Shown: in pieces, positions 1-64,000 of the stretch
Numbering within the stretch: position 1 is the first letter of the stretch
Layout of the letters: the number at the start of each line of letters is the position of its first letter
Assembly (NCBI GenBank): GCA_027485815.1
Contig: JAIXQE010000092.1
Coordinates: 1-64,000, forward strand
Direction: 5' to 3'
From: Opitutaceae bacterium
GTDB taxonomy: Bacteria > Verrucomicrobiota > Verrucomicrobiia > Opitutales > Opitutaceae
DNA length: 64,000 nucleotides
Made by a program: the position numbers and the translations under genes
The notes under the pieces: model-generated
What the model was told of the DNA's origin: nothing
The model's input: the letters and a program-made list of their open reading frames with translations, nothing else
The model's database searches: none

Positions 1-525
1 ATGGAGGACGGCCATCCGCTCGCGGAAAAGCTCAAGCTGCTGGAGTTCGGCACCAGCACGGGACGCCAGCGGATGGTCGGCTGGTTCGACGCCGTGGAGA
101 AGGGCGATGCCCTGCGCTACGGCGGCTTCCACGACCTGATGATCAACAAGTCCGACGCGCTCAGCCACGCGGGCGAATGGCGCGGCGAGCTGCTGATCTG
201 CACCGCCTACGAGGACGCGCACGGCCGCCGACACGCACACGTGCCCCGCAACGAGGCGGTCCGCCGCGCGCTCCGTCCCGTCTACTCGCGCCACGAGGGC
301 TGGTCGGGGGACCTTTCCGGGATCCGCCGCTTCAGCGATCTCCCCGCCGCCGCTCGCCGCTACGTGGCGGCGATGATGGGCTCGATCCTCGACACCGCCT
401 ACGCCGGCGGCGCCCGCCCGGCGGACGCCCGCTTGCCGAACCTGCGCTACCTCGGGGTCGGCCCGGAACCGGCCCAGATCATCAAGGACGTGCCGGCGAC
501 AGCGGAGCTGCTGCGGATCCGCTGA
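1..525 (+). CDS. purA: Adenylosuccinate synthetase, C-terminal part (5' end probably outside window)
   Basis: ORF begins at base 1; GTSTGRQRMVGWFDAV...DLMINKSDALS and YLGVGPEPAQII resemble the PurA C-terminal region. Confidence 0.65.
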   Translation: MEDGHPLAEKLKLLEFGTSTGRQRMVGWFDAVEKGDALRYGGFHDLMINKSDALSHAGEWRGELLICTAYEDAHGRRHAHVPRNEAVRRALRPVYSRHEGWSGDLSGIRRFSDLPAAARRYVAAMMGSILDTAYAGGARPADARLPNLRYLGVGPEPAQIIKDVPATAELLRIR

Positions 526-527
526 CG

Positions 528-1289
528 TCAGCGCGGCGCCATCGCCGCCGCCGCCTGCCGCGCGATGTCCGCAATGTCCCCGGCCGGCAGGACCACGGTG
601 CCCGTGGGGCGCCCGTTGGCGAAGTGCTGCAGGGAGATGCCGAGCAGCCGGCCGCCCGCGTCGAACATCGGGCTCCCCGCCGCCTGCTCCGAGAGCAGGT
701 AGAGGCGCCGGGGTTTCTCCACGACGCCCATCACCTCGCTGGAGCGCACGAGCGGCACGCGCTGCAGCGCCTTGGAGGCCCGCGCGACGTAGAAAAAGGT
801 ACCGAGCAGATCACCCGGAACCGCGTCCGCGAGCGCGACGTGCGGGAACTTGCGCCCGGCGGCCGGTTCCTCGGGTGCCATGAACGCGAGGTCGAGGTCC
901 GCGTCCTTGAGCACGAAGCGCGCCGGCAGTTCCTGGCCATCGGCGAGGCGCAGCTTCACCTCCTTGAAATCCGCCCCCACCAACTCGGCCCCCCGCGAAC
1001 CCATCCCGGCCGCGCGCATCGCGTCGAACTGCACCTGGGGATCGACACCGGCGAGGCTGGTCACCGTCAGGCCCTCCGGGGTCACCACGGTGCCGTTGAC
1101 CTCGATGCGCTGCTCGCGCGGCGGCATCTCGCGGTCACCCATCTTCATCTTCACCGTCACGACGAGTTCCACCCCCACGATCGCGTCCGCGTAGCGCCGG
1201 ACGAGCTCGGCGGCGACTCCGGGCGCCGCGGAGGCGGGGACCGGCGCGAGGAGAGCGGCAACAAGGCAGAGGGCGGCGCGGGGAATCAT
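528..1289 (-). CDS. Secreted trypsin-like-fold protein, catalytic His and Ser apparently lost (pseudoprotease)
   Basis: Signal peptide MIPRAALCLVAALLAPVPASA; S1C-like layout but TVTSLAG replaces TNxHV and QAAGSP replaces GNSGGP; start overlaps upstream gene stop (ATGA). Confidence 0.75.
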   Translation of the reverse strand: MIPRAALCLVAALLAPVPASAAPGVAAELVRRYADAIVGVELVVTVKMKMGDREMPPREQRIEVNGTVVTPEGLTVTSLAGVDPQVQFDAMRAAGMGSRGAELVGADFKEVKLRLADGQELPARFVLKDADLDLAFMAPEEPAAGRKFPHVALADAVPGDLLGTFFYVARASKALQRVPLVRSSEVMGVVEKPRRLYLLSEQAAGSPMFDAGGRLLGISLQHFANGRPTGTVVLPAGDIADIARQAAAAMAPR

Positions 1290-3355
1290 CGGGGGGAAAG
1301 GGCGGGTTTGAGGCTGATCTCGACCAGCAGGGTCTGGCCGCGGCGGCGCACGCGGAGGACCCACCACTCGCGGCGGGCCTCCACCGCGGCCGTCCGGGAG
1401 GCGCGGAGGTCCGCCAGGGAGGTGACGGGCCGGCCGTCGGCCGCCTCGATCAGGTCGTCGGCGCGCAGGCCGGCGAGGGCCGCCCAACCGGCCGGGATCG
1501 CGCTCTCCACGAGGGCGCCGGTCTGCCCGGTCGCCAGCTGCAGCCGGATCCGATCATCAAAGGCGAGTTCGCGCGCCGAGAATTCCAGTTGCACCTCCTC
1601 CCACCACGCCATCTCGGCGGCGGGAATCGGCTGCTCCTCCAACACCACGGTGAGCTCGCGCGGCGCCCCCTCCCGCCACAGGGAAACCTTCACGGGCGTG
1701 CCCGCCCGATATTGCCGCACCTGCCGGGCCAGGACGTCCGTGTCCTCCGGGCGGCGGGCCGCGACGGGGGTCCCATCGAGCGCCAGCAGCACGTCACCCA
1801 CCTGCAGTCCGCCGGCCTCCGCCTGCGTGCCCGGGTAGACGCGGGTGAGCCGGGCGCCGCCCTCCGCCTTGATGCCGAGACGGGCCGAAAGCTTGGGGGT
1901 CAGAGGCTGCGAGGAAACGCCCAGCCAGGCCTTCCGGGCCTGGGGCGGGAAATTGCGTTCGCTGGCGGTGCGCAACTCGACCACCGAGCTGAGCCGGGCG
2001 CCGTCGCGCCGGACCTCTGCCAGCACCGTCCGCACCCCCTTGGGTGCGTCGCGCAGCAGGTCCTCCGTGATTCGCCGTAGCTCCGCTACGCCCTCGACGG
2101 AGCGGCCCTCCACCGCGATGAGCACGTCCCCGCGCCGCAACACAGGCTCGGCCTGCCCGGCCGGGCCGGCGGGACGCACGTTCTCCAACCAGACCCCCCG
2201 GGAGTCCGGCAGGCGTTCAAGGCGCGAGATCCGCTGGGTGAGGTCGCGCATCACCGCCCCCCACGTGCGGAACTCGACGTCGTCGGCACGGGCGGCCTCC
2301 CGGGCAACCAAGCGGATGCGCCGCGTGGACTCCACGCCTTCCCGCACGAGCCGGACATCCAGTTCCTCGCCCGGCAACCGACTCGCCTCCAGGCGATGAA
2401 AGTGGGCCACCGCCTTTTCCTCGGCCCCCTCGATGGCCTGACCGTCGCAGGCGAGGATCAGGTCGCCCGGCAGAAAGCCGGCCGCGGCGGCGGGAGAGCC
2501 CTCCGCCACGTCCCCGACCACCACGCCCGAACCCTTCCCCGAGGCCTCCAGGCGCCGCTGCACCGTCAGGCCGCTCCACCCGCGCACCACCTTGCCGGTC
2601 GCCATCAGCTGGCGCGCGACCTCCCGGGCAAGGTTGCTCGGGATCGCCCCGCTGAGCCCGACCACTCCGATCTCGTTGATGCCCACGACTTCGCCCCGGG
2701 TGTTCACGAGCGGACCGCCGCTGTTGCCCCCGAAGATCCGCGCGTCGTGCAGCACCCACCGCACGAACTGTCCCACATCCTCACCCCGCAGCATCATCTT
2801 GCCGACGGTCTGCTCCGGGAGCACCAGCGACGGGTTGGATACGACGCCCTGCGTCACCGACTGCGCGAGGAATCCGGGACTGCCGAGGGCAAAGACCTCC
2901 TCCCCCACCCGCAGGGCCGCGGAATCGCCGAACCGCGCCACCGGCAATGGCGGCGCTCCGGCTGCCCGCTGCGCGAGGTTGAGCCGGATCACCGCCAGGT
3001 CCGTCAGCGGATCCTGCCCCACAAGCACGGCCTCCACCTGGGACCCGTCGTGCAGATAGCCCCGGAAGAAATCGCCATCCTCGGTCACGTGGCAGTTGGT
3101 GAGCACGTGCCCCTCCGCCGAGATCACGACCCCGCTGCCGCCGGACCATTCCTTCGTCAGGCGGCCGTCGGTCGGACGCAGCCGGATGGCCTCGATCCGC
3201 ACGATCGACGGAAACACGCGGGCCAGCATCGGATCGCGTTCCTCCGGGGCGGCGGCGCGCAACGGCGCGAGCGGCGGAAGCAGGAAGGCCAGCAGGGCCA
3301 GCGCCATCCAGAGGCGAAACCGGGGGGCGCGGCCGGGGGAGAAGCGGAGCGTCAT
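1286..3355 (-). CDS. S1C (DegP/HtrA-like) serine protease with multiple PDZ domains
   Basis: GHVLTNCHV, DPLTDLAVIRL, GGNSGGPLVN catalytic motifs; several PDZ-like repeats (GDVLIAVEGRSV, GDVLLALDGTPV, DDLIEAADGRPV); start refined to MTLRFSPGR. Confidence 0.88.
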   Translation of the reverse strand: MTLRFSPGRAPRFRLWMALALLAFLLPPLAPLRAAAPEERDPMLARVFPSIVRIEAIRLRPTDGRLTKEWSGGSGVVISAEGHVLTNCHVTEDGDFFRGYLHDGSQVEAVLVGQDPLTDLAVIRLNLAQRAAGAPPLPVARFGDSAALRVGEEVFALGSPGFLAQSVTQGVVSNPSLVLPEQTVGKMMLRGEDVGQFVRWVLHDARIFGGNSGGPLVNTRGEVVGINEIGVVGLSGAIPSNLAREVARQLMATGKVVRGWSGLTVQRRLEASGKGSGVVVGDVAEGSPAAAAGFLPGDLILACDGQAIEGAEEKAVAHFHRLEASRLPGEELDVRLVREGVESTRRIRLVAREAARADDVEFRTWGAVMRDLTQRISRLERLPDSRGVWLENVRPAGPAGQAEPVLRRGDVLIAVEGRSVEGVAELRRITEDLLRDAPKGVRTVLAEVRRDGARLSSVVELRTASERNFPPQARKAWLGVSSQPLTPKLSARLGIKAEGGARLTRVYPGTQAEAGGLQVGDVLLALDGTPVAARRPEDTDVLARQVRQYRAGTPVKVSLWREGAPRELTVVLEEQPIPAAEMAWWEEVQLEFSARELAFDDRIRLQLATGQTGALVESAIPAGWAALAGLRADDLIEAADGRPVTSLADLRASRTAAVEARREWWVLRVRRRGQTLLVEISLKPALSPR

Positions 3356-3416
3356 GGCGCGGGTGAGCGCAGAAGGACGACGAACGCGCCCGGTGACGCA
3401 AGCGGCAAGTCCCCTT

Positions 3417-4844
3417 TCAGTCCGGGCGGCGCGCGGAGGCGACGAATCCGTCGATGATCCCGTCAAAGCTGCCGTTGGTGAAGAAGACGACGACGTCGCC
3501 GCGCGCAGGGTCCGGCCGGACGATCGCAATCAACCGGGCCAGCAGCTCCGCGTTGGTCGGGGCGGTCACCCCCGCGCGGCCCCGGGCGACGAGGTCCGCG
3601 ACCACCTCCTCGGGCGCGAAGCGTTCGGCGGCCGGGACCCGTTCCGCCCGGCTGACCGGACCGATGAACGCGGCGTCCGCCTTCGCCAGCGCCGCCGTGA
3701 ACGCGGGCTGCATTTGCTTCAGGCGCGCCGTGTTGCTGCGGGCCTCGAACACGGCGGTGAGCCGCGCACCCGGGTGCCGCGCCCGCAGGGAATCAAGGGT
3801 GGCGCCGAGCGCGGTCGGATGATGCCCGAAATCCTCGATCACCGTGAGGACCGCGGTGGCGAGGCGGACCTCCTGGCGGCGGCGGACCCCGCGGAAGGTG
3901 GCGAGCGCGCGGAGATCGAGGCCGGCTGGATCCTCCGGCCGGAGCGTCAGCGCGGCGGCCGTCGCGGCCATCGCCGCGTTGCGGGCGTTGAATTCCCCGC
4001 TCAGGCCCCATTCCACCCGCGCCCAAGGACGCCCGCGCCAGGCGAGGCGGAAGGAGGCCCCGGACGGCGTTTCCGCGAAGTCGGCCAGCAGCACGTCGTT
4101 GCCCGGGCCGCAGCCCACCCGCACCTGCCGTGTCCACGGCGTCGGCCCCAGCGCGGCGAGGTTAGGGTCATCCCCGTTCAGGACGATCCAGCCATTGCGC
4201 GGGACGAGGCGCGTGAGGTGCATGAACGAGCGCTGGATGTCGGCGAGGTCGCGGAAGATGTCGGCGTGGTCGAACTCCAGGTTGTTCAGCACGGCCACGT
4301 GCGGCGCGTAGTGGATGAACTTGCTCCGCTTGTCGAAGAAGGCGCTGTCGTACTCGTCGCCCTCAATCACGAACGGCGCCGCGGGTTGCCCGAGGTGGCT
4401 GCCGGTGGGCGGATCCTGCGGCACCCCACCGATCAGGAACCCGGGGTCGGCGCCCGCGGCGCGGAGCAGGAAGGCGCAGAGGGCGGTCGTGGTGGTCTTC
4501 CCATGCGTCCCGCAGACCACCACGTTGCGCCGGAGCCGCAGGACGGTATCGTGGAGCAGCGCCGGCAGCGACGTGAACGGCAGGGCGCGCGCCTCAAGCA
4601 GCCATTCCACCTCGGGATTGCCGCGCGACATCGCGTTTCCGACCACCACGAGATCGGGGGCCAGCCGCGCGAGCCGGTCGGCATCGTAGCCGGCGTGGAC
4701 CGTGATGCCGGCCTCCGCCAGCACGGTGCTCATCGGCGGGTAGACGCCGGTGTCGGCGCCGGACACCTCGTGGCCGGCCGCGCGGGCCAGCAGGGCGGCG
4801 TTGCCCATCGCGGTGCCGCAGATGCCTAGGAAATAGATCTTCAT
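3417..4844 (-). CDS. mpl: UDP-N-acetylmuramate:L-alanyl-gamma-D-glutamyl-meso-diaminopimelate ligase
   Basis: MKIYFLGICGTAMGNAALLARAAGHEVSGAD, CGTHGKTTTTAL, EGDEYDSAFFDKRSKF. Confidence 0.93.
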   Translation of the reverse strand: MKIYFLGICGTAMGNAALLARAAGHEVSGADTGVYPPMSTVLAEAGITVHAGYDADRLARLAPDLVVVGNAMSRGNPEVEWLLEARALPFTSLPALLHDTVLRLRRNVVVCGTHGKTTTTALCAFLLRAAGADPGFLIGGVPQDPPTGSHLGQPAAPFVIEGDEYDSAFFDKRSKFIHYAPHVAVLNNLEFDHADIFRDLADIQRSFMHLTRLVPRNGWIVLNGDDPNLAALGPTPWTRQVRVGCGPGNDVLLADFAETPSGASFRLAWRGRPWARVEWGLSGEFNARNAAMAATAAALTLRPEDPAGLDLRALATFRGVRRRQEVRLATAVLTVIEDFGHHPTALGATLDSLRARHPGARLTAVFEARSNTARLKQMQPAFTAALAKADAAFIGPVSRAERVPAAERFAPEEVVADLVARGRAGVTAPTNAELLARLIAIVRPDPARGDVVVFFTNGSFDGIIDGFVASARRPD

Positions 4845-4937
4845 CGGAGGCGGGAGGGAGGAAGCGCCAACGGGCGCCGCCGGGGAGATGGCGCCGCGGC
4901 CGGCGGGACACAACACCGGACTCGGCGCGCGAGCCGG

Positions 4938-7175
4938 TCAACCGAGGCTCACCGGGTCGACGTCGAGGACCTGCGTGATGTCGTCCGCCCAGGCGAAGGC
5001 GGAGCGGAGGCGTTCCAGCTCCGGCACCACCCGGGACACCGCGCTGGTGAAGTACCACAACTGCCAGCGATACTCGTCCTTGATCTTCTCGATCGGAGCC
5101 GCGGACGGGCCACGCAGCTCCACGCGGTCGCCCAATTCCCGCTCCACCAAACGCGCCCATTGTTCGGCGTAAAAACGGAGCTTGTCGGCGTTGGGCCCCC
5201 GGAACAGGTGCTGGATCAGGTGGCGGTACGGCGGGTAGCGGAAATCCCGGCGGAGCTTCAGCTCGGCGGCGGCGAAGCCCGCGAAGTCCGCGCGGCGTGA
5301 AAACTGGATGGCCTCCGACTGTGGCGTGAAGGTCTGGACGATCACCTCGCCCGCCCGGTCGCCCCGCCCCGCCCGCCCGGCGACCTGAACCAGCAACTGG
5401 AACGTCCGCTCGTTGGCGCGGAAGTCCGGCACGTGCATGGAAATGTCGGCGTCCACCAGCCCGACCAAGGTGACGTTGGGAAAATCGAGCCCCTTCCCGA
5501 TCATCTGCGTGCCGATGAGGATGTCGATCCGCCCGGCCCGGAACTCGGCCAGCACCTCGCGGAACCGGTTCTTCCGCACCATCGTGTCGGTGTCCATCCG
5601 CTCGACGCGCGCCCGTGGGGCGACGCGCCGCACCGCCTCCTCGACGCGCTGGGTGCCGAGCCCGCGCCAGCGGATGTCGGGGGCGCGGCACTGGGGGCAG
5701 GCCGCGGGGGCGGCGCGCTGATGGCCGCAGAGGTGGCAGCGCAGCGTGTCATCCGTGCGGTGAAACGTCATCGCGATGCTGCAGTGCGGGCAGCCCTCGA
5801 CGTGGCCGCACTGCCGGCAGAGCAGGGACGAGGAGTAGCCGCGGCGGTTGATGAAGAGAATGGTCTGCTCGCGGCGCTCCAGCCGCGCGTGCAGCGCGCG
5901 CACCAGCTTGCCGGAAAGCGCGGGTTGGCCCCGCTGCTTCGCGGCCTCGATCCGCAGGTCCACGACGTCGATGTACGGCAGCTGGCGCGCATCCACCCGC
6001 TGCGTGAGCTGGAGCAGGCGGTACTTGCCGGCCTCCACGTTGGTGAAGCTCTCGAGGGACGGCGTGGCGGACCCGAGCAGGCATAGCGCGCCCGCCAGCT
6101 TCGCCCGCATGACGGCGACGTCGCGTCCGTGGTAGCGCGGGGTCTCGTCCTGCTTGTACGCCGGCTCGTGCTCCTCGTCGACGACCACCAGGCGCAGGTT
6201 GCGCACCGGCGCGAACACCGCCGAGCGGGCCCCGACCACCACCCGCGCCTCGCCGGTGGCCAGGGCGAGCCAGCCATCGAGGCGCTCCCCCTCGCTGAGG
6301 TGACTGTGCCACACGACGCAACGCTCTCCGCCGGCGATTGCCTCCAGCCGCGAGCGCAGCCGCGCCACGGTCTGGGGGGTCAGCGCGACCTCGGGCACGA
6401 GGAAAACCACCCCGCCGCCCGCCCGCAGCGCCTCGTCGATCGCCCGCAGGTAGACCTCCGTCTTGCCCGACCCGGTCACGCCCAGCAGGAGCGAGACGCT
6501 GAAGGCGCCCGCGCCGAGGTCCTTGGACAACTGATCGACGGCCGACTGCTGTTCCGGGTTGAGCGCGTGCGGCTGGGCCGCGACCAGTTCCCCGCCCGCG
6601 TGGCCATCCGCGTAGGCGATCCGCTCGACGCGGACCGACTCCTCGCGCAGGACGCCGTCCCGCAGGAGCGCGGCCACCGACGAGGGCCCGACGCGGAGCC
6701 GGCGCAGGACCAGCCCCTTCGGTTGCGGCCGCATCTGTTCCGCCAGGAAGCGGTAGAGCCGGGCCTGCTGCGGGGCGCGCGCCGCGAGGCGCTCAACGTC
6801 CGCCTCCGGCAGGGGGCGGGCGACGGCAAGGAGTCGCTCCTGCTTGACCGCCGCCCCCCGGCGCACCGCGGCCGGGATCATCGTCTCGATGATGGCGTCG
6901 ACGCCGCACGCGTAATACCGGGCCATCCAGCGGGCGAGCTGCAGCAGTTCAGGCGTGAGGGCCGGGAACGGATAGACGACGTCCGTCAACGCCTTGAGGC
7001 GCTCCACGGGAAAGTCCGCTGGCGGCCCCAGTTCCCCCACCAGGCCCAGCCGTACGCCCCCGAGGATGGGCATCCGCACCAGGGATCCGACCTCCACCGC
7101 CCCGGCGAGCGCCGGCGGCACGCGGTAGTGGAGGACCTTGTCGAAGCCCGCGAGCGGGTGGACGCCGACGATCAT
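4938..7175 (-). CDS. priA: Primosomal protein N' (replication restart helicase)
   Basis: LLGVTGSGKTEVYL, DEEH, zinc-binding CRQCGHVEGCPHC...CHLCGHQ...CPQC. Confidence 0.96.
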   Translation of the reverse strand: MIVGVHPLAGFDKVLHYRVPPALAGAVEVGSLVRMPILGGVRLGLVGELGPPADFPVERLKALTDVVYPFPALTPELLQLARWMARYYACGVDAIIETMIPAAVRRGAAVKQERLLAVARPLPEADVERLAARAPQQARLYRFLAEQMRPQPKGLVLRRLRVGPSSVAALLRDGVLREESVRVERIAYADGHAGGELVAAQPHALNPEQQSAVDQLSKDLGAGAFSVSLLLGVTGSGKTEVYLRAIDEALRAGGGVVFLVPEVALTPQTVARLRSRLEAIAGGERCVVWHSHLSEGERLDGWLALATGEARVVVGARSAVFAPVRNLRLVVVDEEHEPAYKQDETPRYHGRDVAVMRAKLAGALCLLGSATPSLESFTNVEAGKYRLLQLTQRVDARQLPYIDVVDLRIEAAKQRGQPALSGKLVRALHARLERREQTILFINRRGYSSSLLCRQCGHVEGCPHCSIAMTFHRTDDTLRCHLCGHQRAAPAACPQCRAPDIRWRGLGTQRVEEAVRRVAPRARVERMDTDTMVRKNRFREVLAEFRAGRIDILIGTQMIGKGLDFPNVTLVGLVDADISMHVPDFRANERTFQLLVQVAGRAGRGDRAGEVIVQTFTPQSEAIQFSRRADFAGFAAAELKLRRDFRYPPYRHLIQHLFRGPNADKLRFYAEQWARLVERELGDRVELRGPSAAPIEKIKDEYRWQLWYFTSAVSRVVPELERLRSAFAWADDITQVLDVDPVSLG

Positions 7176-7197
7176 CGCGGGCGGGCGGCGGCCCGGC

Positions 7198-7662
7198 TCA
7201 GCGGCCGGCGCCGAAGACCGCGGGCAGGCCCCGCTTGGGCTCCACGAAGCGGATGTCGGTGATCACGCCCGCCGCGTCCAGGGTGAGGACGGTGAGTTGG
7301 TCCTCCTGGGTCGGGTAGCGCGCGAGGAAGTCCTTGCCGTCGGCGATCAGGATGCGGTGCGGGTACTTCCGCATCTTCGGCATCGCGAAGGCCCGGGCGA
7401 TGCCGGGCATACCGTGGATGTTCGAGAGGAAGATCGTCTCGTGGCGCGCCAGGAAGTCGGCGGGCTGCTGCTCGAAGAAGGCGTTGGCCGCCTTACCCGA
7501 GCCCATCTCGAACGCGACGATCACCCGCTTGGCTCCCCCCTCGTAAGTGAAGGCCCGGTCGTGTTGGTCCTTGGTGCTGAAGGCCTCGAAGCGGTCGCCC
7601 GGGCGGTAGGACTGGGCCGCCAGCGCGGCGGCCAGGAGCAGGAAGGTGGCGAGTAAGCGCAT
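7198..7662 (-). CDS. Secreted hypothetical protein, thioredoxin-like fold possible
   Basis: Signal peptide MRLLATFLLLAAALAAQ; AFEMGSGKAANAFF; no CxxC. Confidence 0.7.
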   Translation of the reverse strand: MRLLATFLLLAAALAAQSYRPGDRFEAFSTKDQHDRAFTYEGGAKRVIVAFEMGSGKAANAFFEQQPADFLARHETIFLSNIHGMPGIARAFAMPKMRKYPHRILIADGKDFLARYPTQEDQLTVLTLDAAGVITDIRFVEPKRGLPAVFGAGR

Positions 7663-7713
7663 CCCCGGAACTTGGCCGGCCGATCCGGGCTGGCAACCCC
7701 GGAGGCGGCGCGC

Positions 7714-9483
7714 TCAGGCCGCGGCCGCCCGCGCCTCCCCGACCGCCGCCGCCACGCGCGCCTCCGCCTCGGCGAGGGGCAACTTGACCACGTCCTTCGC
7801 GTGGCGCCACTTGAGCTCGATCACCCCCTCCTTCAGGCCCTTGCCGCCGATGGTGAGGCGCAGCGGAATCCCGATCAGGTCGGCGTCCTTGAACTTCACG
7901 CCCGGACGCTCGGCGCGATCGTCGATCAGCACGTCCGCCCCGGCCCGCTCCGCCGCGGTGCCGAGCCGCTCCGCCAGCTCCATCGCCTCGGGCAGCTGGG
8001 GATCGAGGACGCAGACGAGCACCTGGAAGGGGGCGCAGTTCCACGGCCAACGGATGCCATCGGCGTCGTGGCTCTGCTCGATCACCGCCTGCAGGGCGCG
8101 GCTGATCCCGATGCCGTAGCAGCCCATCACCATCGGGTGCGTCTGCTTCTGGTCGTCGGTGAAGACGGCGCCGAACTTCTCGGAGTACTTCGTGCCCAGC
8201 TTGAAAATGTGACCGACCTCGATGCCGCGGCGGACCTGCAGCGGCTGGCCGGAACGCGGGTCGGGCTCGCCCGGCCGCACCCGCCGAAAGTCGCCGAAGC
8301 GGGTGATCGCGAGGTCGCGCGCGACGTTCACGTGGCGCAGGTGGAAGCCGTCCTCGTTGGCGCCGGTCGTGCCGTTGCCGATCAGCCGGATCGCATGGTC
8401 GGCGAAGACCCCCGCCAGCGCCGACGGGTCGCGCAGGGTTCCCTTGACGGCGCCGAGGCTACCCGGCCGGGCGCCCAGCACGGGCACGATCTCCTCCGGG
8501 GTGGCCGGCCGGAACAGCGTGAAGCCGAGCGCGCCCAGCTTCGCCTCCTCCAGCTCGTCGCAACCGCGGAGCAGCACCAAAAACGGGCGCCCATCGCCAA
8601 TGTAGACGAGCGTCTTGAACTGCTGCTCCGCCGGCACCCCGTGGGGCTCCGCCGCCAGCTGGGCGATGGTCGTCACTCCGGGAGTGGCGAACTTCTCCAC
8701 CGCCCCCGCGGGGGCCGCGTCCGCGAGGTCCGCCGGGACGAGCGCGCTCGTCGCCTTCTCGCGGTTGGCCGCGTAGCCGCTGGCCTCGTTGTAGATGACG
8801 TCGTCGTCGCCGATCTCGGCCGGGACCATGAACTCGTGGGAGAAACTCCCGCCCATCACGCCCGTGTCCGCCTCGACCGCGATCGCCTGCACCCCGAGGC
8901 GGCGGAAGAAGCGCGCGTACGCCTCCTTCATCGCGAAGTAGCTCTTCACCGCCCCCTCGTCGCCGGTATCGAAGGAGTAAGCGTCCATCATGATGAACTC
9001 CCGCGCGCGCATCAGCCCGTAGCGGGGACGGATCTCGTTCCGGAACTTGGTGGCGATCTGGTAGAAGTTCTTCGGCAGGTCCCGGTAGCTGGAGATCTCC
9101 GCCTTCACCAGCGGGGTGATGATCTCCTCGTGGGTGGGGCCGAGGACGACCTCCGGCTCGCGCCCCGGCCGGCGGCCGTCGCCCGCGCTGTCGGCGCGAA
9201 ACATGATCTCGCGGGCGGCGGCCCAGCGGGGCCCCTGCGCCCAGAGCTCGGCCGGATGCAGGTGCGGCATCCACAGCTCGATCGCGCCGGCGCCATCCAT
9301 CTCCTCCCGGCAAAGCTGGGTGATCTTGTGCACCGCGCGCAGGCCCAGCGGGAGGTACGTGTACAACCCGCCGCCCAGCCGGCGCACCAGCCCGGCCCGC
9401 ACCAGCAGGCGATGCGAGGCGATTTCCGCGTCGGCGGGGCTTTCCTTGAGGGTCGGGATGAAGAACTGGGACCAGCGTTTCAT
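7714..9483 (-). CDS. proS: Prolyl-tRNA synthetase
   Basis: MKRWSQFFIPTLKESPADAEI, GPTHEEIIT, FRNEIRPRYGLMRAREF, MGCYGIGISR. Confidence 0.96.
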   Translation of the reverse strand: MKRWSQFFIPTLKESPADAEIASHRLLVRAGLVRRLGGGLYTYLPLGLRAVHKITQLCREEMDGAGAIELWMPHLHPAELWAQGPRWAAAREIMFRADSAGDGRRPGREPEVVLGPTHEEIITPLVKAEISSYRDLPKNFYQIATKFRNEIRPRYGLMRAREFIMMDAYSFDTGDEGAVKSYFAMKEAYARFFRRLGVQAIAVEADTGVMGGSFSHEFMVPAEIGDDDVIYNEASGYAANREKATSALVPADLADAAPAGAVEKFATPGVTTIAQLAAEPHGVPAEQQFKTLVYIGDGRPFLVLLRGCDELEEAKLGALGFTLFRPATPEEIVPVLGARPGSLGAVKGTLRDPSALAGVFADHAIRLIGNGTTGANEDGFHLRHVNVARDLAITRFGDFRRVRPGEPDPRSGQPLQVRRGIEVGHIFKLGTKYSEKFGAVFTDDQKQTHPMVMGCYGIGISRALQAVIEQSHDADGIRWPWNCAPFQVLVCVLDPQLPEAMELAERLGTAAERAGADVLIDDRAERPGVKFKDADLIGIPLRLTIGGKGLKEGVIELKWRHAKDVVKLPLAEAEARVAAAVGEARAAAA

Positions 9484-9584
9484 GTGGGGCCGGACCGAAT
9501 CAGCGCCCGGCGGCCGGGGCAACGGTTTTCCCCTCCCCGGCGGCTTGCCGCCGGCGCGCCGGGCCGCTTCGCTCCCGCACCCCG

Positions 9585-10466
9585 ATGAAGGTCCTGCACG
9601 TCCACGCCCACTTCGACGACTATGAGTTCACCGCGGCCGGTTCGTTCGAGCTCTGGCGGCGCCAGCTCGGCCCCTCGTTTCGGTCCCGGGTGATCGTCTG
9701 CACGGATGGCCAGGCCGGACACCATCAGCTTACCCGGGCCGAGACGGCGCGGACCCGACTCGCCGAGCAACTGGCCTCCGCGCGGCTGGGGCAGTACGAG
9801 TTCGAACACCTGCGCCTGCCGGACGGCACCGTACCCCGCGAGGCCTGCCTCCAGGTGACCCCGCCGCTGCTCGCGGCCCTGTGGCACGCGATCCGGGACT
9901 TCGAACCCGACTACCTGTTCTGCCCTCCCCTCGCCAGCGACCCGCTCGCCGGCATCCATAACGACCATGAGACGATCGCCGAGGCCATCCGCCGCGTCGC
10001 CTACATGCTCAACGTGCCCCACGCCTTCACCCCGGAGTATCCGGTGGACGAGACGCATTCCCGTCCGGTGAAGGTCCCGGTCATCCTGAACGTCTACGAC
10101 AGCTACATGGGCGGGGCGAACGCCTTTGATTTCGCGGTGAACGTCGAGGACGCGTTCCCCCTGCTGACGGAGATGACCTGGAGCCACGCCTCCCAGATCC
10201 GCGAGTGGTTGCCCTGGGTCGGACGGCATCAGATGGCCCCGCCTGCCAGCATGGCCGACTGGAGGGCGACGCTCCGCCAGCGGTTTGACCGCAAAAACCG
10301 GGAACTCGAACTCCCGGGACCCCACGCACACGAAGTGTTCCGCGTGACGGCTTGGGGCGAAGTCCCGACTTGGGAGCAACTGCGGACTGACCTCGCCGGG
10401 CTCCGGGCGTCCGCGGCTCAGGAACGGGCACTGGTGGAGCGGCTCACCCGCTGGCGGGCCGCCTGA
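9585..10466 (+). CDS. PIG-L family deacetylase
   Basis: MKVLHVHAHFDDYEF (variant of AHPDDE), CTDGQAG, HNDH. Confidence 0.85.
   Translation: MKVLHVHAHFDDYEFTAAGSFELWRRQLGPSFRSRVIVCTDGQAGHHQLTRAETARTRLAEQLASARLGQYEFEHLRLPDGTVPREACLQVTPPLLAALWHAIRDFEPDYLFCPPLASDPLAGIHNDHETIAEAIRRVAYMLNVPHAFTPEYPVDETHSRPVKVPVILNVYDSYMGGANAFDFAVNVEDAFPLLTEMTWSHASQIREWLPWVGRHQMAPPASMADWRATLRQRFDRKNRELELPGPHAHEVFRVTAWGEVPTWEQLRTDLAGLRASAAQERALVERLTRWRAA
10293..10317 (-). terminator. Terminator-like hairpin on the antisense strand of the PIG-L gene
   Basis: Minus strand CCGGGA-GTTCGAGT-TCCCGG-TTTTT, downstream of the convergent OB-fold gene. Confidence 0.5.
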
Positions 10467-10470
10467 GCCC

Positions 10471-11160
10471 TTATTCCACGACCACCTTGGCTTCCTCGAC
10501 GAGGAGCGCGTAGCGGTAGCCCGAGCCGAAGTCCTTGTCCACGGCGAGCCGCCCGGTGACGAGGACCAGATCCCCCACCTTGGCCGCGCCCGCGGACGTC
10601 ACCGTCAAGTTGTTGCTGCCCTCCACCCCGGAGCCGTCCCGGATGTGCAGCCAGTTACGACCCATGATATTGCCATTGAACTTAACGACGCGCCCGCGGA
10701 CCGAGACTTGCTTCCCGGACAACGCGGCCCGGCCGGAGTGGACCTCCGCGACGGTCTGGCCGCCGGGGGCACGCGCAATTTTGGACAGATCGACCGCCAA
10801 TCCGGGGAGGCTGCGGGCCGGGGCATCAGCTGTTTTGCCCGCCACCGCCGCCGCGCCGTTCACCGTGGCGCGCCCGCTGAAGTAGACGACCTCGAACGTG
10901 CGGTTCAGCGTCTTGCTGTGGTAGTTCGGCATCGGCATGGCGTCCCCCAGCGTCACCGTATCCCCCGGCTTGACCGCAAACTGCCCCGCCGCGGCCCACA
11001 CCTTGGCCGAACCGGTATCGATCTGGACGTATGTGTAGGTGGCGGCGTCAATCGCCTCGATGACCTTGCCGCGGATTTCCGTTGGCGAACCGGGACTGGC
11101 CGCGGCGAGCAGGGGCGAGACGAACAGGGCGAGGCGAGCGAGGAGGTGCGAGCGGGGCAT
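10471..11160 (-). CDS. Secreted OB-fold (NrfJ-like) protein
   Basis: Signal peptide; GKVIEAIDAATYTYVQIDTGSAKVWAAAGQ repeat and OB-like GRVVKFNGNIMGRNWLHIRDGSG. Confidence 0.7.
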   Translation of the reverse strand: MPRSHLLARLALFVSPLLAAASPGSPTEIRGKVIEAIDAATYTYVQIDTGSAKVWAAAGQFAVKPGDTVTLGDAMPMPNYHSKTLNRTFEVVYFSGRATVNGAAAVAGKTADAPARSLPGLAVDLSKIARAPGGQTVAEVHSGRAALSGKQVSVRGRVVKFNGNIMGRNWLHIRDGSGVEGSNNLTVTSAGAAKVGDLVLVTGRLAVDKDFGSGYRYALLVEEAKVVVE

Positions 11161-11318
11161 GGCGGACGCAAGCACGCGCCGGCGAGGAGCGCAAGGGCGG
11201 GGATGGCGGCCACGGTGCATCCCGGAACCCGCGTGGACCGTACCCTTGAGCATCGACCCATGAAACGACGCGCCCAGATCAATCCCGCAGCCGGTCGAAT
11301 CCCGGTCTGCTTTCGGTT

Positions 11319-11346
11319 TTGACGGTCGCCTCCCCTCCCCTACACC
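11319..11346 (+). promoter_or_regulatory. Candidate sigma-70-type promoter for the PAS-fusion gene
   Basis: TTGACG-N16-TACACC just upstream of ATG 11353. Confidence 0.4.
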
Positions 11347-11352
11347 GATCCC

Positions 11353-11916
11353 ATGCTTTCCGAACTGCTCCAAGACCGGGCCGCGCTTTACGTCGCAGGT
11401 GCCTTGGACGCCGATCAACGCGAGGCCTTCGAACTCATCCTCGAGTTTCAGCCGGAACTCCGCGCCCTCGTTGCCCGGCTGCAGGACGTCGGGGCTGCCG
11501 TGACGCTCGCCTCGCTCCGCCGAGATTCCGCGCCCCCCCCCACGTTGCGTGCCCGGGTGCTCGGAGCCGTCGCGGGCCGACCCCGTTCCGAACCGGAACC
11601 GATGGTCGTCACCTGCCCGCTGGGTCGGGTCGAGTGGGTCAACCCGCAGTTCATCGCGATGTGCGGCCACGGCTTTGAGGAGATCCGGGGACGCAAGCCC
11701 GGCGAGTTCCTGCAGGGTCCCGACACCGACGCGGGGGTGGTGCGGCGGATCCGCGACGCCATCCGCGAGCGGCGAAAGTGCCGTGAGAAGCTCTTCAACT
11801 ACCATCGCAGCGGTACCCGCTACGCCGTGGAACTCGCCCTGACCCCGGTGCTCGATGACGACGGGCAGCCGCTGTGGTTCGTGGCGAAGGAGCGCAAGCT
11901 GGCGGACGTCGCCTGA
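11353..11916 (+). CDS. Anti-sigma-factor-like N-terminus fused to a LOV-like PAS domain without photoactive Cys
   Basis: LLQDRAALYVAGALDADQREAFELIL...PPPTLRARVL; VEWVNPQF...GRKPGEFLQGPDTD...LFNYHRSGTRYAVELALTPV. Confidence 0.75.
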   Translation: MLSELLQDRAALYVAGALDADQREAFELILEFQPELRALVARLQDVGAAVTLASLRRDSAPPPTLRARVLGAVAGRPRSEPEPMVVTCPLGRVEWVNPQFIAMCGHGFEEIRGRKPGEFLQGPDTDAGVVRRIRDAIRERRKCREKLFNYHRSGTRYAVELALTPVLDDDGQPLWFVAKERKLADVA

Positions 11917-11931
11917 GCGGCGCGTCCACCC

Positions 11932-13659
11932 TCAACCGACCGGGGTCGCACGCCAGTCGGAGAGCACCAATTGGAGCAGCCGCCGCTGGTTGAAGTGGTT
12001 CCACTTCAGTTCCACGGCGAGGTCAAGCGGGCGACCGACCGGCGGGAGGCGGTCCGCCATCTTCCACGCGACGCCGTGCAGCGGGCGACCCCGCGCGTCC
12101 TCCAACCGGAAACGGAAGTGCTGTTCCTTGAAGACCTCGGGGGCCTGCCGCAGCACCACCCCGCGCAGCCCGAAGACGGGCTCCGGATTGCCCTGACCGA
12201 ACGGGTGTAGTCCCTCCAGTTCGTCCATCAGGCGCTCGTGCACCTGTTCGGGCAAGAGCCACGCCGCCAGCTCCAGCCGCGGTTCAGCCGCCTCACTGGA
12301 GACCTGCGCGCGGATCGCCTCGGCGAACCGCGCGCGGAACGCCTCCACGCGCCCCTTGGCCAGCGCGACCCCGACCGCCATCGGGTGCCCGCCCCAGCTC
12401 GTCAGGTCGCCCGCACACACCCCGAGCACCTCGACCAGATTGACGCCCTCGATGCTGCGGCCCGAGCCCTTCGCCAGCTCGCCCTCGTTGCCGAGGACCA
12501 CGCAGGGGCGGTGGTATTTCCGGGTGACCCGGCCCGCCACGACCCCGACCACGCCCGGGTGCCAATTTTCGGCGAACAAAACCACGCCGGCGTGGCCGGC
12601 GTAACGCTCCTCGATCGCGGCCTCGGCCTCCTCGGTGATCTGGCGCTCGATCTCCTGCCGTTCCCGGTTGAAGGCGTCCAACTGCTGGGCCGTCTCCGCG
12701 CAGAACGCCGGATCGTCGCTGAGGAGCAGTTCCACCGAGAGCGCAGCATCGGCCAGCCGGCCGCTGGCGTTGATGCGGGGACCGAGGCGGAACGAGACGT
12801 CGGTGGGGACCAGATCCTGCTCCGGACGCACGCCCGCGACGTCCATCAGCGCCCGCAGGCCGGGCCGCTGGGTCTCGCGCAGGATGCGCAGGCCGTGGCG
12901 GGCCAAAATGCGGTTCTCGCCCTGCAGCGGCACGAGGTCGGCGATCGTGCCCAGGGCGACCAGATCCAGGTGATCCCGGAGCCGGATCCGGAAGGCGACC
13001 GGGTGGTTCTCCCCGCGCAGCTGCTTGAGCAGGCCGTGGCAGAGCTTAAAGACCAGCCCCACGGTACACAGGTGCCGCCACGCCTCGCCGGCGGCGTCCG
13101 TCAGCCCGTACACGTGCGGGTTGATCAGCAGGCAATCCGCGTTTTCCCCGACGGTCGAACGGTGATGGTCGATCACCAGCACCTCTATCCCCTGCGCTCG
13201 CAGGTAAGCCGTCTCCTCCCGCGAGTTGGTGCCACAGTCGAGCGCGATAAAGAGGTCCGGGCGCCCGGCCTCCAACGCGCGGTCGATCGCGCTGCGCGTG
13301 AGGCCATAGCCGTCGGCGGCGCGGCGCGGCACCACAAACCGGGGATTGAGCCCGAAGCGACGCAACACCGAGACCAGCAACGTGGTGCTGGTGACGCCGT
13401 CGACGTCGTAGTCGCCCAGGACCACGATCTGCTCGCGAGAAGCGATCGCGCGGCGTAGCCGGTCAGCCGCGGCCGGGAGGTTGGGGAGCCGGAGCGGATC
13501 GTCCAGTTGGGACAGACTCGGCTGCAGAAACTCAGCCGCGGCGGCGGGATCCGGCCGGCCGGCCCGGAGCAACAGCTCGGCGAGCACGCGGCTTACGCCC
13601 GCGCGTTTGCTGAACGCCTCGACCTCGGAGGCAGGCTGCGGCTGGTGGATCCAGCGCAT
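11932..13659 (-). CDS. recJ: Single-stranded-DNA-specific exonuclease RecJ
   Basis: LGDYDVDGVTSTTLL, VIDHHR, GPRINASGRL. Confidence 0.95.
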   Translation of the reverse strand: MRWIHQPQPASEVEAFSKRAGVSRVLAELLLRAGRPDPAAAAEFLQPSLSQLDDPLRLPNLPAAADRLRRAIASREQIVVLGDYDVDGVTSTTLLVSVLRRFGLNPRFVVPRRAADGYGLTRSAIDRALEAGRPDLFIALDCGTNSREETAYLRAQGIEVLVIDHHRSTVGENADCLLINPHVYGLTDAAGEAWRHLCTVGLVFKLCHGLLKQLRGENHPVAFRIRLRDHLDLVALGTIADLVPLQGENRILARHGLRILRETQRPGLRALMDVAGVRPEQDLVPTDVSFRLGPRINASGRLADAALSVELLLSDDPAFCAETAQQLDAFNRERQEIERQITEEAEAAIEERYAGHAGVVLFAENWHPGVVGVVAGRVTRKYHRPCVVLGNEGELAKGSGRSIEGVNLVEVLGVCAGDLTSWGGHPMAVGVALAKGRVEAFRARFAEAIRAQVSSEAAEPRLELAAWLLPEQVHERLMDELEGLHPFGQGNPEPVFGLRGVVLRQAPEVFKEQHFRFRLEDARGRPLHGVAWKMADRLPPVGRPLDLAVELKWNHFNQRRLLQLVLSDWRATPVG

Positions 13660-13693
13660 CGTGGCGAAGGAGTGCCGGCGAGCCGGGCCTGGC

Positions 13694-13716
13694 TCCGGGA
13701 CGCGCAGCGTCCCGGA
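13694..13716. repeat. Inverted repeat between secDF and recJ, possible terminator or REP-like element
   Basis: TCCGGGACGC-GCA-GCGTCCCGGA, 10-bp perfect stem; no T-tract. Confidence 0.7.
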
Positions 13717-13741
13717 AACCCGCCCGACGGCCGGCGGCCCC

Positions 13742-16291
13742 TTACTCGGCCGCCTTGCTCGTGCCCTGCCACTCGTACTTCGGCGCGACGTCGTGGTGCG
13801 CCTCGACGTGCTTCCGGTCACCCTTATGCCACCAGTAGAAGACGGGGGTCGCGATGAAGAGCGAGGAGAAGGTGCCCGTGAGCACGCCGATCAGCAGCGT
13901 GAAGGCGATGTCGTTGACCTCGCCGGAGGTCGTGAGCAGGAGCGTCACCGAGGTGAGCAGGGTGGTGCCGCCGGTGATGATCGTGCGCGACAGGGTGAGG
14001 TTGAGGGAGCGGTTGATGATCTCGCGCAGCGTGCCCGTCGGGTTCAGCTTGAGCTCCTCGCGGATGCGGTCGAACACGACGATAGTGTCGTTGATCGAGT
14101 AGCCGATGATCAGCAGGATCGCGGCGACCATCGGGGCGTTGAACTGACGGTCGAAGAGCACGAACAGGCCGATGGTGAGGATGAGGTCGTGCACGGTGGC
14201 GACCACCGCGCCGATGCCGTAGCCCATTTCAAAGCGGAAGGCCACGTAAACCAGGATGCCGGCCAGCGCGGCCACGACCGAGAGCAGCGCGTTCCACTGG
14301 ATCTCCTGGCCCACCGAGGCGCCGATGCGGGACTCGCCGGCGAGTTCGAGCTTGGCCTGCGGGAAGGCGGCCTGCAGCTGGCGCACCAGCGGCCGCCCTT
14401 GGTCGAACGGGGCCGTGATCCGGAGCACTTCGCGGCTGCCGCCGACGGGCTGCTGGTAGGAGAAGGCGACTTCCTTCTGCCCCGCCCGTTCCGCCGCCCG
14501 GCGCAACTCACCCACCTCGACCCGCTGGCCGAAGTTCAGCGTGATCATGTCTCCGCCCACGAAGTCGATGCCGTAGATTTCCTTCCCCTTGTACACCACG
14601 GCGCCGATGCCAACCACGAGCACCGCCACGGTGGCGATGACCGCCGCCTTGGTGTACTTCAGGAAGTCGTAGGCCGTGTTCTGCAGCACCGAGAACATCG
14701 GCAAACGGCCGGTGACCCCGCCCAGGATGAGGGCGTCAAGCAGCAGGCGGCTGATCACGACCGCGGCGAACATCGTCGTGAAGATGCCGATCGCGAGCGT
14801 CACGCCGAAGCCCTTCACCGGACCGGTGCCCAGGCCCACCATGACGAGGGCGACGAGCAGCGTGGTGACGTTCGAGTCCAAGATCGCGGACCACGCCTTG
14901 TCGAAGCCCGCCTCGAGCGCGGTGCCGAGCGACTTGCCCAGCTTGAGCTCCTCGCGCATCCGCTCGAAGATCAGAATATTCGCGTCGACGGACATCGCGA
15001 GCGTCAGCACGATACCGGCGATACCGGGCATCGTGAGCGTGGCGCCGATGCTGGCCATCACCCCGAGGGTGACCAGCACGTTGACGCCCATCCCGAAGGC
15101 GGCGACGAACCCGCCGATCGTGTAGAAGACGACCATGAAGCCGATCGTGAGGAGCGTGCTGAAGATGAAGGCATTCCGGGCGCTGATGACGGCGTCCGCC
15201 GCCAGCGTGGGTCCGACCTCGTACTGCTCGATGATGCGCAATTCGACGTCGAGGGGGTTGTTGAGGACGTTGGCGAGGTTGATCGCCTCGCGGTCGGTGA
15301 AGCTGCCCGTAATCTGCGCGGAGGGACTGTTGATCTCCTCCCGGACGGTGGGGGCGGAGTAGAGTTTCCCGTCGAGCACGATGGCCAGGCGGCCGAGGGG
15401 GCCGCCACGCTGACCGATCTCGGCGATGCTGCGGGTGACCTCGGCGAAGCGCTTCTTGCCGGCGTCGGTGAACTCCAAAATGACCTCCGGCTTGCCGTAG
15501 AGGTCGGGCCGGGCGAACGAGTTGGAGATCATCTCGCCGGTCATCTCGGGGATGCGCTTGACGAAGAGCTCCTCCACGCCGGTCTCGCCGCGGCGGCTTT
15601 CCCAGTCGAGGGTCTTGACCTCGTAGCCGGCCGGGGTGTCCACGCCGGGGCCAGGCACCAGGGAGGGGTGCACCATCCGGAAATCGAGGCGGGCCGGGGC
15701 CTTCACCTGATCCACCACGTCGGGGTTATCCTTGGTGCTGACGCCCGGGAGCTGGATCTCAATGCGGTTCTCGCCGATGGGCCGCAGGACCGGCTCGGCG
15801 ACGCCCAGGCCGTTGATGCGGGCGCCGATGATCTCGATCGACTTCTGCAGCTTCTCCTGGCGCTGGAGGCTATCGAGGTTCTCGCCGGGGGTCTCGACCG
15901 CCTCGAGCGTGAAGGCGACACCGCCCTTGAGGTCCAGGCCCAGCTGCAGGCGGCCGCGCGAAAGGCGCAGCAGTTCCGCCAGCAGGATGTCGTTGCGCTT
16001 CTCGATGTTCTTCAGCGACTCCTCGAGGCGGATGTGGGGGAAGAACTGGGAGAGGTCCAGCCGGCGCTCGCGGCCGAGCTGCTTGAGGGCGACGAACTCG
16101 CTGGGCGCCTGCAGCGCCTTCTTCCGGGCGGCCGCCTCCTCGAGCAGTTTGCCGAACTCGGCGGACTTGGCGGAGGCGTGCGTCCGGACGTAGTCGACGA
16201 AGGCCTCGTCCTGCAGGGGCAGGAGCTGGGAGCCCGACCAGGCCAGCACGGCCACGGACAGGATCAGCTTCCACAGATTGCGTTTGAGCAT
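13742..16291 (-). CDS. secDF: Fused protein translocase SecD/SecF
   Basis: LGLDLKGGVAFTLEAVE, SVDANILIFERMREEL (SecD) and GIDFVGGDMITLNF, SINDTIVVFDRIREEL (SecF) in one ORF. Confidence 0.95.
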   Translation of the reverse strand: MLKRNLWKLILSVAVLAWSGSQLLPLQDEAFVDYVRTHASAKSAEFGKLLEEAAARKKALQAPSEFVALKQLGRERRLDLSQFFPHIRLEESLKNIEKRNDILLAELLRLSRGRLQLGLDLKGGVAFTLEAVETPGENLDSLQRQEKLQKSIEIIGARINGLGVAEPVLRPIGENRIEIQLPGVSTKDNPDVVDQVKAPARLDFRMVHPSLVPGPGVDTPAGYEVKTLDWESRRGETGVEELFVKRIPEMTGEMISNSFARPDLYGKPEVILEFTDAGKKRFAEVTRSIAEIGQRGGPLGRLAIVLDGKLYSAPTVREEINSPSAQITGSFTDREAINLANVLNNPLDVELRIIEQYEVGPTLAADAVISARNAFIFSTLLTIGFMVVFYTIGGFVAAFGMGVNVLVTLGVMASIGATLTMPGIAGIVLTLAMSVDANILIFERMREELKLGKSLGTALEAGFDKAWSAILDSNVTTLLVALVMVGLGTGPVKGFGVTLAIGIFTTMFAAVVISRLLLDALILGGVTGRLPMFSVLQNTAYDFLKYTKAAVIATVAVLVVGIGAVVYKGKEIYGIDFVGGDMITLNFGQRVEVGELRRAAERAGQKEVAFSYQQPVGGSREVLRITAPFDQGRPLVRQLQAAFPQAKLELAGESRIGASVGQEIQWNALLSVVAALAGILVYVAFRFEMGYGIGAVVATVHDLILTIGLFVLFDRQFNAPMVAAILLIIGYSINDTIVVFDRIREELKLNPTGTLREIINRSLNLTLSRTIITGGTTLLTSVTLLLTTSGEVNDIAFTLLIGVLTGTFSSLFIATPVFYWWHKGDRKHVEAHHDVAPKYEWQGTSKAAE

Positions 16292-16305
16292 GGTGCGTTT
16301 GGGTT

Positions 16306-16339
16306 AAAAAAGGGGACGTACCCCGCCGGCCGGGCGGGG
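16306..16339 (-). promoter_or_regulatory. Candidate attenuator: mutually exclusive hairpins plus U6 tract before secDF
   Basis: Minus strand: CCCCGCC-CGGCC-GGCGGGG-TACGT-CCCC-TTTTTT. Confidence 0.5.
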
Positions 16340-16346
16340 CTTAGCG

Positions 16347-16368
16347 GACCCGGGCGCGCGCCCGGGTC
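16347..16368. repeat. Perfect 22-bp palindrome in yajC-secDF spacer
   Basis: GACCCGGGCGCGCGCCCGGGTC equals its reverse complement. Confidence 0.85.
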
Positions 16369-16370
16369 GG

Positions 16371-16709
16371 TCACTTGACCTCGGCGCCGGCCTTGCGGGT
16401 GACCGTCTGGACGAAGCCCTTGCCGATCTCGATCTTGGTGTTCTCGGCGATGCGGACGACGAAGCGGTCCTCCTTCACGTTGGTGATGACGCCGAAGATG
16501 CCGCCGCTGGTGACGATCTCGTCGCCGCTCTGCAGTTCCTTGAGCATCTTCTCGTGTTCCTTCTGCTTCTTGCGCTGGGGGGCGATGAGGAAGAAGTACA
16601 TCGCGCCGAAAAGCAGCACCATCGGCAGGATCTGCACGAGGAAGGAGGGCTGCTGGGCGGGCGCGGGGGTCTGGGCGAGGAAAGCGGGGAGGATCGTCAG
16701 CGGATGCAT
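16371..16709 (-). CDS. yajC: Preprotein translocase subunit YajC
   Basis: LPMVLLFGAMYFFLIAPQRKKQKEHEKMLKELQSGDEIVTSGGIFG. Confidence 0.93.
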   Translation of the reverse strand: MHPLTILPAFLAQTPAPAQQPSFLVQILPMVLLFGAMYFFLIAPQRKKQKEHEKMLKELQSGDEIVTSGGIFGVITNVKEDRFVVRIAENTKIEIGKGFVQTVTRKAGAEVK

Positions 16710-16809
16710 TTTCGGAATTGCTAGCGGGCAGGATTTGAAACCAGAAAAGACGCATCTAACGAATCCGCTGAAGCCAAAAGCAAGCCATAACTCCCCACCC
16801 CGCACCGCG

Positions 16810-18759
<1,950 letters not shown>

Positions 18760-18798
18760 CCGCCCCGCGCGCGCTTCGGCATTGCTTTCCGGCGGCCC

Positions 18799-18818
18799 TA
18801 GTGTCCACTTGGACACTA
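18799..18818 (+). promoter_or_regulatory. Candidate LexA operator (SOS box), perfect palindrome
   Basis: TAGTGTCCACTTGGACACTA; 9-bp arms around CT, immediately abutting the lexA ATG. Confidence 0.85.
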
Positions 18819-19435
18819 TGAACGACCAGCTCACCGGGCGCCAGCAGCAGGTCCTCGGCTTCATCCAGTCCCACCACCGCGAGCACGGCGTGGCCCCCTC
18901 GCTGCGCGAAATCCAGGCCCACTTCGGCCTCGCCAGCCCCTTCGGCATCAAGCGGCACGTCGACGCGCTGATCGGCAAGGGCGCGCTCCGCCGCCTCGAG
19001 GGCAAGGCCCGCGGACTGCTCCCCCCCACCCCGCCCGCCCCCGCCGGCATCCCCCTCTACGGCACGATCCCCGCCGGCCTGCCCGCGGCGCAGGAGCAGG
19101 AACCGGACGCCTTCGTGCCCCTCGACCCCGCGACGCTGGGCATCCACGCGGCCGCCCCGCTCTTCGCCCTCCGGGTGCGCGGGGACTCGATGACCGGCGC
19201 CGGCATCCTCGACCGGGACGTGGTGTTCCTCACGCCGCGCCAACCCCGCCCGCGCGAGATCGTCGCCGCGCTGATCGACGGGGAGTCCACGCTCAAGCGC
19301 TACCTGCTCCAGCGCGGGCGCCCGTTCCTGCGCGCCGAGAACCCCCGCTACCCGGACCTGCTGCCCGCCGAGGAGCTGGTGATTCAAGGGGTGATGGTCG
19401 GCCTCCTGCGCGCCGGCCCGGGCGCCCCCGGCTGA
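18818..19435 (+). CDS. lexA: LexA SOS repressor
   Basis: HTH VAPSLREIQAHFGLASPFGIKRHVDAL; cleavage-type AG; catalytic RGDSM and Lys in ESTLKRYL. Confidence 0.93.
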   Translation: MNDQLTGRQQQVLGFIQSHHREHGVAPSLREIQAHFGLASPFGIKRHVDALIGKGALRRLEGKARGLLPPTPPAPAGIPLYGTIPAGLPAAQEQEPDAFVPLDPATLGIHAAAPLFALRVRGDSMTGAGILDRDVVFLTPRQPRPREIVAALIDGESTLKRYLLQRGRPFLRAENPRYPDLLPAEELVIQGVMVGLLRAGPGAPG

Positions 19436-19512
19436 AACGCCATCCCGCGTGACGGCCGCCGCCGCGCCCCTCCCCCAGGGCGGGATGCGGCGCGCCGGCG
19501 CACCGCGTCCCG

Positions 19513-20184
19513 ATGCCTGCCCTTCCCTCCCGTTCCGATCGTCCCCGGATGACGCCAGACGCGCTGCGCGCGCTGCTGGCGGGGCGCTTCCCGAGCTGCG
19601 CCGACCGGCCCGGGGCCGTGGATCCCGACGGGCTGCGAACCGGATTGCCGGAACTCGACGGCGGCGGCGGTCTACCCCGGGGGGCGATCACGGAGCTCAC
19701 CTGCCCGGGATCCGGCGGCGGCGCCTCGCTGCTCCTCGGCGGACTGCTCGCGGCCAGCCGCGCCGGCGGCGGCCGGGCGGCGCTGGTCGACGCGCACGAT
19801 GCCTTCGACCCCGACTCCTTTCCGCCGGCCCTGCTGCGCCACCTCGTGTGGGTGCGCTGCCCCCACCCGGACCAGGCACTCGCGGCGGCCGACCTGCTGG
19901 TGCGGGACGCGAATTTCCGCCTGGTGGTGCTGGACCTGCGGCGCCTGCCGGAGCCGGCGTTGCGCCGCGTGCCGGCGGCCCACTGGCACCGGCTGCGCCT
20001 TGCGGCCGAAACCGGCGGGACCACGCTCCTCGTGCAAACCGCGGTGCCGGCGGTGCCCAGCGCCCGGCTCCGCCTCGTGCTGGCCCCCTCCCTGCCGTTG
20101 GCCGCGCTGGAGGAGGAACGCCTCCACCTGCTGGCCGCCCTGACCCCGGTGCGCACGCGGCACCAACTGGCCGCCGCCGTCTGA
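19513..20184 (+). CDS. imuA: ImuA, RecA/SulA-like mutagenesis protein
   Basis: GLPELDGGGGLPRGAITELTCPGSGGG, FRLVVLDLRRLP; position directly upstream of imuB. Confidence 0.85.
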   Translation: MPALPSRSDRPRMTPDALRALLAGRFPSCADRPGAVDPDGLRTGLPELDGGGGLPRGAITELTCPGSGGGASLLLGGLLAASRAGGGRAALVDAHDAFDPDSFPPALLRHLVWVRCPHPDQALAAADLLVRDANFRLVVLDLRRLPEPALRRVPAAHWHRLRLAAETGGTTLLVQTAVPAVPSARLRLVLAPSLPLAALEEERLHLLAALTPVRTRHQLAAAV

Positions 20185-20201
20185 GGCCGCGGAGTTCCGC
20201 C

Positions 20202-21683
20202 GTGTTCGCCGTGCTCCAGCTGGAAGCGTTTGCCCTGCAGGCCGCCCTGCGGACCGGAGCGCCCGTGCCCGGGACGCAGCCGGCGGGCCTGCTCACGGGC
20301 CTGGACCGCCAGACCGGACTGGGCGAGTGCAACCGCGCCGCCCGCGCCGCGGGCCTCAACGCGGGGATGTCCGTCGCCCAAGCCCTGGCCCGCTGCCCCG
20401 GGCTGCTGCTCCGCGCCGCGGATCCCGCGGCGGAGGCAGAGGCCACGGCCGTGCTGCTGGCCGCGGCGCTCACCCTTTCGCCGACGGTGGAGGCCACGGC
20501 GGGGGGGTGCTGCACGATCGACCTCCGGGGCACCGATCCGGCCGGGCGCCGGTCCGCGGCGGAGGCGGCGGTGCGGGCGCTCGCGGCGACCAGACTGGAG
20601 GCCAGCGCGGGCGTCGCCCGCACGCCGCAGCTGGCGGCTTACGCGGCTCGCTGGGCCGGGGAAAACGCCCTGCCGGGCGGATTCCTCGCGGTGGAGGAGG
20701 AGGCTGCCTTCCTCGCCCGCCTGCCCCTCGATTATGCGGACCCCTCGCCGGCGCAGGCCGCCCGGCTCGCCGGCTGGGGCATCCACACCTTGGGCGAGCT
20801 GACCTCGCTCACGGCCGCCGGCCTGACCCGCCGCCTCGGCCGCGAAGGCCGCGAACTCTGGGACCGCGCCCGGGGCGGGGACCCCCGGCCGCTGCGGCGC
20901 CACGAGCCGCCCGGCTGCTTCCGCGCGGACCTGGACCTCGAGCTGGGCGTCGAGACCCTGCCGGCCCTGCTGCCGCCGCTGGAGCGTCACGTGGCCCGCC
21001 TCGCCCTCGAACTGCAGGCGGCCGGCCTCGCCGCGGGCGGACTGGACCTGGAACTGCGGCTGGAGGACGGCCCCACCCAGCGCGCCCAGCTCCGCCTGCC
21101 GGTGCCGACGGCCGCGCCCGCACCGCTCCAGCGGGCCCTCGAGACCCATCTGTCCGGGCTCCGGACCGCGGCGCCCGTGCGGGGCTGGAGCCTGCGCGTG
21201 GAGGCGGTGCGAGCGCCCGTCCGCCAGCAGGATTTCCTGTCCGGCGGGCTGCGGGATCCGCACGCCTTCACGGAAACCCTCGCCCGGGTGGCGGCCCTCG
21301 TCGGCGCGGACCGCGTCGGCACCCCCGTGCCCGCCGACACCCACCGCCCCGATGCGGCGGTGCTCGTCCCGCCGCCCAGGCTGCTGGAGGACGCCCCCGT
21401 GGCGCCGGCCGGCGCCATCGGCCTGCCGCTGCGCCGATTTCGCCCGCCGTTGCCGGCGCGCCTGAGCTTCGCGCCGGCCTCCGGACGCCCCGCCCACGTG
21501 TGGACGGAACGGTTCTCCGGCCCGGTGACCGAGGCGCGGGGACCGTGGTGCGCGAGCGGCGACTGGTGGGAACCGGCCCGCGCCTGGGCGCGGGTCGAAT
21601 GGGACGTCGCGCTGACCGGGGGCGGCCTCTACCGGCTCATCGGGGAACGCGAGGCCTGGTTCGTCGAGGGCGAATACGACTGA
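20202..21683 (+). CDS. imuB: ImuB, Y-family polymerase-like protein, GTG start
   Basis: GLTGLDRQTGLGECNRAARAAGLNAGMSVAQALARCPGL family layout; C-terminus GLYRLIGEREAWFVEGEYD; catalytic acidic residues apparently absent. Confidence 0.9.
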   Translation: MFAVLQLEAFALQAALRTGAPVPGTQPAGLLTGLDRQTGLGECNRAARAAGLNAGMSVAQALARCPGLLLRAADPAAEAEATAVLLAAALTLSPTVEATAGGCCTIDLRGTDPAGRRSAAEAAVRALAATRLEASAGVARTPQLAAYAARWAGENALPGGFLAVEEEAAFLARLPLDYADPSPAQAARLAGWGIHTLGELTSLTAAGLTRRLGREGRELWDRARGGDPRPLRRHEPPGCFRADLDLELGVETLPALLPPLERHVARLALELQAAGLAAGGLDLELRLEDGPTQRAQLRLPVPTAAPAPLQRALETHLSGLRTAAPVRGWSLRVEAVRAPVRQQDFLSGGLRDPHAFTETLARVAALVGADRVGTPVPADTHRPDAAVLVPPPRLLEDAPVAPAGAIGLPLRRFRPPLPARLSFAPASGRPAHVWTERFSGPVTEARGPWCASGDWWEPARAWARVEWDVALTGGGLYRLIGEREAWFVEGEYD

Positions 21684-21691
21684 GCCGCGCG

Positions 21692-24904
<3,213 letters not shown>

Positions 24905-24922
24905 AATCCGCGGCCGCCGGGC

Positions 24923-26542
24923 TCAGGCGCGCAGGAAGCGGGCCGCGAGCTCGCCGATCACCAGGCAAGTGGCGTGCGTCTGCACGCTCAGCAGCGTCGG
25001 CATGATCGAGGCATCCGCCACCCGCAGGCCTTCCAGCCCGCGCACCCGCAGCGCGGGATCCACCACCGCGTCCGGCCCGCGGCCCATCCGGCAGGTGCCG
25101 GCCGGGTGATAGATCGTGCCGGAGGTCCGCCGGATGAACTCGCGCAGGCGGGCCGGCGAATCCTCCCCTTCCCCGGGTTCGGCCGCGGCGCCCCGCAACG
25201 CATCGAAGGCGCGCGCCCGTCCGATCGCCAGCCCCAGCCGCACCCCCTCGACCGCGACGTCGAGGTCACGCTCCTCGGTGAAGTAATTCGCGCGGATCAC
25301 CGGCGGCGCGAGCGGATCCGCGGACCGCAGGCTGATCGAGCCGCGGCTCTGGACGCGCGTCACGATCACCGAGTAGGCCAGCGCCGGATCCGGGGCGCTG
25401 AGGCCGCGGCCGACGGCGAACTGGAGGTCCGGCGGCCCCCCGGCCGGACCGAGCCCGGAAAAGGCGAGCAGCCCACCGGAGACCGAGGAGCCAGGAAGCG
25501 GGGCGCGGCCGGCCCAGCGCAGGCCGATGCGGGGATGATCCTGCAGGTTGGCGCCGACGCCCGGCAGATCGTGGCGCACGGGCACGCCGGCCGCGCGCAG
25601 CGCGGCGGCGGGACCGATCCCCGAGAGCAGCAGGAGCCGTGGTGAATCGATGGCCCCCGCGCACAACACCACCTCCCGCGCGGCGCGGACCGTGCGGGGG
25701 ACCGGCGCGGCGCCGGGGCTGCCGTCGAGGTACTCGAGGCCGACGACGCGGGTGCCCTCGAGGAGGAGGCGGCGCACGTGGGCCTGCGGGCGCGCGGCGA
25801 GGTTCGCGCGGCCGAGCACCGGGGTCAGGAAGGCCGCCGCCGCGGACTGGCGGCGGCCGGCGCGAAGGTGCTTCTGGTAGAAGCCCGCCCCGTTCTCGGG
25901 CTGCTCGGAATTGAAGTCCCAGCGCGGATCCGCCGCGAACCCGAGCCCACGGCAGGCCTCCAGAAAGGCCAGATGGCCGGCATGGGGATCATCCGTGTCG
26001 CTCACCGCGACCGGCCCGCCCACCCCGCGCAGCGCGGAGGCGCCGCGACTGTTGTCCTCCAGCGCCCGGAAGATCGGCCGGACCGACGCGTACGACCAGT
26101 CGGGGCCGGCCTCCTGCGCCCAGGCGGCAAAGTCGAGCGGGTGGCCGCGCACGTAGGCCGCCGCACTGATCGCGCTGGAGCCGCCGAAGCCGCGGCCGCG
26201 GGGCCATTTGACCGAGCGACCGCCGAGCGCCGGTTCCGGCTCGGTGGCATAATTCCAATCCGCCGCGGTCCCCAGCAGGGAGGTCCAGCGCCCGATGTCG
26301 CCGATCAGGGGGTCGTCCCCCCGCCCTCCGGCCTCCAGGAGCAGCACGCGGATCCCGGGGTCCGCGGAGAGCCGGTTGGCGACGACGCAGCCGCTGGAGC
26401 CGGCGCCGACGACGACGTAATCAAACTCCTCCGGGGCGCCAGTGGCGCGGGCGCCCGGCCGCACGGCGGCCGAGGTCCCCGCGGCCAGCGAGGCGCCGAG
26501 GAAGCGACGGCGGGACAGCGTGGCGGGATGCATCGCGTTCAT
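24923..26542 (-). CDS. GMC family oxidoreductase with Tat signal
   Basis: SRRRFLGASLAAG; FDYVVVGAGSSGCVVANRLS; GTIYHPAGTCRMG. Confidence 0.93.
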   Translation of the reverse strand: MNAMHPATLSRRRFLGASLAAGTSAAVRPGARATGAPEEFDYVVVGAGSSGCVVANRLSADPGIRVLLLEAGGRGDDPLIGDIGRWTSLLGTAADWNYATEPEPALGGRSVKWPRGRGFGGSSAISAAAYVRGHPLDFAAWAQEAGPDWSYASVRPIFRALEDNSRGASALRGVGGPVAVSDTDDPHAGHLAFLEACRGLGFAADPRWDFNSEQPENGAGFYQKHLRAGRRQSAAAAFLTPVLGRANLAARPQAHVRRLLLEGTRVVGLEYLDGSPGAAPVPRTVRAAREVVLCAGAIDSPRLLLLSGIGPAAALRAAGVPVRHDLPGVGANLQDHPRIGLRWAGRAPLPGSSVSGGLLAFSGLGPAGGPPDLQFAVGRGLSAPDPALAYSVIVTRVQSRGSISLRSADPLAPPVIRANYFTEERDLDVAVEGVRLGLAIGRARAFDALRGAAAEPGEGEDSPARLREFIRRTSGTIYHPAGTCRMGRGPDAVVDPALRVRGLEGLRVADASIMPTLLSVQTHATCLVIGELAARFLRA

Positions 26543-28089
26543 TCCGGGGCTTTCCTGCCACCCTTGCGCGCCGGAGCCGGCAGGGCCGGGGCGGCGTTGA
26601 GTTTCGCCTCCTGCGCCTTCAGCCACGTGTCGTACGCCTTGTTCCCGGCCCCGCCGACGTAGGCGTAGGCCTCCAACTCGGCCGCCCGGCCCAAGATCCG
26701 CGGGTCCTCGTCCTGCCGCAGCAACGTCACGAGCCGCTGGCGCAACTCGGCCACCGTCGTGGCGTGAGCCAGGTCGTGGGCCAGGTTGTTCACCCCGTGC
26801 GGGTCGCGGCGCAGGTCATACAATTCCTCCGCCGGGCGTTTGCCGAACGACAGGTCATAGAAGTGGCCGCCGAGGGCCTTGATCACCTCCTTGGTCGGGC
26901 CCGGGTCACAGTTGCCGAAGTCCGTCTCGGGGTTGCCCGCGGGCCAACGCTCGGGATGGAAGTTGCGGACGTAGAGGAAGTCCCGATTGCGCAGGGCGCG
27001 CACCGGATAGCCCGCGTTGCCGGGCCGGCCGAGGTCGTGGCGCTCCTTGCCGACGAGCATCTCGTCGCGGCCCTCGAGCCAGCCCGAACCGGGCGCCCGC
27101 AGCAGCGCGGCGAGGCTGCGGCCCGTCATCTGCGGATGCGGGGGCAGGCCAGCGACCTCGAGGAAGGTCGGCGCGAAGTCGCGCACGTTAACGAAGTCCT
27201 CGACCACGCGGCCCGGACGGATCGCGGCGCCCCAGCGCATCGCGAGGGGCAGGTGGAAGCCATCCTCGTGGATCTGCCCTTTCACGTAGGGGAAGGGCAT
27301 GCCGTGGTCCGACGTGACGACGACCAGGGTGTTCTCCAGTTCCCCCGCCGCCTCGAGCGCGGCCAGCACGCGGCCGAGATGCGCATCGGCCCATTCCACC
27401 TCCACCGCGTAGTCCGCGAGGTCGTCCCGCACGGGGTTCACGTCCGGGAAGTACGGCGGCACCGGCACCGCGGCGAGGTCCTTCCCGAGGCGGCGGCCCG
27501 AGCCCGGCTCGTAGGCGCGGTGCGGCTCGTGGAAGCCCAGCCAGAAGCAGAACGGAGCGCCGCGCGGCCGCCGGGCGAGGAACGTCTCGAAGTTCTTCGC
27601 GTAGTCCTTCCGGTTGATGCCCGTGGCCGGGACGGTCATCGTATGCTCCTCGATGACGGGGCCGGCGGGATTGCGCGTGCGCCCGGCGACGGTCTTGAAG
27701 TCGCCCGGCCCCCAGCCCTTGCCGGTCAGGCCCACGTGGTAGCCGGCCTGTTCGAGCAGGTCCGGGTACACGGCGAAATCCGCGGGGAACATCCCGTTGT
27801 GCGAGACCGCCTCGCGCAGTTGCCAGGTATTGCGCCCGGTCAGGATGCTGGCGCGACAGGGGCTGCACTTCGGATTCGAGGTGAAGGCGTTCCGGAACAG
27901 CACGCCCTCCCGCGCGACGCGGTCGAAGCCCGGCGTCCGCAGCCACGTCGCGCCATACGCGCCCGCATCGCGCCAGCCCCAGTCATCAAAGATGACGAAG
28001 AGGACATTGGGACGTGCGGCGGGGGTCGCGGCCGCGGCGGCGAGCGGGAGCAGGACCGGGAGCAGGAAAAGGCGAAGGAGCGGGAGCAT
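26539..28089 (-). CDS. Type I sulfatase, secreted
   Basis: NVLFVIFDDWGWRDAGAYGA; CSPCRASILTGR sulfatase signature; signal peptide. Confidence 0.92.
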   Translation of the reverse strand: MLPLLRLFLLPVLLPLAAAAATPAARPNVLFVIFDDWGWRDAGAYGATWLRTPGFDRVAREGVLFRNAFTSNPKCSPCRASILTGRNTWQLREAVSHNGMFPADFAVYPDLLEQAGYHVGLTGKGWGPGDFKTVAGRTRNPAGPVIEEHTMTVPATGINRKDYAKNFETFLARRPRGAPFCFWLGFHEPHRAYEPGSGRRLGKDLAAVPVPPYFPDVNPVRDDLADYAVEVEWADAHLGRVLAALEAAGELENTLVVVTSDHGMPFPYVKGQIHEDGFHLPLAMRWGAAIRPGRVVEDFVNVRDFAPTFLEVAGLPPHPQMTGRSLAALLRAPGSGWLEGRDEMLVGKERHDLGRPGNAGYPVRALRNRDFLYVRNFHPERWPAGNPETDFGNCDPGPTKEVIKALGGHFYDLSFGKRPAEELYDLRRDPHGVNNLAHDLAHATTVAELRQRLVTLLRQDEDPRILGRAAELEAYAYVGGAGNKAYDTWLKAQEAKLNAAPALPAPARKGGRKAPE

Positions 28090-28229
28090 CGGGGAAAGAT
28101 TGGTCGGCGGGAAAGGCCGCGGCGGGGGCATCGACCTCCGGTGTCCAGTCAGGCCGGCCCTCGCCGCCAGTCGAGCCGCAACTGCCCGCGCCCGCTTGCC
28201 CACCGACGCGCGGACCGCAAGCTCGCGCC

Positions 28230-29510
28230 ATGACCCCCGCTTACCTGCCCGCCCGCCGCAAGCGATTGGAAGCCGCGCTGGCCCCCGCCGACGCCCTCCT
28301 CGTCATCGGGGCCGGGGACCCGGTGCCGCTGCCCGAGGGCAGCGATCAGACGTATCCTTACCGCGCCCATGCCGAGTACGTCTTCGCCGCCGGTTTGGAG
28401 TGCCCCGGCGGGGTGGTCGCCTACGACCCGCGCGAGGGCGCGGCCGGCTGGCGCAGCTTCGTGCCGCCGGTGACCGAGGCGGAGCGGGTCTGGTGCGGTG
28501 CCCACCCGCGCGAGGGTGAGGACGTGGCCGGTTTGGCCGCCTGGCTGGGCGCGCGGAAAGGCCGCAAGATCGCCGTCCTCGGCGCCGCCGTGTCCGGCGC
28601 GACCGCCGACGCAGCCGCGACAGAAGCCGCCCGCCTCGCCTACGCCGAGGTCCGGCGCCCGAAGGACGCCCACGAACTGGACCTGCTCGGGCGGGCCGTC
28701 GCCGCCACCGCCGCGGGCTTCGCGCGGCTGCCGGAACTCATCCGTCCGGGCGTCACCGAGCGCACGCTGCAGATCGAGGTCGAGGCCACCTTCCAGCGCG
28801 CGGGCGCGGATCGGACGGGCTACGGGACGATCGTCGGCGCCGGCCCGAACGCGGCGGTGCTCCACTTCGAGCCGTCCGCGCGCGCCGTGGCCCCCGGTGA
28901 TTTCGTGCTGGTGGACGCCGGCGCCGAGGTGCAGCGGTACGTGGCGGACGTCACCCGCACCCACGTCGCGGGAACACCCACCGGCTTCCAGCGGGACCTG
29001 CACGCCGCCGTGCAGCACGCGCAGGAACGGGCCATCGCCCGTTGCGTGCCGGGCGCGGAATGGAAGCAGATCCATCTCGCCGCCGCGGTGGACCTGACCG
29101 CCGGGCTCGTCGCGATGGGCGTCCTCCGCGGGCAGCCGGAGTCCCTGGTGGAGCAGGAGGCTCATGCGCTCTTCTTCCCTCACGGTCTCGGCCACCTGGT
29201 CGGGCTCGGCGTGCGCGACGCGAGTGGGCTGGCACGCGGCCGGACCCGCGACCCGAGGCCGAGCCTGCGTTCGCTGCGGATGGACCTGCCCCTCGCGGAG
29301 GGGTTCGTCGTGACCGTGGAGCCTGGCCTCTACTTCATCCCCGCGCTCCTGCAGGACCCGTCCCGGCGGGAACGCCACCGGGACGCCGTCAACTGGACCC
29401 TGGTGGACGCGCACCTGGAACTCGGCGGGGTGCGCCTCGAGGACGACGTGCTGGTCCGCGCCGGCGGGCCCGAGGTGCTCACCGCCGGGATTCCCAAGTC
29501 GTTGGCCTGA
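28230..29510 (+). CDS. pepP: Xaa-Pro aminopeptidase (M24)
   Basis: GYGTIVGAGPNAAVLHF, VLVDAGAEVQRYVADVTRT, HGLGHLVGLGVRD, VTVEPGLYF. Confidence 0.92.
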   Translation: MTPAYLPARRKRLEAALAPADALLVIGAGDPVPLPEGSDQTYPYRAHAEYVFAAGLECPGGVVAYDPREGAAGWRSFVPPVTEAERVWCGAHPREGEDVAGLAAWLGARKGRKIAVLGAAVSGATADAAATEAARLAYAEVRRPKDAHELDLLGRAVAATAAGFARLPELIRPGVTERTLQIEVEATFQRAGADRTGYGTIVGAGPNAAVLHFEPSARAVAPGDFVLVDAGAEVQRYVADVTRTHVAGTPTGFQRDLHAAVQHAQERAIARCVPGAEWKQIHLAAAVDLTAGLVAMGVLRGQPESLVEQEAHALFFPHGLGHLVGLGVRDASGLARGRTRDPRPSLRSLRMDLPLAEGFVVTVEPGLYFIPALLQDPSRRERHRDAVNWTLVDAHLELGGVRLEDDVLVRAGGPEVLTAGIPKSLA

Positions 29511-29540
29511 GCCGGCGGCGATTCCCTCGAAGGCCGGGAC

Positions 29541-30629
29541 TTAGCCGGACGGCAGGAACCAGAGATTCGCGGCCGGGAGCGCGACCGCCACCTCCGCGCC
29601 AACCGCGAAATCCGCCGTGTCCCCGTCCCCGCCGGGCTGGACCGCGGTCAGCGTCAGCCCGCCGCCGTCGCCCAACGCGATCTGCAGGAGCTCGCGGTCG
29701 CCGCGGAATTCCGCGGCGGTGACGCGCCCCCGCAGGGCGTCCGGCGCCGCGCCGCGCCAGGGGCGGAGCACCACCTGTTCCGGGCGGACGACCGCGCGCG
29801 TGGCCGACCGACCCGCGGGCCAGCGCTCCGCGGGCAGGTCGAGCTCCAGCGTCCCGGCGAGCCGCACGGTCGCTCGGTCCGCCGTCCCGCTGGTCCGCTC
29901 CACCGGGATCAGGTTCGCGTGTCCGACGAATTCGGCGACGAAGGCCGTGGCCGGCCGGTGGTAGATTTCGCGGGGGGAACCGACCTGCTCGAGCGCGCCG
30001 GCATTCACCACCGCGATCCGGTCGCTCAGCGCGAGGGCCTCGTCCTGGTCGTGGGTCACGAGCACGAAGGTCATCCCGAGGCGCCGCTGCAGAGCCTGCA
30101 GCTCGGCGCGCATCGATTGCCGCAACTTGGCGTCGAGCGCGGAGAAGGGCTCGTCCAGCAGGAGCACTTGCGGCCGGCACACCACCGCGCGGGCGACCGC
30201 GACCCGCTGGCGCTGGCCCCCGGAGAGTTCGTGCGGGAAACGTTCCCCGAGGCCTTGGAGCGCGACGAGCGCGAGGGCCTCGTCCACCCGCTGGCCGATT
30301 TCCGCTTGGCCGACACCCCGCATCCGCAGGCCGAACGCGACGTTGCCGCGCACGGACAGATGCGGGAAGAGGGCGTAGCCCTGGAAGACCTGATTCACGG
30401 GCCGGCGATGGGGCGGGACCCCGGTAATATCCTCCCCGCCCAGCCGGATCCGCCCGGCCGTCGGCGCCTCGAAGCCCGCGATCATCCGCAGGAGGGTCGT
30501 CTTTCCACAGCCCGAGGGGCCGAGGAGCGTCAGGAACTCCCCCCCGGCGATGGTCAGGTGGACCTCGCGGACGGCGGTGACCGCACCGTAGCGCTTGCCC
30601 ACGCCCTCGAGCTCGATCCGGGCGCTCAT
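29541..30629 (-). CDS. potA: Spermidine/putrescine-type ABC transporter ATP-binding protein
   Basis: LLGPSGCGKTTLLRMIAGFE, LSGGQRQRVAVARAV, TOBE-like C-terminus. Confidence 0.92.
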   Translation of the reverse strand: MSARIELEGVGKRYGAVTAVREVHLTIAGGEFLTLLGPSGCGKTTLLRMIAGFEAPTAGRIRLGGEDITGVPPHRRPVNQVFQGYALFPHLSVRGNVAFGLRMRGVGQAEIGQRVDEALALVALQGLGERFPHELSGGQRQRVAVARAVVCRPQVLLLDEPFSALDAKLRQSMRAELQALQRRLGMTFVLVTHDQDEALALSDRIAVVNAGALEQVGSPREIYHRPATAFVAEFVGHANLIPVERTSGTADRATVRLAGTLELDLPAERWPAGRSATRAVVRPEQVVLRPWRGAAPDALRGRVTAAEFRGDRELLQIALGDGGGLTLTAVQPGGDGDTADFAVGAEVAVALPAANLWFLPSG

Positions 30630-31504
30630 CCGCGGAGGGCGCCGCGCGGCCGGAGGGCCCGCAGCAGCATTTGGGAAACGAGGAAGAGCCCGAGCAGCGC
30701 CACTCCGAGGGCGGCCCCAAAAGGCCAGTCCCGGGCCTGCAGGAACTGGTTCTGGATGACGTTGCCGATGAGCGGAACGCGCGCGCCGCCGAGCAGGTCA
30801 GTGACGGCGAACATCGCCACGGCGGGCACGAAGACCAGCGTGACCCCGGCGGCGATGCCCGGGAGCGTGAGCGGCAGGATCACCGCGGGGAACACCCGCC
30901 AGGGTCCGGCGCCGAGGTCGTGCGCCGCCTCGATCAGGGCACCGTCCAGTTTCTCGACGCTCGCGTACACCGGCAAAATCAGGAAAGGCAGGTACGAGTA
31001 GACCAGCCCCGTCACCACGGCCGCGGGCGTGTAGAGCAGCCCGAGCGGGGCCCAGGCCGGCTGGAGCCAGGCCACCAGCGCGTTCAGCAGGCCCTCCTCG
31101 CGGAGGATCGCCATCCAGGCGTACGTGCGCACGAGGAAGCTGGTCCAGAAGGGGACCAGCACGAGCAGGAGCAGCAGTTCCCGCACGCGCGGCGCGGCGC
31201 GCGCGAGGTGGTACGCGACCGGGTACCCGATCAGCAGGCAGAGCACCGTCGTCAGCGCGGCGAAGCCGAGCGAGCGCAGGAAGATCCGCAGGTAGACGGG
31301 ATCAAGGAGTCGCGCGTAGTTTTCCAAGGAGAAGCCCCAGAGCACCTGCCCAAACTCGTCGCGTTCCCCGAAGCTGCAGCCCAGCAGCAGCAGGGCCGGC
31401 ACCACCACGAAGAGCGCGAGCCATACGAGCAGCGGCGCGAGCAGCAGCCAGGCGAAGGCGCCGGGACGGGCGCCGGGCTCGCGCGCGACGGGGAACGGGG
31501 TCAA
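30626..31504 (-). CDS. potB: Spermidine/putrescine-type ABC transporter permease PotB-like
   Basis: Multiple TM segments; EAAHDLGAGPWRVFPAVILPLTLPGI EAA loop. Confidence 0.88.
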   Translation of the reverse strand: MTPFPVAREPGARPGAFAWLLLAPLLVWLALFVVVPALLLLGCSFGERDEFGQVLWGFSLENYARLLDPVYLRIFLRSLGFAALTTVLCLLIGYPVAYHLARAAPRVRELLLLLVLVPFWTSFLVRTYAWMAILREEGLLNALVAWLQPAWAPLGLLYTPAAVVTGLVYSYLPFLILPVYASVEKLDGALIEAAHDLGAGPWRVFPAVILPLTLPGIAAGVTLVFVPAVAMFAVTDLLGGARVPLIGNVIQNQFLQARDWPFGAALGVALLGLFLVSQMLLRALRPRGALRG

Positions 31505-31517
31505 GGGCGGGCGCGCC

Positions 31518-32552
31518 TCACTTGGCGCTCTTGAGGTCGGTCACCAGTCGGTCGATGTCCGCCGCGGCGCGACCGATGTCGCGGAAACTCTCCAACTTGC
31601 CCCCCTGGGGATAGCTGGCGGGGTTCGCCAGTTCGTCGGGCGTGAGGAGGCGGCGGGCGGCGAGGTTCGGGTTGGTGTAAGGAAATGCCGCCGAAATCTG
31701 GCGCGAGACCTCGGGCCGGAGGATGTAGTCGATGAACCGGTGCGCCTCGGTGACGTTCCGGGCCCCGGTCGGAATGGCGAGGACGTCGACGAACTGATGC
31801 GCCCCTTCGGCGGGCAGGATGTACTGGAACTTGCGGTGCTCGCGCCAGAGCAGCGCGGCCTCGCCGCTCCAGACGACCCCGAGGTCCACGTCGCCGTTGA
31901 GCAGCGCGGTCTTGGGGCTGTCGGAGTCGAACACCTTCACCAGCTTGATCCACTCGGCGAGCAGGGGACGGACGCGGGCGAGGCTGGCGGCATCGATCGT
32001 ATTGATCGGCTGTCCGAGCGCGTAGAGCGCCCACGAGACCAGCTCCCGGCTGTCGTTGACCACCACGATGCGGTTCCGGTGGGCGGCCTGGAAGACGTCG
32101 CGGTAGCCGCGCACCGGGGTCTTCACCTTCTCCGTGTTCACCACGATCCCCACGCTGCCGCTCATGTACGGGACGGTGTAGCGCCCCTCGGGGTCGTGCG
32201 CGCGGCCGGTGAACTCGGGCGCCAGGTTGCCGAGGCCGGTCAGGCGGGCGCGATCGAGTGGCTGCAGTAGCTTGCGGCGAATCATCGCCTCGGCGGTGTA
32301 ATCGCTGGGCTGGACGAGGTCGTAACGGCCGCCGCCGGCCACCAGCTTGGCGAGCATCTCCTCATTCGAGGAGTAGGTCTCGAAGTTGACCTTGATGCCG
32401 GTCTCGCGGGTAAACCCCTCGAGCACGGGCTGCGGGACGTACTCGGACCAGCCGAACAGGTTGAGTTCGCCGGCGCCGCGGGTGGCGACCGGAAGGAGCG
32501 CGAGCAACAGGGCGGCAAGCCGCCCCGGGAAGGAGGGGATCTTGAATTGCAT
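31518..32552 (-). CDS. potD: Spermidine/putrescine-binding protein PotD-like
   Basis: ELNLFGWSEYVPQPVLEGFTRETGIKVNFETYSSNEEMLAKL. Confidence 0.92.
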   Translation of the reverse strand: MQFKIPSFPGRLAALLLALLPVATRGAGELNLFGWSEYVPQPVLEGFTRETGIKVNFETYSSNEEMLAKLVAGGGRYDLVQPSDYTAEAMIRRKLLQPLDRARLTGLGNLAPEFTGRAHDPEGRYTVPYMSGSVGIVVNTEKVKTPVRGYRDVFQAAHRNRIVVVNDSRELVSWALYALGQPINTIDAASLARVRPLLAEWIKLVKVFDSDSPKTALLNGDVDLGVVWSGEAALLWREHRKFQYILPAEGAHQFVDVLAIPTGARNVTEAHRFIDYILRPEVSRQISAAFPYTNPNLAARRLLTPDELANPASYPQGGKLESFRDIGRAAADIDRLVTDLKSAK

Positions 32553-32570
32553 GGCGGGAAAGGGGATGGG

Positions 32571-33386
32571 TCAGCGCGGGGCCCGGCGGAGATACGCCGA
32601 GAACGCGACGCCGGCGAGCGTGACCAGCAGGAAAAGTGCCGAAAGGGCGTTGAGCACGGGGTTGAGGCCCACCTTGGCCAGCCCGAACACCTTGAGCGGC
32701 AGGGTGGCGGCGGCGGCGGAGGCGGTGAAATAGGTCACGATCAATTCGTCCCACGACAGCAGGAAGGCCATCAGCCCGCCGGCGAGGAGCGCCGGCCGCA
32801 ACGCCGGCAGGATTACGAGGCGGAACGCACCCCACGGGGTGGCCCCAAGGTCCCGCGCCGCCTCCTCCAGGGCCGGATCCAGGCCCTGCAGCCGGGCGCG
32901 GACCGCGACCAGCACGAACGGGAAGCTGAAGGTGACGTGGCCGATGATCACGGTGGTGAACCCGAGCTCGACCCCGGCCAGCGCGAAGAGGACGAGCAGG
33001 CTGATGCCGAGCAGGATCTCCGGCATCACCATCGGCAGGTTGATCAACGACTCGAGGAGGTCGCGCCCCGGGAAGCGATGGCGGTGCAGGAGCCAAGCCC
33101 CCAGCGTCCCCAGCACCACCGAGAGGAGCGTCGTGGCCGTGGCAATCACGAGACTGTTGAGGGCCGCCCGCTGCAGCGGCGTCTGGCGCAGGAGCTCCGC
33201 GTACCAGCGGCCGCTGAAGCCCTCCCAGCCGACCCCCAGCCGCGCCGCGTTGAAGGAGTATACCACCAGCACCAGCACGGGAAGGTAGAGGAACAGCAGC
33301 ACCAGCGCCGTCCAGCCCCGCAGGCCCGCCGCCAGCAGGCGGGGACCGGCAGCCGGGGAAAACAACGGGGGGCGGGAGGCAGCCAT
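32571..33386 (-). CDS. potC: Spermidine/putrescine-type ABC transporter permease PotC-like
   Basis: EAARDLGATPWGAFRLVILPALRPALLAG; first gene of the pot operon; start refined to MAASRPP. Confidence 0.88.
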   Translation of the reverse strand: MAASRPPLFSPAAGPRLLAAGLRGWTALVLLFLYLPVLVLVVYSFNAARLGVGWEGFSGRWYAELLRQTPLQRAALNSLVIATATTLLSVVLGTLGAWLLHRHRFPGRDLLESLINLPMVMPEILLGISLLVLFALAGVELGFTTVIIGHVTFSFPFVLVAVRARLQGLDPALEEAARDLGATPWGAFRLVILPALRPALLAGGLMAFLLSWDELIVTYFTASAAAATLPLKVFGLAKVGLNPVLNALSALFLLVTLAGVAFSAYLRRAPR

Positions 33387-33506
33387 GCCGGGGCGAAGCA
33401 AGATTCGCGCCGCGGGCCGGACGCAAGCGCGAAGCCGCCCGCAATTTCAGGCGTGAAATTCCCGGCCGCCGCCCCGAGTCTCGACGAGCACTCCCACCCT
33501 CCCCCA

Positions 33507-34181
33507 ATGAAAATCCTCCGCCTGCTCCCCCTCCTCTGCCTCGCCGCCCTGCCCCTGCCCGCCGCCGACGGCTGGGTGAACCTCTTCAACGGCCGCGACC
33601 TCGACGGCTGGGAGCAGCACAGCGGCACCGCCAAGTACCGCGTCGAGGACGGGACCATCGTCGGCACCACCGTGCTCAACACCGGCAACAGCTTCCTCTG
33701 CACGAAGCGGACCTACGGGGATTTCGTCCTCGAGCTCGAGTTCAAGGTGGCCCGCAACATGAACTCCGGGATCCAGTTCCGCAGCGAGTTCTACCCCCGG
33801 GAGACCGAGAAGGAGATCAACGGCAAGAAGCGCAAATTCCCCGCCGACCGGGTCTTCGGCTACCAGTACGAGATCGACCCCTCCGAGCGCGCGTGGACCG
33901 GCGGCGTCTACGACGAGGCCCGCCGCGGCTGGCTGGCTGACCTGAAGGACAAGCCCGCCGCCCAGAAGGCCTTCCGCCAGGGAGAGTGGAACAAGGTGCG
34001 GATCGAGTGCCGGGGCGACCGCATCCAGACCTGGATCAACGATGTCCCCGCCACCGATTTCCGCGACGCGATGACCCCGCGCGGCATCATCGCCCTGCAG
34101 GTCCACGGCATCGGCGACGGCAAGAAGAACAAGCCCGGCGAGGAGATCCGCTGGCGCAACGTGCGCTTGAAGGAACTGTGA
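33507..34181 (+). CDS. Secreted DUF1080 (3-keto-disaccharide hydrolase-like) protein
   Basis: WVNLFNGRDLDGWEQ, FVLELEFKVARNMNSGIQFRS, WNKVRIECRGDRIQTWINDVP. Confidence 0.9.
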   Translation: MKILRLLPLLCLAALPLPAADGWVNLFNGRDLDGWEQHSGTAKYRVEDGTIVGTTVLNTGNSFLCTKRTYGDFVLELEFKVARNMNSGIQFRSEFYPRETEKEINGKKRKFPADRVFGYQYEIDPSERAWTGGVYDEARRGWLADLKDKPAAQKAFRQGEWNKVRIECRGDRIQTWINDVPATDFRDAMTPRGIIALQVHGIGDGKKNKPGEEIRWRNVRLKEL

Positions 34182-35074
34182 GCCGCCTCGCGCCGCTCCT
34201 GCTCCTGGCCTCGGTCGCCGTCGGCGCCCCGCCGGCCCGCACGCTGGACGTCTGGCCCGGTCCCCCGCCCGGCGAGACCCGCACGCTGCCGCCCGAAGCG
34301 GATCAGACGCGTCCGACCGACCGCCTCGTCGCCGGACAGCAGGTCATCCGGCTGGGCAACGTCAGCACCCCGCAACTGGCGGTCTTCCGCCCGGACCCGC
34401 GGCTCGATACCGGCGCCGCGGTCATCATCTGCCCGGGCGGCGGCTTCAACATCCTGGCCTACGACCTCGAGGGCACGGAGGTGGCCGCTTGGCTCAATGG
34501 CCTCGGTATTACCGGCATCGTGCTGAAGTACCGCGTCCCCGCCCGCGACCCGGCGCGCCGCTGGCTTGCGGCGGTGCAGGACGCGCAGCGCGCGATGAGC
34601 CTGGTGCGGTCCAAGGCCGGGGAATGGGGCCTGCGGGCCGACCGCCTCGGCATCCTCGGTTTCAGCGCCGGGGGCGCCACCGCCGCCTACACCGCCCTCG
34701 CCACCGAGCGCCTCTATCCGGCCGTCGATGCGGCCGACACCGTCCCCTGGCGGCCGGACTTCGCCCTGCTGATTTATACCGGCGGGTTCGTGGAGCGGGG
34801 GCAGACCACGCTTTCCGGCGTGATGCCGGTCGGGCCGGGCGCCCCGCCGATGTTCCTCGTCCACGCCTTCGACGACGCCGTCCCCGTGCAGAACACCCTC
34901 TTGCTGGCCGCCGAGCTGCGCCGTGCGGGGGGCAGCGCGGAAGTGCACGTCTACGACGCCGGCGGGCACGGCTACGGCCTGCGTCCGGATCCCGCCCTGC
35001 CGGTCACCTCGTGGCCCGAGCGCGCCGCCGCCTGGCTGCGCCGCCGCGGCCTGTTGGAATCGACCGGCCGTTGA
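34178..35074 (+). CDS. Alpha/beta hydrolase (xylan esterase-like), GTG start overlapping upstream stop
   Basis: VIICPGGGFNILAYDLEGTEVAAWLN; LGILGFSAGGATAAYTA. Confidence 0.85.
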   Translation: MSRLAPLLLLASVAVGAPPARTLDVWPGPPPGETRTLPPEADQTRPTDRLVAGQQVIRLGNVSTPQLAVFRPDPRLDTGAAVIICPGGGFNILAYDLEGTEVAAWLNGLGITGIVLKYRVPARDPARRWLAAVQDAQRAMSLVRSKAGEWGLRADRLGILGFSAGGATAAYTALATERLYPAVDAADTVPWRPDFALLIYTGGFVERGQTTLSGVMPVGPGAPPMFLVHAFDDAVPVQNTLLLAAELRRAGGSAEVHVYDAGGHGYGLRPDPALPVTSWPERAAAWLRRRGLLESTGR

Positions 35075-35132
35075 CCTCCCGACTAGGGCTTGCCGCTGCC
35101 ACGGCGCTCTGGTTCGGTCCCGACCTCTCTCC

Positions 35133-36833
35133 ATGCCCTCCACCCCGGACTCCACCCGCAAGTATTCCTCCGTCGTCGTCGACGGTCCCGCCCGCGCCGG
35201 CGCGCGCTCGATGCTGCGCCCCGTCGGTTTCACCGACGCGGACTTCCAGAAGCCGGTCATCGGCATCGCCTCCCTTTGGAGCATGGTGACGCCGTGCAAC
35301 ATGCACATCGACAAGCTCGCCCTCGAATCCGAGGCCGGGACCAACGCCGCGGGCGGCAAGGGCGTCATCTTCGGCACCATCACCGTGTCCGACGGCATCA
35401 GCATGGGCACGCCCGGGATGCGCTACTCCCTGGTTTCGCGCGAAATCATCGCGGACTCGATCGAGGCGGTGGCGGCCGGTGAGGGCTTCGACGGCGTGGT
35501 GACCATCGGCGGCTGCGACAAGAACATGCCCGGCTGCATCATGGCGATGGCCCGGCTCAACCGCCCCGGCGTCTTCGTCTACGGCGGCACCATCTTGCCG
35601 GGCATCCATCCCGACACCCGCAAGGAGTGCGACATCGTGTCCGTCTACGAGGCGATCGGCCAGCACGCCGCCGGCAAGGTCGACGACGAGGGCCTGCGCA
35701 AGATCGAGGCCTGCTCCATCCCCGGCGCCGGCTCCTGCGGCGGGATGTACACCGCCAACACGATGGCCTCCGCCATCGAGGCCCTCGGGATGAGCCTCCC
35801 CAACAGCTCCGCCCAGATCGCCATCAGCGAGGAGAAGAAGCAGGACTGCCGCCGCGCCGGCGAGGCCACCCTCGCGCTGCTCAAGGCGGACCTGAAACCC
35901 CGCGACATCATGACGCGGAAGGCGTTCGAGAACGCCATCACCGTCACGATCGCCCTCGGCGGCTCCACCAACGCCGTGCTGCACCTCCTGGCCATCGCCC
36001 ACACCTGCGGGGTGAAGCTGAAGCTCGACGACTTCACCCGCATCGGGAAGCGCGTGCCCGTGCTCGCCGATCTGAAGCCCTCCGGCAAGTACGGGATGGT
36101 CCACCTCACCCGCATCGGCGGCCTCCCCCCGCTGATGAAGGTGCTGCTCGACGCCGGCCTCCTGCACGGCGACTGCCTGACCGTGACCGGCAAGACCGTC
36201 GCCGAGAACCTCCGCGACGTGAAGCCCTACCCGGCCGGGCAGGACGTCGTCCGTCCGCTCTCGAACCCGATCAAGGCCGACAGCCACCTGCGCGTCCTCT
36301 ACGGCAACCTCGCCCCCGCCGGCGCGATGGCCAAGATCACCGGCAAGGAGGGGCTCTCGTTCAGCGGCAAGGCCATCGTCTTCGAAGGGGAGGAAAAGGC
36401 GCTCGACGCGATCCTCGCCGGCCGCGTCAAACCCGGCCACGTCGTCGTCATCCGCAATGAGGGGCCGGTCGGCGGTCCCGGCATGCGCGAGATGCTCAGC
36501 CCCACCAGCGCCATCATGGGCCGCGGTCTCGGCAAGGACGTCGCCCTGATCACGGACGGCCGCTTCTCCGGCGGCAGCCACGGCTTCGTCGTCGGCCACC
36601 TCACCCCCGAGGCGGCCGTCGGCGGCCCGATCGGCGTGGTCCGCAACGGTGACCCGATCACCATCGACGCCGTCCGCAACGAGCTGACCCTCGGCATTCC
36701 CGCCCGCGAGCTGCAGGCGCGCCTCCGCACCTGGAAGCCGCGCCGCGCCAAGGAAACCCGCGGCGTCCTCGCCAAGTACGCCCACACCGTGACGAGCGCC
36801 TCGGAGGGCGCGGTGACCGACAAGCTCACCTGA
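35133..36833 (+). CDS. ilvD: Dihydroxy-acid dehydratase
   Basis: [59 protein letters not shown]. Confidence 0.97.
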
Positions 36834-36843
36834 GGCGCGCGCG

Positions 36844-38424
36844 ATGAGCTGGGCGCATTTTCAGGAGCACTTCCACCACTACCCTGCCCTGGGGTTCAGC
36901 CTGGACCTCTCGCGGCTCCCCTTGCCCGCGGAGTTCACCACGGCGATGGAGGGGCCGATGCAGGAGGCGTTCGCCGCGATGCGCGCCCTCGAGGCCGGCG
37001 CCATCGCGAATCCCGACGAGGGCCGCCGGGTCGGCCACTACTGGCTGCGCACGCCCGCGCTCGCGCCCACCCCGGAGATCCGCACGGAGATCGAGGACAC
37101 CCTGCGCTCGATCCGCGCCTTCGCCGCGAACGTCCACGCCGGCACCATCGCCGGCCCGCGCGGCCGCTTCCGCGAACTGCTGGTGATCGGCATCGGCGGC
37201 TCCGCCCTCGGGCCGCAGCTGGTGGCCCACGCGCTCGGCCAGCCCCGCCGCGACAAGCTGGCGATCCACTTCCTCGACAACACGGACCCGGACGGGATCG
37301 ACCTCGTCTTCGGGCAGCTCCGGGGACGACTGGCCCGCACCCTCGTGCTCGTGATTTCCAAGTCGGGCGGCACCGCGGAGACCCGCAACGGGATGCTCGA
37401 GGCCCAGGCCGCCTTCCGCGCCGCCGGCCTCGATCCCGCGCGGCACTTCGTCGCCGTCACGGGCGCCGGCTCCCGGCTCGACCAGGAGGCGCGCGACGCC
37501 GGCTGGCTGGCGCGCTTCGCGATGTGGGACTGGGTGGGCGGCCGCACCAGCCAGCTCAGCGCCGTGGGCCTGCTACCCGCCGCGCTGCAGGGCTTGGACA
37601 TCGATGGGCTGCTCGAGGGGGCCGCCGCGATGGACGAACTCACGCGCCGGCCCGAGACCCGCGCGAACCCCGCGGCGCTCCTCGCGCTGGCCTGGCACCA
37701 CGCCACGGATGGACGCGGCCGGAAGGACATGGTGGTGCTGCCGTACAAGGACCGGCTGCTCCTGTTTTCGCGTTACCTCCAGCAGCTGGTGATGGAATCC
37801 CTCGGCAAGGAGCGCGACCTCGCGGGCAACGTCGTCCACCAAGGCATCGCAGTCTACGGCAACAAGGGTTCGACCGACCAGCACGCCTACGTCCAGCAGC
37901 TGCGGGAGGGCGTGGACAACTTCTTCGTGACGTTCATCGAGGTGCTCCGGGACCGCCCCGGCCGCCACGCGCTGGCGGTGGAGCCGGGGGTGACCGCCGG
38001 GGACTACCTGCAGGGTTTCCTGCTCGGGACCCGCGACGCCCTCAGCGAGAAGGGGCGCGGCTCGATCACCCTGACCGTGCCGGACGTCTCGCCGCGGACG
38101 CTCGGGATGTTGATCGCCCTGTACGAGCGCGTCACCGGCCTCTACGCCTCGCTCGTCGGGATCAACGCCTACCACCAGCCCGGCGTCGAGGCGGGCAAGA
38201 AGGCGGCGGGCGCGGTGCTCACGCTCCAGCGGGCCGTGGTCGCCGCGCTGGCGGCGGAGCGGGGCCGCGCCTTCACTGCGCCCGAGCTGGCCGCGCGCGC
38301 GGGCGCGCCGGAGGCGGCGGAGACGGCCTTCAAAGTCCTGGAACACCTCAGCGCAAATCCCGCGACCGGGGTGCGTCGCCGCGCCGGGAAGACCGCGACG
38401 GCCGCGACTTACCGCCTCGCCTGA
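36844..38424 (+). CDS. pgi: Glucose-6-phosphate isomerase
   Basis: [49 protein letters not shown]. Confidence 0.95.
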
Positions 38425-38433
38425 GGCCGCGCC

Positions 38434-39186
38434 GTGCACCGCCTGCCGCTCCTGCTCTGCCTGATCGCGCTGGCCGGCGCCGGGGGCTCGGCCTTCCTCG
38501 CGCTGCGCATCGGAAATTCGAAGCAGGTGCTGGAGGTGCGCTTGGCCGAGAGCCAGTCGCGCGCCACCCGGCTGGAAACGGAGCTCGGCGGCGCGCGCGC
38601 CGAGGCGGACGCGCGGCAGCAGCGCGCCACCGGCCTCGAGGTCGAGCTCGCCCGCACCAGCGAGCGGCTCGCCGGGGTGGAGGCGCGCGGCCGGGAGACG
38701 GAGCGCGCCCTCGCGGATACCCGCACGGTGCTCGCGCTGTACGAATCGACCGCCCGGGCGCTGGAGGACGAGGTCGCGGCCCTGCGCCGGGATCTCGATG
38801 CGACCCGCGCGTCGCACGCCTCCCCCGAGGCGGTGCAGGCCTACCGGCAGACGATCGCGGACCTCGAGCGCCAGCTCGCCTCCGCCCGCCACGGGACCGC
38901 GGCGCCCGCCACCCCGGGCGCCTCCACCGCGGTGTTCACCAACCGCGCCGGCCGCGCGACCATCCTCAACGTCGGGCCCGGCAACGCCTTCGTCGTGCTC
39001 AACTTCGGCACCGCCCGCGGCGCGCGCCCCGGCCAGCGGCTGCAGGTTTCCCAGGGCGGCCGGCTGCTCGCGACCGTCCAGATCAGCGACGCCCGCACCC
39101 AGTTCTCGGTGGCCCAGGTCGAGCCGGACTCCCTGCGAGGGGTCTTGCAGAAGGGGGATGAGGCGGTTTTGGTACGGGAACCATGA
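38434..39186 (+). CDS. Envelope protein: N-terminal TM, long coiled coil, C-terminal beta domain
   Basis: MHRLPLLLCLIALAGAGGSAFLAL then Glu/Arg/Ala heptads and GNAFVVLNFGTARGARPGQRLQV. Confidence 0.75.
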   Translation: MHRLPLLLCLIALAGAGGSAFLALRIGNSKQVLEVRLAESQSRATRLETELGGARAEADARQQRATGLEVELARTSERLAGVEARGRETERALADTRTVLALYESTARALEDEVAALRRDLDATRASHASPEAVQAYRQTIADLERQLASARHGTAAPATPGASTAVFTNRAGRATILNVGPGNAFVVLNFGTARGARPGQRLQVSQGGRLLATVQISDARTQFSVAQVEPDSLRGVLQKGDEAVLVREP

Positions 39187-39347
39187 CTCCGCTCGCGCGT
39201 CGCCTCCTCGCCCTCGCCATGCTTGCCGCCGGCGCCCTTGCGGGTGGCTGCAGCACCAACGCCCCGAAGCAGACCTCGATCCCCTGGAGTCGTCCCGCCG
39301 GCTGGGAAGGCCAGATCCCTGGGATGGGCCAGCCGCAGGGCCGCTGA
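39183..39347 (+). CDS. Small (54 aa) putative lipoprotein, not in supplied ORF track
   Basis: MTPLARRLLALAMLAAGALAGGCSTNAPKQTSIPWSRPAGWEGQIPGMGQPQGR; lipobox-like AGGC; ATGA overlap with upstream gene. Confidence 0.72.
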   Translation: MTPLARRLLALAMLAAGALAGGCSTNAPKQTSIPWSRPAGWEGQIPGMGQPQGR

Positions 39348-39407
39348 GCCGGCCCTGATCCGACGGCTTCCCGCCGCCCCTCCGCGAGGCGGAGGCCGTC
39401 CGGCGCG

Positions 39408-40118
39408 ATGGAAAACGCCTCCCTCCGGCCCCTCCCGGGCCACCTGTACGTCGTCGCCACCCCGATCGGCAACCTCGCGGACCTCACCGAGCGCGCCCGG
39501 ACGCTGCTCGGCACCGTCGACCTGGTGGCCTGCGAGGACACCCGCACGACCGGCGCGCTCCTCACCCGGCTCGGACTGCGCCGCGAACTGTTTCCCTACC
39601 ACGAGCACAACGAGCGTGAGGCCGCCGCGGAACTTGCGCGCCGCCTCGCCGCCGGGGCTTCGGTCGCGCTGGTCAGCGACGCCGGCACTCCAGGCCTGAG
39701 CGATCCCGGCTTCCGCGTCGTCCGCGCCTGCCGGCAGGCGGGCCTGCCGGTCGTTCCGGTTCCGGGCCCGAACGCGCTCCTCGCCGCCCTCTGCGCCAGC
39801 GGGCTCCCCACCAACGGGTTCCTGTACCTCGGCTTCCTTCCGCCGAAGAGCGCCGCCCGGATCGCCTGCTTCACGCGTCACCGCGAGCTGGAGTACACCC
39901 TCGCGCTGTTTGAGAGCTGCCACCGCATCGGCAAGGCCGTCGAGGAACTCGTCACGGTGCTGGGCCCCGACCGGGTCATCGCGGTCGCGAAGGAACTGAC
40001 CAAGGTGCACGAGACCTTTCTCGTCGGACCCGCCGGCGAGGTCCGCGATCGCCTCAGCCGCCTCAGCCTGAAAGGTGAATTCGTGCTCCTGATCGCTCCC
40101 GCCGGGTTCGTGCTCTGA
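39408..40118 (+). CDS. rsmI: 16S rRNA (cytidine(1402)-2'-O)-methyltransferase
   Basis: GHLYVVATPIGNLADLTERA, ACEDTRTTGALL, LVSDAGTPGLSDPG. Confidence 0.95.
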   Translation: MENASLRPLPGHLYVVATPIGNLADLTERARTLLGTVDLVACEDTRTTGALLTRLGLRRELFPYHEHNEREAAAELARRLAAGASVALVSDAGTPGLSDPGFRVVRACRQAGLPVVPVPGPNALLAALCASGLPTNGFLYLGFLPPKSAARIACFTRHRELEYTLALFESCHRIGKAVEELVTVLGPDRVIAVAKELTKVHETFLVGPAGEVRDRLSRLSLKGEFVLLIAPAGFVL

Positions 40119-40123
40119 CGCCG

Positions 40124-41080
40124 ATGCCCCCTTCCCCCGCGCCCCGGACGGTCGCCGTCATCGACGTCGGCAGCAACACGATCAAGCTCCTCGTCGCGCG
40201 CCGGTCGCCGGCGGGCATGGAACGCATCCACGCGCGGACGCTGGAGGCCCGGCTGGGCGCGGGACTCGGCCGGGATCGGCCGCGGCTGGCGCCCGGCAGC
40301 CTCGCGCGCGGGATCGACGCCGTCCGCAGCCTCGCCGCCGAGGGTCGCGCCCACGGGGCGGACACCACGGCCGTGGTCGCGACCAGTGCGGTGCGCGACG
40401 CGGAGAACGGGCCGGAATTCGCGGCCGCGGTGCGGGGAACCACCGGACTCGCGCTGCGCATCCTCTCCGGCCCCGAGGAGGCCCGGCTGATCGGACTCGG
40501 CCTGCGCTGCGATCCCGCGTTGGCGGCGGCGGGCGACCTCGCGCTGTTCGACCTCGGCGGCGGCAGCCTGGAGGTGCTCGAATTCCGCGGGCCGGAGGTC
40601 CGGTGCGCGCTGAGCCTGCCGCTCGGCTGCGTCCGGCTCACCGAACGCTTCGTCGCGGACTCCACCCTGCCCCTGCCGGAGTCCGTCCGCGCGGTGATTG
40701 CCCGGCACGTCACCGCCGTCGCCGCGGAGGCGGGCCTCGCGCGGCATGGATTCCGCGGCCTGCCCGTGGCCGCCGCCGGCGGCACCGTGAGCACCGCCCG
40801 GGCGATGCGCGCCGCCGCGGCGGGGATCGATCTGGACGACAGCGCCCCGGAAATTCCCGTCGCCTTCCTGCGCGAACTGCTGGCCCGCGTCGGCCCGCTG
40901 ACCCTCGGGGAGCGGCAGGCCCTCGCCGGCCTCAGCGCGGCGCGGGCGGACGTGTTTCCGGCGGCGCTCGCCACCCTGATCGCGATGGCGGAGCTGACCG
41001 GTTGCGACACCTTTCGTCATTCCTGGTGCAGCCTGCGCCACGGCGTGGCGGCGGAGCTGCTCGCGGCGCGCGAAGGCTGA
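40124..41080 (+). CDS. Ppx/GppA family phosphatase
   Basis: VAVIDVGSNTIKLLVAR, ATSAVRDAENG, LFDLGGGSLEV. Confidence 0.92.
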   Translation: MPPSPAPRTVAVIDVGSNTIKLLVARRSPAGMERIHARTLEARLGAGLGRDRPRLAPGSLARGIDAVRSLAAEGRAHGADTTAVVATSAVRDAENGPEFAAAVRGTTGLALRILSGPEEARLIGLGLRCDPALAAAGDLALFDLGGGSLEVLEFRGPEVRCALSLPLGCVRLTERFVADSTLPLPESVRAVIARHVTAVAAEAGLARHGFRGLPVAAAGGTVSTARAMRAAAAGIDLDDSAPEIPVAFLRELLARVGPLTLGERQALAGLSAARADVFPAALATLIAMAELTGCDTFRHSWCSLRHGVAAELLAAREG

Positions 41081-41098
41081 GCCTCCTGGCGGGCTCAG
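41077..41098. terminator. Hairpin spanning convergent ppx/gppA and rluD stop codons
   Basis: CTGAGCC-TCCTGGCG-GGCTCAG; 7-bp stem, no T-tract. Confidence 0.35.
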
Positions 41099-42054
41099 TC
41101 GCGGGCGCGGGCCTCGCGGCGGGCGGCGGTCCCGAGGGCCTTCCGGACGGCGGCGAAGTCGGCCGGGATGGGCGCCCGCAGGTCGAGTTCCCGGCCCGTG
41201 ACCGGATGCGTCAGCAGGAGGTGCTCCGCGTGGAGCATCACCCGCGCGGGCACGACCGTGAGCCGCGGGTCCGGTTTCCAGCCGTAGAGCGCATCGCCGA
41301 GGATGGGGTGGCCGAGGGACTTCAGGTGCACGCGGATCTGGTGGGTGCGCCCCGTGAAGATGCGGCACCGGAGCAGGGCCCCGAGGTTGCCGTGGGCCTC
41401 CACCCGTTCCCAGGCGGTGCGGGCGGGCTTGCCCCCCTCGCCCACCGTCATCCGGTGGCGGTGGGTGGGATGGCGCGAAATGGCCCGGTCGATGATCCCG
41501 CTGAGGAGGGGCGGCACCCCGGCGACCAGCGCGACGTATTCCTTGGTGAGGGTGCGCTGCGCGAACTGGTCCGCCAGCGCGCGGTGCGCCGCATCGGTCT
41601 TGGCCACGACCATCACCCCGGTCGTGTCCTTGTCCAAGCGGTGCACGATGCCTGGGCGCTGGACGCCGCCGATGCCGCTGAGGGTGTCCGCGCAGTGGGC
41701 CAGCAGGGCGTGCACGAGCGTGTCCTCGCCGGTGGCCGCACCGGGGTGCACGATCATCCCGGCGGCCTTGTTGACCGCGAGCAGGTGGCGGTCCTCGAAA
41801 AGGATGTCGAGGGGCAGGTCCACCGCGCGCAGCTCGGCGGGCCGCACCTCCGGGAGGGAAAACTCCAGCCGGTCGCCCGCGTGCACCGAGGCATCGCGGC
41901 CAAGGGAGACCCCGTCGCGGAGGACGAGTCCCGCGTCGAACGCGCGCTGCAGCGCGGTGCGGCTGTGCGCGGGAAAGGCGGCGGCCAGTTCCTTGTCGGC
42001 GCGGCGCGGTGGCCCGGCGGGCACCACGTGGATCTCGGCTCCGGGGACGGTCAT
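41095..42054 (-). CDS. rluD: RluD-like pseudouridine synthase
   Basis: S4-like N-terminus; [40 protein letters not shown]. Confidence 0.92.
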
Positions 42055-43028
42055 GCGGCGGCGGCCAGGCGGTCGATGGTGGCGAGCATCGCGGTGCGGG
42101 TGGCAGCCGGGACGTCCGCGACCTCCCATCCGGCGCGGGCGAGACCCGCGAGTTCCCGGCGGCCGAACCCGAGTTCTCCGGCCAGGGCCGCGTATTCCTC
42201 GGTGAGCGTGTTGGCGAAGCAGAGGGGATCGTCCGTGCTCACCGTGCACCGCACGCCGGCGGCGAGCAGGCGCGGCAACGGGTGGTCACGCAGCGAAGGC
42301 ACCACCCGCAGGCCGACGTTGCTCAGCGGGCAGACATCGAAGGTGACCCCGCGTTCGGCGGCGAGGCGGACGACCGCGGGATCCTCCACCGCGCGGACGC
42401 CGTGCTGGATGCGCGTCACGCCCAGGACCTCGATCGCCTCCCGCACCCGGGCCGGGCCGTCGAACTCGCCCGCGTGGCATTTGGTGACCTTGCCGGCGGC
42501 ACGGAGGCGCGCCCAGACGCCCGCGGCATCCGGCGGCGTGGGCATCACCTCGTGGCCGTGGAGGTCGACGCCGGCGAGGTGTTCCCAGGTGTGGAGCGTG
42601 TCGATCACCGGGCGCAGGTCCCCGGCGAAGTCCGACCGGAGCATCCCGGCGAACACCCGCACCTCGAGCCCCGGCGGGGCCGCGCTGCGGATGGCGGCGA
42701 TGATCTCCGGTCCGGGCACGCCGATGTGCCGGCTCACGGGCAGGTGGAAGCTGGTCTCCACGTAGCGGACGTTCTGCGCGGCGTGCTGCGCGAACATCCG
42801 CCGCGCGGCCTCATGGTACCGCTCCGCCGAGGTGAACCACGGCAGCGCGTGCTCGAGCAGGATCCGCTCGAAGTCCGGGAACGAGGCGTAGCGGTAGGAG
42901 CGAGCCCGGAACGCCGGGTCCGGCGGCCAGCGCGCCGGATCGAGGGTGAACAGCAGCTCGTACGGCAGGGCGCCCTCGACGTGGAGATGCGTCTCCGTCT
43001 TGGGCAGCGCCTGGATGAAGTCCCTCAT
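42051..43028 (-). CDS. Adenosine deaminase family protein
   Basis: [36 protein letters not shown]. Confidence 0.92.
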
Positions 43029-44146
43029 CGGCCCCCGAGCAGGTACGCGGGGTTCAACTTCTGCAGCGCCTTGGGCACGAACAGCCCGTCCTTGCGGATC
43101 AGCTTGCCGTCGAACCAGATCTCGCCGCCGCCGTACTCCGGCCGCTGGATGCACACGAGGTCCCAGTGGACCTGCGACTTGTTGCCGTTGCCGACGCCCT
43201 CGTAGGCCTGGCCCGGGGTGAAGTGGAACGAGCCGGCGATCTTTTCGTCGAAGAGGATGTCCCGCATCGGCTCCAGGATATGCGGGTTGAAGCCGATCGC
43301 GAACTCGCCGATGTAGCGGGCGCCCGCGTCGCTATCGAGGATCTCGTTGAGCCGCCGCGTGTGGTTCGCGGTCGCCTCGGTGATTCGCCCCTTGCGGAAG
43401 GCGAGCCGCACCTGGTCGAACGACTGGCCGAGGTAAACCGTCGGCGCGTTGTACTGGATGTGGCCCTCGACGCTGTCCTTCACCGGGCAGGAGAACACCT
43501 CGCCGTCCGGGATGTTGCGCTTGCCCCGGCAGGGCCGCGCGCCGATGCCCTTGATGGAAAACCGCAGGTCGGTGCCGGGCCCCTTGATGTGCACGCGGTC
43601 CGTGCGGCGCATCAGGTCCTCGAGGGCCTTCATCCCGGGCTCCATCCGCGAGTAATCCAGGGTGCAGACCCGGAAGTAGAAGTCCTCGAAGGCCTCCGTG
43701 CTCATCCCCGCCTGCTGCGCCATCGAGGGCGTGGGCCAGCGGAGCACCACCCACTTGGTGCGGCCCACGCGGTGGTCCAGCACGGGCTTCATCAGGCGCG
43801 AGACGAGCTGCACCTGGGCGGAGGGGACGTCCGACGATTCGAAGATGTTCTCGGAGCCGCGGATCGCGATGTACGCGTCCATCCGCTGCATTCGCGCCAG
43901 TTCGACCTCGGCGTGGGCGGAGAACTGGGCCTCCGCGGCGCCGAGGGCGAGCTCGCGGGTGATGCGGGCACGGTGCAGCTGCACGTAGGGATGGGCGCCG
44001 CGGGCGCGGGCGGCCCGGACGAGCGCGACCACCATCGCGTCGGGGATGTCGAAGGCGTCGATCAGCACCCGCTCGCCGCGGGCGAGCTCGGTGGAGAAGC
44101 CGGCGAGGCCGGCGGCCAGTTTCTCGAAGCGGGGATCCAGCAGCAT
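43025..44146 (-). CDS. M29-type aminopeptidase
   Basis: [56 protein letters not shown]. Confidence 0.88.
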
Positions 44147-44210
44147 GATCGGGGCAGACTAACGGCCGGGCGCACCGGCGCCGCAAGGGCAAACCGGGGC
44201 CGCGACGCGG

Positions 44211-45425
44211 TCAGCCGCCCGCCGTCCGGGGCCCGGAGGCGGGAAAGCAGATCCGGCCCACCGCCTCGTCGAAGTCGGCCGCCCCGCGCAGGATCTCGAT
44301 CTCCAGCCGCAGGTAATACAGCGGCAGCGGGCACGGCAGGTCGTCCCGGATGCGGACCGCGTCCTTTTCCGTGGTGACGAGGCACTCGGCGCCGTCGCGG
44401 GCGGCCTGCGCGAAAAGCTGCCCGAGGTCCTCCTCGCCGAAGCGGTAGTGGTCGAGGAATCGCTCGCGGCCGGCCAGCACCGCCCCGAGGTCGCGGAGGA
44501 ACTTCTCGAAGCTCTCCGGCGTGGCGATGCCGCTGAAGGCGAACACGCGCCGGCCCTGCAGGAAGGCGAGCGGCTCCCGCCCGCCCGGCGCCTCCTCGGG
44601 ACGCCCGAACCGGCGGAGGTGCCGCGGCCGGTGGGCGCATTCGATGACGTCCGCCGCGGGGTTGTGGCTGGCGATCACCCGCTCCAGCTCCGGGTCCCTC
44701 CGGCCGTCGGACTTGGTGAGGAAGACGTAGTGGGCGCGCCGGAGGTGCTTCACCGGCTCGCGCAGGATGCCGCGGGGCAGGAGGTGCCCGTTGCCGAAGG
44801 GGTTGGTCTTGTCGATCAGCAGCAGGTTCAGGCTGCCCTTCAGCGGCAGGTACTGGAACCCGTCGTCGAGCACGAGCGTGTCGCAGCCGAAGCGCCGCAC
44901 CGCGTAACGGCCGGCCTGGACGCGGTTCTTGTCCACGAGGACAACCACGCCGGGCAGGTTCCGCGCGAGCATCCAGGGCTCGTCGCCGGCCTCGTCGCTG
45001 CCGAGGAGCAGCCGTTCCCCGTCGCTCACGATGCGGGGCGGGGGCGGCTCGGCGTGGGTGAGCCGCCACCACGCACGGCGCCAGAGGGGGGCCCCGCGGC
45101 TCTTGTAACCGCGGCTGAGGATCGCGACGCGGCGGCCGCGGTCGCGGAGGGCGCGCGCGAACTTCTCCACCACCGGCGTCTTGCCCGTGCCCCCGACCGT
45201 GAGGTTGCCGACCACGACCACGAGGCAACCGAGCGGCTGGTCATGCAGGATGCGCTGCCGGTAGAGCCAGGCGCGCGACTGCGCCGCCGCGCTGAACAGC
45301 CAGGACAGGCCCTGGAGGAAGCCGCCGTAGATCGCCGTGCCCGCGCCCGCGCGCCGCCCATAGATCACGTCCACGGTGAAAAGCTCGAGGGCGTTGAGCT
45401 GCTTCTTGAACCAGGAGGAGGACAT
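44211..45425 (-). CDS. lpxK: Tetraacyldisaccharide 4'-kinase
   Basis: [41 protein letters not shown]. Confidence 0.94.
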
Positions 45426-45513
45426 CGGCGAGGGGGCGAAACCTAAGGTTGACGCCTCCGGCGGCGTAAACAGTTTTCGCTCGCCCGGCATCCCGCCGGC
45501 GACCCTCCGCCCT

Positions 45514-46605
45514 ATGAGCTACAAACTTTTCATTCCCGGCCCGATCGCCGTCTCCGAGAAGACCCTCCGCGCGATGGCCCGCCCGATGATCGGCCACCGC
45601 ACCACCGAGTTCGTCGCGCTCTACCAGGCGATCCAGCCCGAGCTGCAGGCCCTGGCCGGCACCCGCGACCCGGTCTACCTGTCCACCAGCAGCGCCTGGG
45701 GCGTCATGGAGGGAGCCCTGCGCAGCGTCACCCGGCGCAAGGTGCTGAACTGCATGAACGGGGCGTTCTCGGACAAGTGGTACGACGTCTCCCTGCGGGC
45801 CGGGAAGGCCGCCACCGCCCTCCGCTTCGACTGGGGCAAGCCCGTCGATCCCGACGCCGTGCGCCGCGAGCTCGCCACCGGCGGCTACGACGCGATCACG
45901 CTCATCCACAACGAGACCTCGTGCGGCTGCATGAGCGACCTGCCGGCCCTGATGCGCGTGATCCGCGAGTTCCCCGACGTCATCTCGATCGTCGACACGG
46001 TCAGCTCCTTCAGCGCGATGCCCCTGCCGAAGGACGAGCTGGGCATCGACATCCTCATCACCGGCTCGCAGAAGGCGCTCGCGCTGCCGCCGGGCCTCGC
46101 CCTGGTCTCGGCCTCCGCCCGCGCCCTCGAGCGCGCCGCGGGCACCGAGGGCCGCGGGTACTACTTCGACCTGGTCGAGTTCCAGAAGAACCACGAGCAG
46201 GGGATGACCCCGAGCACGCCCGCGATCTCCCTGATCTACGCGCTGCAGTCCAAGCTCGAGGACATCCGCGCCGAGGGGATCGCCAACCGCCACGCGCGCC
46301 ACGCCCGGCTCAACCGCACGGTGCGCGAACACGTCCTCGCCAAGGGCTTCACGATGTTCCCGCCGCCGGGCTTCGGCTCGGTGACGCTGAACTGCTTCGC
46401 GAACAACCTCGGCTACGACCTCGGCGCCCTGAACAAGACGCTCAAGTCCAAGCACGGCCTCGTGATCGACGGCGGCTACGGCAAGCTGAAGGGGAAGACC
46501 TTCCGCATCTCGAACATGGGCGACGAAACCGACGAGACGATCGCCGCGCTGCTCCGCGCCTTCGACGCGGCACTCGCCGAGACGCCGCGCGTCCCCGCGG
46601 CCTGA
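45514..46605 (+). CDS. Alanine-glyoxylate/serine-pyruvate type aminotransferase (class V)
   Basis: [38 protein letters not shown]. Confidence 0.9.
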
Positions 46606-46685
46606 GCCGCCGGCGGCGCCGTTCGCGCGCGCGAAAAAAACTAGGTCTTGCACTTCACGGGCGCGCCGGTAGCGGGTCGCGTCCC

Positions 46686-49484
<2,799 letters not shown>

Positions 49485-49558
49485 TTCCGGCCGCGCGGGA
49501 AATTACCCTTGCCCCGGGCGGCGCGCATCCGGACGCTCCTCGTGAACCTTTTCCGTCC

Positions 49559-50509
49559 ATGATCGTCACCACCGCGCAGCTGTTCCAGCACGCCTACGGC
49601 AAGTACGCCGTCGGCGCCTACAACATCAACAACGCCGAGCAGGCGATGGGCCTCTTCCGGGGCTGCATCGAGTCGCAGGCCCCCTTCATCATCCAGATCT
49701 CGAAGGGCGCGCGGAAGTACACCGACAAGCGGATGCTGGAGGCCATCATCCGCGCCGCCGGCGACATCTTCCCGGAGGCGATCTTCGCCGTCCATCTGGA
49801 CCACGGCGACGAGGAGACCTGCTACGACTGCATCAACTCCGGCTTCTTCAGCTCGGTGATGATCGACGCCTCCCATGACCCCTTCGACCAGAACGTGGCC
49901 ATCACCCGCCGCGTGGTCGAGAAGGCTCACGCGAAGGGCATCTCGGTCGAGGCGGAGCTGGGGATGCTCGGCGGCGTCGAGGAGGACATCAAGGTCGAGG
50001 AAGGGCACGCCTGCCTCACCGACCCCGAGGAAGCCAAGGAGTTCGTGGCGCGCACGGGCTGCGATTCGCTCGCCTGCGCCATCGGCACCTCGCACGGCGC
50101 CTTCAAGTTCAAGGGCAAGCAGTCTCTCCACTTCGACGTGCTGCAGAAGATCAAGGACCGTCTCCCCGGCTTCCCGCTCGTGATGCACGGCAGCTCCAGC
50201 GTGCCGAAGGACGAGGTCGACCGCATCAACCGCGCGGGCGGCCAGATCAAGGACTCGATGGGCGTGGACCCCAACGAATACCTGCCGGCGGCGCGCCTCG
50301 GCGTGACCAAGGTCAACATCGACACCGATGGTCGCCTGGTCTGGACCCGCGTGCACCGCGAGTTCTTCCGCGACAAGCCGGCGGAGTTCGATTTCCGCCC
50401 GCCCGGCAAGGTCTTCATCGACGAATACGCCAAGTTCATCGGCAGCCGGAACCAGCTGCTCGGCAGCGCCGGCCAGCTCGCGAGCCTGCGCGCCAGCCTC
50501 GGCCGCTGA
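49559..50509 (+). CDS. fba: Class II fructose-bisphosphate aldolase
   Basis: YAVGAYNINNAEQAMGLF, VHLDHGDEETC, MIDASHDPFDQNV, VMHGSSSVPKDEV. Confidence 0.94.
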   Translation: MIVTTAQLFQHAYGKYAVGAYNINNAEQAMGLFRGCIESQAPFIIQISKGARKYTDKRMLEAIIRAAGDIFPEAIFAVHLDHGDEETCYDCINSGFFSSVMIDASHDPFDQNVAITRRVVEKAHAKGISVEAELGMLGGVEEDIKVEEGHACLTDPEEAKEFVARTGCDSLACAIGTSHGAFKFKGKQSLHFDVLQKIKDRLPGFPLVMHGSSSVPKDEVDRINRAGGQIKDSMGVDPNEYLPAARLGVTKVNIDTDGRLVWTRVHREFFRDKPAEFDFRPPGKVFIDEYAKFIGSRNQLLGSAGQLASLRASLGR

Positions 50510-50543
50510 CGCGGTGGGCCGCTCGCCGGCTCTTTCCCCGGAT

Positions 50544-51902
50544 ATGATCCCGACGCTCCCTCCTTGGCCGGTGGGAGCGTTTTTGTTCCTGGCGCTCGCC
50601 GCCTTGCCGCCCGCACCGGTCCGGGCGGCGGACTGGCCGCATTGGCATGGCCCGCAACGGGACAGCGTCTGGCGGGAGACCGGCGTATTGGCCGCTTTCC
50701 CGGCCGGCGGTCCGCCCGTGCGCTGGCGCACTCCCGTCGCGGCCGGCTACAGCAGCCCGGTCGTCGCCGGCGGGCGCGTCTTCCTGCTCGACCGGCCGCG
50801 GTCGCAGACCCGCGGCAACACCGGCGGCGCCCTCAAGCGGATGGCCGAGCCCGGCATCGAGCGGGTGGTCTGCCTCGACGAGCGCTCCGGCCGCGTCCTC
50901 TGGACGCACGAGTACGACTGTCCTTACGACCTGAGCTACCCTTCCGGCCCGCGCGCGGCGCCGGAGGTGGACGGCGACCGCGTGTACACCCTGGGCGCGG
51001 AGGGCCACCTGCATTGCCTCGAGGTGGCGACCGGCCGCGTGCTCTGGTCCCGGCACTACCCGCGCGACTTCGCCGCCCGCACCCCGCTCTGGGGCTTCGC
51101 CTCCGCCCCCGTGGTGGAGGGAGACCTGCTGGTGTGCCTGACGGGCGGGGAGGCCCACACCGTACACGCGCTGGACAAGCGCACCGGCGAGGTCCGCTGG
51201 CGGGCCCTGCCCCCGCGGGAGCCGGGTTACTCCACCCCGGTGGTGGTGACGGCCGGCGGCACCCGGCAACTGCTCGCGTGGGACGCGGAGGCCATCTCCG
51301 GGCTTCGGCCGGCCACGGGAGAGGTCCTGTGGAGCGTGCCGTTCAAGACGAAGCTCGCCCACGCCATCGGTTCGCCGCGCCTCGTCGGCGACCGGCTGTT
51401 GCTTTCGACCTTTTTCGACGGCTCCAAGCTGCTGCGGCTGGCCGCGGATCGCCCTGCCGCGGAGGAGGTCTGGAGCATCCGCGGCCCGAGCGAGACGAGG
51501 ACGGAGGGGCTGCACAGCCTGATGAGCACCCCGTTCATCGCCGACGGCCACATCTACGGCGTCTGCGCCTTCGGCCAATTGCGGTGCCTCCGGCTCGACA
51601 CCGGCGAACGCATCTGGGAGACGCTCGCGCCGACGACCGCCGGCGGCAAGCCGGCCCGCCACGTCACCGCCTTCCTGGTCCGTCACGAGGACCGTTTCTT
51701 CCTCTACAACGAGCTGGGGCAGTTGCTGCTCCTGCGGCTCACGCCGGCCGGCTGCGAGGAACTGGGCCGCGCCCAACTGGTGAAGCCCACCAACCGGGCC
51801 GGCGTCCGGGAAGTCCACTGGTCCCATCCCGCCTTCGCCAACCGCTCGGTCCTCGTGCGCAACGACGAGGAGATCGCCTCCTTCGACCTGAGCGCGCGCT
51901 AG
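50544..51902 (+). CDS. Secreted PQQ-like beta-propeller protein
   Basis: Signal peptide; ADWPHWHGPQRDSVW; blade motifs GRVLWTHEY, GRVLWSRHY, GEVRWRALP, GEVLWSVPF. Confidence 0.88.
   Translation: MIPTLPPWPVGAFLFLALAALPPAPVRAADWPHWHGPQRDSVWRETGVLAAFPAGGPPVRWRTPVAAGYSSPVVAGGRVFLLDRPRSQTRGNTGGALKRMAEPGIERVVCLDERSGRVLWTHEYDCPYDLSYPSGPRAAPEVDGDRVYTLGAEGHLHCLEVATGRVLWSRHYPRDFAARTPLWGFASAPVVEGDLLVCLTGGEAHTVHALDKRTGEVRWRALPPREPGYSTPVVVTAGGTRQLLAWDAEAISGLRPATGEVLWSVPFKTKLAHAIGSPRLVGDRLLLSTFFDGSKLLRLAADRPAAEEVWSIRGPSETRTEGLHSLMSTPFIADGHIYGVCAFGQLRCLRLDTGERIWETLAPTTAGGKPARHVTAFLVRHEDRFFLYNELGQLLLLRLTPAGCEELGRAQLVKPTNRAGVREVHWSHPAFANRSVLVRNDEEIASFDLSAR
50553..50584 (+). terminator. Intrinsic terminator downstream of fba, inside the 5' end of the PQQ-repeat ORF
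   Basis: ACGCTCCC-TCCTTGGCCGGT-GGGAGCGT perfect 8-bp stem, T-run of 5. Confidence 0.75.
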
Positions 51903-51923
51903 GGCGAGCGGCCGCGGACGACT

Positions 51924-52691
51924 TCAGACCGGCGGCCGCGTCCCCTGCGCGATGCTCTGGGCCCGCAGGCGCTCCACCGTCAGGCGAAAATGCTCCTCCT
52001 CCTCCGCGCGGCGGCGCGCGCCGCGGTACTCCATTTCACCGACGATGAAGACGAAGAGGAACAACAGGATCGCGAGCGGCTGATGGAAGTAGGCCGCCAC
52101 CGCGCCCGCGACCGCCACGACCTTGCCGACCGTGGCCGCCCAGAACGTGGCGCGCACGTAGTCCATCCGTCCCGCCAGCACCGCCCGCAGCACCCGCCCC
52201 CCGTCCATCGGGAAGGCCGGCACCAGGTTGAACGTCCCCATCAGCAGGTTCCACGAGAGCAGGAAATCCAGCGATCCGGCCAAACCCGGCAGGCCCCCGG
52301 GCGCGTCCTCCCCGGCCACCGGCAGGACGCGCAGCACGAGCCAGAGCAACGCGGCCAGCACGAAGTTGACGGCCGGTCCGGCCAGGCTGATCACCACCTC
52401 GCGCCCGGGCTCCCGGGGAATGCCGTCAAACTCGGCCACGCCGCCGATCGGGAGCAGGAGGATCCGCGAGACCCCGATCCCGTAGCGCCGGGCGGCGAAG
52501 CAATGCCCGAGCTCATGGAGGACCACGCAGATGAAGAAGGCGATCAGGACCCCGCTGTGCCACCACATCCCGGTCCAGCCCGCCTCCCGCCATCCCTGCC
52601 ACGCGTTGAAGCCGAGCAGCAGGTAGAACGAGAAGTGCAGCGAAAGCTGGATCCCCGCCACGCGGAAAAGGTTCGTTGACCAGCCGAGCAT
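51924..52691 (-). CDS. Site-2 protease family (M50) membrane metalloprotease
   Basis: [16 protein letters not shown] and [16 protein letters not shown]. Confidence 0.92.
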
Positions 52692-52779
52692 CGCCGGCGA
52701 AAGAATCCCCCGAGCGCCACGATGGCGAGCGCGCAGTGCGGCCCCGGCCCGCCGCGCCCGCCGCGAGCGCCCGCCCGCC

Positions 52780-54260
<1,481 letters not shown>

Positions 54261-54264
<4 letters not shown>

Positions 54265-54887
54265 ACGCCCCGCTGCGCCTCGTCCTCGCCTCCGGTAATC
54301 CGCACAAGGCGGCCGAGATGCGCGCCCTCGCGGCCGACTCCCGTCTCCCCTTGGAATTCCTCTCCGCGACCGCCTTCGGCGGGATGCCGCCCGTGGTGGA
54401 GGACACCGGCACCTTCTCCGGCAACGCCCGCCGGAAGGCCCGGGCACTGCTCGACCGCCTCCCGGCCGGCCATTGGTCGCTGGCCGACGACAGCGGCCTG
54501 TGCGTCGACGCCCTCGAGGGCGCGCCCGGCGTCGAGTCCGCCTACTACGCCGGCCCCGCGGGCGACGCGGCCGCGAACCTCGCGAAGCTCGTCACGGCGA
54601 TGACGGACGTGCCGCCCGCGCGCCGGGGCGCGCATTTCGTCTGCGTGCTGTGCCTGCTGGATCCCTCGGGCCGCGAGAGCCTCTTCGAGGGCCGGTGCGC
54701 CGGGCGACTCGCCGCGGCTCCGGACGGCGGCGGGGGCTTCGGCTACGACCCGCTCTTCATCCCGGAGGGGCAAACCGCCACCCTCGCCCGGCTCGGCGAC
54801 GCGGCGAAGAACGCCCTCAGCCACCGGGCGCGGGCGTGGTCCGCCCTCGCGGCGGCGTTCCGCCACGGGATGCTGGGCCCGGCCTGA
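54261..54887 (+). CDS. rdgB: XTP/dITP diphosphatase (RdgB/HAM1), TTG start
   Basis: [58 protein letters not shown]. Confidence 0.94.
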
Positions 54888-54899
54888 GGCGGCGCGCCC

Positions 54900-57062
54900 T
54901 CAGCGGAGGAGCCACGCCACCGCAGCCGCCAATCCGCCCTCCGCAGGACCGCGGTGGCGCTCGAGCTGGGCCGTCCCGCCCGCCGCGGCATACACGCGCG
55001 CGGCAATGGGCTCGCCTTCCGGCTCCCCGCCGACCCAGAGGGGATGCGGGGCGCTGAGCGCCAGCAGCCCCGGCACATCGAGGTACTTCGCTCCGCCCGG
55101 CAGGAACCGCGGATCCCGGTAATCGAGCAGCGAGGCGAACCGGAAACCGCCGGTGAACACGGCGGCCCGGGCGATCTCCCCACCCGCCAGCGCGCGGCTC
55201 GCGGCGGCCACGGGCCCCAGTTCGCCGAGACCCAGCAGGTCAACCTGGCGTACCCCCGGACGTTCCCGCGCGAAGCGGGCGAGGGTCAGCAGATCGTGCG
55301 CGCGCTGGGCGAAGAGCGACGCGTTGTACCCGTGCGTGTACCCGGCGAATTCCCGCGGATTGCGCACCACGCGCGTCGGCCCCGGCGGCTCCGCCGCGGC
55401 AACGAACTCCCCCTGGAAGAGGAGATCCGCGGCGAGCACCGCGTGACCGGCGGCGAGCAGGCGGGAGACCTCCGGCCGGAGGCCACCCTGCGCGTCACGC
55501 AGGCCGGCCTTCCCCGCGGGGTCCGCCCAGAGCACCACGCGGCCGGAGGCCCGCACCGGTTCCAGCAGCACCGCCGGCAACTCCTCGCGGTGCGTCTCGT
55601 TCCGCACGCGGCCGGAAAGCTCCCGGAACTCCCCGCGGTCGACACTCGTCGCGGCGATCCAGCGGGTCGCGCCCGCCGTCTCCCGGTCGCGCCCGAGGGC
55701 CGCCGCGAAGCCGCCCCCGACGAGTTCCCGGAAGCGCTGCGGCTGCGGCACCGCCGCCTCCAGCTGGCGGCGCGCGTCCTCGTCCCACCAGCGCAGCAGC
55801 GCGCGCTCGAAGGCCGGATCCTCCTCGCGCGGCGCGGGATGCCCCGGCCCCCACACCGTCAGCTGCTCGCGGGTCAGCGGCACGTAGTCCCGCTCGATCA
55901 CCGGCTCCTGCTGGCCGAGCCGGAAATGCTGGTTGAGGAACGTGTAGAAGGCGGACCGCGCCACCGCGTTGTAATTGTGGGGAAAGTGCTCCCCGCGGTG
56001 CAGGTGCACGTGCTTCGGCGCGCCGAGCAGCGCGTAGAGGCGCTGGAGCTCGGGGAATCCCTTGGTCGACATCTCGCGCGTCCAGTCGTTCGCCGTGGTC
56101 ATCCCCTGGGGACCGGGGGCGAAGAGCGCGGCGAACTCGACGTTCCCGGTGCCGATGCGCAGCAGGGACGCGTTTTCGCAGGTGCAGCCGCCCTGCATCG
56201 CGGTGCTGACCATCACCGCGGGGAAGGAGAGCTTCACGCGCGGATCAATCGCCGCCAGCAGCATCGTCTGCGTGCCGCCGCCGCTGGCGCCGGTGATGGC
56301 CACGCGCTCGGGGTCCACCTCCGGCAGGCCGAGCACGAAGTCCAGCGCACGCACCGCGTTCCAGGTTTGCAGGCCCATCACGCTCTGCAGCCGCGACTCG
56401 GCGGGAGTGCTGTAGAGGCCCCAGTTCTCCACCGTGTTCATCTCCGGCCGTTGCTTGGCGAAGCGGTGGATGACCTGCGCCGAGAACTGCCGCGCGTCGG
56501 AGTCGCTCAGCATGTCCCATTGCCAGACCACGCAGCCCATGCGCGCCAGTTGCACGCACAGCGACTGGAACCGGCTGCGGCCGCCCTGCTCGAAACGCTC
56601 CGCGCCGGTCGCAAGCTCCAGCCGCAGCTTCGCCTCGGTCTCCTCCGAGAGGCGCGCGTCCTTCCAGTGCCCGTGCGCGAAGAGGACCGCGGGGACGCGC
56701 CCCGTCGGACGCAGCGGGCGGTAGAGGTTGCCGGTGACGAAAAAGCCGGGCGCGCTCTCGAAGTAGACCTTCTCGACGGCGTAGCCTTCGCGCTCGATCC
56801 GGCCATGGATCACCGGTTGCAGCGGCGCCCGCGTGGGCATCGGCCACAGCCCTTGCGAGACCAGAATCTGCCGCTGGACGACGGCGCGGCGTGTCGTCCA
56901 CTCCGCGGCCGTGGCCGGCGGCGTGAACGGGAAATAGCCGTCGAGGTCCTTCAACGGCTGCAGGCGGATGTCGTCGGGCAACTGTCCCGGGGGCAGGACG
57001 CGCGGGGTGGCGGCGGGGAGGGAGGCCAGGAGGCCGCACGCAAGGGCGAGGGGTAGGCGCAT
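54900..57062 (-). CDS. Secreted alpha/beta hydrolase (acetyl xylan esterase-like) with a second C-terminal hydrolase-like half
   Basis: VAITGASGGGTQTMLLAAIDPRV; C-terminal half VVLWADPAGKAGLRD...VDLLGLGELGPVAAAS. Confidence 0.82.
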   Translation of the reverse strand: MRLPLALACGLLASLPAATPRVLPPGQLPDDIRLQPLKDLDGYFPFTPPATAAEWTTRRAVVQRQILVSQGLWPMPTRAPLQPVIHGRIEREGYAVEKVYFESAPGFFVTGNLYRPLRPTGRVPAVLFAHGHWKDARLSEETEAKLRLELATGAERFEQGGRSRFQSLCVQLARMGCVVWQWDMLSDSDARQFSAQVIHRFAKQRPEMNTVENWGLYSTPAESRLQSVMGLQTWNAVRALDFVLGLPEVDPERVAITGASGGGTQTMLLAAIDPRVKLSFPAVMVSTAMQGGCTCENASLLRIGTGNVEFAALFAPGPQGMTTANDWTREMSTKGFPELQRLYALLGAPKHVHLHRGEHFPHNYNAVARSAFYTFLNQHFRLGQQEPVIERDYVPLTREQLTVWGPGHPAPREEDPAFERALLRWWDEDARRQLEAAVPQPQRFRELVGGGFAAALGRDRETAGATRWIAATSVDRGEFRELSGRVRNETHREELPAVLLEPVRASGRVVLWADPAGKAGLRDAQGGLRPEVSRLLAAGHAVLAADLLFQGEFVAAAEPPGPTRVVRNPREFAGYTHGYNASLFAQRAHDLLTLARFARERPGVRQVDLLGLGELGPVAAASRALAGGEIARAAVFTGGFRFASLLDYRDPRFLPGGAKYLDVPGLLALSAPHPLWVGGEPEGEPIAARVYAAAGGTAQLERHRGPAEGGLAAAVAWLLR

Positions 57063-57172
57063 GGGATCGGGGGGTGCGGGAGCAGATCAGGCCCGGACCG
57101 CACCGGCCAAGCGAATTTGCCGGCGCTACAGACTTGCCGGCCCGCCGCGGTCCCGCTTTCTGACCTGCACCA

Positions 57173-57421
57173 ATGACACTCCCCAAGGAGAAAGCCTGGT
57201 TCTTCGCGAAGACCTACGGTTGGGGCTGGGGTATGCCTCAGCGCTGGCAGGGCTGGGTCGTAATCGGGGCGTTCTTCGCCGCGCTGGGGGCCGCCACGCC
57301 GCTCCTGCCGCGTCACCCGCTCTGGTATGTGATCGCCGTCAATGCCGCCGCCGCCGCGCTGATCGGCATCTGCTGGTGGAAGGGCGAGCGCCCCCGCTGG
57401 CGCTGGGGCGACGAGACCTGA
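57173..57421 (+). CDS. Small conserved-type membrane protein
   Basis: 82 aa, MTLPKEKAWFFAKTYGWGWGMPQRWQGWVVIGAFFAALG...; two hydrophobic segments. Confidence 0.7.
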   Translation: MTLPKEKAWFFAKTYGWGWGMPQRWQGWVVIGAFFAALGAATPLLPRHPLWYVIAVNAAAAALIGICWWKGERPRWRWGDET

Positions 57422-57475
57422 GCGGCTTGGGTCTTGGCAGCGGGATCCGGAACGACACAGGCTGACTGCCCCGCC

Positions 57476-58909
57476 ATGCCGGCCCGCCCCACCCTCCTCT
57501 GCCTCGCCCTGCTGGCCCCCGCGCTCGCGGGTACTCCTCCCGCGACCCGCCCGACCGCGCCCCGCCCCAACGTCGTGCTGATCGTGGCCGACGACCTCGG
57601 CTACGGCGAACTCGGCAGCTACGGGGGCACCGAGATTCCCACCCCGCATCTCGACCGCCTCGCCGAGGAGGGCCTGCGCTTCACCCAGGGTTACGTGACC
57701 GCCTCCGTCTGCGCTCCCTCGCGCGCGGGCCTGCTGACCGGGCGCCAGCAGACGCGCTTCGGCTTTGAGGGCAACGCCATCGGCGCCGTCAACGCCGACC
57801 CGAAGGTGGGCCTCCCGGCCGGCGAGCGCACCCTCGCGCAGCACCTCCGGGCAACCGGCTACGCTACCGCCGCCATCGGCAAGTGGCACCTCGGCGGCAC
57901 CGCCGCGTACCACCCGCTCCGCCGCGGCTTCGACGAGTTCTATGGGTTCCTCCATGAGGGCCACTCGTACGCCCAGCGCCCCTGGAACGGCGGGATCAAC
58001 TGGTTGCGGCGCCTCCGCCTGCCCGACGGCGGCGAGGGCCGTTGGACCTCGCCGGACGGCCGCACGGTGTGGACGACCCACATGGGCACGCAAGAGCCGG
58101 ACTACGACGCCGATAACCCGCTGCTGCGCGGGAGCCAGCCGGTGGACGAACCCCAGCACCTGACCGACGCCCTGACGCGCGAGGCGTGCGACTTCATCGA
58201 GCGGCACGCCGGGCAGCCCTTTTTCCTCTACGTGGCCTACAACGCGGTGCACTCGCCGCTGCAGGCCACCGACCGCCACCTCGAGCGGTTCGCCCACCTG
58301 CCGGACCAGCACCGCCGGATCTTCGCCGCGCTCCTCGCGCAACTGGATGAAGGCGTGGGCGCGATCCTCACCCGCCTCCACTACCACGGCCTCGACGCCA
58401 ACACGCTCGTCGCCTTCCTCTCGGACAACGGCGGCGCGACGCGCGAGCTCACCTCCCGCAACACGCCCCTGCGCGGCGAGAAGGGCAGCCTGCTCGAGGG
58501 CGGGATCCGCGTGCCGTTCCTGGTTCGCTGGCCGGAGGGCTTGCCCGGCGGCCGCGCCGAAACCCGCCCGGTGTCCTCCCTCGATCTGGCGGCGACCATC
58601 CTGACCGCCGTCGGCCGTTCACCCGCGGAACTCGGGCTGGACGGCGAGGATCTCGCGGCCGCGCTCCGTCAACCGGCGCGGGAGCGGACCCTCCACTGGC
58701 GGATGGGCCCCCGGGCCGCGCTCCGGTCCGGCGACTGGAAGCTGGTGCGCGATCCCACCCGCGGCCGCGCCGCCGCCTGGCAACTGTACCACCTGGGGCG
58801 GGATCCAGGTGAGACCGAGGACCTCGCCGCCCGCGAACCCGCGCTCGTCCAGGAACTGGCGGCGCGCTGGGAAGCGTGGAACCGCACCCAGGCCGAGCCC
58901 CGCTGGTGA
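57476..58909 (+). CDS. Type I sulfatase, secreted
   Basis: PNVVLIVADDLGYGELGSYGG; CAPSRAGLLTGR. Confidence 0.93.
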   Translation: MPARPTLLCLALLAPALAGTPPATRPTAPRPNVVLIVADDLGYGELGSYGGTEIPTPHLDRLAEEGLRFTQGYVTASVCAPSRAGLLTGRQQTRFGFEGNAIGAVNADPKVGLPAGERTLAQHLRATGYATAAIGKWHLGGTAAYHPLRRGFDEFYGFLHEGHSYAQRPWNGGINWLRRLRLPDGGEGRWTSPDGRTVWTTHMGTQEPDYDADNPLLRGSQPVDEPQHLTDALTREACDFIERHAGQPFFLYVAYNAVHSPLQATDRHLERFAHLPDQHRRIFAALLAQLDEGVGAILTRLHYHGLDANTLVAFLSDNGGATRELTSRNTPLRGEKGSLLEGGIRVPFLVRWPEGLPGGRAETRPVSSLDLAATILTAVGRSPAELGLDGEDLAAALRQPARERTLHWRMGPRAALRSGDWKLVRDPTRGRAAAWQLYHLGRDPGETEDLAAREPALVQELAARWEAWNRTQAEPRW

Positions 58910-58919
58910 CCCTTTGCCG

Positions 58920-60461
58920 ATGAACCGCCTGCAACTCCTGCTCCTGCCCTGGCTGGCGCTCGCCGCGACCGCCGCCACCCCGGTCGAGGTCCGTCCCGAG
59001 CCGCTGCCGGGCGCGCGACCGCGCAACGTCATCCTCATCCTCGTCGACGACCACCGCTTCGACGCACTCGGCTTCCTCGGCCATCCGCTGGCGGAGACGC
59101 CGCACCTCGACTCGCTCGCGCGCAACGGCGTCCACGTGCGCAACGCGCTCGTCACGACCTCCCTCTGCTCCCCCAGCCGGGCGTCGATCCTCACCGGGCT
59201 GTACACGTTCCGGCATCGCGTGATCGACAACAACCGCGCCATCCCACCGGGCACGGTCTATTTCCCCCAATACCTCCAGCGGGCCGGCTACCGGACGGGC
59301 TTCTTCGGCAAGTGGCACATGGGCGGCGAGGGCGACCAGCCGCAGCCGGGCTTCGACCGCTGGGTGAGCTTCCGCGGGCAGGGCGAGTACCTGCCCCCCA
59401 GTCCGACCTACACCCTCAACGTGGACGGCCGCCGCGTGCCGCAGCGCGGGTATATCACCGACGAACTGACCGACTACGCGCTGGACTTCATTCGCGAGCA
59501 GCCCGCGGGCGGGAAGCCCTTCTTCCTCTACCTTTCCCACAAGGCGGTGCACGCCAACTTCACCCCGGCCGCGCGCCACGAGGGCAAGCTCAGCCACAAG
59601 ACCTGGCGCCGCCCCGCGGCGGCCACCGACCCGGCCACTCAGGCCGGCAAACCCCGCTGGCTCCGCGACCAGCGCAATTCGTGGCATGGCGTCGACTTCC
59701 CCTATCACAGCGACCTCGACATCGAGCGGTACTACAAGCGCTACTGCGAGACGCTCCTCGCGGTCGACGAGAGCGTCGGCCGCATCCTCGCCGAGCTGAA
59801 GGCCAAGGGAGTCCACGACGACACCCTGATCCTCTACATGGGGGACAACGGCTTCATGTTCGGGGAGCACGGGCTGATCGACAAGCGCGTCGCCTACGAG
59901 GCCTCGATCCGCATCCCGATGCTGATGCAGTGCCCCTCGCTGTTCCCGGGCGGCAAGGTCATCGACCAGGTGGTGGCCAACCTCGACGTGGCCCCGACCA
60001 TCCTCGAGGCGATGGGGCTCGCGACGCCCGGCCACATGGACGGCCGCAGCTTCCTGCCCCTCGCGCAGGGCCGCACGATCCCCTGGCGCGAGCATTTCCT
60101 CTACGTCTACTACTGGGAGAAGAACTTCCCCCAGTCGCCCACCGTCTTCGCCCTGCGGGGCGAGCGCTTCAAGTACATCACCTATTACGGACTGTGGGAC
60201 ACCGACGAGCTTTACGACCTCCAGGCGGACCCCGACGAGCAGCGCAACCTGCTGCACGATCCGGCGCACCGGGAGACGGCGGCCGCGATGGAGCGCCAGC
60301 TCTACGGGATGATGGGCGAGCTCGGCGGGATGGAGATTCCCCTCAACCCGCCGCTCGGCGCCTCGCAGAACAAGCGCCTGCGCGGGCGCGGCGGCGACCG
60401 CGCGGCGGACTTCCCGGCCCCGTTCGTCGTCGAACGCCCGATCAACGACAACGCGCGCTGA
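58920..60461 (+). CDS. Type I sulfatase, secreted
   Basis: RNVILILVDDHRFDALGFLGHP; CSPSRASILTG; YMGDNGFMFGEHGL. Confidence 0.93.
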   Translation: MNRLQLLLLPWLALAATAATPVEVRPEPLPGARPRNVILILVDDHRFDALGFLGHPLAETPHLDSLARNGVHVRNALVTTSLCSPSRASILTGLYTFRHRVIDNNRAIPPGTVYFPQYLQRAGYRTGFFGKWHMGGEGDQPQPGFDRWVSFRGQGEYLPPSPTYTLNVDGRRVPQRGYITDELTDYALDFIREQPAGGKPFFLYLSHKAVHANFTPAARHEGKLSHKTWRRPAAATDPATQAGKPRWLRDQRNSWHGVDFPYHSDLDIERYYKRYCETLLAVDESVGRILAELKAKGVHDDTLILYMGDNGFMFGEHGLIDKRVAYEASIRIPMLMQCPSLFPGGKVIDQVVANLDVAPTILEAMGLATPGHMDGRSFLPLAQGRTIPWREHFLYVYYWEKNFPQSPTVFALRGERFKYITYYGLWDTDELYDLQADPDEQRNLLHDPAHRETAAAMERQLYGMMGELGGMEIPLNPPLGASQNKRLRGRGGDRAADFPAPFVVERPINDNAR

Positions 60462-60477
60462 CGCCGGACGCCGCCCC

Positions 60478-61131
60478 TCAGGCGCGGAGGTCCACGACTT
60501 CCGCCCGGGGGAAGCGCACCTTGGGCGCCGCCGCATACTTGTCGCCCGCGGAACGGTAGCCGGCGGCGCACGCGACGACCGTGCCGTAACTCGTGCCGGC
60601 CAGGCCGAGGATCTCGTCGTACTTGCGCGGCTCGATGCCCTCCATCGGGCACGTGTCCACGCCGAGCAGCGCCGCCGCCAGCATGAACTGGCCAAGAGCG
60701 ATGTAGGCCTGGTGATCCTGCCACGTGTCGAGCGTGCCCTCGCGCCGCGCCCGCTCGACGCTGCCTTCCATCATCCCGCGGAACTTGGCGAGCGACTCCG
60801 TCGCCACGCCGCGCACCTCCGCGGTCCGCGCGACGTGCCGGTCGATATGCGCCGCATCCAGCTCGCGCCGGACCGCGAACACCACGAAATGCGAGCAGTC
60901 GCGCGGCTGGCTCTGGCCGTAGGATGCCGCCTGCAGCGACTCCCGCAACTCGGGCTGGGTGACCACGATGAACCGCCACGGCTGGAGCCCGAGCGAGGAA
61001 GGCGTCAGCACCAGGCTCGCCTCGAGCGCGGCCCAGATCGGCTCCGGGATGGAGCGCGCCGGGTCAAATTGCTTGGTGGCGTAGCGCCAGCGCAGCGCCT
61101 CGAGCAGGTGGGCGGGGGAAGACGGGTTCAT
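60478..61131 (-). CDS. Nitroreductase family protein
   Basis: LRWRYATKQFDPARSI, LTPSSLGLQPWRFIVVTQPELRE, GTSYGTVVACAAGYRSAGDKYA. Confidence 0.92.
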   Translation of the reverse strand: MNPSSPAHLLEALRWRYATKQFDPARSIPEPIWAALEASLVLTPSSLGLQPWRFIVVTQPELRESLQAASYGQSQPRDCSHFVVFAVRRELDAAHIDRHVARTAEVRGVATESLAKFRGMMEGSVERARREGTLDTWQDHQAYIALGQFMLAAALLGVDTCPMEGIEPRKYDEILGLAGTSYGTVVACAAGYRSAGDKYAAAPKVRFPRAEVVDLRA

Positions 61132-61186
61132 TGGTTCCAAGGTGGCGACGCTGCGCCCCGGGCCCCGCCGGCGCAAGCCGCGGCGC

Positions 61187-62149
61187 TCAGCGCTCCTCCC
61201 CCCACCGCCGCGCCAGCATCCCCCCGGCGACCAATTGCACGGTGTGGTAGACCATCAGCGGCAGCAGGATCATCCCGAGCGCCGGATGCGCGCCGAAGAT
61301 CAGCTTGGCCATCGGCACCCCGGCAGCGAGGGACTTCTTGGAGCCGCAGAACACCAGTGCGATGCGGTCCTCGCGCGCGAGACCGGCGAGCCGCGCCACC
61401 GCGGAAGCCGCCCCCAGCATCGCCGCCAGCACGCCCAGGCTCAAGGCCAGCACCAGCGCCAGCGCCCCGGGTCCCTGCCGGCTCCAGACGCCCTCCTGGA
61501 ACGAATCGCAGAAGGAGGTGTAGACCAAAAACAGGATCACACCGCGGTCGACGAGCCCGATCCGTGCCTTGCGCGCCGCGATCCACGACCCCCACCACGG
61601 CCGCAGCGCCTGGCCGGCCGCCAGTGGCAGCAGCAACCAACGCACCAGATCCCAGATGACGGGCCCCAACGGCCGCGTTTCCCCCGCCGCGCCCAACACC
61701 GCCGCCACCCAGAGGGGCGTCAGCACGATGCCCAGCAGGCTCGAGGCCGTCGCATTGAAGACGGATCCGGCGACGTTGCCCCGCGCCGCGGCGGTCATCG
61801 CAACCGACGAGGAGACCGTCGAGGGGGCCGCGCACAGGAAGAAGAGGCCGAGGCGGATCGGCTCGGCGATGTGCCCGGCCAACGCATGATGCAGGAACAG
61901 CCCGAGCAGCGGGAACAGGACGAAGACGCAGCCCTGGGCCAGCAGGTGGAGTCGCCAGTGCAGGATGCCCGCCCGCAGCGCACCGAAGGAAAGGGCGAGC
62001 CCGTGCAGGAAAAAGAGCAGCGCCACGCCGACCTTCGCGAGCAACTCCGGCCGGAGCGCGCCGCCGGTCGCCCCGGGCGCCGGCCAGAGCCACGCCAGCG
62101 CCGCGGCCGCGACCAGCCCGAGCAGGAATCCGTCCGGCCGGAACCTCAC
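61187..62149 (-). CDS. Bile acid:sodium symporter (SBF-like) family transporter
   Basis: LFFLCAAPSTVSSSVAMTAAARGNVAGSVFNATASSLLGI; ~9-10 TM segments. Confidence 0.88.
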   Translation of the reverse strand: MRFRPDGFLLGLVAAAALAWLWPAPGATGGALRPELLAKVGVALLFFLHGLALSFGALRAGILHWRLHLLAQGCVFVLFPLLGLFLHHALAGHIAEPIRLGLFFLCAAPSTVSSSVAMTAAARGNVAGSVFNATASSLLGIVLTPLWVAAVLGAAGETRPLGPVIWDLVRWLLLPLAAGQALRPWWGSWIAARKARIGLVDRGVILFLVYTSFCDSFQEGVWSRQGPGALALVLALSLGVLAAMLGAASAVARLAGLAREDRIALVFCGSKKSLAAGVPMAKLIFGAHPALGMILLPLMVYHTVQLVAGGMLARRWGEER

Positions 62150-63744
62150 CGCCGCCCTCCCAGCCGCTCACGGAAGCGCTGCCCGATCGCCGCGAGCTCC
62201 TCCCGGCCCTCAAGGCGGAGCAGCCAGAGCAACGACCCGTAGAAGCCGGCCGCGACGCCGATGGTGACCGCGAGCCCCGCGGCATCCGCGAGCAACCCGG
62301 CGGGCGCGAATCCCTGCCACGCAAGGTGGCCGGCCCGGACCACGCCGGCCATCGCGGCAGTCGCGACCAGGATCTTGCCGAGATCGCGCCGGAGGTGGTG
62401 GAACGCGAGTCCCGGGCGGCGCCGCGCCAGGATCCGCTGCAGGTGCACCGCCTGGACCGCCAGCGCCACGTTGCTGGCCACCGCCAGGCCCAGCGTCCCC
62501 CAGCGGCCCATGAGAAGCAGGCTGAGGCCGAGGTTGACGATGAAGCTGAGGGCGGCCGCGCGGACCGGGGTCGCGGTGTCCTTCTCCGCGTAAAAGGCGC
62601 GGAGCACCAGCGTGGTGAAGGCGAGGAACGGGAGGCCCGCGGCAAAGATGGCGAGGACCGGACGCATCGCGGCCGTGTCGGCGGGGCCGAATTCGCCGCG
62701 CTGGAACAGCACGCGCACGATCGGCTCGGCCAGCAACGCCAGCCCGGCCGCCGCGGGCAGGTTGATCACCAGGATCAGGCGCATCCCCTTACGGTACGAC
62801 GCCGCAAAGGCGTCCCATTCCCCCGCCGCCGCGTGCCGCGCGATGAGCGGGAACACGACGGTTGAGACCGCGAGCGTGAATACGCCGATGGGCAGCTCCA
62901 TCAGGCGCGTAGCCAGATTGAGGATCGCGACCGCCGAGTCGTTGAGCGACAGCCCCACGAGCCGGGAAACGGAGATGTTGATCAGGTGGATGGCCGAGCC
63001 GAAGACCGTCGGCGCCATCAGGCGCAGGATCTGCCGGAGCCCGTCATCGACCCCGAGGCCGAAGCGGGGGCGCCACCCCTCGCGCCGCAGGGCCAGGGCG
63101 GGCACGACGAGCTGCAGCAGGCCCCCGAGGAGGGTGCCGGCGCACAGCCAGAGCATCCGGCCCTCCGGGCTCGCCGCCCAGCCGCCGTACGCGGCGCCGG
63201 CGAGGCAGCCGATCATCGCCAAATTCAACCACACCGGCGACAGCGCCGGCTCCAGAAAACGGTTCAGCGTCTGCAGCGCCGCGCTGAAGACGGCCGCCAG
63301 ACAGATGCAGACGAGGTACGGAAACAGGATGACCGCCAGATCCGCCGCGACCAACCAGCGCTCCAGCGACGGCGCCACCTCGCTCCACCGTCCCCCGCCC
63401 ACGAGCCACCGCGGCACCAACGCCAGCCCCAGCATCCCGAGGGCCACGATGCCGCCCGTTACCACCAGCAGCCAGCTCGCGACCCGGTTGACGAGGAGGA
63501 AGGCCGCCTCGCGTTGCGCCGCCCGGATCTCCTGCTGCAGGGTGGGCACCAGCGCCGCCGTGAGCGCCCCCTCCCCGAGGAGCCGGCGGAACAGGTTCGG
63601 CAGCGTGAACGCGGTGTAGAACGCCGAGGCCAGCGCCTCGAGCCCGAACACCGCCGTCACCAGCGCGTCCCTTACCAGCCCGAGACAGCGCGACGCCAGG
63701 GTGGCGCCCGCCACCACCCCGATGTTCAGGAAGCTCTTGGACAC
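62146..63744 (-). CDS. murJ: Lipid II flippase MurJ (GTG start proposed)
   Basis: SKSFLNIGVVAGATLASRCLGLVRDALV, AFTLPNLFRRLLGEGALTAALVPTL; ORF track extends to a TTG at 63780. Confidence 0.93.
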   Translation of the reverse strand: MSKSFLNIGVVAGATLASRCLGLVRDALVTAVFGLEALASAFYTAFTLPNLFRRLLGEGALTAALVPTLQQEIRAAQREAAFLLVNRVASWLLVVTGGIVALGMLGLALVPRWLVGGGRWSEVAPSLERWLVAADLAVILFPYLVCICLAAVFSAALQTLNRFLEPALSPVWLNLAMIGCLAGAAYGGWAASPEGRMLWLCAGTLLGGLLQLVVPALALRREGWRPRFGLGVDDGLRQILRLMAPTVFGSAIHLINISVSRLVGLSLNDSAVAILNLATRLMELPIGVFTLAVSTVVFPLIARHAAAGEWDAFAASYRKGMRLILVINLPAAAGLALLAEPIVRVLFQRGEFGPADTAAMRPVLAIFAAGLPFLAFTTLVLRAFYAEKDTATPVRAAALSFIVNLGLSLLLMGRWGTLGLAVASNVALAVQAVHLQRILARRRPGLAFHHLRRDLGKILVATAAMAGVVRAGHLAWQGFAPAGLLADAAGLAVTIGVAAGFYGSLLWLLRLEGREELAAIGQRFRERLGGRR

Positions 63745-63806
63745 CCCCGCACTCTGCGGAACGACGCCACTCGCCCGCAAGACTTAGCCGGACTCATGCA
63801 GTTGAC

Positions 63807-64000
63807 TTAGGGTGCGGGCACGCCGCGACGCGCCGCCCAGCGATCCAGCGCCGCCGCGGTCGCCGCCTCGAGCGCGCGGCCGTCGGCCCAATCCCGCTCC
63901 CATTGGACGACGAGGGCTTCCCGGCGCCGGTCGGCTTCCAGCCCCGCCGGCAACGCGAACGCCTCCGCCAGGGTGAGCGCCGCGTTGCGATAGAAAGGGT
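63807..64000 (-). CDS. Partial CDS (C-terminal end only), function unknown
   Basis: Open minus frame ending at 63807: FYRNAALTLAEAFALPAGLEADRREALVVQWERDWADGRALEAATAAALDRWAARRGVPAP*. Confidence 0.5.
   Translation of the reverse strand, partial: PFYRNAALTLAEAFALPAGLEADRRREALVVQWERDWADGRALEAATAAALDRWAARRGVPAP

Follow-up and report, generated by a model that had tools for sequence, protein, structure and literature searches.

The window, by which we mean the whole 64,000-nucleotide stretch analyzed, comes from a freshwater Opitutae-type bacterium and contains the gene order lexA-imuA-imuB-dnaE2, with all genes on one strand and lexA first (Table 1). The lexA product scored 126 bits against TIGR00498 (NCBIfam; cut-off 111) and exceeded the cut-offs of PF01726 and PF00717 (Pfam). 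It has the helix-turn-helix and S24 peptidase domains of a LexA repressor, and its cleavage site and catalytic dyad are intact.

Table 1 Features of the lexA promoter and the mutagenesis cassette.
Feature	Coordinates	Strand	Basis
Probable -35-like element TTGCTT	18782..18787	+	Column conservation in the genus, suggesting function
Very probable LexA operator of lexA	18799..18818	.	Sequence; same position at congeneric lexA, 25/25
Operator core TGTCCACTTGGACA	18802-18815	.	Within the 18799..18818 palindrome
lexA, 205 aa; helix-turn-helix SPFGIKRHVDAL; cleavage pair A86-G87; catalytic S124, K160	18818..19435	+	Profiles, residues
imuA-like, RecA-like fold, 223 aa	19513..20184	+	PF00154 above cut-off; NCBIfam ImuA weak, below cut-off; cassette position
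imuB-like Y-family polymerase homologue; GTG start likely	20202..21683	+	NCBIfam Pol IV models, all below cut-off
dnaE2-like error-prone DNA polymerase, 1070 aa	21692..24904	+	NF004225, 1059.8 bits (cut-off 939)

The palindrome in front of lexA is TAGTGTCCACTTGGACACTA. Its 9-bp arms are exact around a central CT and it ends on the A of the lexA ATG, in agreement with the preliminary description of a perfect palindrome abutting the lexA start codon. The bases flanking the core, G (18801) and C (18816), are both invariant. The LexA box of Verrucomicrobia is reportedly TGTTC-N4-GAACA, and the lexA operator differs from it by one base per half-site, having C/G instead of T/A at base 4. Perfect palindromes with 9-bp arms and a gap of 2 were seen four times in the window, while about 1.1 were expected from a simulated window of the same composition. 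Palindrome length alone is thus not rare in this GC-rich DNA, and the case for an operator rests on position and conservation. The -35-like element starts 20 bp and ends about 14 bp ahead of the operator core; across the genus it reads TTGC in most genomes, and its first T is present in 25/25. With a usual spacer, this arrangement would probably bring the -10 element and the start point into or beside the operator, and transcription may start at the ATG or close to it.

Of the 27 genomes of the genus, 26 have a LexA orthologue, and 25 of these offered usable upstream DNA. A box fitting GTGTNCANNTGNACAC precedes the lexA start codon in all 25 (two have G for A at base 6), and in 22 of them the core begins 16 nt from the ATG. 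The earlier proposal of a Verrucomicrobia-type LexA operator is therefore very probably correct: a 14-bp palindrome of the form TGT.C-N4-G.ACA stands at the same place before lexA throughout the sample and also at recA, and it agrees with the reported type save at base 4, which is variable among orthologous operators. In the genus, boxes of this type occur at lexA, recA and a radical-SAM gene (PA0069 family), as well as at imuA in some genomes. The start codon of the radical-SAM gene itself (L203-L221) usually lies within its LexA box (TGTTCAAATGAACA), so that base 4 of the box also decides whether codon 2 encodes Asn, His or Asp. One genome given as 100% complete (G020) has no LexA match, yet carries boxes at recA (TGTTCAAGTGAACA) and at the radical-SAM gene, which may reflect lexA loss or an assembly gap. 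In another (G004), 127 matches to TGTYCN4GRACA (e.g. L141, L264-L267) were rejected as operators; most belong to a dispersed element of ~150 bp that includes two hairpins (around CCCTGTCCGTGAGGACAGGG and CCCGCTGCTCACGCAGCGGG).

At lexA, 18 of the 25 boxes are TGTTC/GAACA and 7 are TGTCC/GGACA. The latter form is found in the clade of the window (G000, G007, G009, G010, G019 and G021, with LexA identities of 94-98%) and in G001 (75-76%). To account for this distribution, a maximum-likelihood LexA tree requires two changes, both forced by well-supported branches, which indicates that the TGTCC form at lexA arose twice. All six clade members have TGTCC at lexA and TGTTC at recA, where the box is TGTTCAAATGAACA beside TTGACG in each. 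In G001, whose recA upstream sequence was absent from the comparison, the box of the radical-SAM gene is TGTTCGCATGAACA. Joining of lexA to imuA (cassette fusion) was rejected as the cause of the variant box, since lexA-imuA adjacency is common in genomes with TGTTC. Codon 2 of lexA (18821-18823 in the window) is AAC in 7/7 TGTCC genomes and in 1/18 TGTTC genomes, which mostly have AGC.

Base composition was compared over 66 operators (132 half-sites) of lexA, recA and the radical-SAM gene. Each site was the best match to TGTNCANNTGNACA near the start, and two radical-SAM genes with no good match were excluded. T1, G2, T3 and C5 are present in 132/132 half-sites and A6 in 120/132, whereas base 4 is T in 98, C in 17, G in 11 and A in 6, a contrast somewhat flattered by the best-match choice, which favors the fixed letters. 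Strong and fixed in position, the lexA and recA sites by themselves show variation of base 4 against a fixed core (T36 C14 at lexA; T43 G3 A2 at recA, per half-site). Of the 26 genomes that have at least two operators, 18 have different base-4 letters at different operators. Variants at recA include TGTGC/GAACA in G017, G018 and G025 and TGTACACGTGTACA in G022, and those of the radical-SAM box include TGTCCAGATGGACA in G005 and TGTGCAGATGCACA in G011. Half-changed sites are common at recA and the radical-SAM gene, whereas in each of the two lexA origins the half-sites changed jointly. Judged from these alignments, natural variation within the core of the LexA box in the genus falls at base 4, whose letter is promoter-specific.

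The genome containing the window (4.08 Mb, 97% complete) was examined by pattern and protein searches. It encodes one copy of the LexA DNA-binding domain (PF01726), and on this single match a two-LexA system of the P. putida type and a second LexA acting behind the variant box were rejected. An exact TGTTCN4GAACA occurs once, as the TGTTCAAATGAACA box of the recA promoter, directly following TTGACG. The pattern with base 4 left free, TGTNCANNTGNACA, gave three matches in the genome and its reversed control gave none. Two of the matches are the lexA and recA boxes, and the third (C105:9865) was rejected as an operator as it sits inside argH. The preliminary description had proposed a genome-wide scan for TGTCCN4GGACA near other SOS genes, and this computation found no further copy near any of them, an outcome that the description had named as refuting its interpretation. 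The three remaining copies were rejected as regulon members; all are inside unrelated coding sequence (lpxK, at 44930 in the window; a TonB receptor gene; and an acyltransferase/AMP-binding gene). The clade of the window has no orthologue of the radical-SAM gene that is boxed in most of the genus. The clear LexA boxes of the genome number only two, although weaker ones may have been missed, so the SOS regulon may be very small. The visible regulon consists of recA and the lexA cassette.

We consider it highly likely that the palindrome is an ordinary autoregulatory operator of Verrucomicrobia type serving the single LexA of this genome, with a promoter-specific base 4 and not a changed specificity. 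A LexA dimer on the palindrome would cover the stretch between the conserved TTGC element at -35 and the start codon of lexA and block initiation, and the bound repressor would keep lexA-imuA-imuB-dnaE2 silent, presumably as one transcript. Upon DNA damage, RecA filaments would induce LexA self-cleavage at A86-G87 by S124/K160, thereby opening the cassette. The operator of recA similarly fills the space just after its TTGACG -35 element. The working form in the genus would be GTGTNCANNTGNACAC with tolerance at the fourth base of each half-site, by which the TGTCC site at lexA and the TGTTC site at recA are readily seen as two sites of one LexA. Simple tolerance leaves the joint change of both halves of the lexA operator unexplained; such a change may reflect chance or a tuning of affinity at the autoregulated cassette.

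Two refinements of the operator reading address this change. Neutral GC drift at a base that tolerates change, to which we give nearly even credence, would fit the tolerance of base 4 and the GC content of the clade (0.69-0.72 at the sampled loci), which is near the top of the range in the genus. However, the GC-rich genomes G026 (0.70) and G022 (0.69) retain TGTTC at lexA, the recA box of the clade itself keeps T/A, and a symmetric change requires two hits. A more tentative refinement is promoter-specific tuning, in which C/G at base 4 would alter affinity so that repression of the cassette is tighter or looser than that of recA, which would fix the order of induction. The gene-by-gene variation of base 4 within genomes and the repeated, symmetric change at lexA are consistent with such tuning, and in E. 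coli the strength of the box determines the timing of derepression (PMC9578287). In contrast, the many half-changed sites at the radical-SAM gene give its variation a loose appearance. In its fullest form, the twice-arisen T-to-C/A-to-G change at lexA would be adaptive and promoter-specific, resetting both LexA autoregulation and the mutagenic cassette against recA in a genome with an SOS regulon reduced to two operators; we regard this as rather unlikely.

The preliminary description had suggested instead a lineage-specific operator specificity, with LexA and the box co-varying, such that the protein would have shifted to prefer C/G at base 4. The symmetric change fixed in six clade genomes and its second origin in G001 would suit such a shift, as would the residues at position 44, where V is present in 6/7 TGTCC and 2/18 TGTTC genomes (Fisher p 0.001, uncorrected for only two origins). 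This enrichment would fit slight co-variation, but it is weak given the two origins and the fact that the LexA of the window has I44 with a TGTCC box. The recognition helix SPFG(I/V)KRHVDAL occurs with TGTCC and TGTTC boxes alike, the helix in the window being equal to that of TGTTC genomes such as G023. The sole fixed difference in the DNA-binding domain between the two sets of genomes is S18, placed in helix 1 by alignment. Co-variation is thus not supported, as the helix does not differ consistently between the sets. Neither is a lineage-specific specificity, because recA retains TGTTC/GAACA in 6/6 clade genomes and the new box is not carried by the regulon as a whole, TGTCC standing at no other SOS gene of the genome. 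We judge a shift of specificity highly improbable. Other genera or orders with a differing helix can differ at other box bases, as in TGCTC/GAGCA with SSFAAKRHLDAL (L269) and TGATC/GATCA with SPNAAAKHLAAL (L037). The LexA of L269 (genome G094) is 75% identical, and its box, TAGTGCTCAAATGAGCACTA, is changed at the third base; on these sequences it is a better candidate for real box-helix co-variation than the LexA of the window. Lastly, the palindrome might have arisen by chance or serve translation at the start codon, where the A-to-G change gives GGA just before the ATG. Such a reading would agree with the commonness of 9-bp-arm palindromes in the window, but is extremely improbable in view of the motif in the recA and radical-SAM promoters and its near-invariant position in 25 genomes.

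For the Verrucomicrobia LexA box, the comparison reveals a core base that is free to vary and does so gene by gene under one LexA, and a divergent box at a single promoter should accordingly not be taken for a shift in specificity. An apparently two-operator natural SOS system also offers a setting for the study of operator strength. Set against the Verrucomicrobia consensus, the boxes described here share the 14-bp palindrome, the N4 spacer and the fixed TGT and C5, while the lexA box of the window has C/G at base 4, and the genus has mostly A..T at the inner edges and G..C at the outer flanks. The second LexA of G108 (L314) has the box AGGTGTCCGAATGGACACCT, with a common TGTCC-N4-GGACA core before lexA, but is unlike the LexA of the window, with 49% identity, the helix SHNAARKHVQAL and a place as one of two LexAs in its genome. 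This distant LexA has its own TGTCCGAATGGACA box, and G108 and several other genomes of the family carry two LexAs. The lexA2 cassette of P. putida has the order lexA-imuA-imuB-dnaE2 (PMC3901139), which is shared by the cassette in the window, with lexA first in both. The two LexAs of P. putida have differing boxes (PMC9578287), whereas the genome of the window has one LexA, apparently serving recA too.
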